NCBI GenBank assembly: GCA_016781485.1
Contig: JADDQH010000013.1
Span: forward strand, 1 to 48,886
From: Chloroflexota bacterium
Lineage (GTDB): Bacteria; Chloroflexota; Limnocylindria; Limnocylindrales; CSP1-4
Direction: 5' to 3'
DNA length: 48,886 nucleotides
This document shows positions 1-48,886 of this stretch, piece by piece; the first letter of the stretch is position 1; each line of letters opens with the position of its first letter. Both the position numbers and the translations under genes were made by a program. The notes beneath the pieces were generated by a model that was given only the letters and a program-made list of their open reading frames with translations, searched no databases and was not told where the DNA came from.

Positions 1-1415
1 GGCCGCTGCTCCCCCTGTCCTCGCCGCGAGATGACCACCAGAAGCAGGGCGAGACCGGCGATGGCGACGCCGCCGAGAGCCACGAGCGGCAGCACGCCGT
101 CCCCGTCGGCGCCGTCGCCCGGCGACGCATCTGCCCTGCCGCTGTCCGCCGAGGCACTGGGCTCCGCCGTTGCTCCCGCATCGGTGCCCCCGAGAGACGC
201 ACCGTCGCTCGGCACTCCCGGGTCCGCGGTCGCGTCGTCTCCCGGCTCGTGCTGCCCCCCCGGCACCCATCCCTCGGGGAGCGGTCCGGTGGGTGCAGGT
301 CGTGGCCCGAACGCCTCCGGAAGCTCGGCGCCGAGGTCTCCGATCCAGGCCGTGTTGAATGCATCCGCGCCCGCGCCGGTCGCCGCCTTGAATGCCGCCT
401 CGTCGGTCAGCCCCCTGGCGTAGCTCGTGATGAGCTTCACCAGCGTGTCCCGACCGTGAGTCCGGATGAAGTAGTCCACTGCGGAAACGCTCTCACCGTA
501 GGCGAGATAGAACTGGTCCGGCGGGCTCGGGAACGCCGCCGTGAGCGCGTCGAGTGGGATCAGCTCGTCCGCAGGGGCGGCGGCCTCGACGACGCTCCTC
601 CAGTTCCCGTTGTAACCCTCGGCGAGGTAGACCGCGAGCCCCTCGTTGAGCCACTTCGGTGGGCCGTGATACGGGTTCTCGGTGGCCGTGTTGAACACGA
701 GATGCGTCAGCTCGTGCACGACCAGGACTTCGACCCAATCCGACTCGATCTCATTCGGCTCGATGATCCCGAACAGCGTCCTGATGTCGGAATGCGCCTG
801 TCCGCCGACGTTCTCGCGCGTCCCGGGCCCCATGGCCGTCGCGAACGCCGGCTGCTCGCCGTAGATGAAGAAATCGACGGGCTCGCTCTCCGTCACGCCC
901 AGCAGCGCGGACGCCTCGGCCACCGCGTCCTCGCCGATCTCGAGCGCCCGGCGCGCGAAGTCCTCGTCGCCCTCATACCAGTGCAGCCGGACGAGCCGCC
1001 CTTCCAGCGTCCGCCATTCGAAACGCTCGTCGCGTACCGTGACCTGGCTCTCTGGACTGACGGTCTGCTCGCCACCCTCGATTACCCGCCAGCGGTAGAC
1101 GAGGGTGGTGTTCGGCACCACGTGCCCTTCCTGGACGACCCGTGCCGTGAACCTCCCTCGGTTGCCCTCGACGGTCGCTTCGCGCACGAGATCTCCTGGC
1201 CGGCCCCGGAGATGAGCAAGGAGCTCGACTCGATCCGGCTTCTGTGGAGCCGTGAACGCGACACGGAAGGTGAGTGGTTCGCCGAGGCGTCCCTGGGCGG
1301 TGGGCGTGTCGAAGCGGATCTCCGCCGCGAACACGGTCGGGGCGAGCGACAGCAGCCCGACCGTCAGCGCCACGACGGCGAGGATCACGCTCGCGACGCG
1401 TCGTTGATCGATCAC
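1..1415 (-). CDS. Secreted gluzincin-type (peptidase MA-like) zinc metallopeptidase with C-terminal TM segment; 3' end runs off the window
   Basis: Absent from ORF track because it has no stop inside the window. Minus-strand translation from GTG 1415 gives VIDQRRVASVILAVVALTVGLLSLAPTVFAAE (signal peptide) ... VEVLVVHELTHLVFNTATENPYHGPPKWLNEGLAVYLAEG (HExxH plus downstream NEGLA) ... LPLVALGGVAIAGLALLLVVISRRG. Start overlaps the stop of the next gene upstream (GTGA). Confidence 0.8.
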   Translation of the reverse strand, partial: MIDQRRVASVILAVVALTVGLLSLAPTVFAAEIRFDTPTAQGRLGEPLTFRVAFTAPQKPDRVELLAHLRGRPGDLVREATVEGNRGRFTARVVQEGHVVPNTTLVYRWRVIEGGEQTVSPESQVTVRDERFEWRTLEGRLVRLHWYEGDEDFARRALEIGEDAVAEASALLGVTESEPVDFFIYGEQPAFATAMGPGTRENVGGQAHSDIRTLFGIIEPNEIESDWVEVLVVHELTHLVFNTATENPYHGPPKWLNEGLAVYLAEGYNGNWRSVVEAAAPADELIPLDALTAAFPSPPDQFYLAYGESVSAVDYFIRTHGRDTLVKLITSYARGLTDEAAFKAATGAGADAFNTAWIGDLGAELPEAFGPRPAPTGPLPEGWVPGGQHEPGDDATADPGVPSDGASLGGTDAGATAEPSASADSGRADASPGDGADGDGVLPLVALGGVAIAGLALLLVVISRRGQGEQR

Positions 1416-3130
1416 TCGTCGGCCCGATCGAGGCCGGCGTACCGGATCAGCCCAAGGCCCGACTCTACCGTTCCCAACAACCCCTCGCGGCTCAGCGCCC
1501 AGCTCTCGCCATAGCGCAGCGGGACCAGCGGCACTTCGCGCTGGACGATCGCCTGGGCGGCGGCGTAGTGGCGTTGCTGCTCTACGGGATCCTCGGTCGC
1601 CGCCGCAGCCGCCAGCAGCGTGTCGTATGCGGCGTTGCTCCAGCCGCTGTAGTTGTTGCTGCTGCCCGTCTCGAGCAGCAAGCCGAGGAAATCATGCGGC
1701 GCGGGATAGTCGGCCACCCACGAGAGCGCCCAGAATGCGGGGACGTCGCCGCGGTCGAGACGCGCGAAGTACTCATCGAAGGGCATCGACTCGACGCGGA
1801 CCTCCACGCCCAGGACCTCCTTGAGTTCGCGCGCGATCGCCTGGTCGTACCCGTACCCGGACGTCACGAGCGTGACCGGCGGAAAGCCGCGGCCGCCCGG
1901 ATAGCCGGCGGCGGCGAGTTCCGCGCGAGCTCCCGCCGGGTCGTAGCGAGGCGAGAAGTCATCGGTGGGGCGAGCCGGGATGCCTTCAGGGACCAGGGAG
2001 GTCGCAGGGTCTGCGGAGGCGTCCGCAAGGCGGACGAGTCGGTCCCAGTCCACCGCCCCCGCGAAGGCGCGCCGCACCCGGGCATCGTCGAAGGGCGGTC
2101 GCGTCGTATCGAAGCCGTAGTAGTCGACCGACCAGGTGTCCGCGCGCCGGAGCTGGGGCCCCAGGTCGTCGTGATAGCGCAGCCAGGCCGCGTCAGCGGC
2201 GCTCACCCCGGTGTAGTCGAGGTCGCCGTCCTGGAATGCCAGGACGGTGCTTTCGCCCTGGAGGTCGGTGACGACCTCGATGCGCTCTATCGGTGGCGGC
2301 CCCGCCCAGTAGTTGCCGTTCGCCTCGAGGTGGATCCGCGTCTCGTCCTGAGAGGTCGGGAGATACGCCCCGGACACGACGAGGTTCGGCGGCAGCTCCG
2401 GACCGGGGGCCGGTCGCTTCGGCGGCACGACCGCCAGCGAGGGTGACGCGGTCACGGCGAGGAAATAGGTCGCCGGTCGGCGGAACTCGACCACGACCCG
2501 CCCCTCCTCCGCCCGCATCCCGACGCCCTCTCGACCGATCTCGCGCTTCTGGTAGGCGACCGCGCCCTTCACGTCGGCGAGAAGACTCGCGAGCGGCGAC
2601 GGCGTCTCGGGGTGGATCAGACGGAACCAGCTCTCGACCACGTCCTGCGCCCGGATCGGCGTCCCGTCGCTGAACTTGAGGCCACGGCGCAGCTCGAAGG
2701 TGATCCGCTGTCCATCCGCCGCGACCACCCAGTCCCGTGCCAGCGCCGGCTGTACCTGCGCGTCGGCATCAAAGGCGGTCAGTCCTTCGTAGACCTGCGC
2801 AAGAGTCGTCGCGGTCCCGGCGTCACCCTGGCGCGCGGGATCCCACGTGGACGGGGCGGCACCGATGATCCGAACAGGATCGCCTGCTGCGCGAGCGACC
2901 GCGACGGGCGAAGGATCACGGCCGGGTGCGGCACCGCTCTGCCTGTACCCGCCGAGCGCCGCCACTCCCGTGATCGCGACGGCGAGTCCGAGACTGAGGA
3001 CGGCCGTTAGGGCGCGGCGACCGGCGGATGCGGTGATCGGCTGGAGATCGTCCGGCGTCGAGAGGTCCGGCGGCGGCACAGGTGGGACCCCAGGCGGGCG
3101 CGGCCGCGCGTCGGGGGGTGGTTGGGACAC
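1412..3130 (-). CDS. ABC transporter substrate-binding protein, peptide/nickel family (SBP_bac_5)
   Basis: VRIIGAAPSTWDPARQGDAGTATTLAQVYEGLTAFDADAQVQPALARDWVVAADGQRITFELRRGLKFSDGTPIRAQDVVESWFRL is typical of the family; N-terminal TM segment. Confidence 0.9.
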   Translation of the reverse strand: MSQPPPDARPRPPGVPPVPPPDLSTPDDLQPITASAGRRALTAVLSLGLAVAITGVAALGGYRQSGAAPGRDPSPVAVARAAGDPVRIIGAAPSTWDPARQGDAGTATTLAQVYEGLTAFDADAQVQPALARDWVVAADGQRITFELRRGLKFSDGTPIRAQDVVESWFRLIHPETPSPLASLLADVKGAVAYQKREIGREGVGMRAEEGRVVVEFRRPATYFLAVTASPSLAVVPPKRPAPGPELPPNLVVSGAYLPTSQDETRIHLEANGNYWAGPPPIERIEVVTDLQGESTVLAFQDGDLDYTGVSAADAAWLRYHDDLGPQLRRADTWSVDYYGFDTTRPPFDDARVRRAFAGAVDWDRLVRLADASADPATSLVPEGIPARPTDDFSPRYDPAGARAELAAAGYPGGRGFPPVTLVTSGYGYDQAIARELKEVLGVEVRVESMPFDEYFARLDRGDVPAFWALSWVADYPAPHDFLGLLLETGSSNNYSGWSNAAYDTLLAAAAATEDPVEQQRHYAAAQAIVQREVPLVPLRYGESWALSREGLLGTVESGLGLIRYAGLDRADE

Positions 3131-3247
3131 GATGTCAGTCTAGCGACTGGGCCCGATGTTCCCCGAGCAGCCGCCGGGCTGCTGATGACGACAGTCTCAG
3201 CATGTGCTTCCCACGACCGATCGCGATCTCGGCGAGTTCTGCCATCG

Positions 3248-3640
3248 TCACAGGAGGCGCTGCAACAACGCGAAGCTCTCCGGGGTCCCCGGCCACTGTT
3301 CGCGCAGGTGCCCGACGCCCAGGCGTCGGGCCACCCAGCGCAGGACCAGCACGGCGACGACGATGTCGTCGAGGGGCCCGATGCCGGGCAGGAACTCCGG
3401 CAGCAGGTCGATCGGGCTCACGAGCCAGACGAGCAGGCCGACCAGGACGAGACGGATGTACCGTGGCGTGGCGGGCTCGGCCAGCAGGCGGCGGACGAGT
3501 CGGACGACGTCGGGCACGAGCCGCAGTGCCGGACCCGCGAGCTCACGCGACGGGCGGTGGAGCCAGATGACGGCGACGGCGCCGAGCCACAGCACGACCA
3601 GGATCGCACCGAGCAGCAGGAGAGGCAGGACGAGATCCAT
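3248..3640 (-). CDS. YkvA/DUF1232 family membrane protein
   Basis: SPIDLLPEFLPGIGPLDDIVVAVLVLRWV signature; start chosen at MDLVLPLLLLGA (3640). Confidence 0.8.
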   Translation of the reverse strand: MDLVLPLLLLGAILVVLWLGAVAVIWLHRPSRELAGPALRLVPDVVRLVRRLLAEPATPRYIRLVLVGLLVWLVSPIDLLPEFLPGIGPLDDIVVAVLVLRWVARRLGVGHLREQWPGTPESFALLQRLL

Positions 3641-3666
3641 CCGAGGCGCCGCCGACGGTAGCATTC

Positions 3667-4119
3667 GTGCCGTTGGCTGATTTCGACTTCATCACCGCGC
3701 GACTCGCCACCGGCGCCGCCATCGACGGCCGGGATGACGTGGACGAACTCGTCGCCGCCGGGATCACCCACGTGATCGACTGCCGGTTCGAGTTCGAGGA
3801 CACCCCCCTGCTCGCCTCGCACCCGTCGATGTCGTACCTCTACAACGGCGTGCCCGACGACGGCGAACCGAAGGGGGCCGACTGGTTCGGGAAGTCGATC
3901 GAGTTCGCGCTGCCCGCGCTCGCGCTCCCAGGCACGAAGCTGTACGCGCACTGCGCGGCGGGCGTCCACCGCGGTCCATCGACCGCGTACGCCATCCTCC
4001 GCGCCCTTGGGCTTTCCGCACACGATGCCGAAGCCCTCATCACCCGCGGCCGACCAGGGGCGGAGCTGATCTACAAGAACGACGCCGACGCCGCCATCGC
4101 GGCCCTCGGGTACGCGTGA
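3667..4119 (+). CDS. Dual-specificity protein phosphatase family protein
   Basis: HCAAGVHRGPSTAYAIL matches the HCxxGxxR(S/T) phosphatase loop; GTG start. Confidence 0.8.
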   Translation: MPLADFDFITARLATGAAIDGRDDVDELVAAGITHVIDCRFEFEDTPLLASHPSMSYLYNGVPDDGEPKGADWFGKSIEFALPALALPGTKLYAHCAAGVHRGPSTAYAILRALGLSAHDAEALITRGRPGAELIYKNDADAAIAALGYA

Positions 4120-5405
4120 CTCCTGGTGGCGACGAGGTCAAGGAGGGCGATGTGACCAGCGGCCGGACAGGCATCTTCCCCACCTTTTTCCTGTCCGGCT
4201 TCGAATGCTCCACCTTCGACTGGAAGGAGGCGGGGCGGCGTGACCTGACCGCCGAGACACAGCACCGCGAGCACGCCGTCGAGGACTACGCCCTACTTGC
4301 TGAGCTCGGCATCGGCGTCGCGCGCGAGGGCATTCCCTGGCCGCTCGTCGAGAGGCGCGGTGAGTACGACTTCTCGCTCATCGACCCGCTCATCGACGCG
4401 ATGAACCGCGCCCGCGTCGTCCCCATCTGGGACCTCTGTCACTACGGCTACCCCGACGACGCAGACCCATTAGCCCCCGACTTCCCGGAACGGTTCGCTC
4501 GCTACTGCCGGGCGGCGGCGGAATACGTCGTCCCACGCGTCACAGCTCGAGCGCCGAACTTCTTCACGCCCATCAACGAGATCACCTTCTTCGCGTTCGC
4601 GGGCGGGGAGTGGGGATGGGTCGCGCCGTTCCTGAAGAGCCGTGAGGCCCGCCACGACCTACGCCTCGCGTTGTCCGCGGCGGCGATCGCAGGCGCCCGC
4701 GCGATCCGCGAGGTCGATCAGGACGCCCGGATGGTCAACATGGATCCGCTCGTGAACGTCGTTGCCCCACGAGATCGGCCGGACCTTGCAGAAGCGGCGC
4801 GGTACGAGACGTGCGAAGACACGTTCCTGGCCCTCGATATCCTGGCCGGGAGGCAGCGCCCCGAGCTCGGCGGGAGCCCGGACATCCTCGACATCGTCGG
4901 CACCAACTGCTACTCGTTCGGGCAGATGGAGTACCGCGAGCAGGGGCCGCACGCGGCACTGCCGCCGGACGACGATCGCATCAGGCCGCTGTGCGACCTG
5001 ATGACGATGGCCTGGGAACGCTACGGGCGCCCGATGATCATCAGCGAGACCAGCGGGCTGCGCGAAGCTCGCACGACCTGGCTGACGGACGTGATGCAGG
5101 AATCGCTCGCCGCCGTGGATCGCGGGATCGACTTGCACGGCATCTGCCTCTTCCCGGCGGTGGACATGCCGGACTGGCACACCGGCGAATGGCTGCACAA
5201 CGGCATCTGCGACCTCGTCGACGAGGCCGGCGACCTGCGCCGCGTCCGCGACGAGGAGTACGTCGCGGAGTTGCGCCGCTGGCAGAGGCTGCTCAACCGC
5301 GTGTCCTCGCTCGATGAGGATCCCTTCAGGGACCCCGTGGACCTGGAGGACGTCGTCCGCGCCGCGCGGAGCCGCGAGTGGCAGGGCGACCGGGACTGGT
5401 CCTGA
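4116..5405 (+). CDS. Glycoside hydrolase of clan GH-A (beta-glucosidase-like)
   Basis: NFFTPINEITFFAFAGGEWGWVAPF (NE motif) and IISETSGL (second catalytic Glu region); start overlaps the previous stop. Confidence 0.65.
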   Translation: MTPGGDEVKEGDVTSGRTGIFPTFFLSGFECSTFDWKEAGRRDLTAETQHREHAVEDYALLAELGIGVAREGIPWPLVERRGEYDFSLIDPLIDAMNRARVVPIWDLCHYGYPDDADPLAPDFPERFARYCRAAAEYVVPRVTARAPNFFTPINEITFFAFAGGEWGWVAPFLKSREARHDLRLALSAAAIAGARAIREVDQDARMVNMDPLVNVVAPRDRPDLAEAARYETCEDTFLALDILAGRQRPELGGSPDILDIVGTNCYSFGQMEYREQGPHAALPPDDDRIRPLCDLMTMAWERYGRPMIISETSGLREARTTWLTDVMQESLAAVDRGIDLHGICLFPAVDMPDWHTGEWLHNGICDLVDEAGDLRRVRDEEYVAELRRWQRLLNRVSSLDEDPFRDPVDLEDVVRAARSREWQGDRDWS

Positions 5406-5451
5406 CCGCGCGCGCGGCCGACGAAGACCTACGCGGTCTCGTCTCTTGCCG

Positions 5452-6096
5452 TCACGGCCAGACCTCGGAGTAGCCGGGGCCGTAATAGAGCGACAGGATC
5501 TGCTTCCGCGTGTATCCGCGCTTGCCGCAGTCGTAGGCCGAGTGCTGATACAGCAGCCAGCCGTTGCGGTCCGCGCCGCAACGGACCCATGACCCGGCGC
5601 GATAGCCGGTCATGATGAACTTCGTGTACTTCCGGATGGAGACCGGCCACGTCTTGGAGACGGCGTACTTCTGGCGGTCGGTCGGGACGTATCGCGCGGG
5701 GTTGTAGACCTGGTCGGCGGTCGAGTCCTTCACGTCGTAGCAGACACCGGAGCCGGTGACGTACCACGACCGGTGATGGAGGACGTGGTACCAGGCGTAC
5801 TGCTTGACAGCCACGGCGTTCGCCTTGAGCGTCTCCATCGGGTAATAGGACGGCATCTCGGCGGCCAGCACCACGTTGACGTAGTAGCGGAAGTCGACTG
5901 TTTGCACCCGGCCCGTCGCCGTCCGGAGGACCCTGACGGACGGCGGCGGATAGAGCCTGCTCGTCCACCTGGTGCAGGCGGCCTCTGCTCGAGCCACCGA
6001 AAAGAACGGCAGTCCCGTGACGGCGAGCGTCGCGGCCAGGATAAGGACGAGCGCGTGCCGAGGTGCGCGCTTCGCGCCGGGTCGGGCGAACCGCAA
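5452..6096 (-). CDS. SpoIID/LytB domain-containing secreted protein
   Basis: VDFRYYVNVVLAAEMPSYYPMETLKANAVAVKQYAWYHV is the SpoIID motif; signal peptide; TTG start at 6096 preceded by GAGGAGG (longer ORF to 6132 possible). Confidence 0.85.
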   Translation of the reverse strand: MRFARPGAKRAPRHALVLILAATLAVTGLPFFSVARAEAACTRWTSRLYPPPSVRVLRTATGRVQTVDFRYYVNVVLAAEMPSYYPMETLKANAVAVKQYAWYHVLHHRSWYVTGSGVCYDVKDSTADQVYNPARYVPTDRQKYAVSKTWPVSIRKYTKFIMTGYRAGSWVRCGADRNGWLLYQHSAYDCGKRGYTRKQILSLYYGPGYSEVWP

Positions 6097-6514
6097 CGGT
6101 TGCCTCCTCTCTGGGACACCGCGCTGGGGCACGGCGACGGGTGGGCCGAGCGGCGCGGCAGAGGGGACTCGGACGACCGAGGAGGCGACGCCAAAGCGGA
6201 GCAGCGGACGTACTCGGGATGCGTCCGGAGGTAAGGACTCCTGCGTGATGACGCAGGCATCGGGACGCGGTGGGGATGCGAACCCGATGGGACAGGGGGG
6301 ACTGCCGTGGGCGCGGCTATCTTCTGTTGTCGGTGCCTCTGTACAAGTCGTCCGTATCCGACCGGCGGACTATGCGACACCGGCCTGCCCTCTGCAACCC
6401 CTGGCGCCATATCCGCCGCATACGAAATGGGCCAGCAGTCGCTCCCCTGTCCACAGGGCTCCCTGCCGCAGTTCGTCGAAAAGGTGGACCGGTGACAGCG
6501 TCAGTCCACTCTGA

Positions 6515-7258
6515 TCACAGATGCACCCCGCCATTGATGTTGAACTCCGCCCCGGTTATGTAGTCGCCGTCGGTCGCGAGGAAAGCAACGAGCTTGGCGA
6601 CCTCGTCGGGCTCCCCGAGGCGGCCGAGCGGGATCCGCTGCTTCATCTGAGCCCGTACGTCCTCGGGGATCCTCTCCACCATGTCGGTCGCGAGGAACCC
6701 CGGAGCCACGACATTCATCGTCACGTTGTATCTCGCAAGCTCGAGAGCGGCCGCCTTGGTGAAGCCGATCAGGCCGGCCTTGCTCGCTGCGTAGTTCGCC
6801 TGACCGAAGTTCCCGGCCTGCGCTACGAACGAGCTTATGTTGATTATCCGCCCGTACTTCTGCTCGATCATCCCTGGCACGGCCGCGCTCGTGCAGTAGT
6901 ACGCGCTATTCAGGTTGTTGTCGATGACTTCCAGCCAGTCCGATCCGGTCATCTTGCGGAGCGTCCGGTCGCGCGTGATGCCGGCGTTGTTCACGAGCAC
7001 GTCGACTCGTCCGAACCGGTCGATCGCCGCGCTGATCAGCTGCCGTGCCTGTTCAGCTTCCGAGACATCCGCCTGGACGACCACGCATCTGGCGCCCAGT
7101 TCCTCGACCCGCGCGGCTACCTCCCTGGCCTCTGTCTCCGCGCGCCTGTAGTTGATGACCACGATCGCGCCCTGTCGTGCCAGCTCCAGCGCTATCGCAC
7201 GCCCGAGGCCGCGTGAACTGCCCGTGACAACGGCTGCCTGGCCCTCGAGCCGTCCCAA
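6515..7258 (-). CDS. phaB: 3-oxoacyl-ACP / acetoacetyl-CoA reductase (FabG/PhaB-type SDR)
   Basis: VTGSSRGLGRAIALELA Rossmann motif, VNNAGITRD, YAASKAG active site; last gene of the PHA cluster. Confidence 0.8.
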   Translation of the reverse strand: MGRLEGQAAVVTGSSRGLGRAIALELARQGAIVVINYRRAETEAREVAARVEELGARCVVVQADVSEAEQARQLISAAIDRFGRVDVLVNNAGITRDRTLRKMTGSDWLEVIDNNLNSAYYCTSAAVPGMIEQKYGRIINISSFVAQAGNFGQANYAASKAGLIGFTKAAALELARYNVTMNVVAPGFLATDMVERIPEDVRAQMKQRIPLGRLGEPDEVAKLVAFLATDGDYITGAEFNINGGVHL

Positions 7259-7261
7259 CCC

Positions 7262-8266
7262 TTACCTCCCCACCCTCCGGATGAGCGCGAGCGTCCCGAG
7301 CGTCGCCGCCGCCAGAAGGGCGCGCTTGCGGCGGGGATACTGCTCGAGGTGGCGCGTGTACAGGCTCGTGGACTTCGATCCCTGACCGAACTCCCCGGTC
7401 ACCGACGCGCTCCCGTCCAGCGGCGCGAAGAAGTTGTCCTCGCCGTCGTCTGGCTGGTCGGTCATCTGCAGCCTGAAGATCAGTCCCCGCGCGAGCATGG
7501 AGCGGTCGACGAGCGACGGGCTGAGCCGCTCCATCAGCGTCAGCATCTTCCCTGCCCCCCCGACGACGATCTCCCGTCTCGGATGCTCTGCCGCGAACAG
7601 GATCGCCTCGGCGACGACGCGGGGCTCGTAGACCGGCGGGATCGGCATGGGCTTCACGCCGAGCTTCGAGCGCGCGTGGGCGAACAGGGGCGTGTTGATC
7701 GAGGAGGGCAGGATCAGCGTCACGTTGATCCCTGTCTTCTCGTGCTCGAGCTCGAGCCGGAGCGACTCGGTGAAGCCCTTGACCCCGTGCTTGGCGGCGC
7801 AGTACGCCGCCTGGAGGGGCACTGACCGAACCCCCATCACGGACGAGACGTTGATGATCGTCCCCTGCCGCTCCCGCTTCATGTGCGGGATCACGGCCTT
7901 CATCCCGTAGATCTGGCTCATCAGGTTGACGCGGACCTGGCGCTCGATCTCCTCGACGCTCATCTGCTCGACGGTCGCGTACCCGGCGATGGCGGCGAGA
8001 TTCACCCAGGTGTCGATCCCCCCGAACCGCGCGACTGCCTCCTGGGCCAGCCGGTCGACCTGCTCCCAGTCCGAGAGGTCCGTCACCACGACGTGGGCGT
8101 CGCCCCCGCCGCGCACGACCTCCCCGGCCACCTCCCGCAGCGCCGACGCGTTCCGTGCCGCAAGCACGACCGATGCGCCCTGCTGCCCGAACTGCACCGC
8201 GGTCTCCCGGCCGATCCCGCTCGAGGCACCCGCGATGACCACTACCTGCTCGCTGATCCGTTTCAA
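7262..8266 (-). CDS. SDR family oxidoreductase
   Basis: IAGASSGIGRETAVQFGQQG, YCAAKHGVKGF; C-terminal extension RRKRALLAAATLGTLALIRRVGR. Confidence 0.85.
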   Translation of the reverse strand: MKRISEQVVVIAGASSGIGRETAVQFGQQGASVVLAARNASALREVAGEVVRGGGDAHVVVTDLSDWEQVDRLAQEAVARFGGIDTWVNLAAIAGYATVEQMSVEEIERQVRVNLMSQIYGMKAVIPHMKRERQGTIINVSSVMGVRSVPLQAAYCAAKHGVKGFTESLRLELEHEKTGINVTLILPSSINTPLFAHARSKLGVKPMPIPPVYEPRVVAEAILFAAEHPRREIVVGGAGKMLTLMERLSPSLVDRSMLARGLIFRLQMTDQPDDGEDNFFAPLDGSASVTGEFGQGSKSTSLYTRHLEQYPRRKRALLAAATLGTLALIRRVGR

Positions 8267-8473
8267 GTTCTCGCTCCTCCGGTCTGTACCTGGAAGGCTT
8301 CGGTCCGGCTCGTGAGGAGCGCGGATAGGATCCCGACCAGCAGCCCAGGATCCACATGACAGACGCCGGCCACCGGGCGATCAGTGCGGCGCGCGCACGC
8401 CCATCACGCCGCCCCGTGGGCTACTGCCCCCGACGCTCGGACACATCCCGACCCGTCAGATCGCGCCGCTACG

Positions 8474-9571
8474 TCACGCCGCGTGCTCGGCGAGGAACCG
8501 TCGAAGCGCGGAGACGAAGCGATCCGGACGCTCCAGCTGAGGCAGATGGCCGCAATCGGGGATCACTTCCAGCCGAGCATGCGGGAGGCGAGCAGCGGCG
8601 GCGCGCCCGTGGTGGACCGGGACGACCAGGTCGTTCGCACCCCACAGCACAAGGGTCGGCATAGTCAGCCGCGGAAGCTCATCCAGCACTACGTCTACCT
8701 GGCCAAGGGGACTGAGCATCACCTGCTTGACGCGCACGGTCGCCTCGAGGAAGCCGGGGACGCCAGGCACACCGAAGTGCTCCACCAGCCATTCCTTCGG
8801 GACGCGCTCGGAGCGCCAGAACTGGGTAGCGACGTACAGCCAGACCCGTTGCGCGGCGCCGAGAGGAGTACGCGTCAGGTTGACGGCTGCTTCACCGACC
8901 CCGGGGAGGGTCAACATCGCGAGGGCAGGGTTCACCTCCCGACCGAGGCCCGCGCTATCCACCAGCACCAGGGTCGCGACGCGCTGCGGATCGGAAAGCG
9001 CCAGGTGCAGGGCGACGAGGCCACCGGTCGAGTTACCCACCAACGTGGCCTGCCCGATCCCGAGCGCGTCCAGAAACTCCCTCAGGAACCCGGCTAGGAA
9101 CTTGGGCGTGCAGTCGACCGGATCGGCGCTGGTGCCGAATCCGGGCAGGAAGGGCGCGTAAACCTTGTGGCGACGCGCGAGGGCGGGTATGACCCAGAGC
9201 CACGACCTCGCACTGTGCCCGTCGCCATGCAGCAGCACCAGTGGCGGCCCCTCGCCCGCGGTCAGGTAACGGGTCCCGAGCCCTCCGACGTCGACCTGCC
9301 GTTCCTCGATCGCCACGTCACCCGAGGTGCTCCTCGGTTGCTCCGTCGAGATGCGAGCCTGATCGACCCACATCCTCATCATGCGTTCGACCTGGTCCTG
9401 GCCCCAGGACATCAGGTCGAAGGCAGAGCGCCACGCGTCGGCGCCCCAGAACGCGTCGAACGGATCGCCGCTTCGGGGAGAGCTTTGCCCTCGTCCGTCT
9501 TTCCCGTTCGGTCCTCTGCGGTCGGCGATGCCGCCGTGATCCTTTCTACCGTCGAGCATCGGCGTTTCCAT
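8474..9571 (-). CDS. Alpha/beta hydrolase with an N-terminal helical, PhaE/phasin-like segment
   Basis: LVLLHGDGHSARSW, GNSTGGLVALHLAL nucleophile elbow, C-terminal GANDLVVPVHHG and DCGHLPQLE; N-terminus DPFDAFWGADAWRSAFDLMSWGQDQVERMMRMWVDQARI. Confidence 0.8.
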   Translation of the reverse strand: METPMLDGRKDHGGIADRRGPNGKDGRGQSSPRSGDPFDAFWGADAWRSAFDLMSWGQDQVERMMRMWVDQARISTEQPRSTSGDVAIEERQVDVGGLGTRYLTAGEGPPLVLLHGDGHSARSWLWVIPALARRHKVYAPFLPGFGTSADPVDCTPKFLAGFLREFLDALGIGQATLVGNSTGGLVALHLALSDPQRVATLVLVDSAGLGREVNPALAMLTLPGVGEAAVNLTRTPLGAAQRVWLYVATQFWRSERVPKEWLVEHFGVPGVPGFLEATVRVKQVMLSPLGQVDVVLDELPRLTMPTLVLWGANDLVVPVHHGRAAAARLPHARLEVIPDCGHLPQLERPDRFVSALRRFLAEHAA

Positions 9572-10025
9572 ACTGCTCCTCGACGTTGTCGACGTAACCC
9601 TGGAGCGTCCTTGACATCTCGCTCATCAGCCTGCGCTGCAGCCCGACAGCATCCTCGAGGGCCCGACCTGCGGAGTCGAGCACGTTCCTGTTGTACTCCC
9701 AGCTCCTCAGCATCGCATCCATATAGATGTCGGCGCTCTGTGTCACGATCTGGTTGTACGCGCGAGCCCAGCTGATACTCAGTTCCCCCGCCATCTGGAA
9801 CTGCTGCCAAGCCTGCTGCTGGACGCCGTCGAGTAGCTGCCGCGCGAACGCGCTCGCGGCCTGCGAACCGGCGCCCGCCGCGACATCCTCCGCCATGTTC
9901 TCTGCTCCCCCTGACGCCTGTCGGGCCTCGTCCGCCGCAGCTTCCGTCACGTTTCCCACCGCACCCTGCACCGCTTGAAATCCCTTCCGCGCCTGCTTCC
10001 GTATCACGTTTTCGTCGCTCATCAC
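9546..10025 (-). CDS. Phasin-like granule-associated protein
   Basis: Ala/Gln-rich helical protein (FARQLLDGVQQQAWQQFQMAGELSISWARAYNQIVTQSADIYMDAMLRSWEYNRNVLDSAGRALEDAVGLQRRLM) directly downstream of phaC. Confidence 0.6.
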   Translation of the reverse strand: MMSDENVIRKQARKGFQAVQGAVGNVTEAAADEARQASGGAENMAEDVAAGAGSQAASAFARQLLDGVQQQAWQQFQMAGELSISWARAYNQIVTQSADIYMDAMLRSWEYNRNVLDSAGRALEDAVGLQRRLMSEMSRTLQGYVDNVEEQYGNADARR

Positions 10026-10097
10026 CGTGCTCCTTTCCGTATCTAGTTCATGCCGGGGCGACTCGGCCTGCTTGCGCCGATCCCATCCCGTCGACTC

Positions 10098-11150
10098 CTA
10101 GCGGGATCGTGGTTCGAGCCACGCTTCGACTCCAGGCCACAGGTTCTTCTTGGCGCCAGAGCCGGTCAGGAGACCGACGTGACCGGCGTCCAGAACCATG
10201 AACTCCTTGTCCTGGCTTCTCACCAGGTCCATCACGGTTTCCGACTGCGACAAGGGGACGATGTGGTCCTTCTTCGCCGCGATATTCAGCAATGAGCAGT
10301 CGATGTCGGAAAGATCAACGCGCTGTCCGCGCAGCCTGAACTCTCCCTTGACGAGCTTGTTCTGCTGGTAGAGATCCCGGATCCACTGCCGGAACGCCTC
10401 GCCCGCGAACGGTATGCCGTCGCTGACCCACTTGTTCATGGCCAGCCACGAGTCCATGGATCTGTCCCCCATGAGACGCTCCCACATCGTCACGTGCGTA
10501 CCGATGTAATTCGTGACCGGTCTGAGCATCCGCGCCCCGGTGTTGATGAATTCAGCCGGCACGTTCCCGAACGCTTCCACGATGCGGTCCGGATCGAAGT
10601 GTTCCTCGCGGGTCCAAAGCCCGTAGAGCCCCGAGTTCTCGGGTGTGAAGTCGATCGGCGTCGCCAGCAGAACGAGGTTCCGGATGGGCCTGTCGGGGAA
10701 GATCGCAGCGTACATCGCGCTCATCGTGCCGCCCATGCAGTACCCGAACAGGGTGATCTCGTCAGCGCCCGAGGTCCTTATGACCTTCTTCACCGCTCGG
10801 TCGATGTACTCCAGTACGTAGTCCTCCAACGACAGGTTCCTGTCCTCGTCGCCGGGGACGCCCCAGTCGAGCAGGTAGACGTCGAAACCCTGGCTGACGA
10901 GGTGCTCGACGAAGCTGTTGCCGGGCGTGAGGTCGAGCACGTACGGTCGGTTGACGAGGGCGTAGATGAGCAGGACGGGGACGGGGTACCGCTTCTCCAA
11001 GGTCGGCGCGTAGCGGTAGAGCCTGGCCTTGTTCTTCGTCCACACGACCTGCTTCGGCGTCTGACCGGTCTGGACGCGTGCTCCCTCCAGGATGATGCGC
11101 ATGCCCGTGACGTACTTCTCGTAGTCACGTTGCCGCGTCTCCGATCGCAT
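10098..11150 (-). CDS. phaC: Class III poly(R)-hydroxyalkanoate synthase subunit PhaC
   Basis: GYCMGGTMSAMYAAIFPD lipase-like box with Cys nucleophile, LVYALVNRPYVLDL-type region, YLLDWGVPGDEDRNLSLEDYV, DAGHVGLLTG. Confidence 0.93.
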   Translation of the reverse strand: MRSETRQRDYEKYVTGMRIILEGARVQTGQTPKQVVWTKNKARLYRYAPTLEKRYPVPVLLIYALVNRPYVLDLTPGNSFVEHLVSQGFDVYLLDWGVPGDEDRNLSLEDYVLEYIDRAVKKVIRTSGADEITLFGYCMGGTMSAMYAAIFPDRPIRNLVLLATPIDFTPENSGLYGLWTREEHFDPDRIVEAFGNVPAEFINTGARMLRPVTNYIGTHVTMWERLMGDRSMDSWLAMNKWVSDGIPFAGEAFRQWIRDLYQQNKLVKGEFRLRGQRVDLSDIDCSLLNIAAKKDHIVPLSQSETVMDLVRSQDKEFMVLDAGHVGLLTGSGAKKNLWPGVEAWLEPRSR

Positions 11151-11176
11151 AGCGGCCGGTCCTTCTCCTGGCCCGA

Positions 11177-12079
11177 TCAGGCGTCCTCCGTCCTTTCCCC
11201 GATCGCGGCCGGAGTGGTTGCATCCTCGCCCCGATGGTCTTGCTGCTGCTCTACGACCCGAAGCAGTCTGTCCAGCTTCTCCTCTACCCGATCCAAGCGC
11301 TCGCCCACGCCACGACCGGCCTCAGCCGCGTCGACACCGGAACTGCGCGACTCGAAGTCCTCGAGCGCTTCCTCGATCCGGTCGACCTTGCTCTCCACGC
11401 TTACCACGAGCTCCGCCACACGGGTGATGTCGGAGCGAGTCGGAAGCTGCAGTGTTCTGTAGTACTGCTCGCTGGCGCGACTGAAGGTCTTGTGGAAACT
11501 CGTGTAGGCGTCCAGGGATCTGCTCATGGATCCGACGAACGCCTCGCTGCCGATGAAGTCGGCGGCGATCTTCGACGACGCCTCACTCGTCGCGTTGTAC
11601 CACTCGCGGAAGATCGCCAGCGGGTTCGTCGCGGACGCATCTCCCGCCGCCATCCTGGCCCGGAGGTCCTCCATGATCTCGACCCACTGTCGCGTCAGCC
11701 CGCCCGGGTCGGAGCCTGATCGCATCGCGTTCTGGTAGACGTCGCGCATGCTCTCGATCCACCGCCGATACAGCGCAGCGGGGTGGGCCGGGTCCATCGG
11801 GCGGGGTTGCGTCCACCGCCAGGTGTGCTCCACGGCTTCCAGCCACTGCTCGTAAAAGCGGAATGGGTCCCCTGCGCTCTTCGCCGCGCTCCGGGCGTCG
11901 GCATCGCTCTCCGAGTCGACATCCCTCGGCGTGGCTGCATCCCCCGGCGCGGCGCCATCCCGCTGCCTCGCGTCATCGCTCTCGGCGGGACTCCGCCACA
12001 TCTTGAGAGCCGTCTCGTACCACTGGGTCCAGAGATCCATCGGACCCGCGATCTGTCGCGGATCCGCTTCATCCGGCAT
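11177..12079 (-). CDS. phaE: Class III PHA synthase subunit PhaE
   Basis: MDLWTQWYETALKMWRSP ... coiled C-terminus RVAELVVSVESKVDRIEEALEDF; adjacent to phaC; start at MPDEADPRQ (12079) preceded by GGAAGGAGGATCCGAG. Confidence 0.8.
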   Translation of the reverse strand: MPDEADPRQIAGPMDLWTQWYETALKMWRSPAESDDARQRDGAAPGDAATPRDVDSESDADARSAAKSAGDPFRFYEQWLEAVEHTWRWTQPRPMDPAHPAALYRRWIESMRDVYQNAMRSGSDPGGLTRQWVEIMEDLRARMAAGDASATNPLAIFREWYNATSEASSKIAADFIGSEAFVGSMSRSLDAYTSFHKTFSRASEQYYRTLQLPTRSDITRVAELVVSVESKVDRIEEALEDFESRSSGVDAAEAGRGVGERLDRVEEKLDRLLRVVEQQQDHRGEDATTPAAIGERTEDA

Positions 12080-12285
12080 CTCGGATCCTCCTTCCGCGCG
12101 TCGCGCGCTGTCGCGACCGCCTCGGTGTGATCTCGCTGAGAGCACCGATGCCCGCGGGCTCGAGGACAGGAGGCGCGCCATCTCGAACTTCACTCGCGCC
12201 AGTCAGGCGTGAACCGAGGCAGCGTGCTGGACGCGGGGTAGGGAGCTCGTGTGACGCCATCACTGCAAGCCGGTTAGACGGGCGG

Positions 12286-12774
12286 CTAGGCGATCAGGTG
12301 GGGGCCGCCGCCGGACCGGAAGAGGCCGTACAGCGCAGCGGTCAGGAGCCCGAACGTCACGTGACCGACGAAGGACGTCGCGACGTCGAGCTTCCCGTAG
12401 TTCTTGTAGGCGAAACCCTGTCGGCCCACGGCATTCGTCTGCGGGTCGACCGACGGGAGGAGCGCTACGATCGGTCCCGCCAGCGTGTAGTGGACGAGCG
12501 CCCCGACGAGTCCCCAGATCAACAGGTTCCCATTGACCCCCAGAAGGTCGAAGCCCAGGGCGTAGATCACCGCGATCGCGGCGGCGAGCAGCTCGTGGAA
12601 GATCAGCCCGACGACGTACCCAGCACCACCGGTCAGCCCGAGCATCCGTCCCCAGGTCCGGAAGATGTTCTGCTTCACCGGTAGCCCGAGCGCCTTCTGA
12701 AGATAAACGGGTCCCTCCATGACGGCGCCCGCAAGCAAGCCGGCGAGGATGGCAGGGACCAACTGGAGATCCAT
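12286..12774 (-). CDS. Conserved integral membrane protein of unknown function
   Basis: MDLQLVPAILAGLLAGAVMEGPVYLQKALG with several hydrophobic segments; SD GGAGGAACG before ATG 12774. Confidence 0.65.
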   Translation of the reverse strand: MDLQLVPAILAGLLAGAVMEGPVYLQKALGLPVKQNIFRTWGRMLGLTGGAGYVVGLIFHELLAAAIAVIYALGFDLLGVNGNLLIWGLVGALVHYTLAGPIVALLPSVDPQTNAVGRQGFAYKNYGKLDVATSFVGHVTFGLLTAALYGLFRSGGGPHLIA

Positions 12775-13255
12775 CGTTCCTCCTATCCGTAGCTGAGCCT
12801 CGCGTCTGTGCCCCCCCAGCGACACCCGGGGGGAGACGCTGCCCACTGTGTGTACCTGAAGCCTCAGCCGTTACACACCGCCGTGGACGGCAGGACGACG
12901 AGCTTCTGACGTGCTCGGTGCACCACGTCCCTCGTGCTGCTTTGCTCTTCTGTGCAGAACGCAGAACGGATCGGATGAGCACGCGTTCGTATCAAGTTTT
13001 TCGCCGCGACGGCGTCGACATCCACGGCGCCACCTGATGCCATGTGCCAGGGGTCCCGGCACCCGATGTGGACGCGAACCGAGCGCCTCCGGGTCAGTCT
13101 GCACGCCAAAAGTGACGTCCGGAGAAACGAGTCATGAACATTCCCGAAACCGTCCGCGGTCAGCGGCAGTGCGAGGCTACTGTCGTTGGCCGTGATGGAG
13201 ATGGCGACGGAGGAACCGCGGCGCGAAACCGCCTTCGTGGTCCTATCCTTCGTCC

Positions 13256-14005
13256 ATGACTCGACCGTCAACGTCGGATCGGGCGAATGTCTACCCCGAC
13301 CGCGCGAGTCGGTACCCGCAGGAGGATCATGCTCGACGTGTCCTGGTCGTGGACGATGAGCCGACCGTGCGCGAGGTCGTCGCGCGGTACCTCGAGCGCG
13401 ACGGATTCCGCGTCGACCAGGCCGCGGATGGACCGAGCGCGACCGCGTCCCTCGCTCATCGACCAGACCTCGTCGTGCTGGACATCATGCTTCCGGCCGG
13501 CGACGGTCTGAGCCTCCTCCGGAACCTCCGCCGGACGAGCGACGTCCCCGTCATCCTCCTGACGTCCCGGTCGGAGGAAGCCGACCGCGTCGTCGGGCTC
13601 GAGCTCGGGGCCGACGATTACGTCGTGAAGCCATTCTCGCCGCGCGAGCTCGCCGCCCGCGTTCGCTCAGTGCTCAGGCGCACGCGGTACCCTGCCGCAG
13701 TCGACCGGCTCGAGTTCGAGGGGCTGGTCATTGATCCCTCCTCGCGCGAGGTCCACGTCGCCGGGCACCTGGTGGAGATGAGGCCGAAGGAGTTCGATCT
13801 CCTCGCGTTCCTGGCGGCGTCCCCGCGCCAGGTGTTCTCTCGCGGCCAGCTCCTGGAGCAGGTGTGGCACTCTCCGACCGAGTTCCAGGACCTTTCGACG
13901 GTCACGGTCCACATTCGCCGGATCCGACAGAAGATCGAAAGCGACCCACTCCATCCGAGGTGGATCACCACGGTGTGGGGGATCGGCTACCGCTTCGAGC
14001 CCTGA
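13256..14005 (+). CDS. OmpR/PhoB-family response regulator
   Basis: RVLVVDDEPTVREVVARYL, VVLDIMLPAGDGL, KPFSPRELAARV, winged-helix LRPKEFDLL-like and VTVHIRRIRQKIE. Confidence 0.95.
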   Translation: MTRPSTSDRANVYPDRASRYPQEDHARRVLVVDDEPTVREVVARYLERDGFRVDQAADGPSATASLAHRPDLVVLDIMLPAGDGLSLLRNLRRTSDVPVILLTSRSEEADRVVGLELGADDYVVKPFSPRELAARVRSVLRRTRYPAAVDRLEFEGLVIDPSSREVHVAGHLVEMRPKEFDLLAFLAASPRQVFSRGQLLEQVWHSPTEFQDLSTVTVHIRRIRQKIESDPLHPRWITTVWGIGYRFEP

Positions 14006-15249
14006 TGCACGCTCCACACGTCCTCCGAAGACTCGCCTGGATCGGCGCTCCCTTCGCGATCGCGTTCGCGGCTCTCGTCGTGTTCGAGGTCGTCGTCGGT
14101 CCCTCTCCCCCGGAGCGAGCCGCCGTTCTCGCCGCCTTTCTGGCGGTTTCAGCGGGAGTGGCTATCGGCGGCCGGTTGCTGCCGCGCCGGACAGCCGGCC
14201 TCGACTCGCTGATGCGGATCGTGCTGCTCGTGGCCGTCGCGGCGATGGCAACGACGGCCGTGGCAGTCGCGGTGTGGGGCGCGTTCTTCATCCGTTCCGC
14301 AGCGGAACTCTCGGCGCTGTTGGTGGTGCTCGGCTTCGGCATGGGTCTCGGCCTCGTCCTGGAAGCCACCGTCGCCCGATCGCTTGCCGCGGATGTCCAG
14401 CGGCTGCGGGGGGCCGCGGCGCGGATCGCAGCGGGTGATCTTTCCGCGCGTACCGATCTGGACCGGCTCGACGAGGTCGGACAGGCAGGCCGCGCGATCG
14501 ACGCGATGGCCAGCCGTCTGAAGCAGATGGAGGAGGACCGGGAACGGGCGGACCAGGCGAGAGAGACGTTCCTGGCCGCAGTCGGTCATGACCTCCGGAC
14601 GCCGCTCGCAGCCCTCGGCGCCGCGGTGGAGGCGCTCGAGGACGGGCTCGCGTCCGACCCGGCGCGTTACTTCGCGGCCATGCATCACAACCTGGCCGCA
14701 CTCCGTAGCCTCGTGGACGATCTGTTCATCCTCGCCCGGATCGAAGCGGGAAGTCTCGAGTTCGCACGTGCCCCCGTCGACCTCGCTGAGGTCGCCGACG
14801 AGGCGGTCGAGGCCCTGACGCCGACGGCACGCCAGCGAAACGTCACCCTGCGGCTGAAGGCGGCCGGCCAGGTGGTCGTCCTCGCCGGTTCAGCCGAGCT
14901 GTCGCGAGCGATCCGAAACCTGCTGGACAACGCGATTCGGCACGCGCCTCCTGGCACTGACGTCCTGGTCGAAGTGGCGGACGGCGACAGAGCCGTGGTT
15001 CGCGTCATGGATCAAGGTGACGGGCTCCCGGAGGACCTGCGGGCGCGGCTGATCGACGGCTACGAGCGGCTGGACGCCATCCAGACGCATACGACAGGGG
15101 GGACGGGACTCGGCCTCGTCATCACGAAGGGGATCGCGGAGGCTCACGGCGGTGGGATCGGGGTGGAGGCCGGACCTGGTGGTCGGGTCGGGTTCTGGAT
15201 CCCCCGCCGAGCGTGGGGGGGTCGCGTCACCCGCTCGAACGAAGCCTGA
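14005..15249 (+). CDS. Sensor histidine kinase
   Basis: Start ATG overlaps the RR stop (TGATG). HAMP region, AVGHDLRTPLAAL H-box, NLLDNAIRHAPPGT N-box, GTGLGLVI G-box. The ORF track start (13864) is too far upstream. Confidence 0.93.
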   Translation: MHAPHVLRRLAWIGAPFAIAFAALVVFEVVVGPSPPERAAVLAAFLAVSAGVAIGGRLLPRRTAGLDSLMRIVLLVAVAAMATTAVAVAVWGAFFIRSAAELSALLVVLGFGMGLGLVLEATVARSLAADVQRLRGAAARIAAGDLSARTDLDRLDEVGQAGRAIDAMASRLKQMEEDRERADQARETFLAAVGHDLRTPLAALGAAVEALEDGLASDPARYFAAMHHNLAALRSLVDDLFILARIEAGSLEFARAPVDLAEVADEAVEALTPTARQRNVTLRLKAAGQVVVLAGSAELSRAIRNLLDNAIRHAPPGTDVLVEVADGDRAVVRVMDQGDGLPEDLRARLIDGYERLDAIQTHTTGGTGLGLVITKGIAEAHGGGIGVEAGPGGRVGFWIPRRAWGGRVTRSNEA

Positions 15250-15376
15250 GGGCACGTTCCCTACCACGTCAGCGGTTCGTGATCCCTTCGTTGGACGTCG
15301 GGCTCCGGCCGAGGACCCAGCCGCTTGTGCGCAATGGCGCCCCGTGGACGGCTCCGGCCGCCTCGTCCTCGGAGCC

Positions 15377-16168
15377 TCAGCCTCGGGCGGAGCGGATCAG
15401 CGCGGCGCGGTGACGGGCGATCCAGGCATCGTCGGCCGCGGCTCGATCGTCGCCGCCGACATCCGCCCAGGCGCGGATCCACGACTCGTTCCCGCCGGTA
15501 ATCTCGGCCCGGATATTGGCCACTGACTGGGCGCGTTCCTCGATGAGGACGTCGACCAGCTCCTCCGCGCGCTCCGGCTCCAGCCCGTAGGCGCGGGCGA
15601 GCATCCCGAACCGCGCGATCCCGTCGAGGTCCACCGGGTGCTGGTCGCGTCGATCGGGGTCGCCCAGCGGGCCCCAGACCTCCGCCGCGATCGCGACGTC
15701 CCACAGCGGGCGGCCGGGGGCAGCCATCGCGAAGTCGATCAACGCCACGACGCGTCCGTCGCGGAAGACCACGTTCTCCGGGTACAGGTCGTTGTGACAG
15801 ATCACCGGCCCGCGCCGAGGGTCCGCCCATTGCGGCGACCAGTCCGCGCTGGTGGCGCGGAACGTCGCCGTCGCCTCGTGGAGCCGCCGGACCAGCCCGC
15901 CCAGGTCGGCCAATGCGCGATCCGTCATCGCCCACGCCGGGTACGGCGACAGCGGCACCTCCCCGTCGATCCACGTCAGGATCTCCCGACCCTGCTCGTC
16001 GGTCCCGAGGTAGCGGGGCGCACCGTCGAACCCGACGGACTGTAGATGGAGCAGCAGCTCGCGGACGGCCGCGCGCGACGATCCGGCGCTGCGGCGGACC
16101 GTGTCGCCGACGCGGACGGGCGCATACCGGGGATCCATGCTTCCGACCAGCGCCTGCTCGTGTGTCAT
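15377..16168 (-). CDS. Aminoglycoside phosphotransferase (APH) family protein
   Basis: VICHNDLYPENVVFRDGRVVALIDFAMAAPGRPLWDVA (Brenner and DFG-like motifs); start MTHEQALV at 16168. Confidence 0.85.
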   Translation of the reverse strand: MTHEQALVGSMDPRYAPVRVGDTVRRSAGSSRAAVRELLLHLQSVGFDGAPRYLGTDEQGREILTWIDGEVPLSPYPAWAMTDRALADLGGLVRRLHEATATFRATSADWSPQWADPRRGPVICHNDLYPENVVFRDGRVVALIDFAMAAPGRPLWDVAIAAEVWGPLGDPDRRDQHPVDLDGIARFGMLARAYGLEPERAEELVDVLIEERAQSVANIRAEITGGNESWIRAWADVGGDDRAAADDAWIARHRAALIRSARG

Positions 16169-16244
16169 CGCGGCATAGTGACGCAACCGGGACTGGCGAC
16201 GACCCGTTCTTCGCTGACGCAGACGGCGATGGGCTGCCTGGGGT

Positions 16245-16266
16245 GTGGCGCCCCCGGACGGACTCG
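16245..16266 (+). repeat. 22-bp direct repeat, copy 1: tRNA-Arg 3'-end remnant
   Basis: gtggcgcccccggacggactcg, identical to 17521-17542 at the 3' end of the intact tRNA-Arg(CCU). Confidence 0.85.
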
Positions 16267-16429
16267 GGGGAACGACCCCGACGCGACACGCTCGGCTGGT
16301 ACGCGGCCTAGAATGGCGACTCACGGCGCAGCAGCCGTCGAACGGACTGACGCCGTCGCCCTGCGGCGCGCGGTGACGCGAACCGTGGGGACGCTCGCCG
16401 GGATCGTTTGACGAAAGTCGGAGGTCTCG

Positions 16430-17242
16430 ATGGACGAGCCGTATCTGGCGGGACCGGACACCTACGCGCTCCCCAGCCACGTTCCCGTTCCGGGCGTCGG
16501 CAACCTCCTGGTCAACGCGTTCGTGCTGCGATCCGAGGAGCCCGTGCTGATCGATACCGGTCTCGGCACGGACTCCCCGGAGTTCCTCGACGCCGTCGAC
16601 TCCATCGTGCCGCTGTCGCAGTTGAAGTGGATCTGGCTGACCCACGACGACGCGGATCACACCGGGAGCATCCAGAAGGTCCTGGAGCGGGCGCCGCAGG
16701 CGAAGCTCGCAACGCACGGCATGGCCGCGCTGCGGATGGCGTCGTGGTTCCCCCTGCCGCTGGACCGCGTCCACGCACTCCAGTTCGACGACTCCCTGCA
16801 CGTCGGCGACCGGACGCTACGCGCGCTTCGGCCGCCCACGTTCGACAACCCGATGTCCATCGGACTCTTCGACGAGGCGAAGGGGACGCTGTTCTCCGTC
16901 GATTCGTTCGGGGCGCTCCTCCCCGAGGTCACGCAGAACGCATTCGACATCCCGATGGAGGACCTGACCCAGGGCATGGTCGCGTGGGGCACGTTCGACG
17001 CGCCGTGGATGCACGTGGTGGACCTGGACCGGTTTGAGGCGGTGCTCGATGGGGTCCGGCGGCTCGATCCCGCGCGCGTGCTGTCGTCGCACCTGCCGGC
17101 GGCCGAGGGGAACCTGAAGCACTTCCTGGAGGTCCTGCGCTCGCTGCGCGACGCCGACCCCGCGGTCCCGCCGAATCACGAGGCCTTCGCGCAGCTCGCG
17201 GCGCTCATCCAGAACGCGTCGGAGGCCCCGGCCGCGACGTAA
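16430..17242 (+). CDS. MBL-fold metallo-hydrolase
   Basis: LTHDDADHTGSIQKVL (HxDDxDH-like metal motif), PVLIDTGLGTDSPEF, LSSHLPAAEG. Confidence 0.85.
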   Translation: MDEPYLAGPDTYALPSHVPVPGVGNLLVNAFVLRSEEPVLIDTGLGTDSPEFLDAVDSIVPLSQLKWIWLTHDDADHTGSIQKVLERAPQAKLATHGMAALRMASWFPLPLDRVHALQFDDSLHVGDRTLRALRPPTFDNPMSIGLFDEAKGTLFSVDSFGALLPEVTQNAFDIPMEDLTQGMVAWGTFDAPWMHVVDLDRFEAVLDGVRRLDPARVLSSHLPAAEGNLKHFLEVLRSLRDADPAVPPNHEAFAQLAALIQNASEAPAAT

Positions 17243-17521
17243 CCCGCCTGCAGACGCAGCTCGGTCGTACGAGAGCGCGACTTCTCCGGAGAAGCTGCAG
17301 GAACTCGCCGCGATGCTCCAGGAGGCCCGCGCGGCACGTACATCCGCTCGCCGGGAGTGTGTCGAGCGCCGGTTCATCCCGAAGCTGCAGGAGCTGGTCG
17401 GGATGCTGGTGGAGCGTGTGGAGACGAGCGACCAGCGGGTGCGGCGGGTCATCTGGACGCCTCCCGCTCGTCCGTTCTCGCGGAAGCCGCGGCTGTCGCG
17501 GACGGGGAGGGTGCGCTGGCG

Positions 17522-17597
17522 TGGCGCCCCCGGACGGACTCGAACCGCCGACGCAGGCCTTAGGACGGCCTCGCTCTGTCCACTGAGCTACGGGGGC
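17522..17597 (-). tRNA. tRNA-Arg(CCU), CCA encoded
   Basis: GCCCCCG-UA-GCUCAGUGGACAGAGC-G-AGGCC-GUCCUAA-GGCCU-GCGUC-GGCGGUUCGAGUCCGUC-CGGGGGC-G-CCA folds as a cloverleaf; loop GU-CCU-AA. Confidence 0.95.
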
Positions 17598-17748
17598 GCG
17601 GACGTCGATTCTAGCGGGCGGCGTTGGACCGCCCGTCGGGGTGCTACCGAGGGCCCGACGGGAAGCGGCGACGGAGTCCCGTGCGATCACTCCCTCCCGG
17701 AACCCTCCGAGGGCCCGTGACGTCCTCGCATCTACAATCGAGCGATCC

Positions 17749-18045
17749 ATGACCTCCCCCTTCCCGGCCCCGACGCTCGTGCTCTACGTTCGCGAAGGCT
17801 GCCACCTGTGCGAAGACGGGCGCGCCGCGGTGCAGGGTGTGCTCGAGCACCGGGCTGAGAGCGGACTGACGGTCCCCGCGGTGCGAGAGGTGGACATCGC
17901 CGCGGATCCCGTCCTGGAGGCAAGGTACGGGACGACGATCCCCGTCCTCGCCCTCGGCGGAGAGGAGCTGCCGCTGGCGACGGGCGCCCGGTCGATCCGC
18001 GGCTTCCTGTCGCGGGTCCTCGACCTGCACCGCGCCACCGCCTGA
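17749..18045 (+). CDS. Glutaredoxin-like protein
   Basis: TLVLYVREGCHLCEDGRAAV (CxxC) and TTIPVLALGGEEL (cis-Pro). Confidence 0.85.
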   Translation: MTSPFPAPTLVLYVREGCHLCEDGRAAVQGVLEHRAESGLTVPAVREVDIAADPVLEARYGTTIPVLALGGEELPLATGARSIRGFLSRVLDLHRATA

Positions 18046-18051
18046 CCCGCC

Positions 18052-18894
18052 GTGGACCTGACCCTCGCCGCGGCGTTCCTCGCCGGCCTGCTGAGCTTCC
18101 TCTCGCCCTGCGTTCTGCCGGTCGTCCCCGCGTACCTCGGGCAGCTTGGCGCGATCTCGGTCGCCGGTCGAGTCGCTGCGTCGCCGACCGTGGCGCCCCC
18201 TGCCGTTCCTCCGGGCACCCTCGTCCCGGCGACAGCGACAGGTGTGAGCGGCACCTCGTCCGGTGCCGCAGCGAGCATCGGATCGTGGTCGGCCCGCCGA
18301 CGCTGGCGGGTCCTTCCGCACGCGCTCGCGTTCGTGCTCGGGTTCACGGCGATCTTCACGCTGCTCGGGCTGACCGCGTACGTCGCCGCCGGGCCGATCC
18401 GCGAGTACCTGCCAGAGCTTCGTGTCGTCGGCGGAGTCATCCTCATCGTCCTCGGGCTGAACCTCGCCGGTGTCCTCCGCCTATCCGTCCTCGCCAAAAG
18501 CTGGCGGCCGTTCGACCGCTTCGGCAGCCGCCGGCGAGCTCCCCTTGCTTCACAGACGCCCGTCGGAGCGTTCGCTCTCGGCTCCGTGTTCGCGCTCGGG
18601 TGGACGCCGTGCGTCGGTCCCACACTCGGTGCCATCCTGGGACTCTCCGCCCTCGGCGCGAGTCCCCAGGCGATGCTGCTGTTCGTCGCCTACTCGCTGG
18701 GGCTCGGCATCCCGTTCATCGCACTCGCGCTCGCGCTCGATCGCGCGCCACTCATCACGCGCCCGCTCCTGCGTCACGGCCGACTCATCGAGATCCTCGG
18801 CGGAGGTCTCGTCGTGCTCATCGGGCTCGCGATCATCTTCGACTGGCTCGGCTTCCTCGCGCGCCAGTTCCAGTTCCTGTCACCACAGGTCTGA
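18052..18894 (+). CDS. ccdA: Cytochrome c biogenesis protein CcdA
   Basis: AGLLSFLSPCVLPVVPAYLGQL and FALGWTPCVGPTLGAIL; multi-TM. Confidence 0.92.
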   Translation: MDLTLAAAFLAGLLSFLSPCVLPVVPAYLGQLGAISVAGRVAASPTVAPPAVPPGTLVPATATGVSGTSSGAAASIGSWSARRRWRVLPHALAFVLGFTAIFTLLGLTAYVAAGPIREYLPELRVVGGVILIVLGLNLAGVLRLSVLAKSWRPFDRFGSRRRAPLASQTPVGAFALGSVFALGWTPCVGPTLGAILGLSALGASPQAMLLFVAYSLGLGIPFIALALALDRAPLITRPLLRHGRLIEILGGGLVVLIGLAIIFDWLGFLARQFQFLSPQV

Positions 18895-18903
18895 AGCGGG
18901 AGC

Positions 18904-19881
18904 GTGGCAGGGTCTGACCGCAACGGGACGCACGGAACGGGTGGACGTGTCGGGCCCCGTCAGGGCAGCCGCCAGGGGCTTGTCGGTCCATTCACCGGTC
19001 GCCAGATCCTGACCGCCCTCGCGGTAGTCGGCATCGTCGCGCTCTTCCTCGTCGCCGTCACCACTCCACTCGGCGACACTTCCACCCGTCCTTCGCCACA
19101 GCCGCAGGCGACGCCGTACCTCGTGGGTGAGCCGACGGAAGGATTGCAGCCCGGCCAGCGTGCACCGGAGCTCCAGGGCGAGACGCCGGACGGCCAGACG
19201 GTCGGGCTGGTCGACCTGGACGGCCGGCCGATCCGTCTCGCCGACCTGCGCGGCCGACCCGTCTGGATCAACTTCTGGGCGTCCTGGTGCCCGCCCTGCC
19301 AGACGGAGACGCCCGTCCTGCGCGATGCGTACGAACGCCATCGAGACGAAGGGCTGGCGCTGGTCGCGATCAGCGTGCAGGAGACGTCGCCCGAGGATGT
19401 CCGCCGGTACGTGGAGCAGTACGGGTTGAGCTACCAGGTCGGCTTCGACGCGACGTCGGCGGTGTTCAAGCGCTATCAGGCGTTCGCCCTGCCCACGCAG
19501 GTGTTCATCGACCGGGACGGCATCGTGCGGCAGGTCGTGAACGGGCCGCTGACGCGCGAGCAGGCGGAGGAGATCCTCGCCGGGATCATCAGCCGTCCCA
19601 GGCGGACGATGGTGGGACGGCCGCTGCGGGTGACTGACCGCGCCGCCGTGGATCCGAGGGGGAGCGGCCTCTCGCGGCTCCTCGCCATCGGGGTCTTCCT
19701 CGCCCGCTGCGGCGCGCTTCCTCCTCCGGACCGACCCGCGACGGGTGCAGTCGCTGTCGGCGCCCCGGCTACCATCTTCGACGACAGCGGCCCGCTCGCC
19801 CGGATCACTGTCGAGGAGATCCAGCCGCGCAGGAACCCGTGCTGCCACTCCGTCCCGACTCGCGCTATTTCGCGGTCCTGA
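18904..19881 (+). CDS. TlpA/ResA-like thiol-disulfide oxidoreductase with an apparently frame-shifted C-terminal extension
   Basis: VWINFWASWCPPCQTETPVLRDAYERH (WCPPC), ALPTQVFIDRDGIV; the C-terminal 90 aa look like a second, separate domain (see finding). Confidence 0.85.
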   Translation: MAGSDRNGTHGTGGRVGPRQGSRQGLVGPFTGRQILTALAVVGIVALFLVAVTTPLGDTSTRPSPQPQATPYLVGEPTEGLQPGQRAPELQGETPDGQTVGLVDLDGRPIRLADLRGRPVWINFWASWCPPCQTETPVLRDAYERHRDEGLALVAISVQETSPEDVRRYVEQYGLSYQVGFDATSAVFKRYQAFALPTQVFIDRDGIVRQVVNGPLTREQAEEILAGIISRPRRTMVGRPLRVTDRAAVDPRGSGLSRLLAIGVFLARCGALPPPDRPATGAVAVGAPATIFDDSGPLARITVEEIQPRRNPCCHSVPTRAISRS

Positions 19882-20302
19882 TCCGTTACGAGTTCGTTCG
19901 GGAGCCGGACGAGGATCTCGCATGGGGAATCACCGACTGGGCCGCCCGCGTCGACGGCGCGCCGGCCGACGGCTTCGTCCACCGGCCGCGCCCGGGTCTC
20001 CAGCCGCACCTGGGAGCGTGGCGTGGACGCGCGACGGACGGACGACGGGAAGGGTGGGTGGTCGCCGAGCTTCCCGCAGGTGCCGTCTCCCTCGACCTCG
20101 CTTACTGGCCCACGGAGGTCGACGGCCGCCGGGCAGCGCACCCCCAGTTCTGGGTACGTGTAGCGGGATCCTGAGGTGCACGCCGAACGCGTGGCAGGCG
20201 GCCGCGCGTGGCGCTGGCGACGACTCGACGACTCGCGGGCTACGCGCGCGACGCCGTCCGACGTCCGCGCGTCGCAGGGAGCGCGCTCTGGTGCAGCGCG
20301 GG

Positions 20303-21163
20303 TCAGACCAGTGGCTCGAAGCGGAAGCGGTCGCGGTCGGCGGCCAGGCGGCCGACCGGGCGACGAGGCTCGTGCGACAGCACGACCGTCCAGCGTTCCT
20401 CCGCGGCGCGCCTGAACAGCGACGCCTTCACCTCGACGCTCGTCAATGGGAAGTCGTCGAAGCTGGGCACCCACCTCGGATTCGCGCTCCACGGGCGCAT
20501 GCACAGGTCGCCGAAGAAGCCGACCGACCCCGTCGGGCCGCGGACGACGATCGCCTGATGCCCGCCCGAGTGGCCCCCGGTCCGCACCACCTCCACCCCC
20601 GGCAGCACTTCCGTCGAGCCGTCCACCGCGTCCTCGAGGCCCCAACCCTCGATCAGGCGCAGCTCTTCCTGCTCGTACGACGCCTGCAGTCTCGGGTTCG
20701 AGCCGAGCGCGAACTCCCACTCGCCGCGCTGCGCGACGAAGCGGGCACGAGGAAAAGCGCGCGATCCGTCCGCGAGCAGAAGACCACCGGCATGGTCGAA
20801 GTGGAGATGGCTGACGGCGACGACATCTACGGTCCCGGGGTCGAAGCCGGCATCGCGGAGCGCCGGGACGATCGGATGGCCTTGAACGCCGCGCTGGACC
20901 CGCCGGCGCTCCTCCATCCGCTCGCCGACCCCGGTCTCGACGAGCACACGACCTGAGGGGGTCTCCACCAGCAGACAGTTGAGCGCCTGCGTCAGCGTCC
21001 AATCTTCGTGGATCTCGTCGGCGACGAGGCGATCCCAGAGGATCCTCGGGACCGGTCCGAAGACCGTGCCGGCGTCGGATGTGAACGACCCCGCCTGGAC
21101 GAGCGCGACGCGGACGCCGCCCCCGAGCTCCGTCCTCCAGTCGACCGTGTCGGTGATCGCCAC
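20303..21163 (-). CDS. MBL-fold metallo-hydrolase (lactonase-like)
   Basis: VAVSHLHFDHAGGLL, VLVETGVGERM, VVRTGGHSGGHQAI. Confidence 0.9.
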   Translation of the reverse strand: MAITDTVDWRTELGGGVRVALVQAGSFTSDAGTVFGPVPRILWDRLVADEIHEDWTLTQALNCLLVETPSGRVLVETGVGERMEERRRVQRGVQGHPIVPALRDAGFDPGTVDVVAVSHLHFDHAGGLLLADGSRAFPRARFVAQRGEWEFALGSNPRLQASYEQEELRLIEGWGLEDAVDGSTEVLPGVEVVRTGGHSGGHQAIVVRGPTGSVGFFGDLCMRPWSANPRWVPSFDDFPLTSVEVKASLFRRAAEERWTVVLSHEPRRPVGRLAADRDRFRFEPLV

Positions 21164-21207
21164 GTCGGTCCCCTACACGCGCGACCTGCCGCGACGCGGA
21201 CGAGTCG

Positions 21208-22842
21208 TCACGAGCGGCGGGGCCCGCCTTTGGCGGGGCGACGGGTGCCGTCGAAGTCGCGGTAGTAGGCCGAGGCAGTGGGACTGGACTGGCCCTGGTA
21301 CTTCGAGCCGAGCTCCTTCGAGCCGTACGGCCGCTCGACGGGGCTCGTCATCCGGAAGAAGCTGATCTGCCCGATCTTCATGCCCCGGTAGAGCGCGATC
21401 GGCAGCTTCGCGACGTTGGAGAGCTCGAGCGTCAGGTTGCCCTTCCAACCCGGGTCGACGTACCCGGCCGTCGAGTGGATGAGCAGACCCAGGCGGCCGA
21501 GCGAGCTGTTGTGTGTCGGGATGAACGATCGTGAGACGAGGAACAGCCCCCGCGGTGACGCCACCTCGATGCATCGGACGGGAACCGAGGCGACCGGACG
21601 GACGATGTCGATCGCGCGGAACCGAGGGAAGCGACCGCCGGCGGCCTTCTGGCGAGCGAGCTTGCTCGGAAGGCGGAAGACCGGTCGGTCGGGCGTGAAC
21701 TTCACGCTGTACTTCGGTGCGCGGTCCACGCCGTTCGTCATCGCCCGCCCGGTGGACTTCACAGCCCCGAAGCCGAGGCTCGCGGCGAGCTCCACGACTC
21801 CGTCAGCGACGGCGGCACTCGTGCTCGTGAACTCGCAACGTCCGACTCCATCCACCAACCCGTCGGTGTCCATCAGTCCCTGCAGGAGCGCCAGCCGCTG
21901 ACCGACGCCGGCCTGCAGGTACGCAGGCGGAACGAACTTCCCGTCCATCAACCCAAGCTCCCGGAGCTGACTCGAGAGCGACGCGTTGCCAGCGTAGCGG
22001 CCGGTGTCGGCGTCGCGTGCCCAGCCCGGCCCCCCGATGCGGTAGCGGTGCGGCGCGTACCCGACCGCCTTCACGGCGTAGCTCTCACCGCTCACCTGCG
22101 CCAGGATCTCCGTGTCGCAGCACGTCATCTCGGCCTTCGTCCCGGTCCCGTCGCCCAGCCACGCGCCGAGCGTATAGGGCTCTATCGGCAGGTCGGCCCG
22201 GGCTGGGTACTCGACCGGGCCCGCAAGCGGAACGTAATGATCCGGTTCGCCGCGGACCCTCAGGCTCCTCGCGATCTCGTCGGTCGTCCGGACCGTGAGC
22301 CGGCCGAAGCGTCGCCCGTTCTTCTCGACGGTCGCCCACTTGTGCGCGGCGTCTGCCACCACGCGTGTCCCATCGGCGAACACGAGCTCCCTGCACGGGC
22401 GGTTCGACATGGGCGGGGTGACCGCCGTCACGGTCGTGGGAGCGCCGGTTTCGTCGAATACCTCGTCCCCCGGCTCGAGCTCCCCCATCGTCCGCCAGCC
22501 GGTCGGGGTCGGCACCGGAGTGTCGAGGGCGAGGGCCTTCCCTTCCAAGCGCGCGACGAGGTCATCGGGCAGCTCCACCCACTCCAGCGTCTGACCGAGC
22601 ACGAACTCGCCCGGGTGAAGGATGAAGGGGTCGTCGTCCTGGATCGTCACGAGCTCGGTCAGGTCCGGCTGCGGCGTTCGCACGTCGATATACGGATAGC
22701 GGTTGTTGTGGAAGACGCGGAAGTCGGCGTCGAGGTGGAGGTCCACGGACGACGGCTGCAGGCACGAGGGATCGTACGGGTCGATCCGGATCCGCCCGGC
22801 CTGCAGCAGGGTGCGGATGTCGCGGTCGGCGAGGACGGCCAT
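21208..22842 (-). CDS. dcd: dCTP deaminase precursor interrupted by an intein (predicted spliced product 201 aa)
   Basis: N-extein ...LPDDLVARLEGK and C-extein SSLGRLGLLIHSTAGYVDPGWKGNLTLELSNVAKLPIALYRGMKIGQISFFRM...PYGSKELGSKYQGQ rebuild a contiguous Dcd once 343 aa are removed. Confidence 0.95.
   Translation of the reverse strand: MAVLADRDIRTLLQAGRIRIDPYDPSCLQPSSVDLHLDADFRVFHNNRYPYIDVRTPQPDLTELVTIQDDDPFILHPGEFVLGQTLEWVELPDDLVARLEGKALALDTPVPTPTGWRTMGELEPGDEVFDETGAPTTVTAVTPPMSNRPCRELVFADGTRVVADAAHKWATVEKNGRRFGRLTVRTTDEIARSLRVRGEPDHYVPLAGPVEYPARADLPIEPYTLGAWLGDGTGTKAEMTCCDTEILAQVSGESYAVKAVGYAPHRYRIGGPGWARDADTGRYAGNASLSSQLRELGLMDGKFVPPAYLQAGVGQRLALLQGLMDTDGLVDGVGRCEFTSTSAAVADGVVELAASLGFGAVKSTGRAMTNGVDRAPKYSVKFTPDRPVFRLPSKLARQKAAGGRFPRFRAIDIVRPVASVPVRCIEVASPRGLFLVSRSFIPTHNSSLGRLGLLIHSTAGYVDPGWKGNLTLELSNVAKLPIALYRGMKIGQISFFRMTSPVERPYGSKELGSKYQGQSSPTASAYYRDFDGTRRPAKGGPRRS
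21508..22536 (-). mobile_element. Intein with LAGLIDADG homing endonuclease; class 3-type WCT signature; Ala1...Asn343/Ser+1
   Basis: Block A ALALDTPVPTPTGWRTMGELEPGDEVFDE; block B VFADGTRVVADAAHKW (W67); endonuclease motifs YTLGAWLGDGTG and LALLQGLMDTDG; block F VRCIEVASPRGLFLVS (C322); block G SFIPTHN/S (T341, N343). Confidence 0.95.
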
Positions 22843-23411
22843 CAGCGCGCGCGCCCGGACGTGGCGGCGAGCCGACGGCGGCGCCGGAGAGGGACGGGAG
22901 CGGCGATCGGCTCGTCGAGTTCGAGCGGCAGCGCCGTCTGGCCGGGCGCCTCGTCAGCCCGCTGTGCGTAGAGCGTGTCCACCTCTCGCTTGAGCTGCTC
23001 GATGTCTTCGAAGCTCTGGTGGACGCTCGCGAACCGGATGTAGCCGATCTGGTCGAGCTGGCGCAACCGCTCCATCGCGCGCTCGCCGATGAGGCTCGAG
23101 GGCACCTCGTTCAGGCCCTGCCCACGGAGCTCCGCTTCGATCGCGTCGGCCGCTTCCTCTGCGGCTCCTGGAGCGACGGGGCGTCGAGTGAGCGCTTTCC
23201 GGAATCCTGCTGCCACCTTGTCGCGGTCGAAGTCCTCGCGACGCCCGTCGCGCTTGACCACGACCAAGCGCGCCGCCTCGATCCGTTCGTACGTCGTGAA
23301 GCGCGTGCTGCACGCGGGGCAGTCGCGGCGACGACGGATCGTCCACCCGTCGTCGAGATCGCGTGAGTCGATGACGCGGGTGTCGAGGTGACCGCAGTTC
23401 GGGCAGCGCAC
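22842..23411 (-). CDS. nrdR: Transcriptional repressor NrdR
   Basis: MRCPNCGHLDTRVIDSRDLDDGWTIRRRRDCPACSTRFTTYERIE Zn-ribbon plus ATP-cone; stop overlaps the dcd start (TGATG). Confidence 0.97.
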   Translation of the reverse strand: MRCPNCGHLDTRVIDSRDLDDGWTIRRRRDCPACSTRFTTYERIEAARLVVVKRDGRREDFDRDKVAAGFRKALTRRPVAPGAAEEAADAIEAELRGQGLNEVPSSLIGERAMERLRQLDQIGYIRFASVHQSFEDIEQLKREVDTLYAQRADEAPGQTALPLELDEPIAAPVPLRRRRRLAATSGRAR

Positions 23412-23476
23412 GTCTATCCGCTCCCTCCAGCCCTACGACTTGTGGTCTACGGCCAGCGTACCACCAGATAGCAGGG

Positions 23477-24703
23477 TCAGAAGACCTGAGGACACCACGG
23501 TGCGACATCCGTCCGGAAGAGGTCGTCGGCCCGCTTCAGCCCGGCCGCCGAACATTCGACGACGCGGCCGGCGGCCGCTAGCTGCCCGAACGTGAACCCA
23601 CCCAGGTAGACCGCCGCGAGGTCGGTGATATCGGCGAGAAGATCGGCGCGCACGTCCGTTCTCTCGACCCGCACGCCATCCTCGTCCGCCTCGAGCTTCC
23701 ACCGTCCGTCGTTCCAGGGACAGAATCCGTCCGCGATCTGGAGCACGAGGGATCCGTGCCCCCGGTACGACCGGGCTCCTAGGGCCGCGGGGAGATCGAC
23801 GATCCGGAGCCACAGCGCGTCCCCGAGCCTGAAGCCGAGCCTGCGAGGTTCGGCGAGCAGGAGCAGCAACGGGTGATCGGGCTCGAGCCGGGGTGCCGTG
23901 ATCGTGTGGACCAGGTCGACGTCGAAGACGAACCGCCACGTCTCGCGCAAGGCGCGGGTCGTCCCCGCGATCAGTTCGATGACCTGGAGGCGGCTCTTCG
24001 AGCCCGCTGCATCCCATTCGTGGTGGATGCGGTACATCACGTAGGCTTCGGTCTTCCCGTCGACCTCGTGGACGGCGTAGTACTTGGGGCCCGCTCCGTG
24101 ACGCCGTGATTCCGGATCGGCGAGGATCTCGAGTTCCCACCACGGCTCCGGTCGGGCGAAGAAGCCCGGGCGCTGCACGCGGACGCGGTCGTAGACGGCC
24201 GGGAACAGCCGCGAGGCCTCGTCTCGCGAGATGAGCCGGAGCCGCCCCTCGCGTTCGACGGGCACGCGGTACGCCGTCCTCGCGCGCTCGACCTCTATGG
24301 AGCCCGCGAGCGACGCCAGCCCGTACCCGAATCGCTGATAGATGCTGCCCTCGGACGCCCAGAGGATCGCCACGGGTTCGGCACGCTGGCGGGCGTCGTC
24401 GAGCTGACGCCGCATGAGCTGCGTCAGGATCCCGCGGCGTCTGTGGGTGGGGATGACGCCGACAGCGGTGACGCCCGCGGCGGGCACCTCGCCGCCGGGG
24501 ATCGTCAGGCGGAACGGGAAGACGCCGCCGCCGCCCACGAGCGCATCGCCATCCCAGGCGCCGAACAACCGGTCGCCGACGGGCAACTGCTCGAAGATCG
24601 CAAATTCCTCTTCGTGCAGCTCCTCGCCGAACGCGGCGAAGACGACCTCCCCCCACCGGCGCCGCTCGAAGTCAGCCGGCAGCGCGCGCACCTCGATCGT
24701 CAC
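23477..24703 (-). CDS. GNAT family N-acetyltransferase, Eis-like
   Basis: AAGVTAVGVIPTHRRRGILTQLMRRQL, SEGSIYQRFGYGLAS, C-terminal sterol-carrier-like region. Confidence 0.88.
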   Translation of the reverse strand: MTIEVRALPADFERRRWGEVVFAAFGEELHEEEFAIFEQLPVGDRLFGAWDGDALVGGGGVFPFRLTIPGGEVPAAGVTAVGVIPTHRRRGILTQLMRRQLDDARQRAEPVAILWASEGSIYQRFGYGLASLAGSIEVERARTAYRVPVEREGRLRLISRDEASRLFPAVYDRVRVQRPGFFARPEPWWELEILADPESRRHGAGPKYYAVHEVDGKTEAYVMYRIHHEWDAAGSKSRLQVIELIAGTTRALRETWRFVFDVDLVHTITAPRLEPDHPLLLLLAEPRRLGFRLGDALWLRIVDLPAALGARSYRGHGSLVLQIADGFCPWNDGRWKLEADEDGVRVERTDVRADLLADITDLAAVYLGGFTFGQLAAAGRVVECSAAGLKRADDLFRTDVAPWCPQVF

Positions 24704-24754
24704 CAGCCCCTCCTTTCGGTCGTCGGGTCGTCGGCGCGTCGGGTCGTCGACGCC

Positions 24755-25750
24755 TCAGGCCGGTGTCTGGCCGTTTCCGCGCCGTGCGCGGATCGCCTCG
24801 GTGAGCCGCGGAAGGATCTCGAACAGGTCACCGACGACGACCAGGTCCGCGAACTCGGCGATGGGCGCGTCGGGATCCTTGTTGATGGCTACGATGGTGC
24901 CCGCCGTCTGGACGCCGACCTTGTGCTGGATGGCGCCGCTGATCCCGGCCGCGATGTACAGCGCGGGCTTCACGACCTTGCCGGTCTGCCCGATCTGCTG
25001 GGCGTACCCTACCCACCCAGCGTCCACGGCTGCCCGAGTCGCCCCCACAGCGCCCCCGAGCGCCTGAGCAAGCTCCTCGACCTGCCGGAAACCGTCGGGG
25101 CCGCCGACGCCGCGGCCGCCTGCGACGATCACGCGCGCCTCCTCGATCGGGGTACCCCCGCGCTCTTCGTCCACCCGGTCCGTCACGCGCACTGGCGGGA
25201 GTTCGGCGGAGACTTCGACCTGGACGGACCCGACGCGCCCTGGCGTCGCGGCCTCCTGCGCGACGACCGACGCCGGACGGACCAGGAGGACACCGCGAGG
25301 TTGCGTGAAGCTGCTGTGGGTCACGAGGCGACCTCCGAACGTGCTCATCTCCACCGTCGGGCCATCGCCGTCCCACGCGACCGACGATCCATTGGCGAGG
25401 ATGGGCAGCTCCAGCAGACCGAGCAACAGTCCGGCGAGATCCTTGCCGTCCGTGGACGCTGCCACGAGCAGGTAGTCGGGCTCGCGGTCGGCGACCATGG
25501 CCGCGAGTCTGGGCGCCACCACGGACGCGACCGGCTGCTCCATGACCTGGGCGGCCTCGACCGCGAGGACGTCGGGACCGTATGCGGCGACCTGTGCCGC
25601 CGCGTCCGTGGCACCGGCACCGATCAGGACGGTCGCCGCGTCGCGTCCCGTCTGTTCCGCGAGGGTGCGGGCGAGCGTCGCCAGCTCGAGGGTCACGCGC
25701 GTCGGCCGCCCGTCCGCGAGCTCGCCGACCGCCCAGATGCCGTTCGCCAT
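24755..25750 (-). CDS. etfA: Electron transfer flavoprotein subunit alpha
   Basis: VIVAGGRGVGGPDGFRQVEELAQALGGAVGATRAAVDAGW ... GQTGKVVKPALYIAAGISGAIQHKVGVQ ... IVAINKDPDAPIAEFADLVVVGDLFEILP. Confidence 0.95.
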   Translation of the reverse strand: MANGIWAVGELADGRPTRVTLELATLARTLAEQTGRDAATVLIGAGATDAAAQVAAYGPDVLAVEAAQVMEQPVASVVAPRLAAMVADREPDYLLVAASTDGKDLAGLLLGLLELPILANGSSVAWDGDGPTVEMSTFGGRLVTHSSFTQPRGVLLVRPASVVAQEAATPGRVGSVQVEVSAELPPVRVTDRVDEERGGTPIEEARVIVAGGRGVGGPDGFRQVEELAQALGGAVGATRAAVDAGWVGYAQQIGQTGKVVKPALYIAAGISGAIQHKVGVQTAGTIVAINKDPDAPIAEFADLVVVGDLFEILPRLTEAIRARRGNGQTPA

Positions 25751-25763
25751 CAGCTCGACCGGT

Positions 25764-26543
25764 TCATATCAACCGCCGTGCGGCAAGCAGGTCGATGACC
25801 TGCGCCACCGCGGTCTCCGGCGCTTCCCTGATGATCGTCGCGCCCGCTCGTTGTGCGGGCGGTTCCGCGCGCAGGACCCGCGTCGTGGCCGCGCCCGCGC
25901 CGACACTCCGCGCGTCGAGCCCGAGGTCAGCAAGCGTCCACGTGCGGATCTCCTTGTTCCGAGCCTGCATGATCCCTCGGAGCGACGGGTAGCGCGGCTC
26001 GCCGAGCACCTGTGTCCCCATCACGAGGGCCGGCATCGGTGCCTCGAGGACGTCGTATCCGCCGGGGCGGAGGCGTCGGATGGTCACGGTCCGGCCGTCG
26101 GGCGCGGGTTCGATCCGAGACGCGTAGGACAGGTACGGGAGACCGAGCCGCGCGGCGAGCGCCGGTGCGATGACGCCTCCCTGGCCGTCGGAGGTGTCCG
26201 CGCCCGCGAACACGAGGTCGTACTCGAGGCGCCGGAGTGCAGCTTCCAGGACACGCGCCGTCCCGACGTAACAGGAACCCCTCATCGCCTCGTCCGCGAC
26301 GTGGACGGCGCGCGTGGCGCCCATCGCGAGCGCCTTCCGGAGCGGGTCCATCGCACCGGGCGGCCCCACGCTCAGGAGCGTCACCTCCCCACCGTGCGCC
26401 TCCGTGAGCTTGAGCGCCGCCTCCAGGACGTACTCATCGTTGCCGTTCGCCTCGAGGGCGACGGAACGGTCGGTCCGGAGAGCATCGTCGAGCCGCTCCG
26501 TGCCCACCACTGGCACGGCCTTGAGCAAGACCAGGATCCGCAT
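25764..26543 (-). CDS. etfB: Electron transfer flavoprotein subunit beta
   Basis: MRILVLLKAVPVVGTERLDD, NGNDEYVLEAALKLTEAHGGEVTLLSVG, DLVFAGADTSDGQGGVIAPALAARLGLPYLSY. Confidence 0.93.
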   Translation of the reverse strand: MRILVLLKAVPVVGTERLDDALRTDRSVALEANGNDEYVLEAALKLTEAHGGEVTLLSVGPPGAMDPLRKALAMGATRAVHVADEAMRGSCYVGTARVLEAALRRLEYDLVFAGADTSDGQGGVIAPALAARLGLPYLSYASRIEPAPDGRTVTIRRLRPGGYDVLEAPMPALVMGTQVLGEPRYPSLRGIMQARNKEIRTWTLADLGLDARSVGAGAATTRVLRAEPPAQRAGATIIREAPETAVAQVIDLLAARRLI

Positions 26544-26652
26544 CGGGGGAGAGTCTAGCGGTGCGACCGGCGGGTGTCCGGTGGGTCGGCGCGGGACGCG
26601 CGAGCCCGGCAAGCGCTACGGAGACCAGCACTCTGCGGCATGAGGACCAGGT

Positions 26653-27813
26653 TCAGGTCCCGTTGCTCAGCAGTTCACGGGCGATGATCAAGCGCTGGAT
26701 CTGCTGGGTCCCCTCGTAGAGCTGCGTGATCTTTGCATCTCGCATCATCCGCTCGACCGGGTATTCGGTGATGTAGCCGTAGCCGCCCATCACCTGGACC
26801 GCGTCGGTCGTCACCTTCATCGCCACGTCGCCCGCGAACAGCTTGCACATGGACGCCCAGCGGGCCGCATCGCTCGCGCCCGCATCGATCTCTGCGCACG
26901 CTGCGTACAGCAGCTGGCGGGCGGCCTCCACCTCCGTCGCCATGTCCGCGAGCATCCCGGCGACCATCTGGTGCTGGCCGACCGGCTTCCCGAACTGCTC
27001 CCGCTCCTTCGCGTAGCGCGTCGCCTCGTCGAGTGCCCCCTGGGCGATGCCAACCGCCTGGGCGGCGATCCCGGGGCGGCTCTTCTCGAACGTCTTCATC
27101 GCGATCGACCATCCCGCGCCGACGTCGCCCACCCGGTTCGCGTCCGGCACCTGGGCGTCCTCGAACGCGAGCTCCGCGGTCGGCGACCCCCGGATCCCCA
27201 TCTTGTGCTCCAGCCGACTGGTGCTGAAGCCCGGTGTCTCCCGCTCGACCAGGAAGCAGGTGAGGTGGCGGTGGCGGCGAACGGCTTCGGCCGAAGGGTC
27301 GGTGAGCGCGAACACGGCCACGACGCCGGCCACGTTCCCCTGGCTGATGAAGCGCTTCGATCCGTTGATGACCCAGCAGTCGCCCCGGACCTCTGCGCGC
27401 GTCCGCAGCGAGGCGGCGTCAGACCCCGCGGCCGCCTCCGTCAGCGCGAAGGCAGCCAGTTCCGAGCCGCTCGCGAGTGCCGGCAGCCACCGCTGCTTCT
27501 GTTCCTCGGACCCCGCGATCAGGATCGGGAGCGAACCCAGCTCCTGGACCGCGAGGACCAGACCACTCGTCGCGCACACGCGGCTGATCTCTTCGATCGC
27601 GAGACACACCGGGAGCAGCTCGCCCCCGAGCCCCCCGTACTCCTCCGGGAACGGGAGCGCCAGGATGTCGTGCTTCGCCAGCAGCTCGACGACGTCCCAC
27701 GGGAACTCGCCGGTGCGGTCGATCTCTGCCGCCCTCGGCGCGATCTTCTCGTCCGCCAGCTCCCGCACGGCGTCGCGCAGCGCGCGCTGCTCGTCGGTCA
27801 GGAGCACGGACAT
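26653..27813 (-). CDS. Acyl-CoA dehydrogenase
   Basis: FALTEAAAGSDAASLRT, GNVAGVVAVFALT, QVMGGYGYITEYPVERMMRDAKITQLYEGTQQIQRLIIARELL. Confidence 0.95.
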   Translation of the reverse strand: MSVLLTDEQRALRDAVRELADEKIAPRAAEIDRTGEFPWDVVELLAKHDILALPFPEEYGGLGGELLPVCLAIEEISRVCATSGLVLAVQELGSLPILIAGSEEQKQRWLPALASGSELAAFALTEAAAGSDAASLRTRAEVRGDCWVINGSKRFISQGNVAGVVAVFALTDPSAEAVRRHRHLTCFLVERETPGFSTSRLEHKMGIRGSPTAELAFEDAQVPDANRVGDVGAGWSIAMKTFEKSRPGIAAQAVGIAQGALDEATRYAKEREQFGKPVGQHQMVAGMLADMATEVEAARQLLYAACAEIDAGASDAARWASMCKLFAGDVAMKVTTDAVQVMGGYGYITEYPVERMMRDAKITQLYEGTQQIQRLIIARELLSNGT

Positions 27814-27964
27814 CGCGCAACGAGGGAGGCCACGGCGCGATGCTAACGCACGCCCCGCGAACGACGCCGGCGACCGCAAGACGCGCGATAGACGGGACGC
27901 GCGGGCGTCCGCATCGCGCACTTCGATCCGCGCCGATACTCGCCCACGGGACGAATGGTCGGGC

Positions 27965-28685
27965 ATGGAGGTGGGATTGGCTCTCGCTGGCGTCTTGTTG
28001 GACCTCGACGGAACCTTCGTGCTGAGCGTCGACGCACACGCACTCGCGTGGGTCCAGGCCTTCGCGGAACACGGGTACGAGGTCGAGTTCGACCGCGTCC
28101 GACCACTCATCGGGATGGGGGGCGACCGCGTGATCCCAGCGCTCGTCCCCGAGCTCAACGATGAGGAACCGCCCGGCAAGGACATCTCGTCACGCCGCAA
28201 ACAGCTGATCCTGGAGCGATACATGCCGCAGCTCGCGGCCGCGCCCGGCTCGCGCGAACTGGTCACGCGGATGAAAGATGAGGGCCTGCGGACGGTGGTC
28301 GTGAGCTCCGCGACGAACGGAGATCGAGCGGCTGCTCAAGATCGCAGGGATCGAGGATCTGGTGGAGGAGACGACGTCGGCGATGGACGCGGGATCCTCG
28401 AAGCCCGCACCCGACAGCGTTCAGGTCGCGCTCCAGAAGGCGGGCCTGCGGCCGGACGAGGTGCTGATGCTCGGGGACACCCCGTACGACATCGAGTCGG
28501 CGGGTAAGGCGAACGTCGGCCTCATCGCGTTGCGGTGCGGCGGGTTCCCGGACGAGACGCTCGAGGCGGCGCTCGCGATCTACGACGACCCCGCTCACCT
28601 CCTGCGCGAGTACGCGTCCTCACCACTCGGCCGACGCGAGACCGGGGTCCCGAGCGGGGCGGTGACGGCGGCCGAGATCGAGTGA
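27965..28685 (+). pseudogene. HAD-family hydrolase, apparently frameshifted near 28317-28325
   Basis: Frame 1: MEVGLALAGVLLDLDGTFVLSVDAHALAWVQAF...LRTVVVSSATN; then another frame: EIERLLKIAGIEDLVEETTSAMDAGSSKPAPDSVQVALQKAGLRPDEVLMLGDTPYDIESAGKAN. Confidence 0.8.
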
Positions 28686-28698
28686 ACCGAAGATCCGC

Positions 28699-29250
28699 GT
28701 GCCGGTCCTGACCGAGCTGCCCGCGTGGGGGAAGGATGGGATGCTCAACGTCGTGGTCGAGACGCCGAAGGGGAGCCAGAACAAGTTCGACTACGACGAA
28801 GAGCTCGAGCTCTTCCGGTACGGGAAGTCGCTCCCCGCCGGCTCGCAGTTCCCGTTCGACTTCGGCTTCGTGCCGTCCACGCGTGGCGACGACGGCGATC
28901 CTCTCGATGTCCTCGTGCTCATGGACGCGCCCGCGTTCCCCGGCTGCCTGGTCGCCGCACGGCTGCTCGGCGTCCTGGAAGCGGAGCAGACCGAACGCGA
29001 CGGTGAGACGACGAAGAACGACCGCCTGGTCGCCGTGGCGGAAAAGTCACGGCAATACCGCGACGTCCAGGCGCTCGACCACCTCGCCCCGACACTCCTG
29101 GACGAGATCGAGCACTTCTTCGTGTCCTATAACGAGCAGGACGGAAAGACGTTTCGGCCGCTCGGTCGATCCGGGGAAGGACGGGCGCGGCAGATCGTGG
29201 AGGAGAGCGTCTGGGGCGGTTCGCGGAAGGCCGACGACCGATCCGAGTAG
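28699..29250 (+). CDS. ppa: Inorganic pyrophosphatase
   Basis: NKFDYDEELELFRYGKSLP...FPFDFGFVPSTRGDDGDPLDVLVLMD. Confidence 0.9.
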   Translation: MPVLTELPAWGKDGMLNVVVETPKGSQNKFDYDEELELFRYGKSLPAGSQFPFDFGFVPSTRGDDGDPLDVLVLMDAPAFPGCLVAARLLGVLEAEQTERDGETTKNDRLVAVAEKSRQYRDVQALDHLAPTLLDEIEHFFVSYNEQDGKTFRPLGRSGEGRARQIVEESVWGGSRKADDRSE

Positions 29251-29277
29251 CCTCCGCCGGAGCGCGCGGGAGGTCCC

Positions 29278-31536
29278 TCAGTGGACGACGGGCAGACTCC
29301 GACCGTTGGAGCCGTCCTTCGGCAGGCTCGCGGCGAGGATCTCGGCGATGTCCTGGACGCCGACTTCGCGCGCGTCCGCGCGGGTCTCGCCCCAGCTCGC
29401 GAGGCCGTCGCGCATCATCACGAGGCAGAAGGGACAGGCGGTGGCGACTCCCTCGGCACCCGTTTCCAGCGCCTGCCTCGAGCGCTCCGTATTGATCCGC
29501 GTCCCGCGGTCCTCTTCCATCCACATCCGGCCCCCGCCGGCTCCGCAGCAGAAACTGTTCTTGCCGTTCCGCTCCATCTCGCGCAGCTCCACGCCGGGGA
29601 CGGCGGAAAGCACCGCACGCGGCTGCATCACGACGTCGTTGTAGCGGGTGAGGTAGCACGAGTCGTGGAACGTCAGCGAGCCCGAGCGGGCGTTGTCCGG
29701 CCTCAGCCTCCCCTCCTCCACCAGCCGCGACAGGTAGACGCTGTGGTGCACCACCTCGTAGTGGCCGCCGAACTGCCCGTACTCGTTCCCGATGGTGTTG
29801 AAGCAGTGCGGGCAGGCCGTGATGATCGTCCTGGGGCGGTAGTTGTTGAGGGTCTCGACGTTCGCCGTCGCAAGCATCTGGTAGACGTACTCGTTCCCCA
29901 TCCGCCGGGCGGGATCCCCTGAGCAGCTCTCCTCCTGGCCGAGCACGGCGTACCGGATCCCGGCGGCGTTGAGGCAGGTCACGACGGCACGCGCGACGCG
30001 GCGGTTGCGGTCGTCGAAGGAGGCGGCACACCCGACCCAGTAGAGGCAGTCGAGTGCTCCGACCGCGTCCCGCCCACCCTCGGCGACGACCTGCGCGGCC
30101 GTTGGCACCTCGAACGGGAGTCCCTTCGTCCAGTCCAGTCGCGTGGTCTGCGGCTGTCCCCAGATGTTCGAGTAGCGCTCCATGTTCGTGAACGACGCGG
30201 TCAGCTCGGGCGGGAACCGGCTCTCCTCCAGCACGAGGTTCCGGCGGAGGCCCATGATCTTGTCCACGTGCTCGATGAGCACTGGACACGCCTCGACGCA
30301 GGCGCCGCACGTGACGCAGTCCCAGACCGCGTCGTACGGGATCGCGGTATCGACGATCGGCTTGGCGAGCGCCTCCGCCGCCACCGAGCGCGCGCCCGCG
30401 AGGCCGTTCCCGTCGCTGATCGTCGTGGCCCTGCCGGCCGACGTACCGCCCGTGACGGCGGTCGGGCCCGATCCCACTGGTCCATCCGCGGCTGGTAGAG
30501 CGCTCGGGTCCGGCGCGAGACGGCTGGCTCCGTCGGCGGGTCGGATGAGCGGGATCTCGGGGAGGCGGAGACCCGGGACGAGTGGCACGCCGTGCTCGGC
30601 CTCCACCGTCATCTCCCGGATGCCCATGATCATCGTCTTCGGGTTGAGCGGCTTCCCGGTCGCCCACCCGGGGCAGGCGGCCTGGCAGCGGCCACACTCC
30701 GTGCAGGTGAAGCCGTCGAGCAGGTCCTTCCAGTGGAGGTCCTCGATCGTCTTGACCCCGAAGCGCGCGGTCTCGGCCTCCAGGTCCATCGGCTGGAGCT
30801 CCCCGCGCGGACGGAGACGACGGAACGCGGTGTTGAAGAAGACCGTGACGATATGGAGGTGCTTGGAGCGAGGGAGGTAGACGAGGAAGCCCGCGACGAG
30901 CCCGATGTTCGCCCACCAGGACAACGCGAACAGCGGTTGCAAGAGATCAGGCGGCACCAGCCGCCCGACCAGACCGGCGAGCGGGGCGGCCACCACTGCC
31001 CACGCGGCGTCCGGGTCCCCGAAGCGCGCGATCCGGAAGGCCTCCGCGAGGATCTCGGTCGATACGACCCCGCCGATGAGCAGCAGGATCGTCAGCCCAT
31101 CGCGGGAGAGCGTCAGCCGCTTCGGCCTGCTCACGAGCCGGCGGAACAGCGCGTAGCCGACGGCGACCAGCACGCCCAGAGCGAGCACGTTCTGGAGCGT
31201 GATCAGGAGCCTCCACAGCCAGCCGTCGAACGGCCAGGCGAGGACCGCGTGGACGAGCCCGAACGTGACGCGGTCCGCCGTGCCGACGGTCAGGATCACG
31301 AAGCCCCAGAAGATCGCCGCGTGGAGGAGACCCGCACGGAGGTCGGTGAACATCCGGACCTGCGCCAGCGAGTACACGATGAGCGAGCGCAGCCGTGACT
31401 CGGGGTGGTCGGTCACGGTGACCGGCTGGGCCGTGGCGAAGACCCGTAGATGGCGAGCCATCTGGAGTGCGAAGATGACCGCGGACACAGCGAACAGAAC
31501 GGGCGCGAGGGGGTAGAGCGGGACCTGCTGGAGCAT
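29278..31536 (-). CDS. Membrane-bound (Fe-S) heterodisulfide reductase-like oxidoreductase (candidate ETF:quinone oxidoreductase)
   Basis: N-terminal multi-TM, CTECGRCQAACPGW and CVTCGACVEACPV clusters, CCF-type cysteine motifs (ESCSGDPARR, CCGAGGGRMWMEE). Confidence 0.88.
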   Translation of the reverse strand: MLQQVPLYPLAPVLFAVSAVIFALQMARHLRVFATAQPVTVTDHPESRLRSLIVYSLAQVRMFTDLRAGLLHAAIFWGFVILTVGTADRVTFGLVHAVLAWPFDGWLWRLLITLQNVLALGVLVAVGYALFRRLVSRPKRLTLSRDGLTILLLIGGVVSTEILAEAFRIARFGDPDAAWAVVAAPLAGLVGRLVPPDLLQPLFALSWWANIGLVAGFLVYLPRSKHLHIVTVFFNTAFRRLRPRGELQPMDLEAETARFGVKTIEDLHWKDLLDGFTCTECGRCQAACPGWATGKPLNPKTMIMGIREMTVEAEHGVPLVPGLRLPEIPLIRPADGASRLAPDPSALPAADGPVGSGPTAVTGGTSAGRATTISDGNGLAGARSVAAEALAKPIVDTAIPYDAVWDCVTCGACVEACPVLIEHVDKIMGLRRNLVLEESRFPPELTASFTNMERYSNIWGQPQTTRLDWTKGLPFEVPTAAQVVAEGGRDAVGALDCLYWVGCAASFDDRNRRVARAVVTCLNAAGIRYAVLGQEESCSGDPARRMGNEYVYQMLATANVETLNNYRPRTIITACPHCFNTIGNEYGQFGGHYEVVHHSVYLSRLVEEGRLRPDNARSGSLTFHDSCYLTRYNDVVMQPRAVLSAVPGVELREMERNGKNSFCCGAGGGRMWMEEDRGTRINTERSRQALETGAEGVATACPFCLVMMRDGLASWGETRADAREVGVQDIAEILAASLPKDGSNGRSLPVVH

Positions 31537-32201
31537 CAGCCGGAGCCCGTGGGCGGGAGCTCTCTGGGCGGCCCCGAGAGGATCGACCCCGGTTCGGCGC
31601 CGCTGCTCCCACCCCCCGTGTCGTCCCGTTCGCCGCTCTCGGGCCTGTCCGCGGCGTTTCGGTCACGGCCGGGGTCATCACCTCCGGTCGTGTCGTCATC
31701 TCCGTGCCGGCCCGAGTCGTCGGCTGCGGCGCCGGCCAAAGGCGGGTGCGGACCCGCGTCACCCCCCAGCGTCGCGAGGGCGTGATCGAGGAGCGGTGTG
31801 ATGGCCTCGAACGATTCGACCGCCCCGCGCTCGCTGCCGGGTAACGCCACGACGAGCGTCCGACCGAGGACGCCCGCCAGCGAGCGGGACAGCACCGCAA
31901 AGGGGGTCGATCGTCGGCCCTCCGCCCTCATCACTTCGCCGAACCCCGGCACCTCGTAGTCGAGTAGTTCATGGAGCGCCTGAGGGGTGACGTCGCGAGG
32001 CGCGAGCCCCGTGCCTCCGGTGCTCACGACGAGGACGTGGTCGCGAGCAGCGCCACGGACCGCGGCAGCGATCAAGCGACGCTCGTCCGGCACGAGGCCG
32101 CGGGTCACGTCGAAACCCAGCGCCGTCAACCGCGCGGCGAGCGCAGGACCACTCGAGTCGGTCCGGACCCCATGCGTGACGCCGTCACTGATCGTCAGCA
32201 C
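31536..32201 (-). CDS. MoaB/MogA-family molybdenum cofactor protein with disordered C-terminal tail
   Basis: LTISDGVTHGVRTDSSGPALAARLTALGF, VVSTGGTGLAPRDVTPQALHELLDYEVPGFGEVMRAEG. Confidence 0.88.
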   Translation of the reverse strand: MLTISDGVTHGVRTDSSGPALAARLTALGFDVTRGLVPDERRLIAAAVRGAARDHVLVVSTGGTGLAPRDVTPQALHELLDYEVPGFGEVMRAEGRRSTPFAVLSRSLAGVLGRTLVVALPGSERGAVESFEAITPLLDHALATLGGDAGPHPPLAGAAADDSGRHGDDDTTGGDDPGRDRNAADRPESGERDDTGGGSSGAEPGSILSGPPRELPPTGSG

Positions 32202-32231
32202 GAATGCCCTGCGGATCCCAGTCCTCCTCGG

Positions 32232-32879
32232 TCAACCCGTCCGCTTCGGTCCGCGGAAGCCCCTGGGCCGTGTCGTTCCCGACCGGCCGGCCGGCCGGCG
32301 CACGCCGGTGCGAGCCGGCCGACTGCCGCTCTCCGATCCCCTCCCGTCACCGTGGACCTCATCGCTCGTGTCGTCCGCCCTGCGCCAGTCGCCCGAACGG
32401 CCGCCCGACTTCTCGAGCAACCGGACGGTCCTGATCTCGATCCCACGGTCTACGGCCTTGAGCATGTCATAGATCGTGAGCGCGGCCACCGACACCGCTG
32501 TGAGGGCCTCCATCTCGACGCCCGTCGGCGCAACCGTCGCGGCCCTCGCCTGGACGATGAGCGCACTCGCCGCCCGGTCGGGCCTGATCTCCACCGTCAG
32601 GTCGGTGAGCGGGATCGGGTGGCAGAGCGGGATGAGCTCCGCCGTCCGCTTGCCGCCCATGACTCCCGCGAGCTCGGCGACGGTCAGCACGTCACCCTTC
32701 GGGTTCAGTCCGTCGATCACGAGGCTCAACGTCTCCTGGTCGACAGTCACCTCGGCCTCCGCGACCGCGCGGCGCGGTGTCGACTGCTTCTCGCTCACGT
32801 CGACCATGCGCGGCCGGCCGCTCCGGTCCACGTGGGTAAGGCGTCGCCGGTCGGCGCGCGTCCGCGGCTCGTGCATCAA
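32232..32879 (-). CDS. moaC: Cyclic pyranopterin monophosphate synthase MoaC
   Basis: MVDVSEKQSTPRRAVAEA, GGKRTAELIPLCHPIPLT, GVEMEALTAVSVAALTIYDMLKAVDRGIEI. Confidence 0.95.
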   Translation of the reverse strand: MMHEPRTRADRRRLTHVDRSGRPRMVDVSEKQSTPRRAVAEAEVTVDQETLSLVIDGLNPKGDVLTVAELAGVMGGKRTAELIPLCHPIPLTDLTVEIRPDRAASALIVQARAATVAPTGVEMEALTAVSVAALTIYDMLKAVDRGIEIRTVRLLEKSGGRSGDWRRADDTSDEVHGDGRGSESGSRPARTGVRRPAGRSGTTRPRGFRGPKRTG

Positions 32880-32888
32880 TCGATCGCC

Positions 32889-34199
32889 TCAGCAGTCATG
32901 GTCCAGCTCCCAGACCTCCACCTCGGTGCCTGCCGGCAGGCCCTCGTGCTCCTCGGGGATGACTGCCAGACCGTGGGCGAGTGCGAGCGCCGAGAGGACG
33001 TGCGATCCCTGACCGCCCGCGAGCCTGGCCACTCGGCCATCGGGTCGTTCCGGGTCCGGCTCGAGGGCGACCCGGAGGAAGGCACGGCGTCCCGCCGACT
33101 TGGAAACGGGCTCGGCGAGACGAGCGGTCAGCCGCCGCCTCCGGAACGGGTCGGCGTGACCTGCGAGTACCCGGAGCACGGGCCGGACGAACAGCTCGAA
33201 CGTGACGAAGCTGCTGACCGGGTTCCCGGGCAACCCGAACAGAAGGACGTCGCCCTCGCGGTGGGCTCGAGGCGCGCGCCCGAACGCGAGCGGCTTGCCC
33301 GGTTGCACCGCCACGCGCCACAGGTCCATCCGGCCGACCGCGTCGAACGCCTCCTTCACCACATCGCGGGCGCCGACGGAGACCCCGCCGCTGACGACGA
33401 CGACGTCGGCCCAGGAGAGCTGCTCCCCGATCGCGGCAAGGACCTCCCCGAGCGTATCTGGCAGGGGCGGGAGCGTCCGCACTTCTGCCCCTGCGGATCG
33501 CGCCTGTGCCGCGAGCGATGGAGAGTTGCTGTCATGGATCTGCGCCGCGCCGAGAGGGCGACCGACCGGGACCAGCTCATCGCCTGTCGACAGGACGGCC
33601 ACCCGCGGTCGACGATGGACGGGCACGAGAGCGTGCCCCGTTGCTGCGAGCAGGGCAACGGCTGCAGGACGGATCGATTTCCCCCGGTCGTGGACGCGGT
33701 CGCCTCTGTGCACATCGCTCCCAGCCCGGCGGACGTGCGCGCCTCGCTCCGCGGGCTCGCGGACGGCGACGACATCAGGAAGCTCGGCGATCCCCTGTTC
33801 CGCGTCCGTCTCCTCGAGCGGTACGACGGCGTCGGCTCCCGCCGGGAGCACCGCACCGGTGAGGATCCTCATCGCGGTGCCGGGACCGACACCACCGGCG
33901 GGAGCGTGGCCCGCGGCGACGTCGCCAGTGACCGTAAGGAGGACGGGGCGATCAGGGTGAGCACCGCGCACGTCTTCCGCCCGCACCGCGAACCCGTCCA
34001 TCGCCGTGTTGTCCCAGGGGGGGACGGTCACGAGGGCGTCGAGCGGGTCCGCGACCACGAGCCCGACTGTGTCCTCGAGCGGCATCGATTCGACCGGCAA
34101 CGGGTGGAGGCCATCGAGCATCCGCTCCAGGGCCGCCTCGAGCGACAGGAGCACGCCGCCAGCGGACACCCCGGACCCTGTCGGCGTCTCGACGACCAC
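32889..34199 (-). CDS. moeA: Molybdopterin molybdenumtransferase MoeA
   Basis: VPPWDNTAMDGFAVRAEDV, GTAMRILTGAVLPAGADAVVPLEET, VVVSGGVSVGARDVVKEA, LFGLPGNPVSSFVTFELFVRP; GTG start at 34199. Confidence 0.95.
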   Translation of the reverse strand: MVVETPTGSGVSAGGVLLSLEAALERMLDGLHPLPVESMPLEDTVGLVVADPLDALVTVPPWDNTAMDGFAVRAEDVRGAHPDRPVLLTVTGDVAAGHAPAGGVGPGTAMRILTGAVLPAGADAVVPLEETDAEQGIAELPDVVAVREPAERGAHVRRAGSDVHRGDRVHDRGKSIRPAAVALLAATGHALVPVHRRPRVAVLSTGDELVPVGRPLGAAQIHDSNSPSLAAQARSAGAEVRTLPPLPDTLGEVLAAIGEQLSWADVVVVSGGVSVGARDVVKEAFDAVGRMDLWRVAVQPGKPLAFGRAPRAHREGDVLLFGLPGNPVSSFVTFELFVRPVLRVLAGHADPFRRRRLTARLAEPVSKSAGRRAFLRVALEPDPERPDGRVARLAGGQGSHVLSALALAHGLAVIPEEHEGLPAGTEVEVWELDHDC

Positions 34200-34201
34200 G
34201 A

Positions 34202-35368
34202 CTACGCCGCGAGCTGGGCCCGGGCGCGCAGGGCCCGGAACACTCCGTCCCGCGTCAGCAACCCGAGAAGCCGACGCCCCGTCTCCGAGTCGACGACGGG
34301 GATCGCGCTGACGCCTGCCTCTTCGAAGCGGCTGACCGCATCCCACAGCGGCTGTCGCGCGGTGATCGTGGCCAGCCCTTCCCCGCGGCTCATGACGTCG
34401 GTGACGCGCGTCATCGGCCAATCGGAACGCGGCACCTTGCTGACTTGACCGATCTCGATGGTGCCCACGAGGTCGCCATCCATCGTCACCGGGTAGAAGC
34501 TCGCCTGCCCGGAGAGGAGGTGCTGGTCGACGAGGGTATCGAGCGTCAGGTTCGGGCCGACGGCGGGGACGTCACGCTCCATGACGTCATCCACCGTGAT
34601 CCCCTCTACGAGCTTCTCGACCGCCACCCGGCGATAGCTCGTTTCGGCGGCCTGATTCAGGAACCAACCGATGAACGCGAGCCATAGCCCATTGATCCAC
34701 AGCCCGTTGTTCGCGTCACCGTTGAGGACCTGAAGGAACCCGTACGCGATCAGGAGGTACGCGAACGCTCGACCGACGAGCGTTGCGATCCGGGTCGCAC
34801 GCACGAAGTCCTTGGTGACCCCCCAGACGAGCGAGCGGAGGAGGCGCCCTCCATCCAGGGGGAAGCCCGGGATGAGGTTGAACAGTGCCAACAACATGTT
34901 GCTGCCACCGAGCAGGAATCCGAGTCCTGCTACGCCCTGGATCACCTCGTCGCGCGCGTTAGAGGCGGTCGCACCGAGCGTGAAGAAGACGCCCGCAAGG
35001 ACCAGGCTGGACAGCGGCCCGGCGACGGCCACGAGTGCTTCGCTGCGCGGGTTCGGCGCCTCCTGCTCGAGGTTCGCGGCACCTCCGAAGATGAACAGGG
35101 TGATCTCGCTGACCTTCATCCCCAGCCTGCGCGCGACCAGTGCGTGGGCGAGCTCGTGCACGATCACCGACCCGAAGAACAGCCCAGCCACGAGCGCGGC
35201 CACGACCCAACGGACGCCTGGCGAGAGGGGGAACGTGATCGGCGATCCACGGCTGCCGAGCAGGAACTGGACGAACACCAGGACCAGCGCGAAGACGATG
35301 AACCAGCTGACGTGGACGAGGATCCGAACGCCGAGGATGTGGCCGATCGGGATGGCGCCGCCCCTCAC
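34202..35368 (-). CDS. Site-2 protease (M50) family metalloprotease with CBS domains
   Basis: FGSVIVHELAHALVARRLG (HExxH), NLIPGFPLDGGRLLRSLVW, CBS pair at C-terminus; GTG start overlaps the upstream stop. Confidence 0.93.
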   Translation of the reverse strand: MRGGAIPIGHILGVRILVHVSWFIVFALVLVFVQFLLGSRGSPITFPLSPGVRWVVAALVAGLFFGSVIVHELAHALVARRLGMKVSEITLFIFGGAANLEQEAPNPRSEALVAVAGPLSSLVLAGVFFTLGATASNARDEVIQGVAGLGFLLGGSNMLLALFNLIPGFPLDGGRLLRSLVWGVTKDFVRATRIATLVGRAFAYLLIAYGFLQVLNGDANNGLWINGLWLAFIGWFLNQAAETSYRRVAVEKLVEGITVDDVMERDVPAVGPNLTLDTLVDQHLLSGQASFYPVTMDGDLVGTIEIGQVSKVPRSDWPMTRVTDVMSRGEGLATITARQPLWDAVSRFEEAGVSAIPVVDSETGRRLLGLLTRDGVFRALRARAQLAA

Positions 35369-36093
35369 GCTGGACCTCCCTCTCCGAGCGTCTGCAGTCG
35401 ATCCGCCCCGCGCCTCCCCCACCACCAGGCGGCGATCCCGGCGGTGATCGCGAGCGCGGCGAGGGCGGAGGCCGTCAGCTGCCAGAACGCGGTCGGATAG
35501 AGCTGGACGAGCCGCTGCGCGCGTGGGTCGAATGCCCAATTCCCGCCGGGGAAGAAGATCCGATGGAACAGCACGAACAGTGGCTCGAAGGCAACGAGCC
35601 CGATCAGCCCGACGACGGCCAGCACAGCCGCGAGCGTCGCACCGCCGCGGCTCATCGCACGCCAGACCCACGCCTCACGCCCTGCCCACGCGACGGCGAG
35701 CGCGAGCGCGAGGACGCTCACGAGGACGGCCACGAGGAACGCCCAGAGCACGACGCGAACGTCCTGCAGGTGCGACGCTTCGGAACGGTCGTAGAAGGGC
35801 ACGGAGCCGTCGGGCGCGGGGAACGCGAACGTCCCGGGCCCGAAGAGCACCTCGGAGACGGTGCGGTCAGAGAGGTGGTGGACCTGGGCGGACGGTAGCC
35901 CGAGGATCTCCGCGGAGCCGGCGTAGTCGAGCGCGGGATGGAGGTAGAGCGGCAGAAGGAGGATCAGGAGGGACGCGCCCAGGATCGTCAGGGCGGTCGA
36001 GAGTCCGATTGCCACCGCGAGCAGGCGCACGACGACGTTCTCCCTCGCCTCGCGGCCGGGAACGGAAGTGGCAGGCGCAGCGATCGTCCTCAC
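35365..36093 (-). CDS. TIGR01906/DUF1461 family membrane protein
   Basis: EPLFVLFHRIFFPGGNWAFDPRAQRLVQLYPTAFWQ signature with flanking TM segments. Confidence 0.8.
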   Translation of the reverse strand: MRTIAAPATSVPGREARENVVVRLLAVAIGLSTALTILGASLLILLLPLYLHPALDYAGSAEILGLPSAQVHHLSDRTVSEVLFGPGTFAFPAPDGSVPFYDRSEASHLQDVRVVLWAFLVAVLVSVLALALAVAWAGREAWVWRAMSRGGATLAAVLAVVGLIGLVAFEPLFVLFHRIFFPGGNWAFDPRAQRLVQLYPTAFWQLTASALAALAITAGIAAWWWGRRGADRLQTLGEGGPA

Positions 36094-36103
36094 GCCGCCG
36101 AGC

Positions 36104-36493
36104 CTACTCCTCCACGAGCGTCTGGGCCTGCTCCCACCAGCCCTCGACCCGCTGCCGGTCCGGCGGATCCAAGCCGAGTACTCGTGCGGCATCGTTGAGG
36201 CGCGTCTCGAGCTCTTCCGCGCTGATCGCGAGGAGGTCGGACAGGCCGAGGATCCCGGCCTGCGTGAACAACGCCTGCTCTTCCGCACCGAACGTGGCCA
36301 GGTTGAGCAGGAGCGCCTCGTCACGCCACAGGTTGATGTCATTGGTCGTCGCGTCGATCTGGTCGGCGAGGTACTGGCGTCGCCTGGACGTCTCGGAGAC
36401 CTCGAGCAGGAGTCCCGTCGTGAAGATGCCCTGCCGCTCCAGGCGTTGGAGGTAGATGAGCGGGGGTCGCTGCAGCTGCTCGATCGGTGGCAA
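36104..36493 (-). CDS. DUF4332-like helix-hairpin-helix protein
   Basis: IEQLQRPPLIYLQRLERQGIFTTGLLLEVSETSRRRQYLADQI...LGLSDLLAISAEELETRLND. Confidence 0.65.
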   Translation of the reverse strand: MPPIEQLQRPPLIYLQRLERQGIFTTGLLLEVSETSRRRQYLADQIDATTNDINLWRDEALLLNLATFGAEEQALFTQAGILGLSDLLAISAEELETRLNDAARVLGLDPPDRQRVEGWWEQAQTLVEE

Positions 36494-36508
36494 GTACGCG
36501 CCCTCGTC

Positions 36509-36955
36509 CTACGCCTGCTCGAGGGTCGCCTGGACGCTCAGCTCCACGTTGTTCTTGAGCGCCTGCGAGATCGGGCAGTTCTCCTTGGCGGCCTCGGCCG
36601 CGTCGCGGAACGCGGCGTCATCTGCGCCGGGTACGCGACCGCGGACCGTCAGCAGGCTCGAGACGACCCGCCACCCCGGCTCGAGCTTGTCGAACGTGAC
36701 CTCCGCCCCCACCTCGAGCCGTTCCGCGGGCGTCCCGGCCTTTGCCAGGTTGTTGGAGAGCGCCATCGAAAAACACGCCGCGTGGGCTGCGGCCAGCAGC
36801 TCCTCGGGGCTCGTCCGTCCGCCCGGATCCTCTGTCCGTGACCCCCAGCTCACGGGCATCGAGCTGAACCGCTCGCTCGTGCCCGAGCTCACCTCACCGG
36901 TGCCGGTCTGGAGGTCTCCCTGCCATACCGCCTGTGCGCGTCGGATCTGTGCCAT
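36509..36955 (-). CDS. OsmC family peroxiredoxin
   Basis: TSPEELLAAAHAACFSMALSNNLAKAG...ENCPISQALKNNVELSVQATL; start MAQIRRAQAVW at 36955. Confidence 0.93.
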   Translation of the reverse strand: MAQIRRAQAVWQGDLQTGTGEVSSGTSERFSSMPVSWGSRTEDPGGRTSPEELLAAAHAACFSMALSNNLAKAGTPAERLEVGAEVTFDKLEPGWRVVSSLLTVRGRVPGADDAAFRDAAEAAKENCPISQALKNNVELSVQATLEQA

Positions 36956-37038
36956 CGACCCTCGTCCTCGAAACCTTCGCCCTCGCGCCGCTTCCCCCGA
37001 CGGCCGTTTCAGCGCCCATCCTCCCACAGCCGCACCGG

Positions 37039-38640
37039 TCAGGTCAGCGCGCCGCCGGCACCGGGTGCTCGAACGCGATCGGCGCTTGTCTCCGCCCGTG
37101 GATCCTCGGCTGAGCCGAGTGCTCGGCCGGTCTCCCTGATGAGCTCCCACGCCTGCTCCACGTGGTGCGCCTCCGTCCGGATGTTCCCGACCGACAGACG
37201 GAGCGTGAAGCGACCGTTCAGTCGTGTGTGCGAGATGAAGACCGCGCCTGTCGAGTTCACGCGCGCCATCAGCGTTTCGTTCAGCGCGTCGAGCTCTCCC
37301 GCGATCTCCGCGTCATCCTCCCGGCCTAGGTAGCGGCGCGGGCGCCACCGGAAGCAGACCGTCGAGAGCGGCGCGGGAGCGAGCAGCTCCGCCTCGTCCT
37401 CGCCCTCGACCCACCCGGCGAACCGGCGAGCGAGCTGGATATGCGCGCGCAGCCGTGCGCGCAGCCCCTCCATCCCGAAGTAGCGCAGCAGCAGCCACAT
37501 CTTCAAGCCGCGGAACCGCCGCCCCAGCTGCGGCGTGTACTCGCTGAAGTTGCTGACCGGGCCGTCCCGGTCGAGCGTCCGCAGGTACTCCGGGACAAGC
37601 GTGAAGGCCGAGTGGACGACGTCCAGTCGCCGGCTCAGGAACAACGAGCAGTCGAGCGGGGTGAACAGCCACTTGTGTGGGTTGACGACGACCGAGTCCG
37701 CCCGTTCCCAACCTTCGAACAGACCTCGGTGCTCGGGCATCAACGCGGCGACTCCCGCGTAGGCCGCGTCGACGTGGAGCCACAACCCCTCGCGCTCGGC
37801 AACGTCGGAGATGAGCGAGATCGGGTCGACGGCGGTCGAGCTCGTCGTGCCGATCGTCGCGACGATCGCGCAGGGAACGAGTCCCCTGCGACGGTCCTCG
37901 GCGATGGCCTCTTCGAGGCGACGGACGTCCATCGCGAAGGCGGAGTCGGTCCGGATCCGCCGCACGCCCTGCCGTCCGATCCCCAGCGTCATCGCCGCCT
38001 TCTCGATCGAGCTGTGAGCCTCCCCTGACGCGTAGATCCGGAGCGGAGGGTGGCCCGCGAGCCCGACGGACGCCGCGTTCGCGTCCGCCTCGATCTCGTC
38101 TGCCAGCGCCGTCTGGCGCGCCGCCGCCAACCCGATGAGGCTGCTCGTGGAAGCCGTGTCGGTGTAGAAGCCCCCGAAGATGGGCGGCAGGCCCAGTCCG
38201 GAGCGCAGCCAGTCGACCGTGACCTGCTCGAGCTCCGTCGCGACCGGCGAGGTCCGCCACAGCATGGCATTGCCGACCAGCGTCGCCATCAGCATCTCAC
38301 CCAGGATCCCGGGGGCCGAACCGCTGCTCGGGAAATACGCGAAGAAGCCGGGATGCTGCCAATGGGTGACGTTCGGCTCCACGAGCGCCCGGTAGTCCTC
38401 GAGGATCCGTCCAAGGGGCTCGGGCGACTCGGGTGGCTCAGCAGGGAACCGCGAGCGGAGGTCGCCGGGCTGGACGTCCGGGAGGACCGGGTAGCGCTCC
38501 ACCCCCGCGACGTAGTCCGCCATCACGTCGGCGACCGCGTGGAGGGCCCGCCTGAACGACTCGACGTCCATGTCCCCGCTCCGCGACGCCTGGGCGCGGT
38601 CGAGCTCTCCGAACAGGGCCTGGAGGTCCGATCCCATCAC
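37039..38640 (-). CDS. PLP-dependent aromatic-L-amino-acid decarboxylase family protein
   Basis: LWLHVDAAYAGVAALMPEHRGLFEGWERADSVVVNPHKWLFTPLDCSLFLSR (HVDAAYAG, NPHKW). Confidence 0.93.
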   Translation of the reverse strand: MMGSDLQALFGELDRAQASRSGDMDVESFRRALHAVADVMADYVAGVERYPVLPDVQPGDLRSRFPAEPPESPEPLGRILEDYRALVEPNVTHWQHPGFFAYFPSSGSAPGILGEMLMATLVGNAMLWRTSPVATELEQVTVDWLRSGLGLPPIFGGFYTDTASTSSLIGLAAARQTALADEIEADANAASVGLAGHPPLRIYASGEAHSSIEKAAMTLGIGRQGVRRIRTDSAFAMDVRRLEEAIAEDRRRGLVPCAIVATIGTTSSTAVDPISLISDVAEREGLWLHVDAAYAGVAALMPEHRGLFEGWERADSVVVNPHKWLFTPLDCSLFLSRRLDVVHSAFTLVPEYLRTLDRDGPVSNFSEYTPQLGRRFRGLKMWLLLRYFGMEGLRARLRAHIQLARRFAGWVEGEDEAELLAPAPLSTVCFRWRPRRYLGREDDAEIAGELDALNETLMARVNSTGAVFISHTRLNGRFTLRLSVGNIRTEAHHVEQAWELIRETGRALGSAEDPRAETSADRVRAPGAGGALT

Positions 38641-38776
38641 CCGAGCAGTCTAGAGGGGGATCCGGTCGCCGCCGCCTTTTCCTGGTCGGCTTGCGGCATG
38701 TCGCGCGAGGCGCGGGGTCCGGCCGCGCGCAGGACCGCCGACGCGGCTCCGCATCTCGAACGGCTACAGTCGAGCC

Positions 38777-41077
38777 GTGAAGCAAGGGTCGCCGTCCACC
38801 GCGCCTGCCCCCCGCACCCCGGCGACCGTTCGGGTCGCCGTCTGGAGCGCGCGACACAGCTGGCTCGTCGTTTTCGCGTGGTTCGTCGCGACTATCGGGA
38901 TGTTCGTCGCAAGCCTCGCGACGGGCGACACCCAGACGAGAGGACTCGGCGCGAACGACACCGAGGCCCGATTCGAATCGGACCGCGCGTACGAGCTGTT
39001 CAAGGGATCCGGTACCGATGAACCGTCCCAGTCGTTCCTGTTGATCCTCGCCAGCGATCGGCTCACCGTCGGCGACCCCGCGTTCGACCGCGCCGTTCGA
39101 GACGCAGTGAGTCGGCTCCGAACGGTAACGGGCGAAGGCGGGAGGGAGCCCGCGCTCGCGCAGGTGATCGACCCGCTCAGCGTCCCCCCCGGTGTCGCCG
39201 GCGCGCTTATCTCGGACGACAGGCGCGCGGTGCGCATCCCTGCGCGGGTCATGGCGCAGGGCGAGGCCCTCGACGCGAAACTCGAGCCGGTGGTCGCTGA
39301 AATCGGGCAGATCCGTGCCGATCACCCCAGCATCCGGATCCTGCCGCTCAGCGCCCGCCTCGCGAACGACGAGATCATCGACCTGGTCAATCGCGATCTT
39401 GACAGCTCCCTGCTGCTCACCATGCCACTGACGTTCCTGATCCTGCTGCTGGCATTCGGGGCGATCGTGGCCGCGGTCGTGCCGCTCGTGCTTGCGGTCA
39501 GCGCACTCCTCGCAGCCTTCGGCGTGGTGAACCTTTACAGCCAGCATGTCGCGCCCGTGGCGGAGTTCGCGAACCAGCTGGTCGTGCTCATCGGGCTCGC
39601 GGTCGCCGTCGACTACTCGCTGTTCATGATCACGCGGTTCCGTGCGGAGCGGAAACGCGGTCGCGACAAGCACACGGCGATCGAGGTGGCGAGCGGGACG
39701 GCCGGGCGGGCCGTCCTGTTCAGCGGGCTGGCGGTGATGTTCTCGCTTGCCGGGCTGTTCCTGATCGACGACGAGACGTTTCGCGCGATGGCGGCCGGAA
39801 CGACAGCCGTGGTGCTCATCGCGGTCGTCGGCAGCCTGACGTTCCTGCCCGTGACGCTCGCCATCCTTGGGGGCCGTGTCGATCGCGGCCGGATCCCGTA
39901 TTTCGGGCGCGAACGAGAAGAGGGCGGGGGCGCCTGGAGCCACCTCGTCCGGACCGTATCTCGACGCCCGGTCCTCGCGACACTCCTCAGCGGCGTGCTC
40001 CTCCTCGCGCTCGCGGCGCCGGCGCTACGGCTCCACCTGGGCGAATCGGACCTGTCGGCGTTCCCGAGCTCGCTCACGTCGGTCCAGGCCGTGGAACTGC
40101 TCAACGAGAAGTGGCCCGAAGGAACGACGCTCGAACTCCAGGTCGTGGTTACGCGCGCCAACGAGCATGCGACACAGACGGCGATGTCGCGGTTCAGCGA
40201 CGCCGTGCTCGCGGTGCCCGGCGTCAGCGGGCCGGCGGAGATGGGATCGTCGGCCGACGGCGGCGTGGCGATGCTCTCCTACGTCCTCGCGGGGACGCAG
40301 AACGACGAGTCCGACCGCGAGATCGTTCGGCGGCTCCGGAGCGAGACCGTGCCCGCGACGTTCGGCGGTCTCCCGGGCGTCGAGGCGCTGGTGACCGGCG
40401 ACGTCGCCGAGACGCTCGACGAGGTCGACTACTTCGGGGACGCGATGCCGCGCGTGTTCGCCTTCGTGCTCGGCCTCAGCTTCCTGCTGCTGCTCGTCGC
40501 CTTCCGGTCTGTCGTCATCCCGCTCAAGGCGATCCTGCTGAACCTGCTGTCGACCGCCGCCGCGTACGGCGTGCTCGTACTCGTGTTCCAGGAGGGGTGG
40601 TTCGCGAGCCTCCTTGGCGTCAAGCCCGGCGTCATCGAGCAGTTCGTGCCGCTATTCATCTTCACGATCCTGTTCGGGCTCTCGATGGACTACCACGTGT
40701 TCATCCTGAGCAGGATCAAGGAGGCGCGAGACCGCGGCCTCTCCTCCCACGACGCGGTCGTGCGTGGGATCGCGATCACGTCCGGGACCATCACGAGCGC
40801 CGCGGCGATCATGGTCGTCGTCTTCGCCGTATTCGTGACGCTGCGGCTGGTGATCGTCAAGGAGCTCGGTCTCGGGTTGGCCGTGGCCGTGTTCCTCGAC
40901 GCGACGGTCGTGCGCACGATCCTCCTCCCAGCCACGATGCGCCTCCTTGGCGAGTGGAACTGGTGGCTGCCACGCTGGCTCCGCTGGATCCCGCAGGTGA
41001 CGCTCGAGACAGACCTGACCGCAGATGATGCGTCCGAGCGCCGGGGCACGGTCACGCCGGCCCCCGAGGCGGCGTGA
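38777..41077 (+). CDS. MMPL/RND family transporter
   Basis: VVLIGLAVAVDYSLFMITRFRAERKRG and ILFGLSMDYHVFILSRIKEARDRG; about 11-12 TM segments. Confidence 0.93.
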   Translation: MKQGSPSTAPAPRTPATVRVAVWSARHSWLVVFAWFVATIGMFVASLATGDTQTRGLGANDTEARFESDRAYELFKGSGTDEPSQSFLLILASDRLTVGDPAFDRAVRDAVSRLRTVTGEGGREPALAQVIDPLSVPPGVAGALISDDRRAVRIPARVMAQGEALDAKLEPVVAEIGQIRADHPSIRILPLSARLANDEIIDLVNRDLDSSLLLTMPLTFLILLLAFGAIVAAVVPLVLAVSALLAAFGVVNLYSQHVAPVAEFANQLVVLIGLAVAVDYSLFMITRFRAERKRGRDKHTAIEVASGTAGRAVLFSGLAVMFSLAGLFLIDDETFRAMAAGTTAVVLIAVVGSLTFLPVTLAILGGRVDRGRIPYFGREREEGGGAWSHLVRTVSRRPVLATLLSGVLLLALAAPALRLHLGESDLSAFPSSLTSVQAVELLNEKWPEGTTLELQVVVTRANEHATQTAMSRFSDAVLAVPGVSGPAEMGSSADGGVAMLSYVLAGTQNDESDREIVRRLRSETVPATFGGLPGVEALVTGDVAETLDEVDYFGDAMPRVFAFVLGLSFLLLLVAFRSVVIPLKAILLNLLSTAAAYGVLVLVFQEGWFASLLGVKPGVIEQFVPLFIFTILFGLSMDYHVFILSRIKEARDRGLSSHDAVVRGIAITSGTITSAAAIMVVVFAVFVTLRLVIVKELGLGLAVAVFLDATVVRTILLPATMRLLGEWNWWLPRWLRWIPQVTLETDLTADDASERRGTVTPAPEAA

Positions 41078-41143
41078 AGCAGGTTCGAGAACCGGGAACG
41101 ATCCGGGAGGGGCCTGCGATCCGGGAGACGGTGCGGCGGCGCG

Positions 41144-41425
41144 TCAGATGTGGCGGTGGAGGTCGTCCTCGGGTGTGACATCCGGCTCGTCGGACTCGCG
41201 CGGCGGCTGCTCCCAGCCCATCTGCTCGGCGTCACGCCTCGCGACGTTGAGTCGGACGACCTCGCGGTCGATGTTCCCGATCGCCGACGCAGGGATGTGG
41301 AGGTCGCCCGAGAGACCGCTCCGCGAGACGAGCAGGTAGTTCTGCCCGACATCTCGGATGGTCCCGACGCGATCGCCGTCGTTACCGACGACCGCCCAGC
41401 CAGACTTCAGATCCGCCATTCGCAT
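41144..41425 (-). CDS. DUF2171/PRC-barrel-like small protein
   Basis: MADLKSGWAVVGNDGDRVGTIRDVGQNYLLVSRSGLSGDLHIPASAIGNIDREVVRLNVARRDAEQMGW. Confidence 0.75.
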   Translation of the reverse strand: MRMADLKSGWAVVGNDGDRVGTIRDVGQNYLLVSRSGLSGDLHIPASAIGNIDREVVRLNVARRDAEQMGWEQPPRESDEPDVTPEDDLHRHI

Positions 41426-41702
41426 GCAGCTACCTTAGAGCACCTTCTCGCGTCAGCGCACTCCCAGCGTGACATCGACCGAGCGGGGCCTCGACGGGCA
41501 TGCTTCTTCGATCTGACCGGTCGCCGCTACATCGGCCACTCCGTCTCGGTCCCCTTCGTCCTGCAGCTCGTCCGGCTCGGTAGCGACGTGCTAGATGCGC
41601 TTGTTCATCCAGGAAAGCACCCGGGATCCTCTGACCCAGCGATCGAAGGCTCGACGTATCCTTCGCCGCAGATCTCGGCGATGCGGCGAAGCATCGCGGG
41701 CG

Positions 41703-42002
41703 CTAGTGGAGACGGGGGCGGAGGTTGGTGGGGCCCGACGACGATGCGCCGGTCGCAGCCCGTCGCCACGGCGACGCGGTGCTCGCCACGTCCCAGCGGG
41801 ATTGCCCTGCCGGCAGTGGCGTGGCGCGGCCGCGGATCTCTTGTATCGCTTCGTCGTCGTTCAGCCCATCGAAGGGCGGGTCACGCCGGGGATCGCACAT
41901 CACGCAGCCAACGTGCCGCCGCGCCAGCGCCAGCAGTCCCTGTTCGTCACGCGCGACGAACACGAACCCGCATGGGCACTCGAACTCGACGCGATCCACC
42001 AT
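41703..42002 (-). CDS. Hypothetical small Cys-containing protein (DUF1059-like N-terminus)
   Basis: VEFECPCGFVFVARDEQGLLALARRHVGCVMCD; C-terminal part uncertain. Confidence 0.4.
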   Translation of the reverse strand: MVDRVEFECPCGFVFVARDEQGLLALARRHVGCVMCDPRRDPPFDGLNDDEAIQEIRGRATPLPAGQSRWDVASTASPWRRAATGASSSGPTNLRPRLH

Positions 42003-42288
42003 CCGCCATCCCTGCCTTCCGAGCGACTTCCCCGACGTCCGGTGTTCGCTCGGCTTCGACGGTTGGATCGGTCATCCGCCTGGCAGCGCTGTCGAAGACG
42101 TACACGCGCACCTGCTCTCCGAGCACGCACACAGCGACGCCCCTTCCGTGGAACGGATCCGTCGGCAAGCCTCGACGCCCCCACGTCGCGAGGACGACCT
42201 CAGCTAGTGACGGGACGCGGAGCGGGGGCAAAGTGATCACGACGACGATCCATCCGGGGACGCCAGCGGGTCAGGACGCCGCGTTCTG

Positions 42289-42399
42289 ATGGACGTCGCG
42301 TTCCCGCCTCCTGAGCTCATCCCGGTGCTGCTCGTGGCCGCAGTCGTCGTGGCCTTGGTCATCGCCTACGTCGCGATGACACGCTCAGACGGGCGCTAG
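42289..42399 (+). CDS. Possible 36-aa single-TM protein (below ORF-track threshold)
   Basis: MDVAFPPPELIPVLLVAAVVVALVIAYVAMTRSDGR*. Confidence 0.3.
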   Translation: MDVAFPPPELIPVLLVAAVVVALVIAYVAMTRSDGR

Positions 42400-42643
42400 G
42401 CATCCACCCCGACAGGTACCGTCGGCGTTACGAGTCCGGTCATCACACGAGCTCGAGGGTCTCGCGTCGACTGCTGAACGTGCACGCCCGGGCAGAAGGG
42501 ATCGCGTCCCTGAGGGTGAGGGCGCCGCCGGTCCGGCTCTCCCCTTCATTCCGCCGTTCTTAGCCCGCGCAGCTCGTGTGAGAACCCTCGCTCGATCCTC
42601 GTCTTGCAGTCGTTGAGGAGGAAGAAACAGCGGGGCGATGCGC

Positions 42644-42835
42644 TTACCGCTTGTTCCCTGAGCCGTCCCCGCTGAGCTTCTCCTTGACGTCGCCCAGTCC
42701 CTTCTGCGCTTCGCCCTGGGTCTGCTGCGTCTGCCCCTTCGCTTTCGTCTCCTCGTTGCCGGTCAGCCCGCCGCCGGCCTCCTTGATCTTCCCCTTGACG
42801 TCGCTGGTCGTGCCCTTCGCGCGCTCGTCGTCCAT
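42644..42835 (-). CDS. CsbD family stress-response protein
   Basis: MDDERAKGTTSDVKGKIKEAGGGLTGNEETKAKGQTQQTQGEAQKGLGDVKEKLSGDG. Confidence 0.9.
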   Translation of the reverse strand: MDDERAKGTTSDVKGKIKEAGGGLTGNEETKAKGQTQQTQGEAQKGLGDVKEKLSGDGSGNKR

Positions 42836-43050
42836 GGCGTCCTCCTCGGAAGTGGCCGGGGTCTCGTCCCGCCGGCCGCGTCGTCCCTCTCGAGACGCGT
42901 CATCCACAATCGCACGAGTAAGCAGCCGTAGGGGTCGCGGAGGCAGCGGGATGCGTGGCAGTCGGATAACAGATGGCCGGAGTCGTTCGGACGCCTCCCG
43001 GTGCTGCTACGACCGACTCGCGTCGGGGTGTCGAGACCTGGCAGCGCTCG

Positions 43051-43536
43051 CTACGCGTCTGACGGTCGCGCGCCATCCTTGGTGATCGTCAGCACCTCCG
43101 GGCCCACGCTCCGGATCGCCTTTGCCACGATCCTCGCTCTGGCACCACCGACGCCCAGGATGCCGCCTCTGCGTGCGACCAGCTCGGATACCCGACCCGT
43201 CGCGGGGTCGAGCTCGACCGTCTCGATGGTGCCGACATAGGTGCCAGCCTCATCGACGACCTTGAGCTTCTGGAGGTTGGCGAGGCCGGGCAGGCTTCCG
43301 AACGAGCTGCCTGTGCCCGCCGCCTGGGTGACCTGACTGCTTTCGACGGTCACCGCGTCCGCACCGACGTTTCGCACCTGCTCGAACGGGATCACGAACT
43401 CCGTATCCCTGCCAGCAACCGTGAAGGCCGCCACCCGCAGCGGCTGCGTCTCGAACAGGACTTCGGCGATCCTGCCCAGGCGAGCGGCGTCGGCGATCGA
43501 AACGATGGTCATGCCCTTCAGCTTGTCCGCGTCCAT
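43051..43536 (-). CDS. PRC-barrel domain protein
   Basis: MDADKLKGMTIVSIADAARLGRIAEVLFETQPLRVAAFTVAG...KLKVVDEAGTYVGTIETVELDPATGRVSELVARRGG. Confidence 0.8.
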   Translation of the reverse strand: MDADKLKGMTIVSIADAARLGRIAEVLFETQPLRVAAFTVAGRDTEFVIPFEQVRNVGADAVTVESSQVTQAAGTGSSFGSLPGLANLQKLKVVDEAGTYVGTIETVELDPATGRVSELVARRGGILGVGGARARIVAKAIRSVGPEVLTITKDGARPSDA

Positions 43537-43811
43537 CCCATCCCGCTCCTACTTCCGCTCCGCGGGCCAGTGTCGCAACAAGCCCTTGGGGAAGGTAGCA
43601 GCAGAGTCGGGAAACCGCGCGCGTCATGTCGACTTGGTCTCAAGCCGGCGCTGCTTGCCCGTGCCGGAGTCGAACCACGCTTGTTCGCAAACCCCTCCCG
43701 ACGGACCGGGCCGCCCTCGGCGACGGCCAGGGCTCGCTCCTCTTTGTACGTGTTCCTTGTCCTTAGCATGCGGGTCGTCCCCATCAAGACTCACAGGAGA
43801 GGAAACCTGCA

Positions 43812-44042
43812 ATGAAAGAGACGCAGAAGTCCGCCAACAGCACCACCGCGATCGACAAGACGTTCGAGGGATTCACGGACGAGGAACGAGTCGCGATGAA
43901 GGAGCGCGTCCAAGAGCTGAATGCGGCCGACGCTCGGATCGTCGCGACACAGCGCCTGGCAGCAGGCCCGATCGAGGCGTCGGGAACGAGCGTTGCGAGG
44001 TCGTCCGCAAGGGGGTATCCGTCGCGGGTACGGGCAGTATGA
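43812..44042 (+). pseudogene. Truncated gene; N-terminus resembles DUF1801-family proteins
   Basis: MKETQKSANSTTAIDKTFEGFTDEERVAMKERVQELNAAD, then unrelated low-quality translation. Confidence 0.4.
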
Positions 44043-44078
44043 AGCCCCGGTCGGATCGGCCCGGCGGGGGCTCTTTCG
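44042..44078 (+). terminator. Possible Rho-independent-type hairpin
   Basis: agccccggtcggatcggcccggcgggggctctttcgt: agcccc/gggggct stem followed by a short T-containing tract. Confidence 0.35.
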
Positions 44079-44090
44079 TCCTCAGGGAGA

Positions 44091-44134
44091 TGGTCGGGGC
44101 GCCGCGATTCGAACGCGGGACCTCTTGAACCCCA
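44091..44134 (-). other. 3' half of a tRNA-Pro(GGG) (CCA, acceptor 3' strand, T-arm, variable loop, anticodon 3' half); likely integration att remnant
   Basis: Reverse complement TGGGGT-TCAAG-AGGTC-CCGCGTTCGAATCGCGG-CGCCCCG-A-CCA: perfect T-stem, but no matching 5' half upstream (CCAAAA instead of CTTGA). Confidence 0.8.
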
Positions 44135-44199
44135 TTTTGGCGCAGCCGTGCGGGAACGGCCCTTCTGAGCGTCCGTAACCGTCCACGGAGTCCACCTAG

Positions 44200-44241
44200 T
44201 ACCCTCAGTGTCCGGCGGTTTGAGGGTACGCCGTGAGGGTA
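44200..44241. repeat. TGAGGGTA repeat cluster (one inverted, two direct)
   Basis: taccctca 44200-44207; tgagggta 44221-44228; tgagggta 44234-44241. Confidence 0.8.
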
Positions 44242-44246
44242 GCGGG

Positions 44247-44720
44247 ATGGCTATGAGCGAGGCCCTCCAGGGCGCGATCGTCGGCGGTGCCATCGGCATC
44301 GCTGGCGCGCTTGTCGCCACGCTGCTCGCCTCGGAACTGACCCGCCGGCAGTGGCGCCGAGATCACGAGATTCGGCAGATTCAGAACACGGTCCGCATCC
44401 TGGATGCGTGGGAGGAACTCGCCGTCGCGTTGCTGGGTGGTGCTATCGGCGAGGAGGCGACGGGCGAACTCAGCGAGTGGCATCGACGGCGCATCACCGC
44501 CGCGGAGGCAAATCTGCGCGAGACGGACCGCATATGGGACTGGACGTTTAGCGTCATTCCCGGCGACGACGCGCGCCAGCTCCACCAACTGTGCCTCGAC
44601 GTCTCGGCGGGCCGAAGCCGGTCCCGTCGGGAACGTCACAGCGAGACCATGAGTCGGCTCGTCGAGCTACAGGGGAAGGTCCGCGAAGCGGCTCCGGAAC
44701 GTGTCCGTGAGCTCAGCTGA
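44247..44720 (+). CDS. Hypothetical single-TM protein with cytoplasmic helical domain
   Basis: MAMSEALQGAIVGGAIGIAGALVATLLASELTRRQWRRDHEIRQIQNTVRILDAWEELAVALLGG; coherent TM-plus-helix composition. Confidence 0.65.
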   Translation: MAMSEALQGAIVGGAIGIAGALVATLLASELTRRQWRRDHEIRQIQNTVRILDAWEELAVALLGGAIGEEATGELSEWHRRRITAAEANLRETDRIWDWTFSVIPGDDARQLHQLCLDVSAGRSRSRRERHSETMSRLVELQGKVREAAPERVRELS

Positions 44721-44868
44721 GGCGCCGGAGCGTAGGCCCTCGACGCTCCCCCTTTAGGAATGCCGCGAGCGCGACATCGCTGGGGGCTGACGGGACGCGC
44801 CGCGGGCCTTCTGAGCCTGGGCGCCGTGACTTACGCCACGCTTACGGTGGCACGCGTCTACGAGGCGC

Positions 44869-45660
44869 TTCGAGGTCGGCTTCGGGTACGACGCGCTCGG
44901 GCGGCGGACGCACCGGGACGTCGGTCAGATGCGCAAGGACTACTGGTACGACGAGACGGGTCTCACCCTCGAGACCGGTGCCGCGAGCACGACCTACCTG
45001 CGCGACCCCGACGGGCTGCTGCTGTCGAGCTCGACCAAGGTCACGCCCGACGTCGCGCCGGAAGCACCGAAGCTCGCGGACATGGAAGGCGTCGCCTCGC
45101 TCACGCTCGCTCCTGCCTTCCACAACTATGGCCGCGACCGGCTCGGCAGCATCACGTCGATGGTCGCGAGCGACGGCTCCGTCACGAACAGGTACCGCTA
45201 CGACCCCTGGGGCGAATCGATCGGCTCGTCCGGGAACGCCTACAACCCCTTCCAGTTCACGGGCACGTACAGGGATCCCGCGACCGCCCTCTACTAGATG
45301 GGGGCTCGTTACTACCAGCCATCGGCGGGGCGCTTCACCCAGCTCGACCCCCATCCGACGAAGCTACTAAGTATCAATCGCTACGCCTAAGCCAGATGTA
45401 ACCCGTCGAACTTTACGGACCCGACGGTGCTCCATGAGGAGGAGGGAGGTCCGGATTACATCGAGGCTTGCGTCGCGGGAGCTGCGGGTGGCGTAGCCAC
45501 CGCCGCGGTGGCGTGGACCTTGGCGAACTTTGGAGCACTTCTGTCGGCGGGGATCGCGGCGTTGCCGTCATGGGCAATTGCGCTGACAGCTACCATAATC
45601 GCGGCAATTGCTGGATGTGTGGGGAACGTTGTCATTCAGTTTGTCCAAGAAGTATTCTGA
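44869..45660 (+). pseudogene. RHS/YD-repeat core C-terminal remnant with two in-frame stops and a hydrophobic C-terminal tip
   Basis: FEVGFGYDALGRRTHRDVGQMRKDYWYDETG...GRDRLGSITSMVASDGSVTNRYRYDPWGESIGSSGNAYNPFQFTGTYRDPATALY*MGARYYQPSAGRFTQLDPHPTKLLSINRYA*ARCNPSNFTDPTVLHEEEGGPDYIEACVAGAAGG..., all in one frame. Confidence 0.88.
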
Positions 45661-45661
45661 C

Positions 45662-45844
45662 GTGGCGTTGCTCCTGAAGGCGTTCGTTCTAGCCACCGCT
45701 GCCGTGGTCGCCGCGGGAATATCGCTAAGGTTAGTGTCACCGTCAGCGGACCGAGTCTTGTCCGCCTTCATTGCGGGCGCGGCCGGCGGCGTTGTGGCCG
45801 TTGTTGTCCTGTCTCGTGAGCATCGGAAGCCGACGGGAACGTAA
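45662..45844 (+). CDS. Hypothetical small membrane protein
   Basis: VALLLKAFVLATAAVVAAGISLRLVSPSADRVLSAFIAGAAGGVVAVVVLSREHRKPTGT; starts immediately after the RHS-tip stop. Confidence 0.5.
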   Translation: MALLLKAFVLATAAVVAAGISLRLVSPSADRVLSAFIAGAAGGVVAVVVLSREHRKPTGT

Positions 45845-46043
45845 GCGTGCCCCCGTGACAGCTCTTCTTGATACAGCTGCGGTCGCCTTCGCGCTTCCAG
45901 CGTTCTACTCGCGGTGCACCCTATCAGGGGCACCGTGGACGTGTGAGATCGGGAGACATCCCTGGCGACGTGATTCGTCCATACCCCATCGATCACACCG
46001 CGTCATTTCAATGAGCTGGGTCGTTCAACGGCGACGACCGAAA

Positions 46044-46364
46044 TCACGTGGAGTCGTCGACCGCCTTGAGGAGTTCAAGAGCCGTCTCGAAGTAGCTGCG
46101 GCCGGGTCCCTCGAGGGAGGGAAGCGCCCGGGTGAGACTGGTGAGTACGTGTCTAAGCATCGTCTGATCGTCGGGGTCGAGCTCCTGTCGAGTGCAATAA
46201 TCGTGGAGGATCGTCGCCACGTCTCCATCCGCCAGCGCCAAGTCAACTCCCTCCACCTCCGCGTCCTCGGATCCCGGGGGATACTGCGCGCTCGGATAGG
46301 GCATGGCCAACCACTCCTGCCATCGCTGGCAGATGTCCTCGCTGCTCCACCGCATTCCGCCCAC
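46044..46364 (-). CDS. Hypothetical acidic protein (immunity-like size and composition)
   Basis: MGGMRWSSEDICQRWQEWLAMPYPSAQYPPGSEDAEVEGVDLALADGDVATILHDYCTRQELDPDDQTMLRHVLTSLTRALPSLEGPGRSYFETALELLKAVDD. Confidence 0.6.
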   Translation of the reverse strand: MGGMRWSSEDICQRWQEWLAMPYPSAQYPPGSEDAEVEGVDLALADGDVATILHDYCTRQELDPDDQTMLRHVLTSLTRALPSLEGPGRSYFETALELLKAVDDST

Positions 46365-46847
46365 CTTAGCGGTCCAAAGACTCAGTTCCCCAGGTACTCA
46401 GTGCGTTGGTTCCGACTCCAACTAAGGACCTTCGGCACACGCAGTCGCCGCGCACGGACGCCAGCGGCACACGGCGGTTCTCGCGGACATGGCGTGAGGT
46501 CCCGCACATACGCTTCACCCCGGGTTGGATAGAACGCATGTCCTGCCACTCCCGCGAAACCCGGGCTGGACCCTGAAGTTCGGGCCGAAGAGGAGTTCTC
46601 CGCCCTTCCACCTCGCGAGCGATGTGGCCGCGCGCCTTCGTCCGCTCGACTGCCGGTACCCGCACCACGCGTCCCGCCGCCGCCACCACGTCCGACGTTC
46701 CGGCCGCATCAGCAGCGTGAGTGCACCGTTCCGTCAAGGTCTGCTTTGGGCAATCGCGCTGTTACCGCGTACGCCCAGCCCGTGCGCCCCGACACGCGGC
46801 ACGCCCACCGCGCCGCGGAGGGCCGACCCAGTCGCCGGCAGGCAGAC

Positions 46848-47105
46848 CTAAAGGGTGAAGCGGGGCGAGTACCTCATCCGGATCGCGGAGTGCTTCCGGA
46901 CCACGGTGTACTTCAGCGCCTCCCGGACCGCCTCGTCGCCCACGGCGCGGAAGTCGTCGCTGTTGTCGCCCGCGGGGCCGACGATGACCGCGACCTTCGG
47001 TTCGGCGTCGTCCCGGTCCGCGTCGCCGCGCTCGTGGGCCGCGACGCCGGGCGGCGCGAACGCGGTGACGAGGAGCGCCAGGGTCGTGAAGGCGAGCGGG
47101 GACAC
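46848..47105 (-). pseudogene. Probable truncated secreted protein
   Basis: MSPLAFTTLALLVTAFAPPGVAA signal peptide, then DAEPKVAVIVGPAGDNSDDFRAVGDEAVREALKYTVV and abrupt end. Confidence 0.4.
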
Positions 47106-47111
47106 CTGATG

Positions 47112-47576
47112 TTAGATAAGACTCCTAGGCGGATACGCATCCAAGAGTCCGCTGACTTGTCGCTCCAGCGATCGGACGGCATCCACTCCCACTATCAGTT
47201 CCAGTTCCCACGCGTTCTCCGCACTCCGCCCGCCGCTTACTCGATCTGGGGTTTTTCCAACTGCACTGACCACGACCCGGAACTCATCCACGCTGCGACG
47301 CGCGACGGCGACCTCGAGCCATGGCTCGAGCGAGGCATAGGTTGCGGACAAGGAGGCGCCACTCAGCATCCGTACAAGTTCACGCTGGAAGCTGTTGAAT
47401 TCCGCCGATCGCAGCGAGGCAGAAGTTTCGAAGACAACGGCGGCGTTCTGTGCGATCGTAATTCGCGCCAGAAGCCAGTCTGCGTCGTGCCCAAATGCGC
47501 CGGGATGCTCCCTGCCAAAGATCACAACGGTCAGTTTGCCGCTCGAATTCCCGATTTCGATAGACACCGGACTCAC
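47112..47576 (-). CDS. Hypothetical protein, WapI-type immunity-like
   Basis: DADWLLARITIAQNAAVVFETSASLRSAEFNSFQRELVRMLSGASLSATYASLEPWLEVAVARR...NAWELELIVGVDAVRSLERQVSGLLDAYP; pattern resembles WapI-family immunity proteins. Confidence 0.5.
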   Translation of the reverse strand: MSPVSIEIGNSSGKLTVVIFGREHPGAFGHDADWLLARITIAQNAAVVFETSASLRSAEFNSFQRELVRMLSGASLSATYASLEPWLEVAVARRSVDEFRVVVSAVGKTPDRVSGGRSAENAWELELIVGVDAVRSLERQVSGLLDAYPPRSLI

Positions 47577-47624
47577 GGCTCACCATTCACGCTTCGGCAT
47601 ACGCGGGAGTTGCGTCTCGCCCGT

Positions 47625-47654
47625 GTGGCCGCATAACTCGTGGCCGCATAACTC
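47625..47654. repeat. 15-bp tandem duplication (gtggccgcataactc)x2
   Basis: Exact copies at 47625-47639 and 47640-47654. Confidence 0.95.
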
Positions 47655-47793
47655 GGGTTCTAACGACCACAGCCGAAGCCGCAGAGTATCCGGACCGAGC
47701 TCGCCGAGGAGATCGCCGAGGCGCACGGGCAAATCGTAGACGCGCACGGCTGCGCCGCATAACGGCGCCTGGAGCGGCGTCAGACCGGGAACT

Positions 47794-47819
47794 TGGTCGG
47801 GGCGAGAGGGTTTGAACCG
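47794..47819 (-). other. tRNA 3'-end-like fragment (tRNA-Pro-like acceptor and T-loop)
   Basis: Reverse complement CGGTTCAAACCCTCTCGCCCCGACCA; same CGCCCCGACCA end as 44091; the 5' side of the T-stem does not pair fully. Confidence 0.5.
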
Positions 47820-47866
47820 CCACTCCCAGGCCTCGGGTCGTCGTTCCAGCCGAGATCGCCGCCGGG

Positions 47867-48415
47867 TTACGCGGGGTCGCCTGACGCCGAGCGGTCGTCG
47901 GCCGCGGTAAGCTGGCGGCGCTCTGTGCGCGCTACGTCACGGACGAACAGATCCCGGCTCGAGCCGGCTGCGAAACCGGGAGCTGGCCCGACGCATCGGA
48001 ATCCAAGCCGTTCGTAGAGACGGCGAGCCGCCGCTCCTTCCGTGACGTCGGCACTGAAGGTTACGACCGCCACTGGCCCCGGTCCCGCCCTAGCCAAGAC
48101 GTATTCGACCAAGGACACGCCGACACCCATCCCGCGCCACCGTGGAGCGACGGCGAGCCACCCGATCTGCCGGCGTCCCGGACTCCACGTCACTGCACCC
48201 ATCAGTGGAGTACCGGGTGGACCATCGTCCTCGCGGACGACGAACGCGGTCGTCCTTTCGATGTTCCTGAGTAAGAAGCGGGCAAACGACGGGTCCGTCG
48301 ACATCGGCTCCCCGAAGAGAGCTTCCACCTCTGCGGACAACGCCAACCAGGCCGCTGCATCTTCGGGCACTGCTACGACAGGTCCCACCTCTGGCTCCTC
48401 AGATGCCTCGGGCAT
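47867..48415 (-). CDS. GNAT family N-acetyltransferase
   Basis: IGWLAVAPRWRGMGVGVSLVEYVLARA (acetyl-CoA loop) and AARRLYERLGFRCVGPAP. Confidence 0.88.
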   Translation of the reverse strand: MPEASEEPEVGPVVAVPEDAAAWLALSAEVEALFGEPMSTDPSFARFLLRNIERTTAFVVREDDGPPGTPLMGAVTWSPGRRQIGWLAVAPRWRGMGVGVSLVEYVLARAGPGPVAVVTFSADVTEGAAARRLYERLGFRCVGPAPGFAAGSSRDLFVRDVARTERRQLTAADDRSASGDPA

Positions 48416-48840
48416 TGGCGATTAGAGGTTCGGCCCACGACATCGGTATCGTTAGCGCTGAGATGCGGAAGTTAGTTGCCGCGGCGTACGCGGCCTTGAT
48501 CATTACGCTCATCGTCGTTGACCAAACCACCGGACTAGAGGGCGTGTTGCCGGGGTTGCTCATAGACGTCGTCAGGAGCAATGCCCCAGTTCTCGCGGCT
48601 GCGGTGATATGGCTGTGGGAGGAGGAGGTTCCTCTATCATTCGTCCTTGCGTCCTTCTTGCCGGCGTCGGCCGCATCAATGCTGGGTTACTTCATCCTAC
48701 CCAGCCCTCTGCGAGAACTGACGATCGCGATAGCCACGATCTTCCTTGCATCGCTTACCGTCTCGGAGCGAGCAGTGGTCCTCTGGATTCGATGCTTCCC
48801 GCGTTCGGTACAGCAACGGTGGTACAGCAACGGTGGATGA
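48403..48840 (+). CDS. Hypothetical multi-TM protein
   Basis: KLVAAAYAALIITLIVVDQTTGLEGVLPGLLIDVVRSNAPVLAAAVIWLWEEEVPLSFVLASFLPASAASMLGYFIL; hydrophobic segments; start site uncertain. Confidence 0.6.
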   Translation: MPRALAIRGSAHDIGIVSAEMRKLVAAAYAALIITLIVVDQTTGLEGVLPGLLIDVVRSNAPVLAAAVIWLWEEEVPLSFVLASFLPASAASMLGYFILPSPLRELTIAIATIFLASLTVSERAVVLWIRCFPRSVQQRWYSNGG

Positions 48841-48886
48841 GCCGACCGTCAGGTCGAGTGGCGTTTGTTGATCGCGGTGAAGGTTA

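Follow-up and report, generated by a model that had tools for sequence, protein, structure and literature searches.

A tRNA-Pro(GGG) 3′ fragment and the probable distal end of a tRNA-targeting genomic island in a Chloroflexota bacterium

Genes and features around the tRNA-Pro fragment

The DNA analyzed here (the window) is one entire contig of 48,886 bases, termed C88, from a 2.82-Mb draft genome that comprises 133 contigs and is ~88% complete. Near its right end, the minus strand of positions 44091-44136 reads AATGGGGTTCAAGAGGTCCCGCGTTCGAATCGCGGCGCCCCGACCA, which includes a GGG anticodon loop, a perfect 5-bp T-stem (CCGCG/CGCGG), and an encoded CCA. Specifically, these 46 bp are identical, from the anticodon stem-loop through CCA, to part of an intact tRNA-Pro(GGG) gene located in the same genome on contig C27 (positions 3064-3140). 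The identity begins at tRNA position 31, placing its 5′ limit within the anticodon stem-loop, and the bases upstream of the fragment differ from the 5′ half of the tRNA. An exact match of 46 bp cannot be due to chance. The only other genomic match to the fragment with three or fewer mismatches is to a different tRNA gene, on C6. ARAGORN and Rfam make no call at 44091-44136, as expected because only half of a tRNA gene is present. The single tRNA called in the window is a tRNA-Arg(CCT) on the minus strand at 17522-17597. An initial annotation of this locus, made from the window alone, had described 44 nucleotides of tRNA-Pro from U33 onward, with a perfect T-stem, an encoded CCA, and no 5′ half. 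The assignment and these features are borne out by the sequence and by the comparison with C27, and the start must be moved two bases before U33, giving 46 bp rather than 44.

Similarity to the intact locus continues past the CCA sequence. A 73-bp block (44064-44136) aligns with C27:3095-3167 at 93% identity and takes in the start of a terminator, such that 44064-44090 still resembles the DNA beside the intact tRNA. We assign 44042-44090 on the minus strand as the original downstream flank of tRNA-Pro, including its terminator hairpin at about 44042-44073. A terminator-like hairpin lies beyond the 73-bp block in both copies, with folding energies of -19.8 kcal/mol in the window and -32.3 kcal/mol on C27. 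Adjacent to this flank is a truncated gene (43812-44042); its first ~130 bp are 80% similar to the beginning of an intact C1 gene, and this similarity ends before the tRNA fragment.

Gene content differs on the two sides of the fragment. To the left are genes for PRC-barrel, CsbD-like, and MMPL-like proteins and a decarboxylase, and one block on this side (29281-38649, minus strand) gives tblastn matches downstream of tRNA-Pro in relatives with order and orientation retained, as would be expected of native chromosome. To the right, the DNA from 44137 to the contig end at 48886 carries an RHS-repeat protein fragment (44929-45297, plus strand; RHS_repeat PF05593, E 0.0034, which is below the curated cut-off), a WapI-like immunity protein (47112-47576, minus strand; PF24716, E 1.9e-13), a GNAT acetyltransferase (47867-48415, minus strand; PF13508, E 2.1e-10), and orphan open reading frames. 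GC content drops across the boundary from 69.1% to 64.9%. The proposal that gene content switches exactly at the fragment is broadly right.

The intact tRNA-Pro, its integrase, and the empty site in relatives

The intact tRNA-Pro on C27 is preceded by der and gpsA, which were named from their translated sequences and single-copy matches in relatives rather than by family search, and is followed by a tyrosine integrase gene reading towards the tRNA. The integrase (C27:3283-4335) begins ~140 bp from the tRNA and matches both Phage_integrase (PF00589, E 2e-21) and phrog_1 (E 9.8e-64). Its reading frame carries a one-base frameshift just before the catalytic tyrosine, with the remaining C-terminus readable in another frame, and this lesion is either genuine decay or an error in the consensus. 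Unless the frameshift is an assembly error, an island dependent on this integrase is probably immobile. Past the integrase, the contig continues to its end with primase-like, DUF3631, YgjP-like, type I restriction-modification, uracil-DNA-glycosylase-like, and resolvase genes. Elsewhere in the genome, on C6, C80, C119, and C28, tyrosine integrase matches adjoin full or partial tRNA matches, and tRNA-linked elements seem common in this organism.

A second feature is shared by the C27 locus and the window. The 9-mer GTACCCTCA occurs six times in the 2.82-Mb genome, and four of these copies are paired just inside the two boundaries. Two are at C27:3200 and C27:3212, 60-80 bp inside that end, and two are in the window at 44199-44207 (plus strand) and 44221-44229 (minus strand), 62-93 bp inside, with the near-copy TACCCTCA beside them at 44234-44241 (minus strand). 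The pairing was noticed post hoc; nonetheless, such a concentration at two predicted ends would be very hard to obtain by chance. Most simply, these sequences would be bound by a single integrase, with 44199-44241 as putative arm-type sites in the window, in which case both ends would belong to one integration system.

The arrangement that might have preceded integration is evident from related genomes. We compared the gpsA regions of 18 relatives, along with two loci around homologues of the PRC-barrel gene from the window. Of the 18 regions, 17 have tRNA-Pro(GGG) after gpsA, and no tRNA was found in the available stretch of the remaining one. Homologues of the left flank of the window lie downstream of the tRNA in 11 of these 17 relatives, and several of the other six end at a contig end. 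In eight, the decarboxylase or a neighbor of it begins 1.4-4.9 kb past the tRNA, with order and orientation conserved, and in three more the homologues lie further on. The genes concerned are the decarboxylase (37039-38640), followed by those at 36107, 35368, 34205, 32892, and so on. No homologues of the open reading frames in 44137-48886 were found downstream of tRNA-Pro in the relatives. Because of this gene order and the lack of accessory homologues, the ancestral chromosome most likely ran from gpsA through tRNA-Pro to the left flank of the window, and everything from C27:3141 to C88:44137 would be inserted DNA.

The initial annotation had anticipated an intact tRNA-Pro(GGG) with the same 3′ sequence and a neighboring tyrosine recombinase outside the window, and both are present on C27 in the expected orientation. 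It had also named two contrary observations, namely an intact tRNA-Pro with an unrelated 3′ sequence and relatives that are collinear over the whole region. Instead, the two 3′ sequences are identical over 46 bp, and in relatives the tRNA is followed by the left flank, with the accessory DNA absent. Its further suggestion that the element extends to higher coordinates, towards a reconstituted tRNA-Pro beyond the window, is likewise supported by the C27 tRNA and integrase and by the order in relatives, with the two ends located on different contigs.

Proposed integration at tRNA-Pro and its alternatives

We interpret 44091-44136 as the tail of tRNA-Pro(GGG) displaced by an integrated element, where the rebuilt tRNA would be the copy adjacent to the integrase on C27, and we assign this reading a probability of roughly 0.93. 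The data support the fragment as the distal attachment half-site (an attR-like core) and 44137-48886 as one end of an island. Under this model, recombination by an element encoding a tyrosine integrase would have taken place in the anticodon loop of the tRNA-Pro(GGG) gene lying on the chromosome between gpsA and the left flank of the window. Tyrosine integrases that target tRNA genes are known to use this loop as one of their crossover sites (PMC4383910). If the attP site of the element carried a copy of the 3′ part of the tRNA and its terminator, the gene would have been rebuilt at the proximal end, whereas the original 3′ part would have been displaced to the distal end and now resides in the window. 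The duplicated stretch reaches the terminator region of the tRNA, so the rebuilt gene would retain a strong terminator.

This arrangement is a standard tRNA-targeting genomic island of the ordinary kind, and the window carries its distal end. As in the islands described by Islander (PMC4383910), there is an intact tRNA gene, a displaced 3′ fragment of the same gene, a tyrosine integrase inside the island (C27:3283-4335), and a crossover centered on the anticodon. This island differs in that its ends are on two contigs, such that its length and closure are inferred, and in that its integrase is frameshifted near the end. The orientation of the fragment and its flanks fit the order in relatives, and the fragment, which is on a different contig from the tRNA, would then lie downstream of it in the same orientation. 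The Islander length range is 2 to 200 kb. C88 contributes 4.75 kb of island DNA and C27 contributes 21.7 kb, for a length of at least 26.4 kb, or ~47 kb if a third contig, C44 (20.5 kb), joins. C44 is probably the continuation of C88 because the last 32 bases of C88 (48855-48886, plus strand) are the first 32 of C44 and because further repeats are common to C44 and the right end of the window; the join itself is made by the 32-bp overlap. Searches with contig ends produced no link for C27 or C44 at their far ends. The integrase aligns over 97% of its length with tyrosine integrases of actinobacteriophages such as Mycobacterium phage ZM2, but with only 36% identity, and no phage structural genes were recognized among the island proteins tested. 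From a fragmented draft, both ends of an island have been mapped in a poorly studied lineage, and its integrase and likely arm sites have been identified.

A region built from more than one element is plausible because the window side is decayed and C44 bears repeats. An older element, of which 44137-48886 would be the remains, might have displaced the fragment, and the C27 integrase might belong to a younger element that later inserted into the rebuilt tRNA. The window side has RHS debris and few open reading frames with good codon usage, whereas the C27 side keeps long, open restriction-modification genes, and C44 differs in gene style and carries internal repeats. However, the same rare 9-mer is found at both ends, and 44091-44136 is the only tRNA-Pro 3′ fragment in the genome, albeit with the region between the C27 and C88 ends incompletely assembled. 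On balance, we regard such a two-step history as possible and lean against it.

An assembly artefact, in which C27 and C88 derive from different organisms or are chimeric at the fragment, deserves consideration in this draft, metagenome-type assembly. It is very improbable, given that gpsA and the left-flank genes are strongly matched in the same family and are neighbors there, that GC content is similar, and that flank and fragment are continuous within one contig. Least probable of all is that the fragment arose by decay of a duplicated tRNA-Pro to its 3′ part and the beginning of its downstream flank, since the identity is perfect and ends in the anticodon stem-loop, the intact copy has an integrase directly beside it, and, most strongly, relatives place the left flank of the window behind the intact tRNA.

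A repeat resembling the 3′ end of tRNA-Pro

The accessory part of the window also contains, at 47791-47869 on the minus strand, a sequence like the 3′ third of tRNA-Pro (nhmmer E 2.1e-16). It belongs to a direct repeat of ~85 bp that has 15 clear copies and runs in one direction per contig: one copy is on C88, four are on C44 (283-372, 852-938, 17720-17808, and 18600-18680), eight, plus one weak match, are on C102 (between 6772 and 26018), and two are on C85 (11078-11164 and 11929-12014). The repeats often flank single genes, and five copies terminate at CGCCCCGACCA, the 3′ end of tRNA-Pro, or within one base of it. We considered 47791-47869 as a second tRNA-Pro attachment fragment and dropped this assignment: the other copies share a 40-bp half that is not tRNA, together with a conserved reading frame and stop codon. 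This frame, on the reverse strand of the repeat, encodes a peptide tail of the form RGxEPPTPRPRIVLP...A followed by a stop, whose position is shared by most copies. Variation is mostly at third codon positions, with mean column entropies of 0.68 bits at codon position 1, 0.51 bits at position 2, and 1.01 bits at position 3.

The repeats might serve for recombination in a cassette system, other than an integron, on accessory contigs, mimicking the 3′ third of tRNA-Pro, separating single genes, and encoding a peptide tail, but we consider this function doubtful. The integron attC boxes RYYYAAC and GTTRRRY were not seen by eye at the repeat ends in alignments, and the repeat-bearing contigs C44, C102, and C85 have no Phage_integrase matches. 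The peptide tail has no match in Pfam, NCBIfam, or plasmids, the DNA pattern has no viral match, and a literature search found nothing. Across 100 sampled genomes of the family, the motif shows no amplification. Among the genomes collected in GTDB, the sole match is a contig matching part of C102, and the repeat appears to be lineage-specific and nearly confined to this genome.
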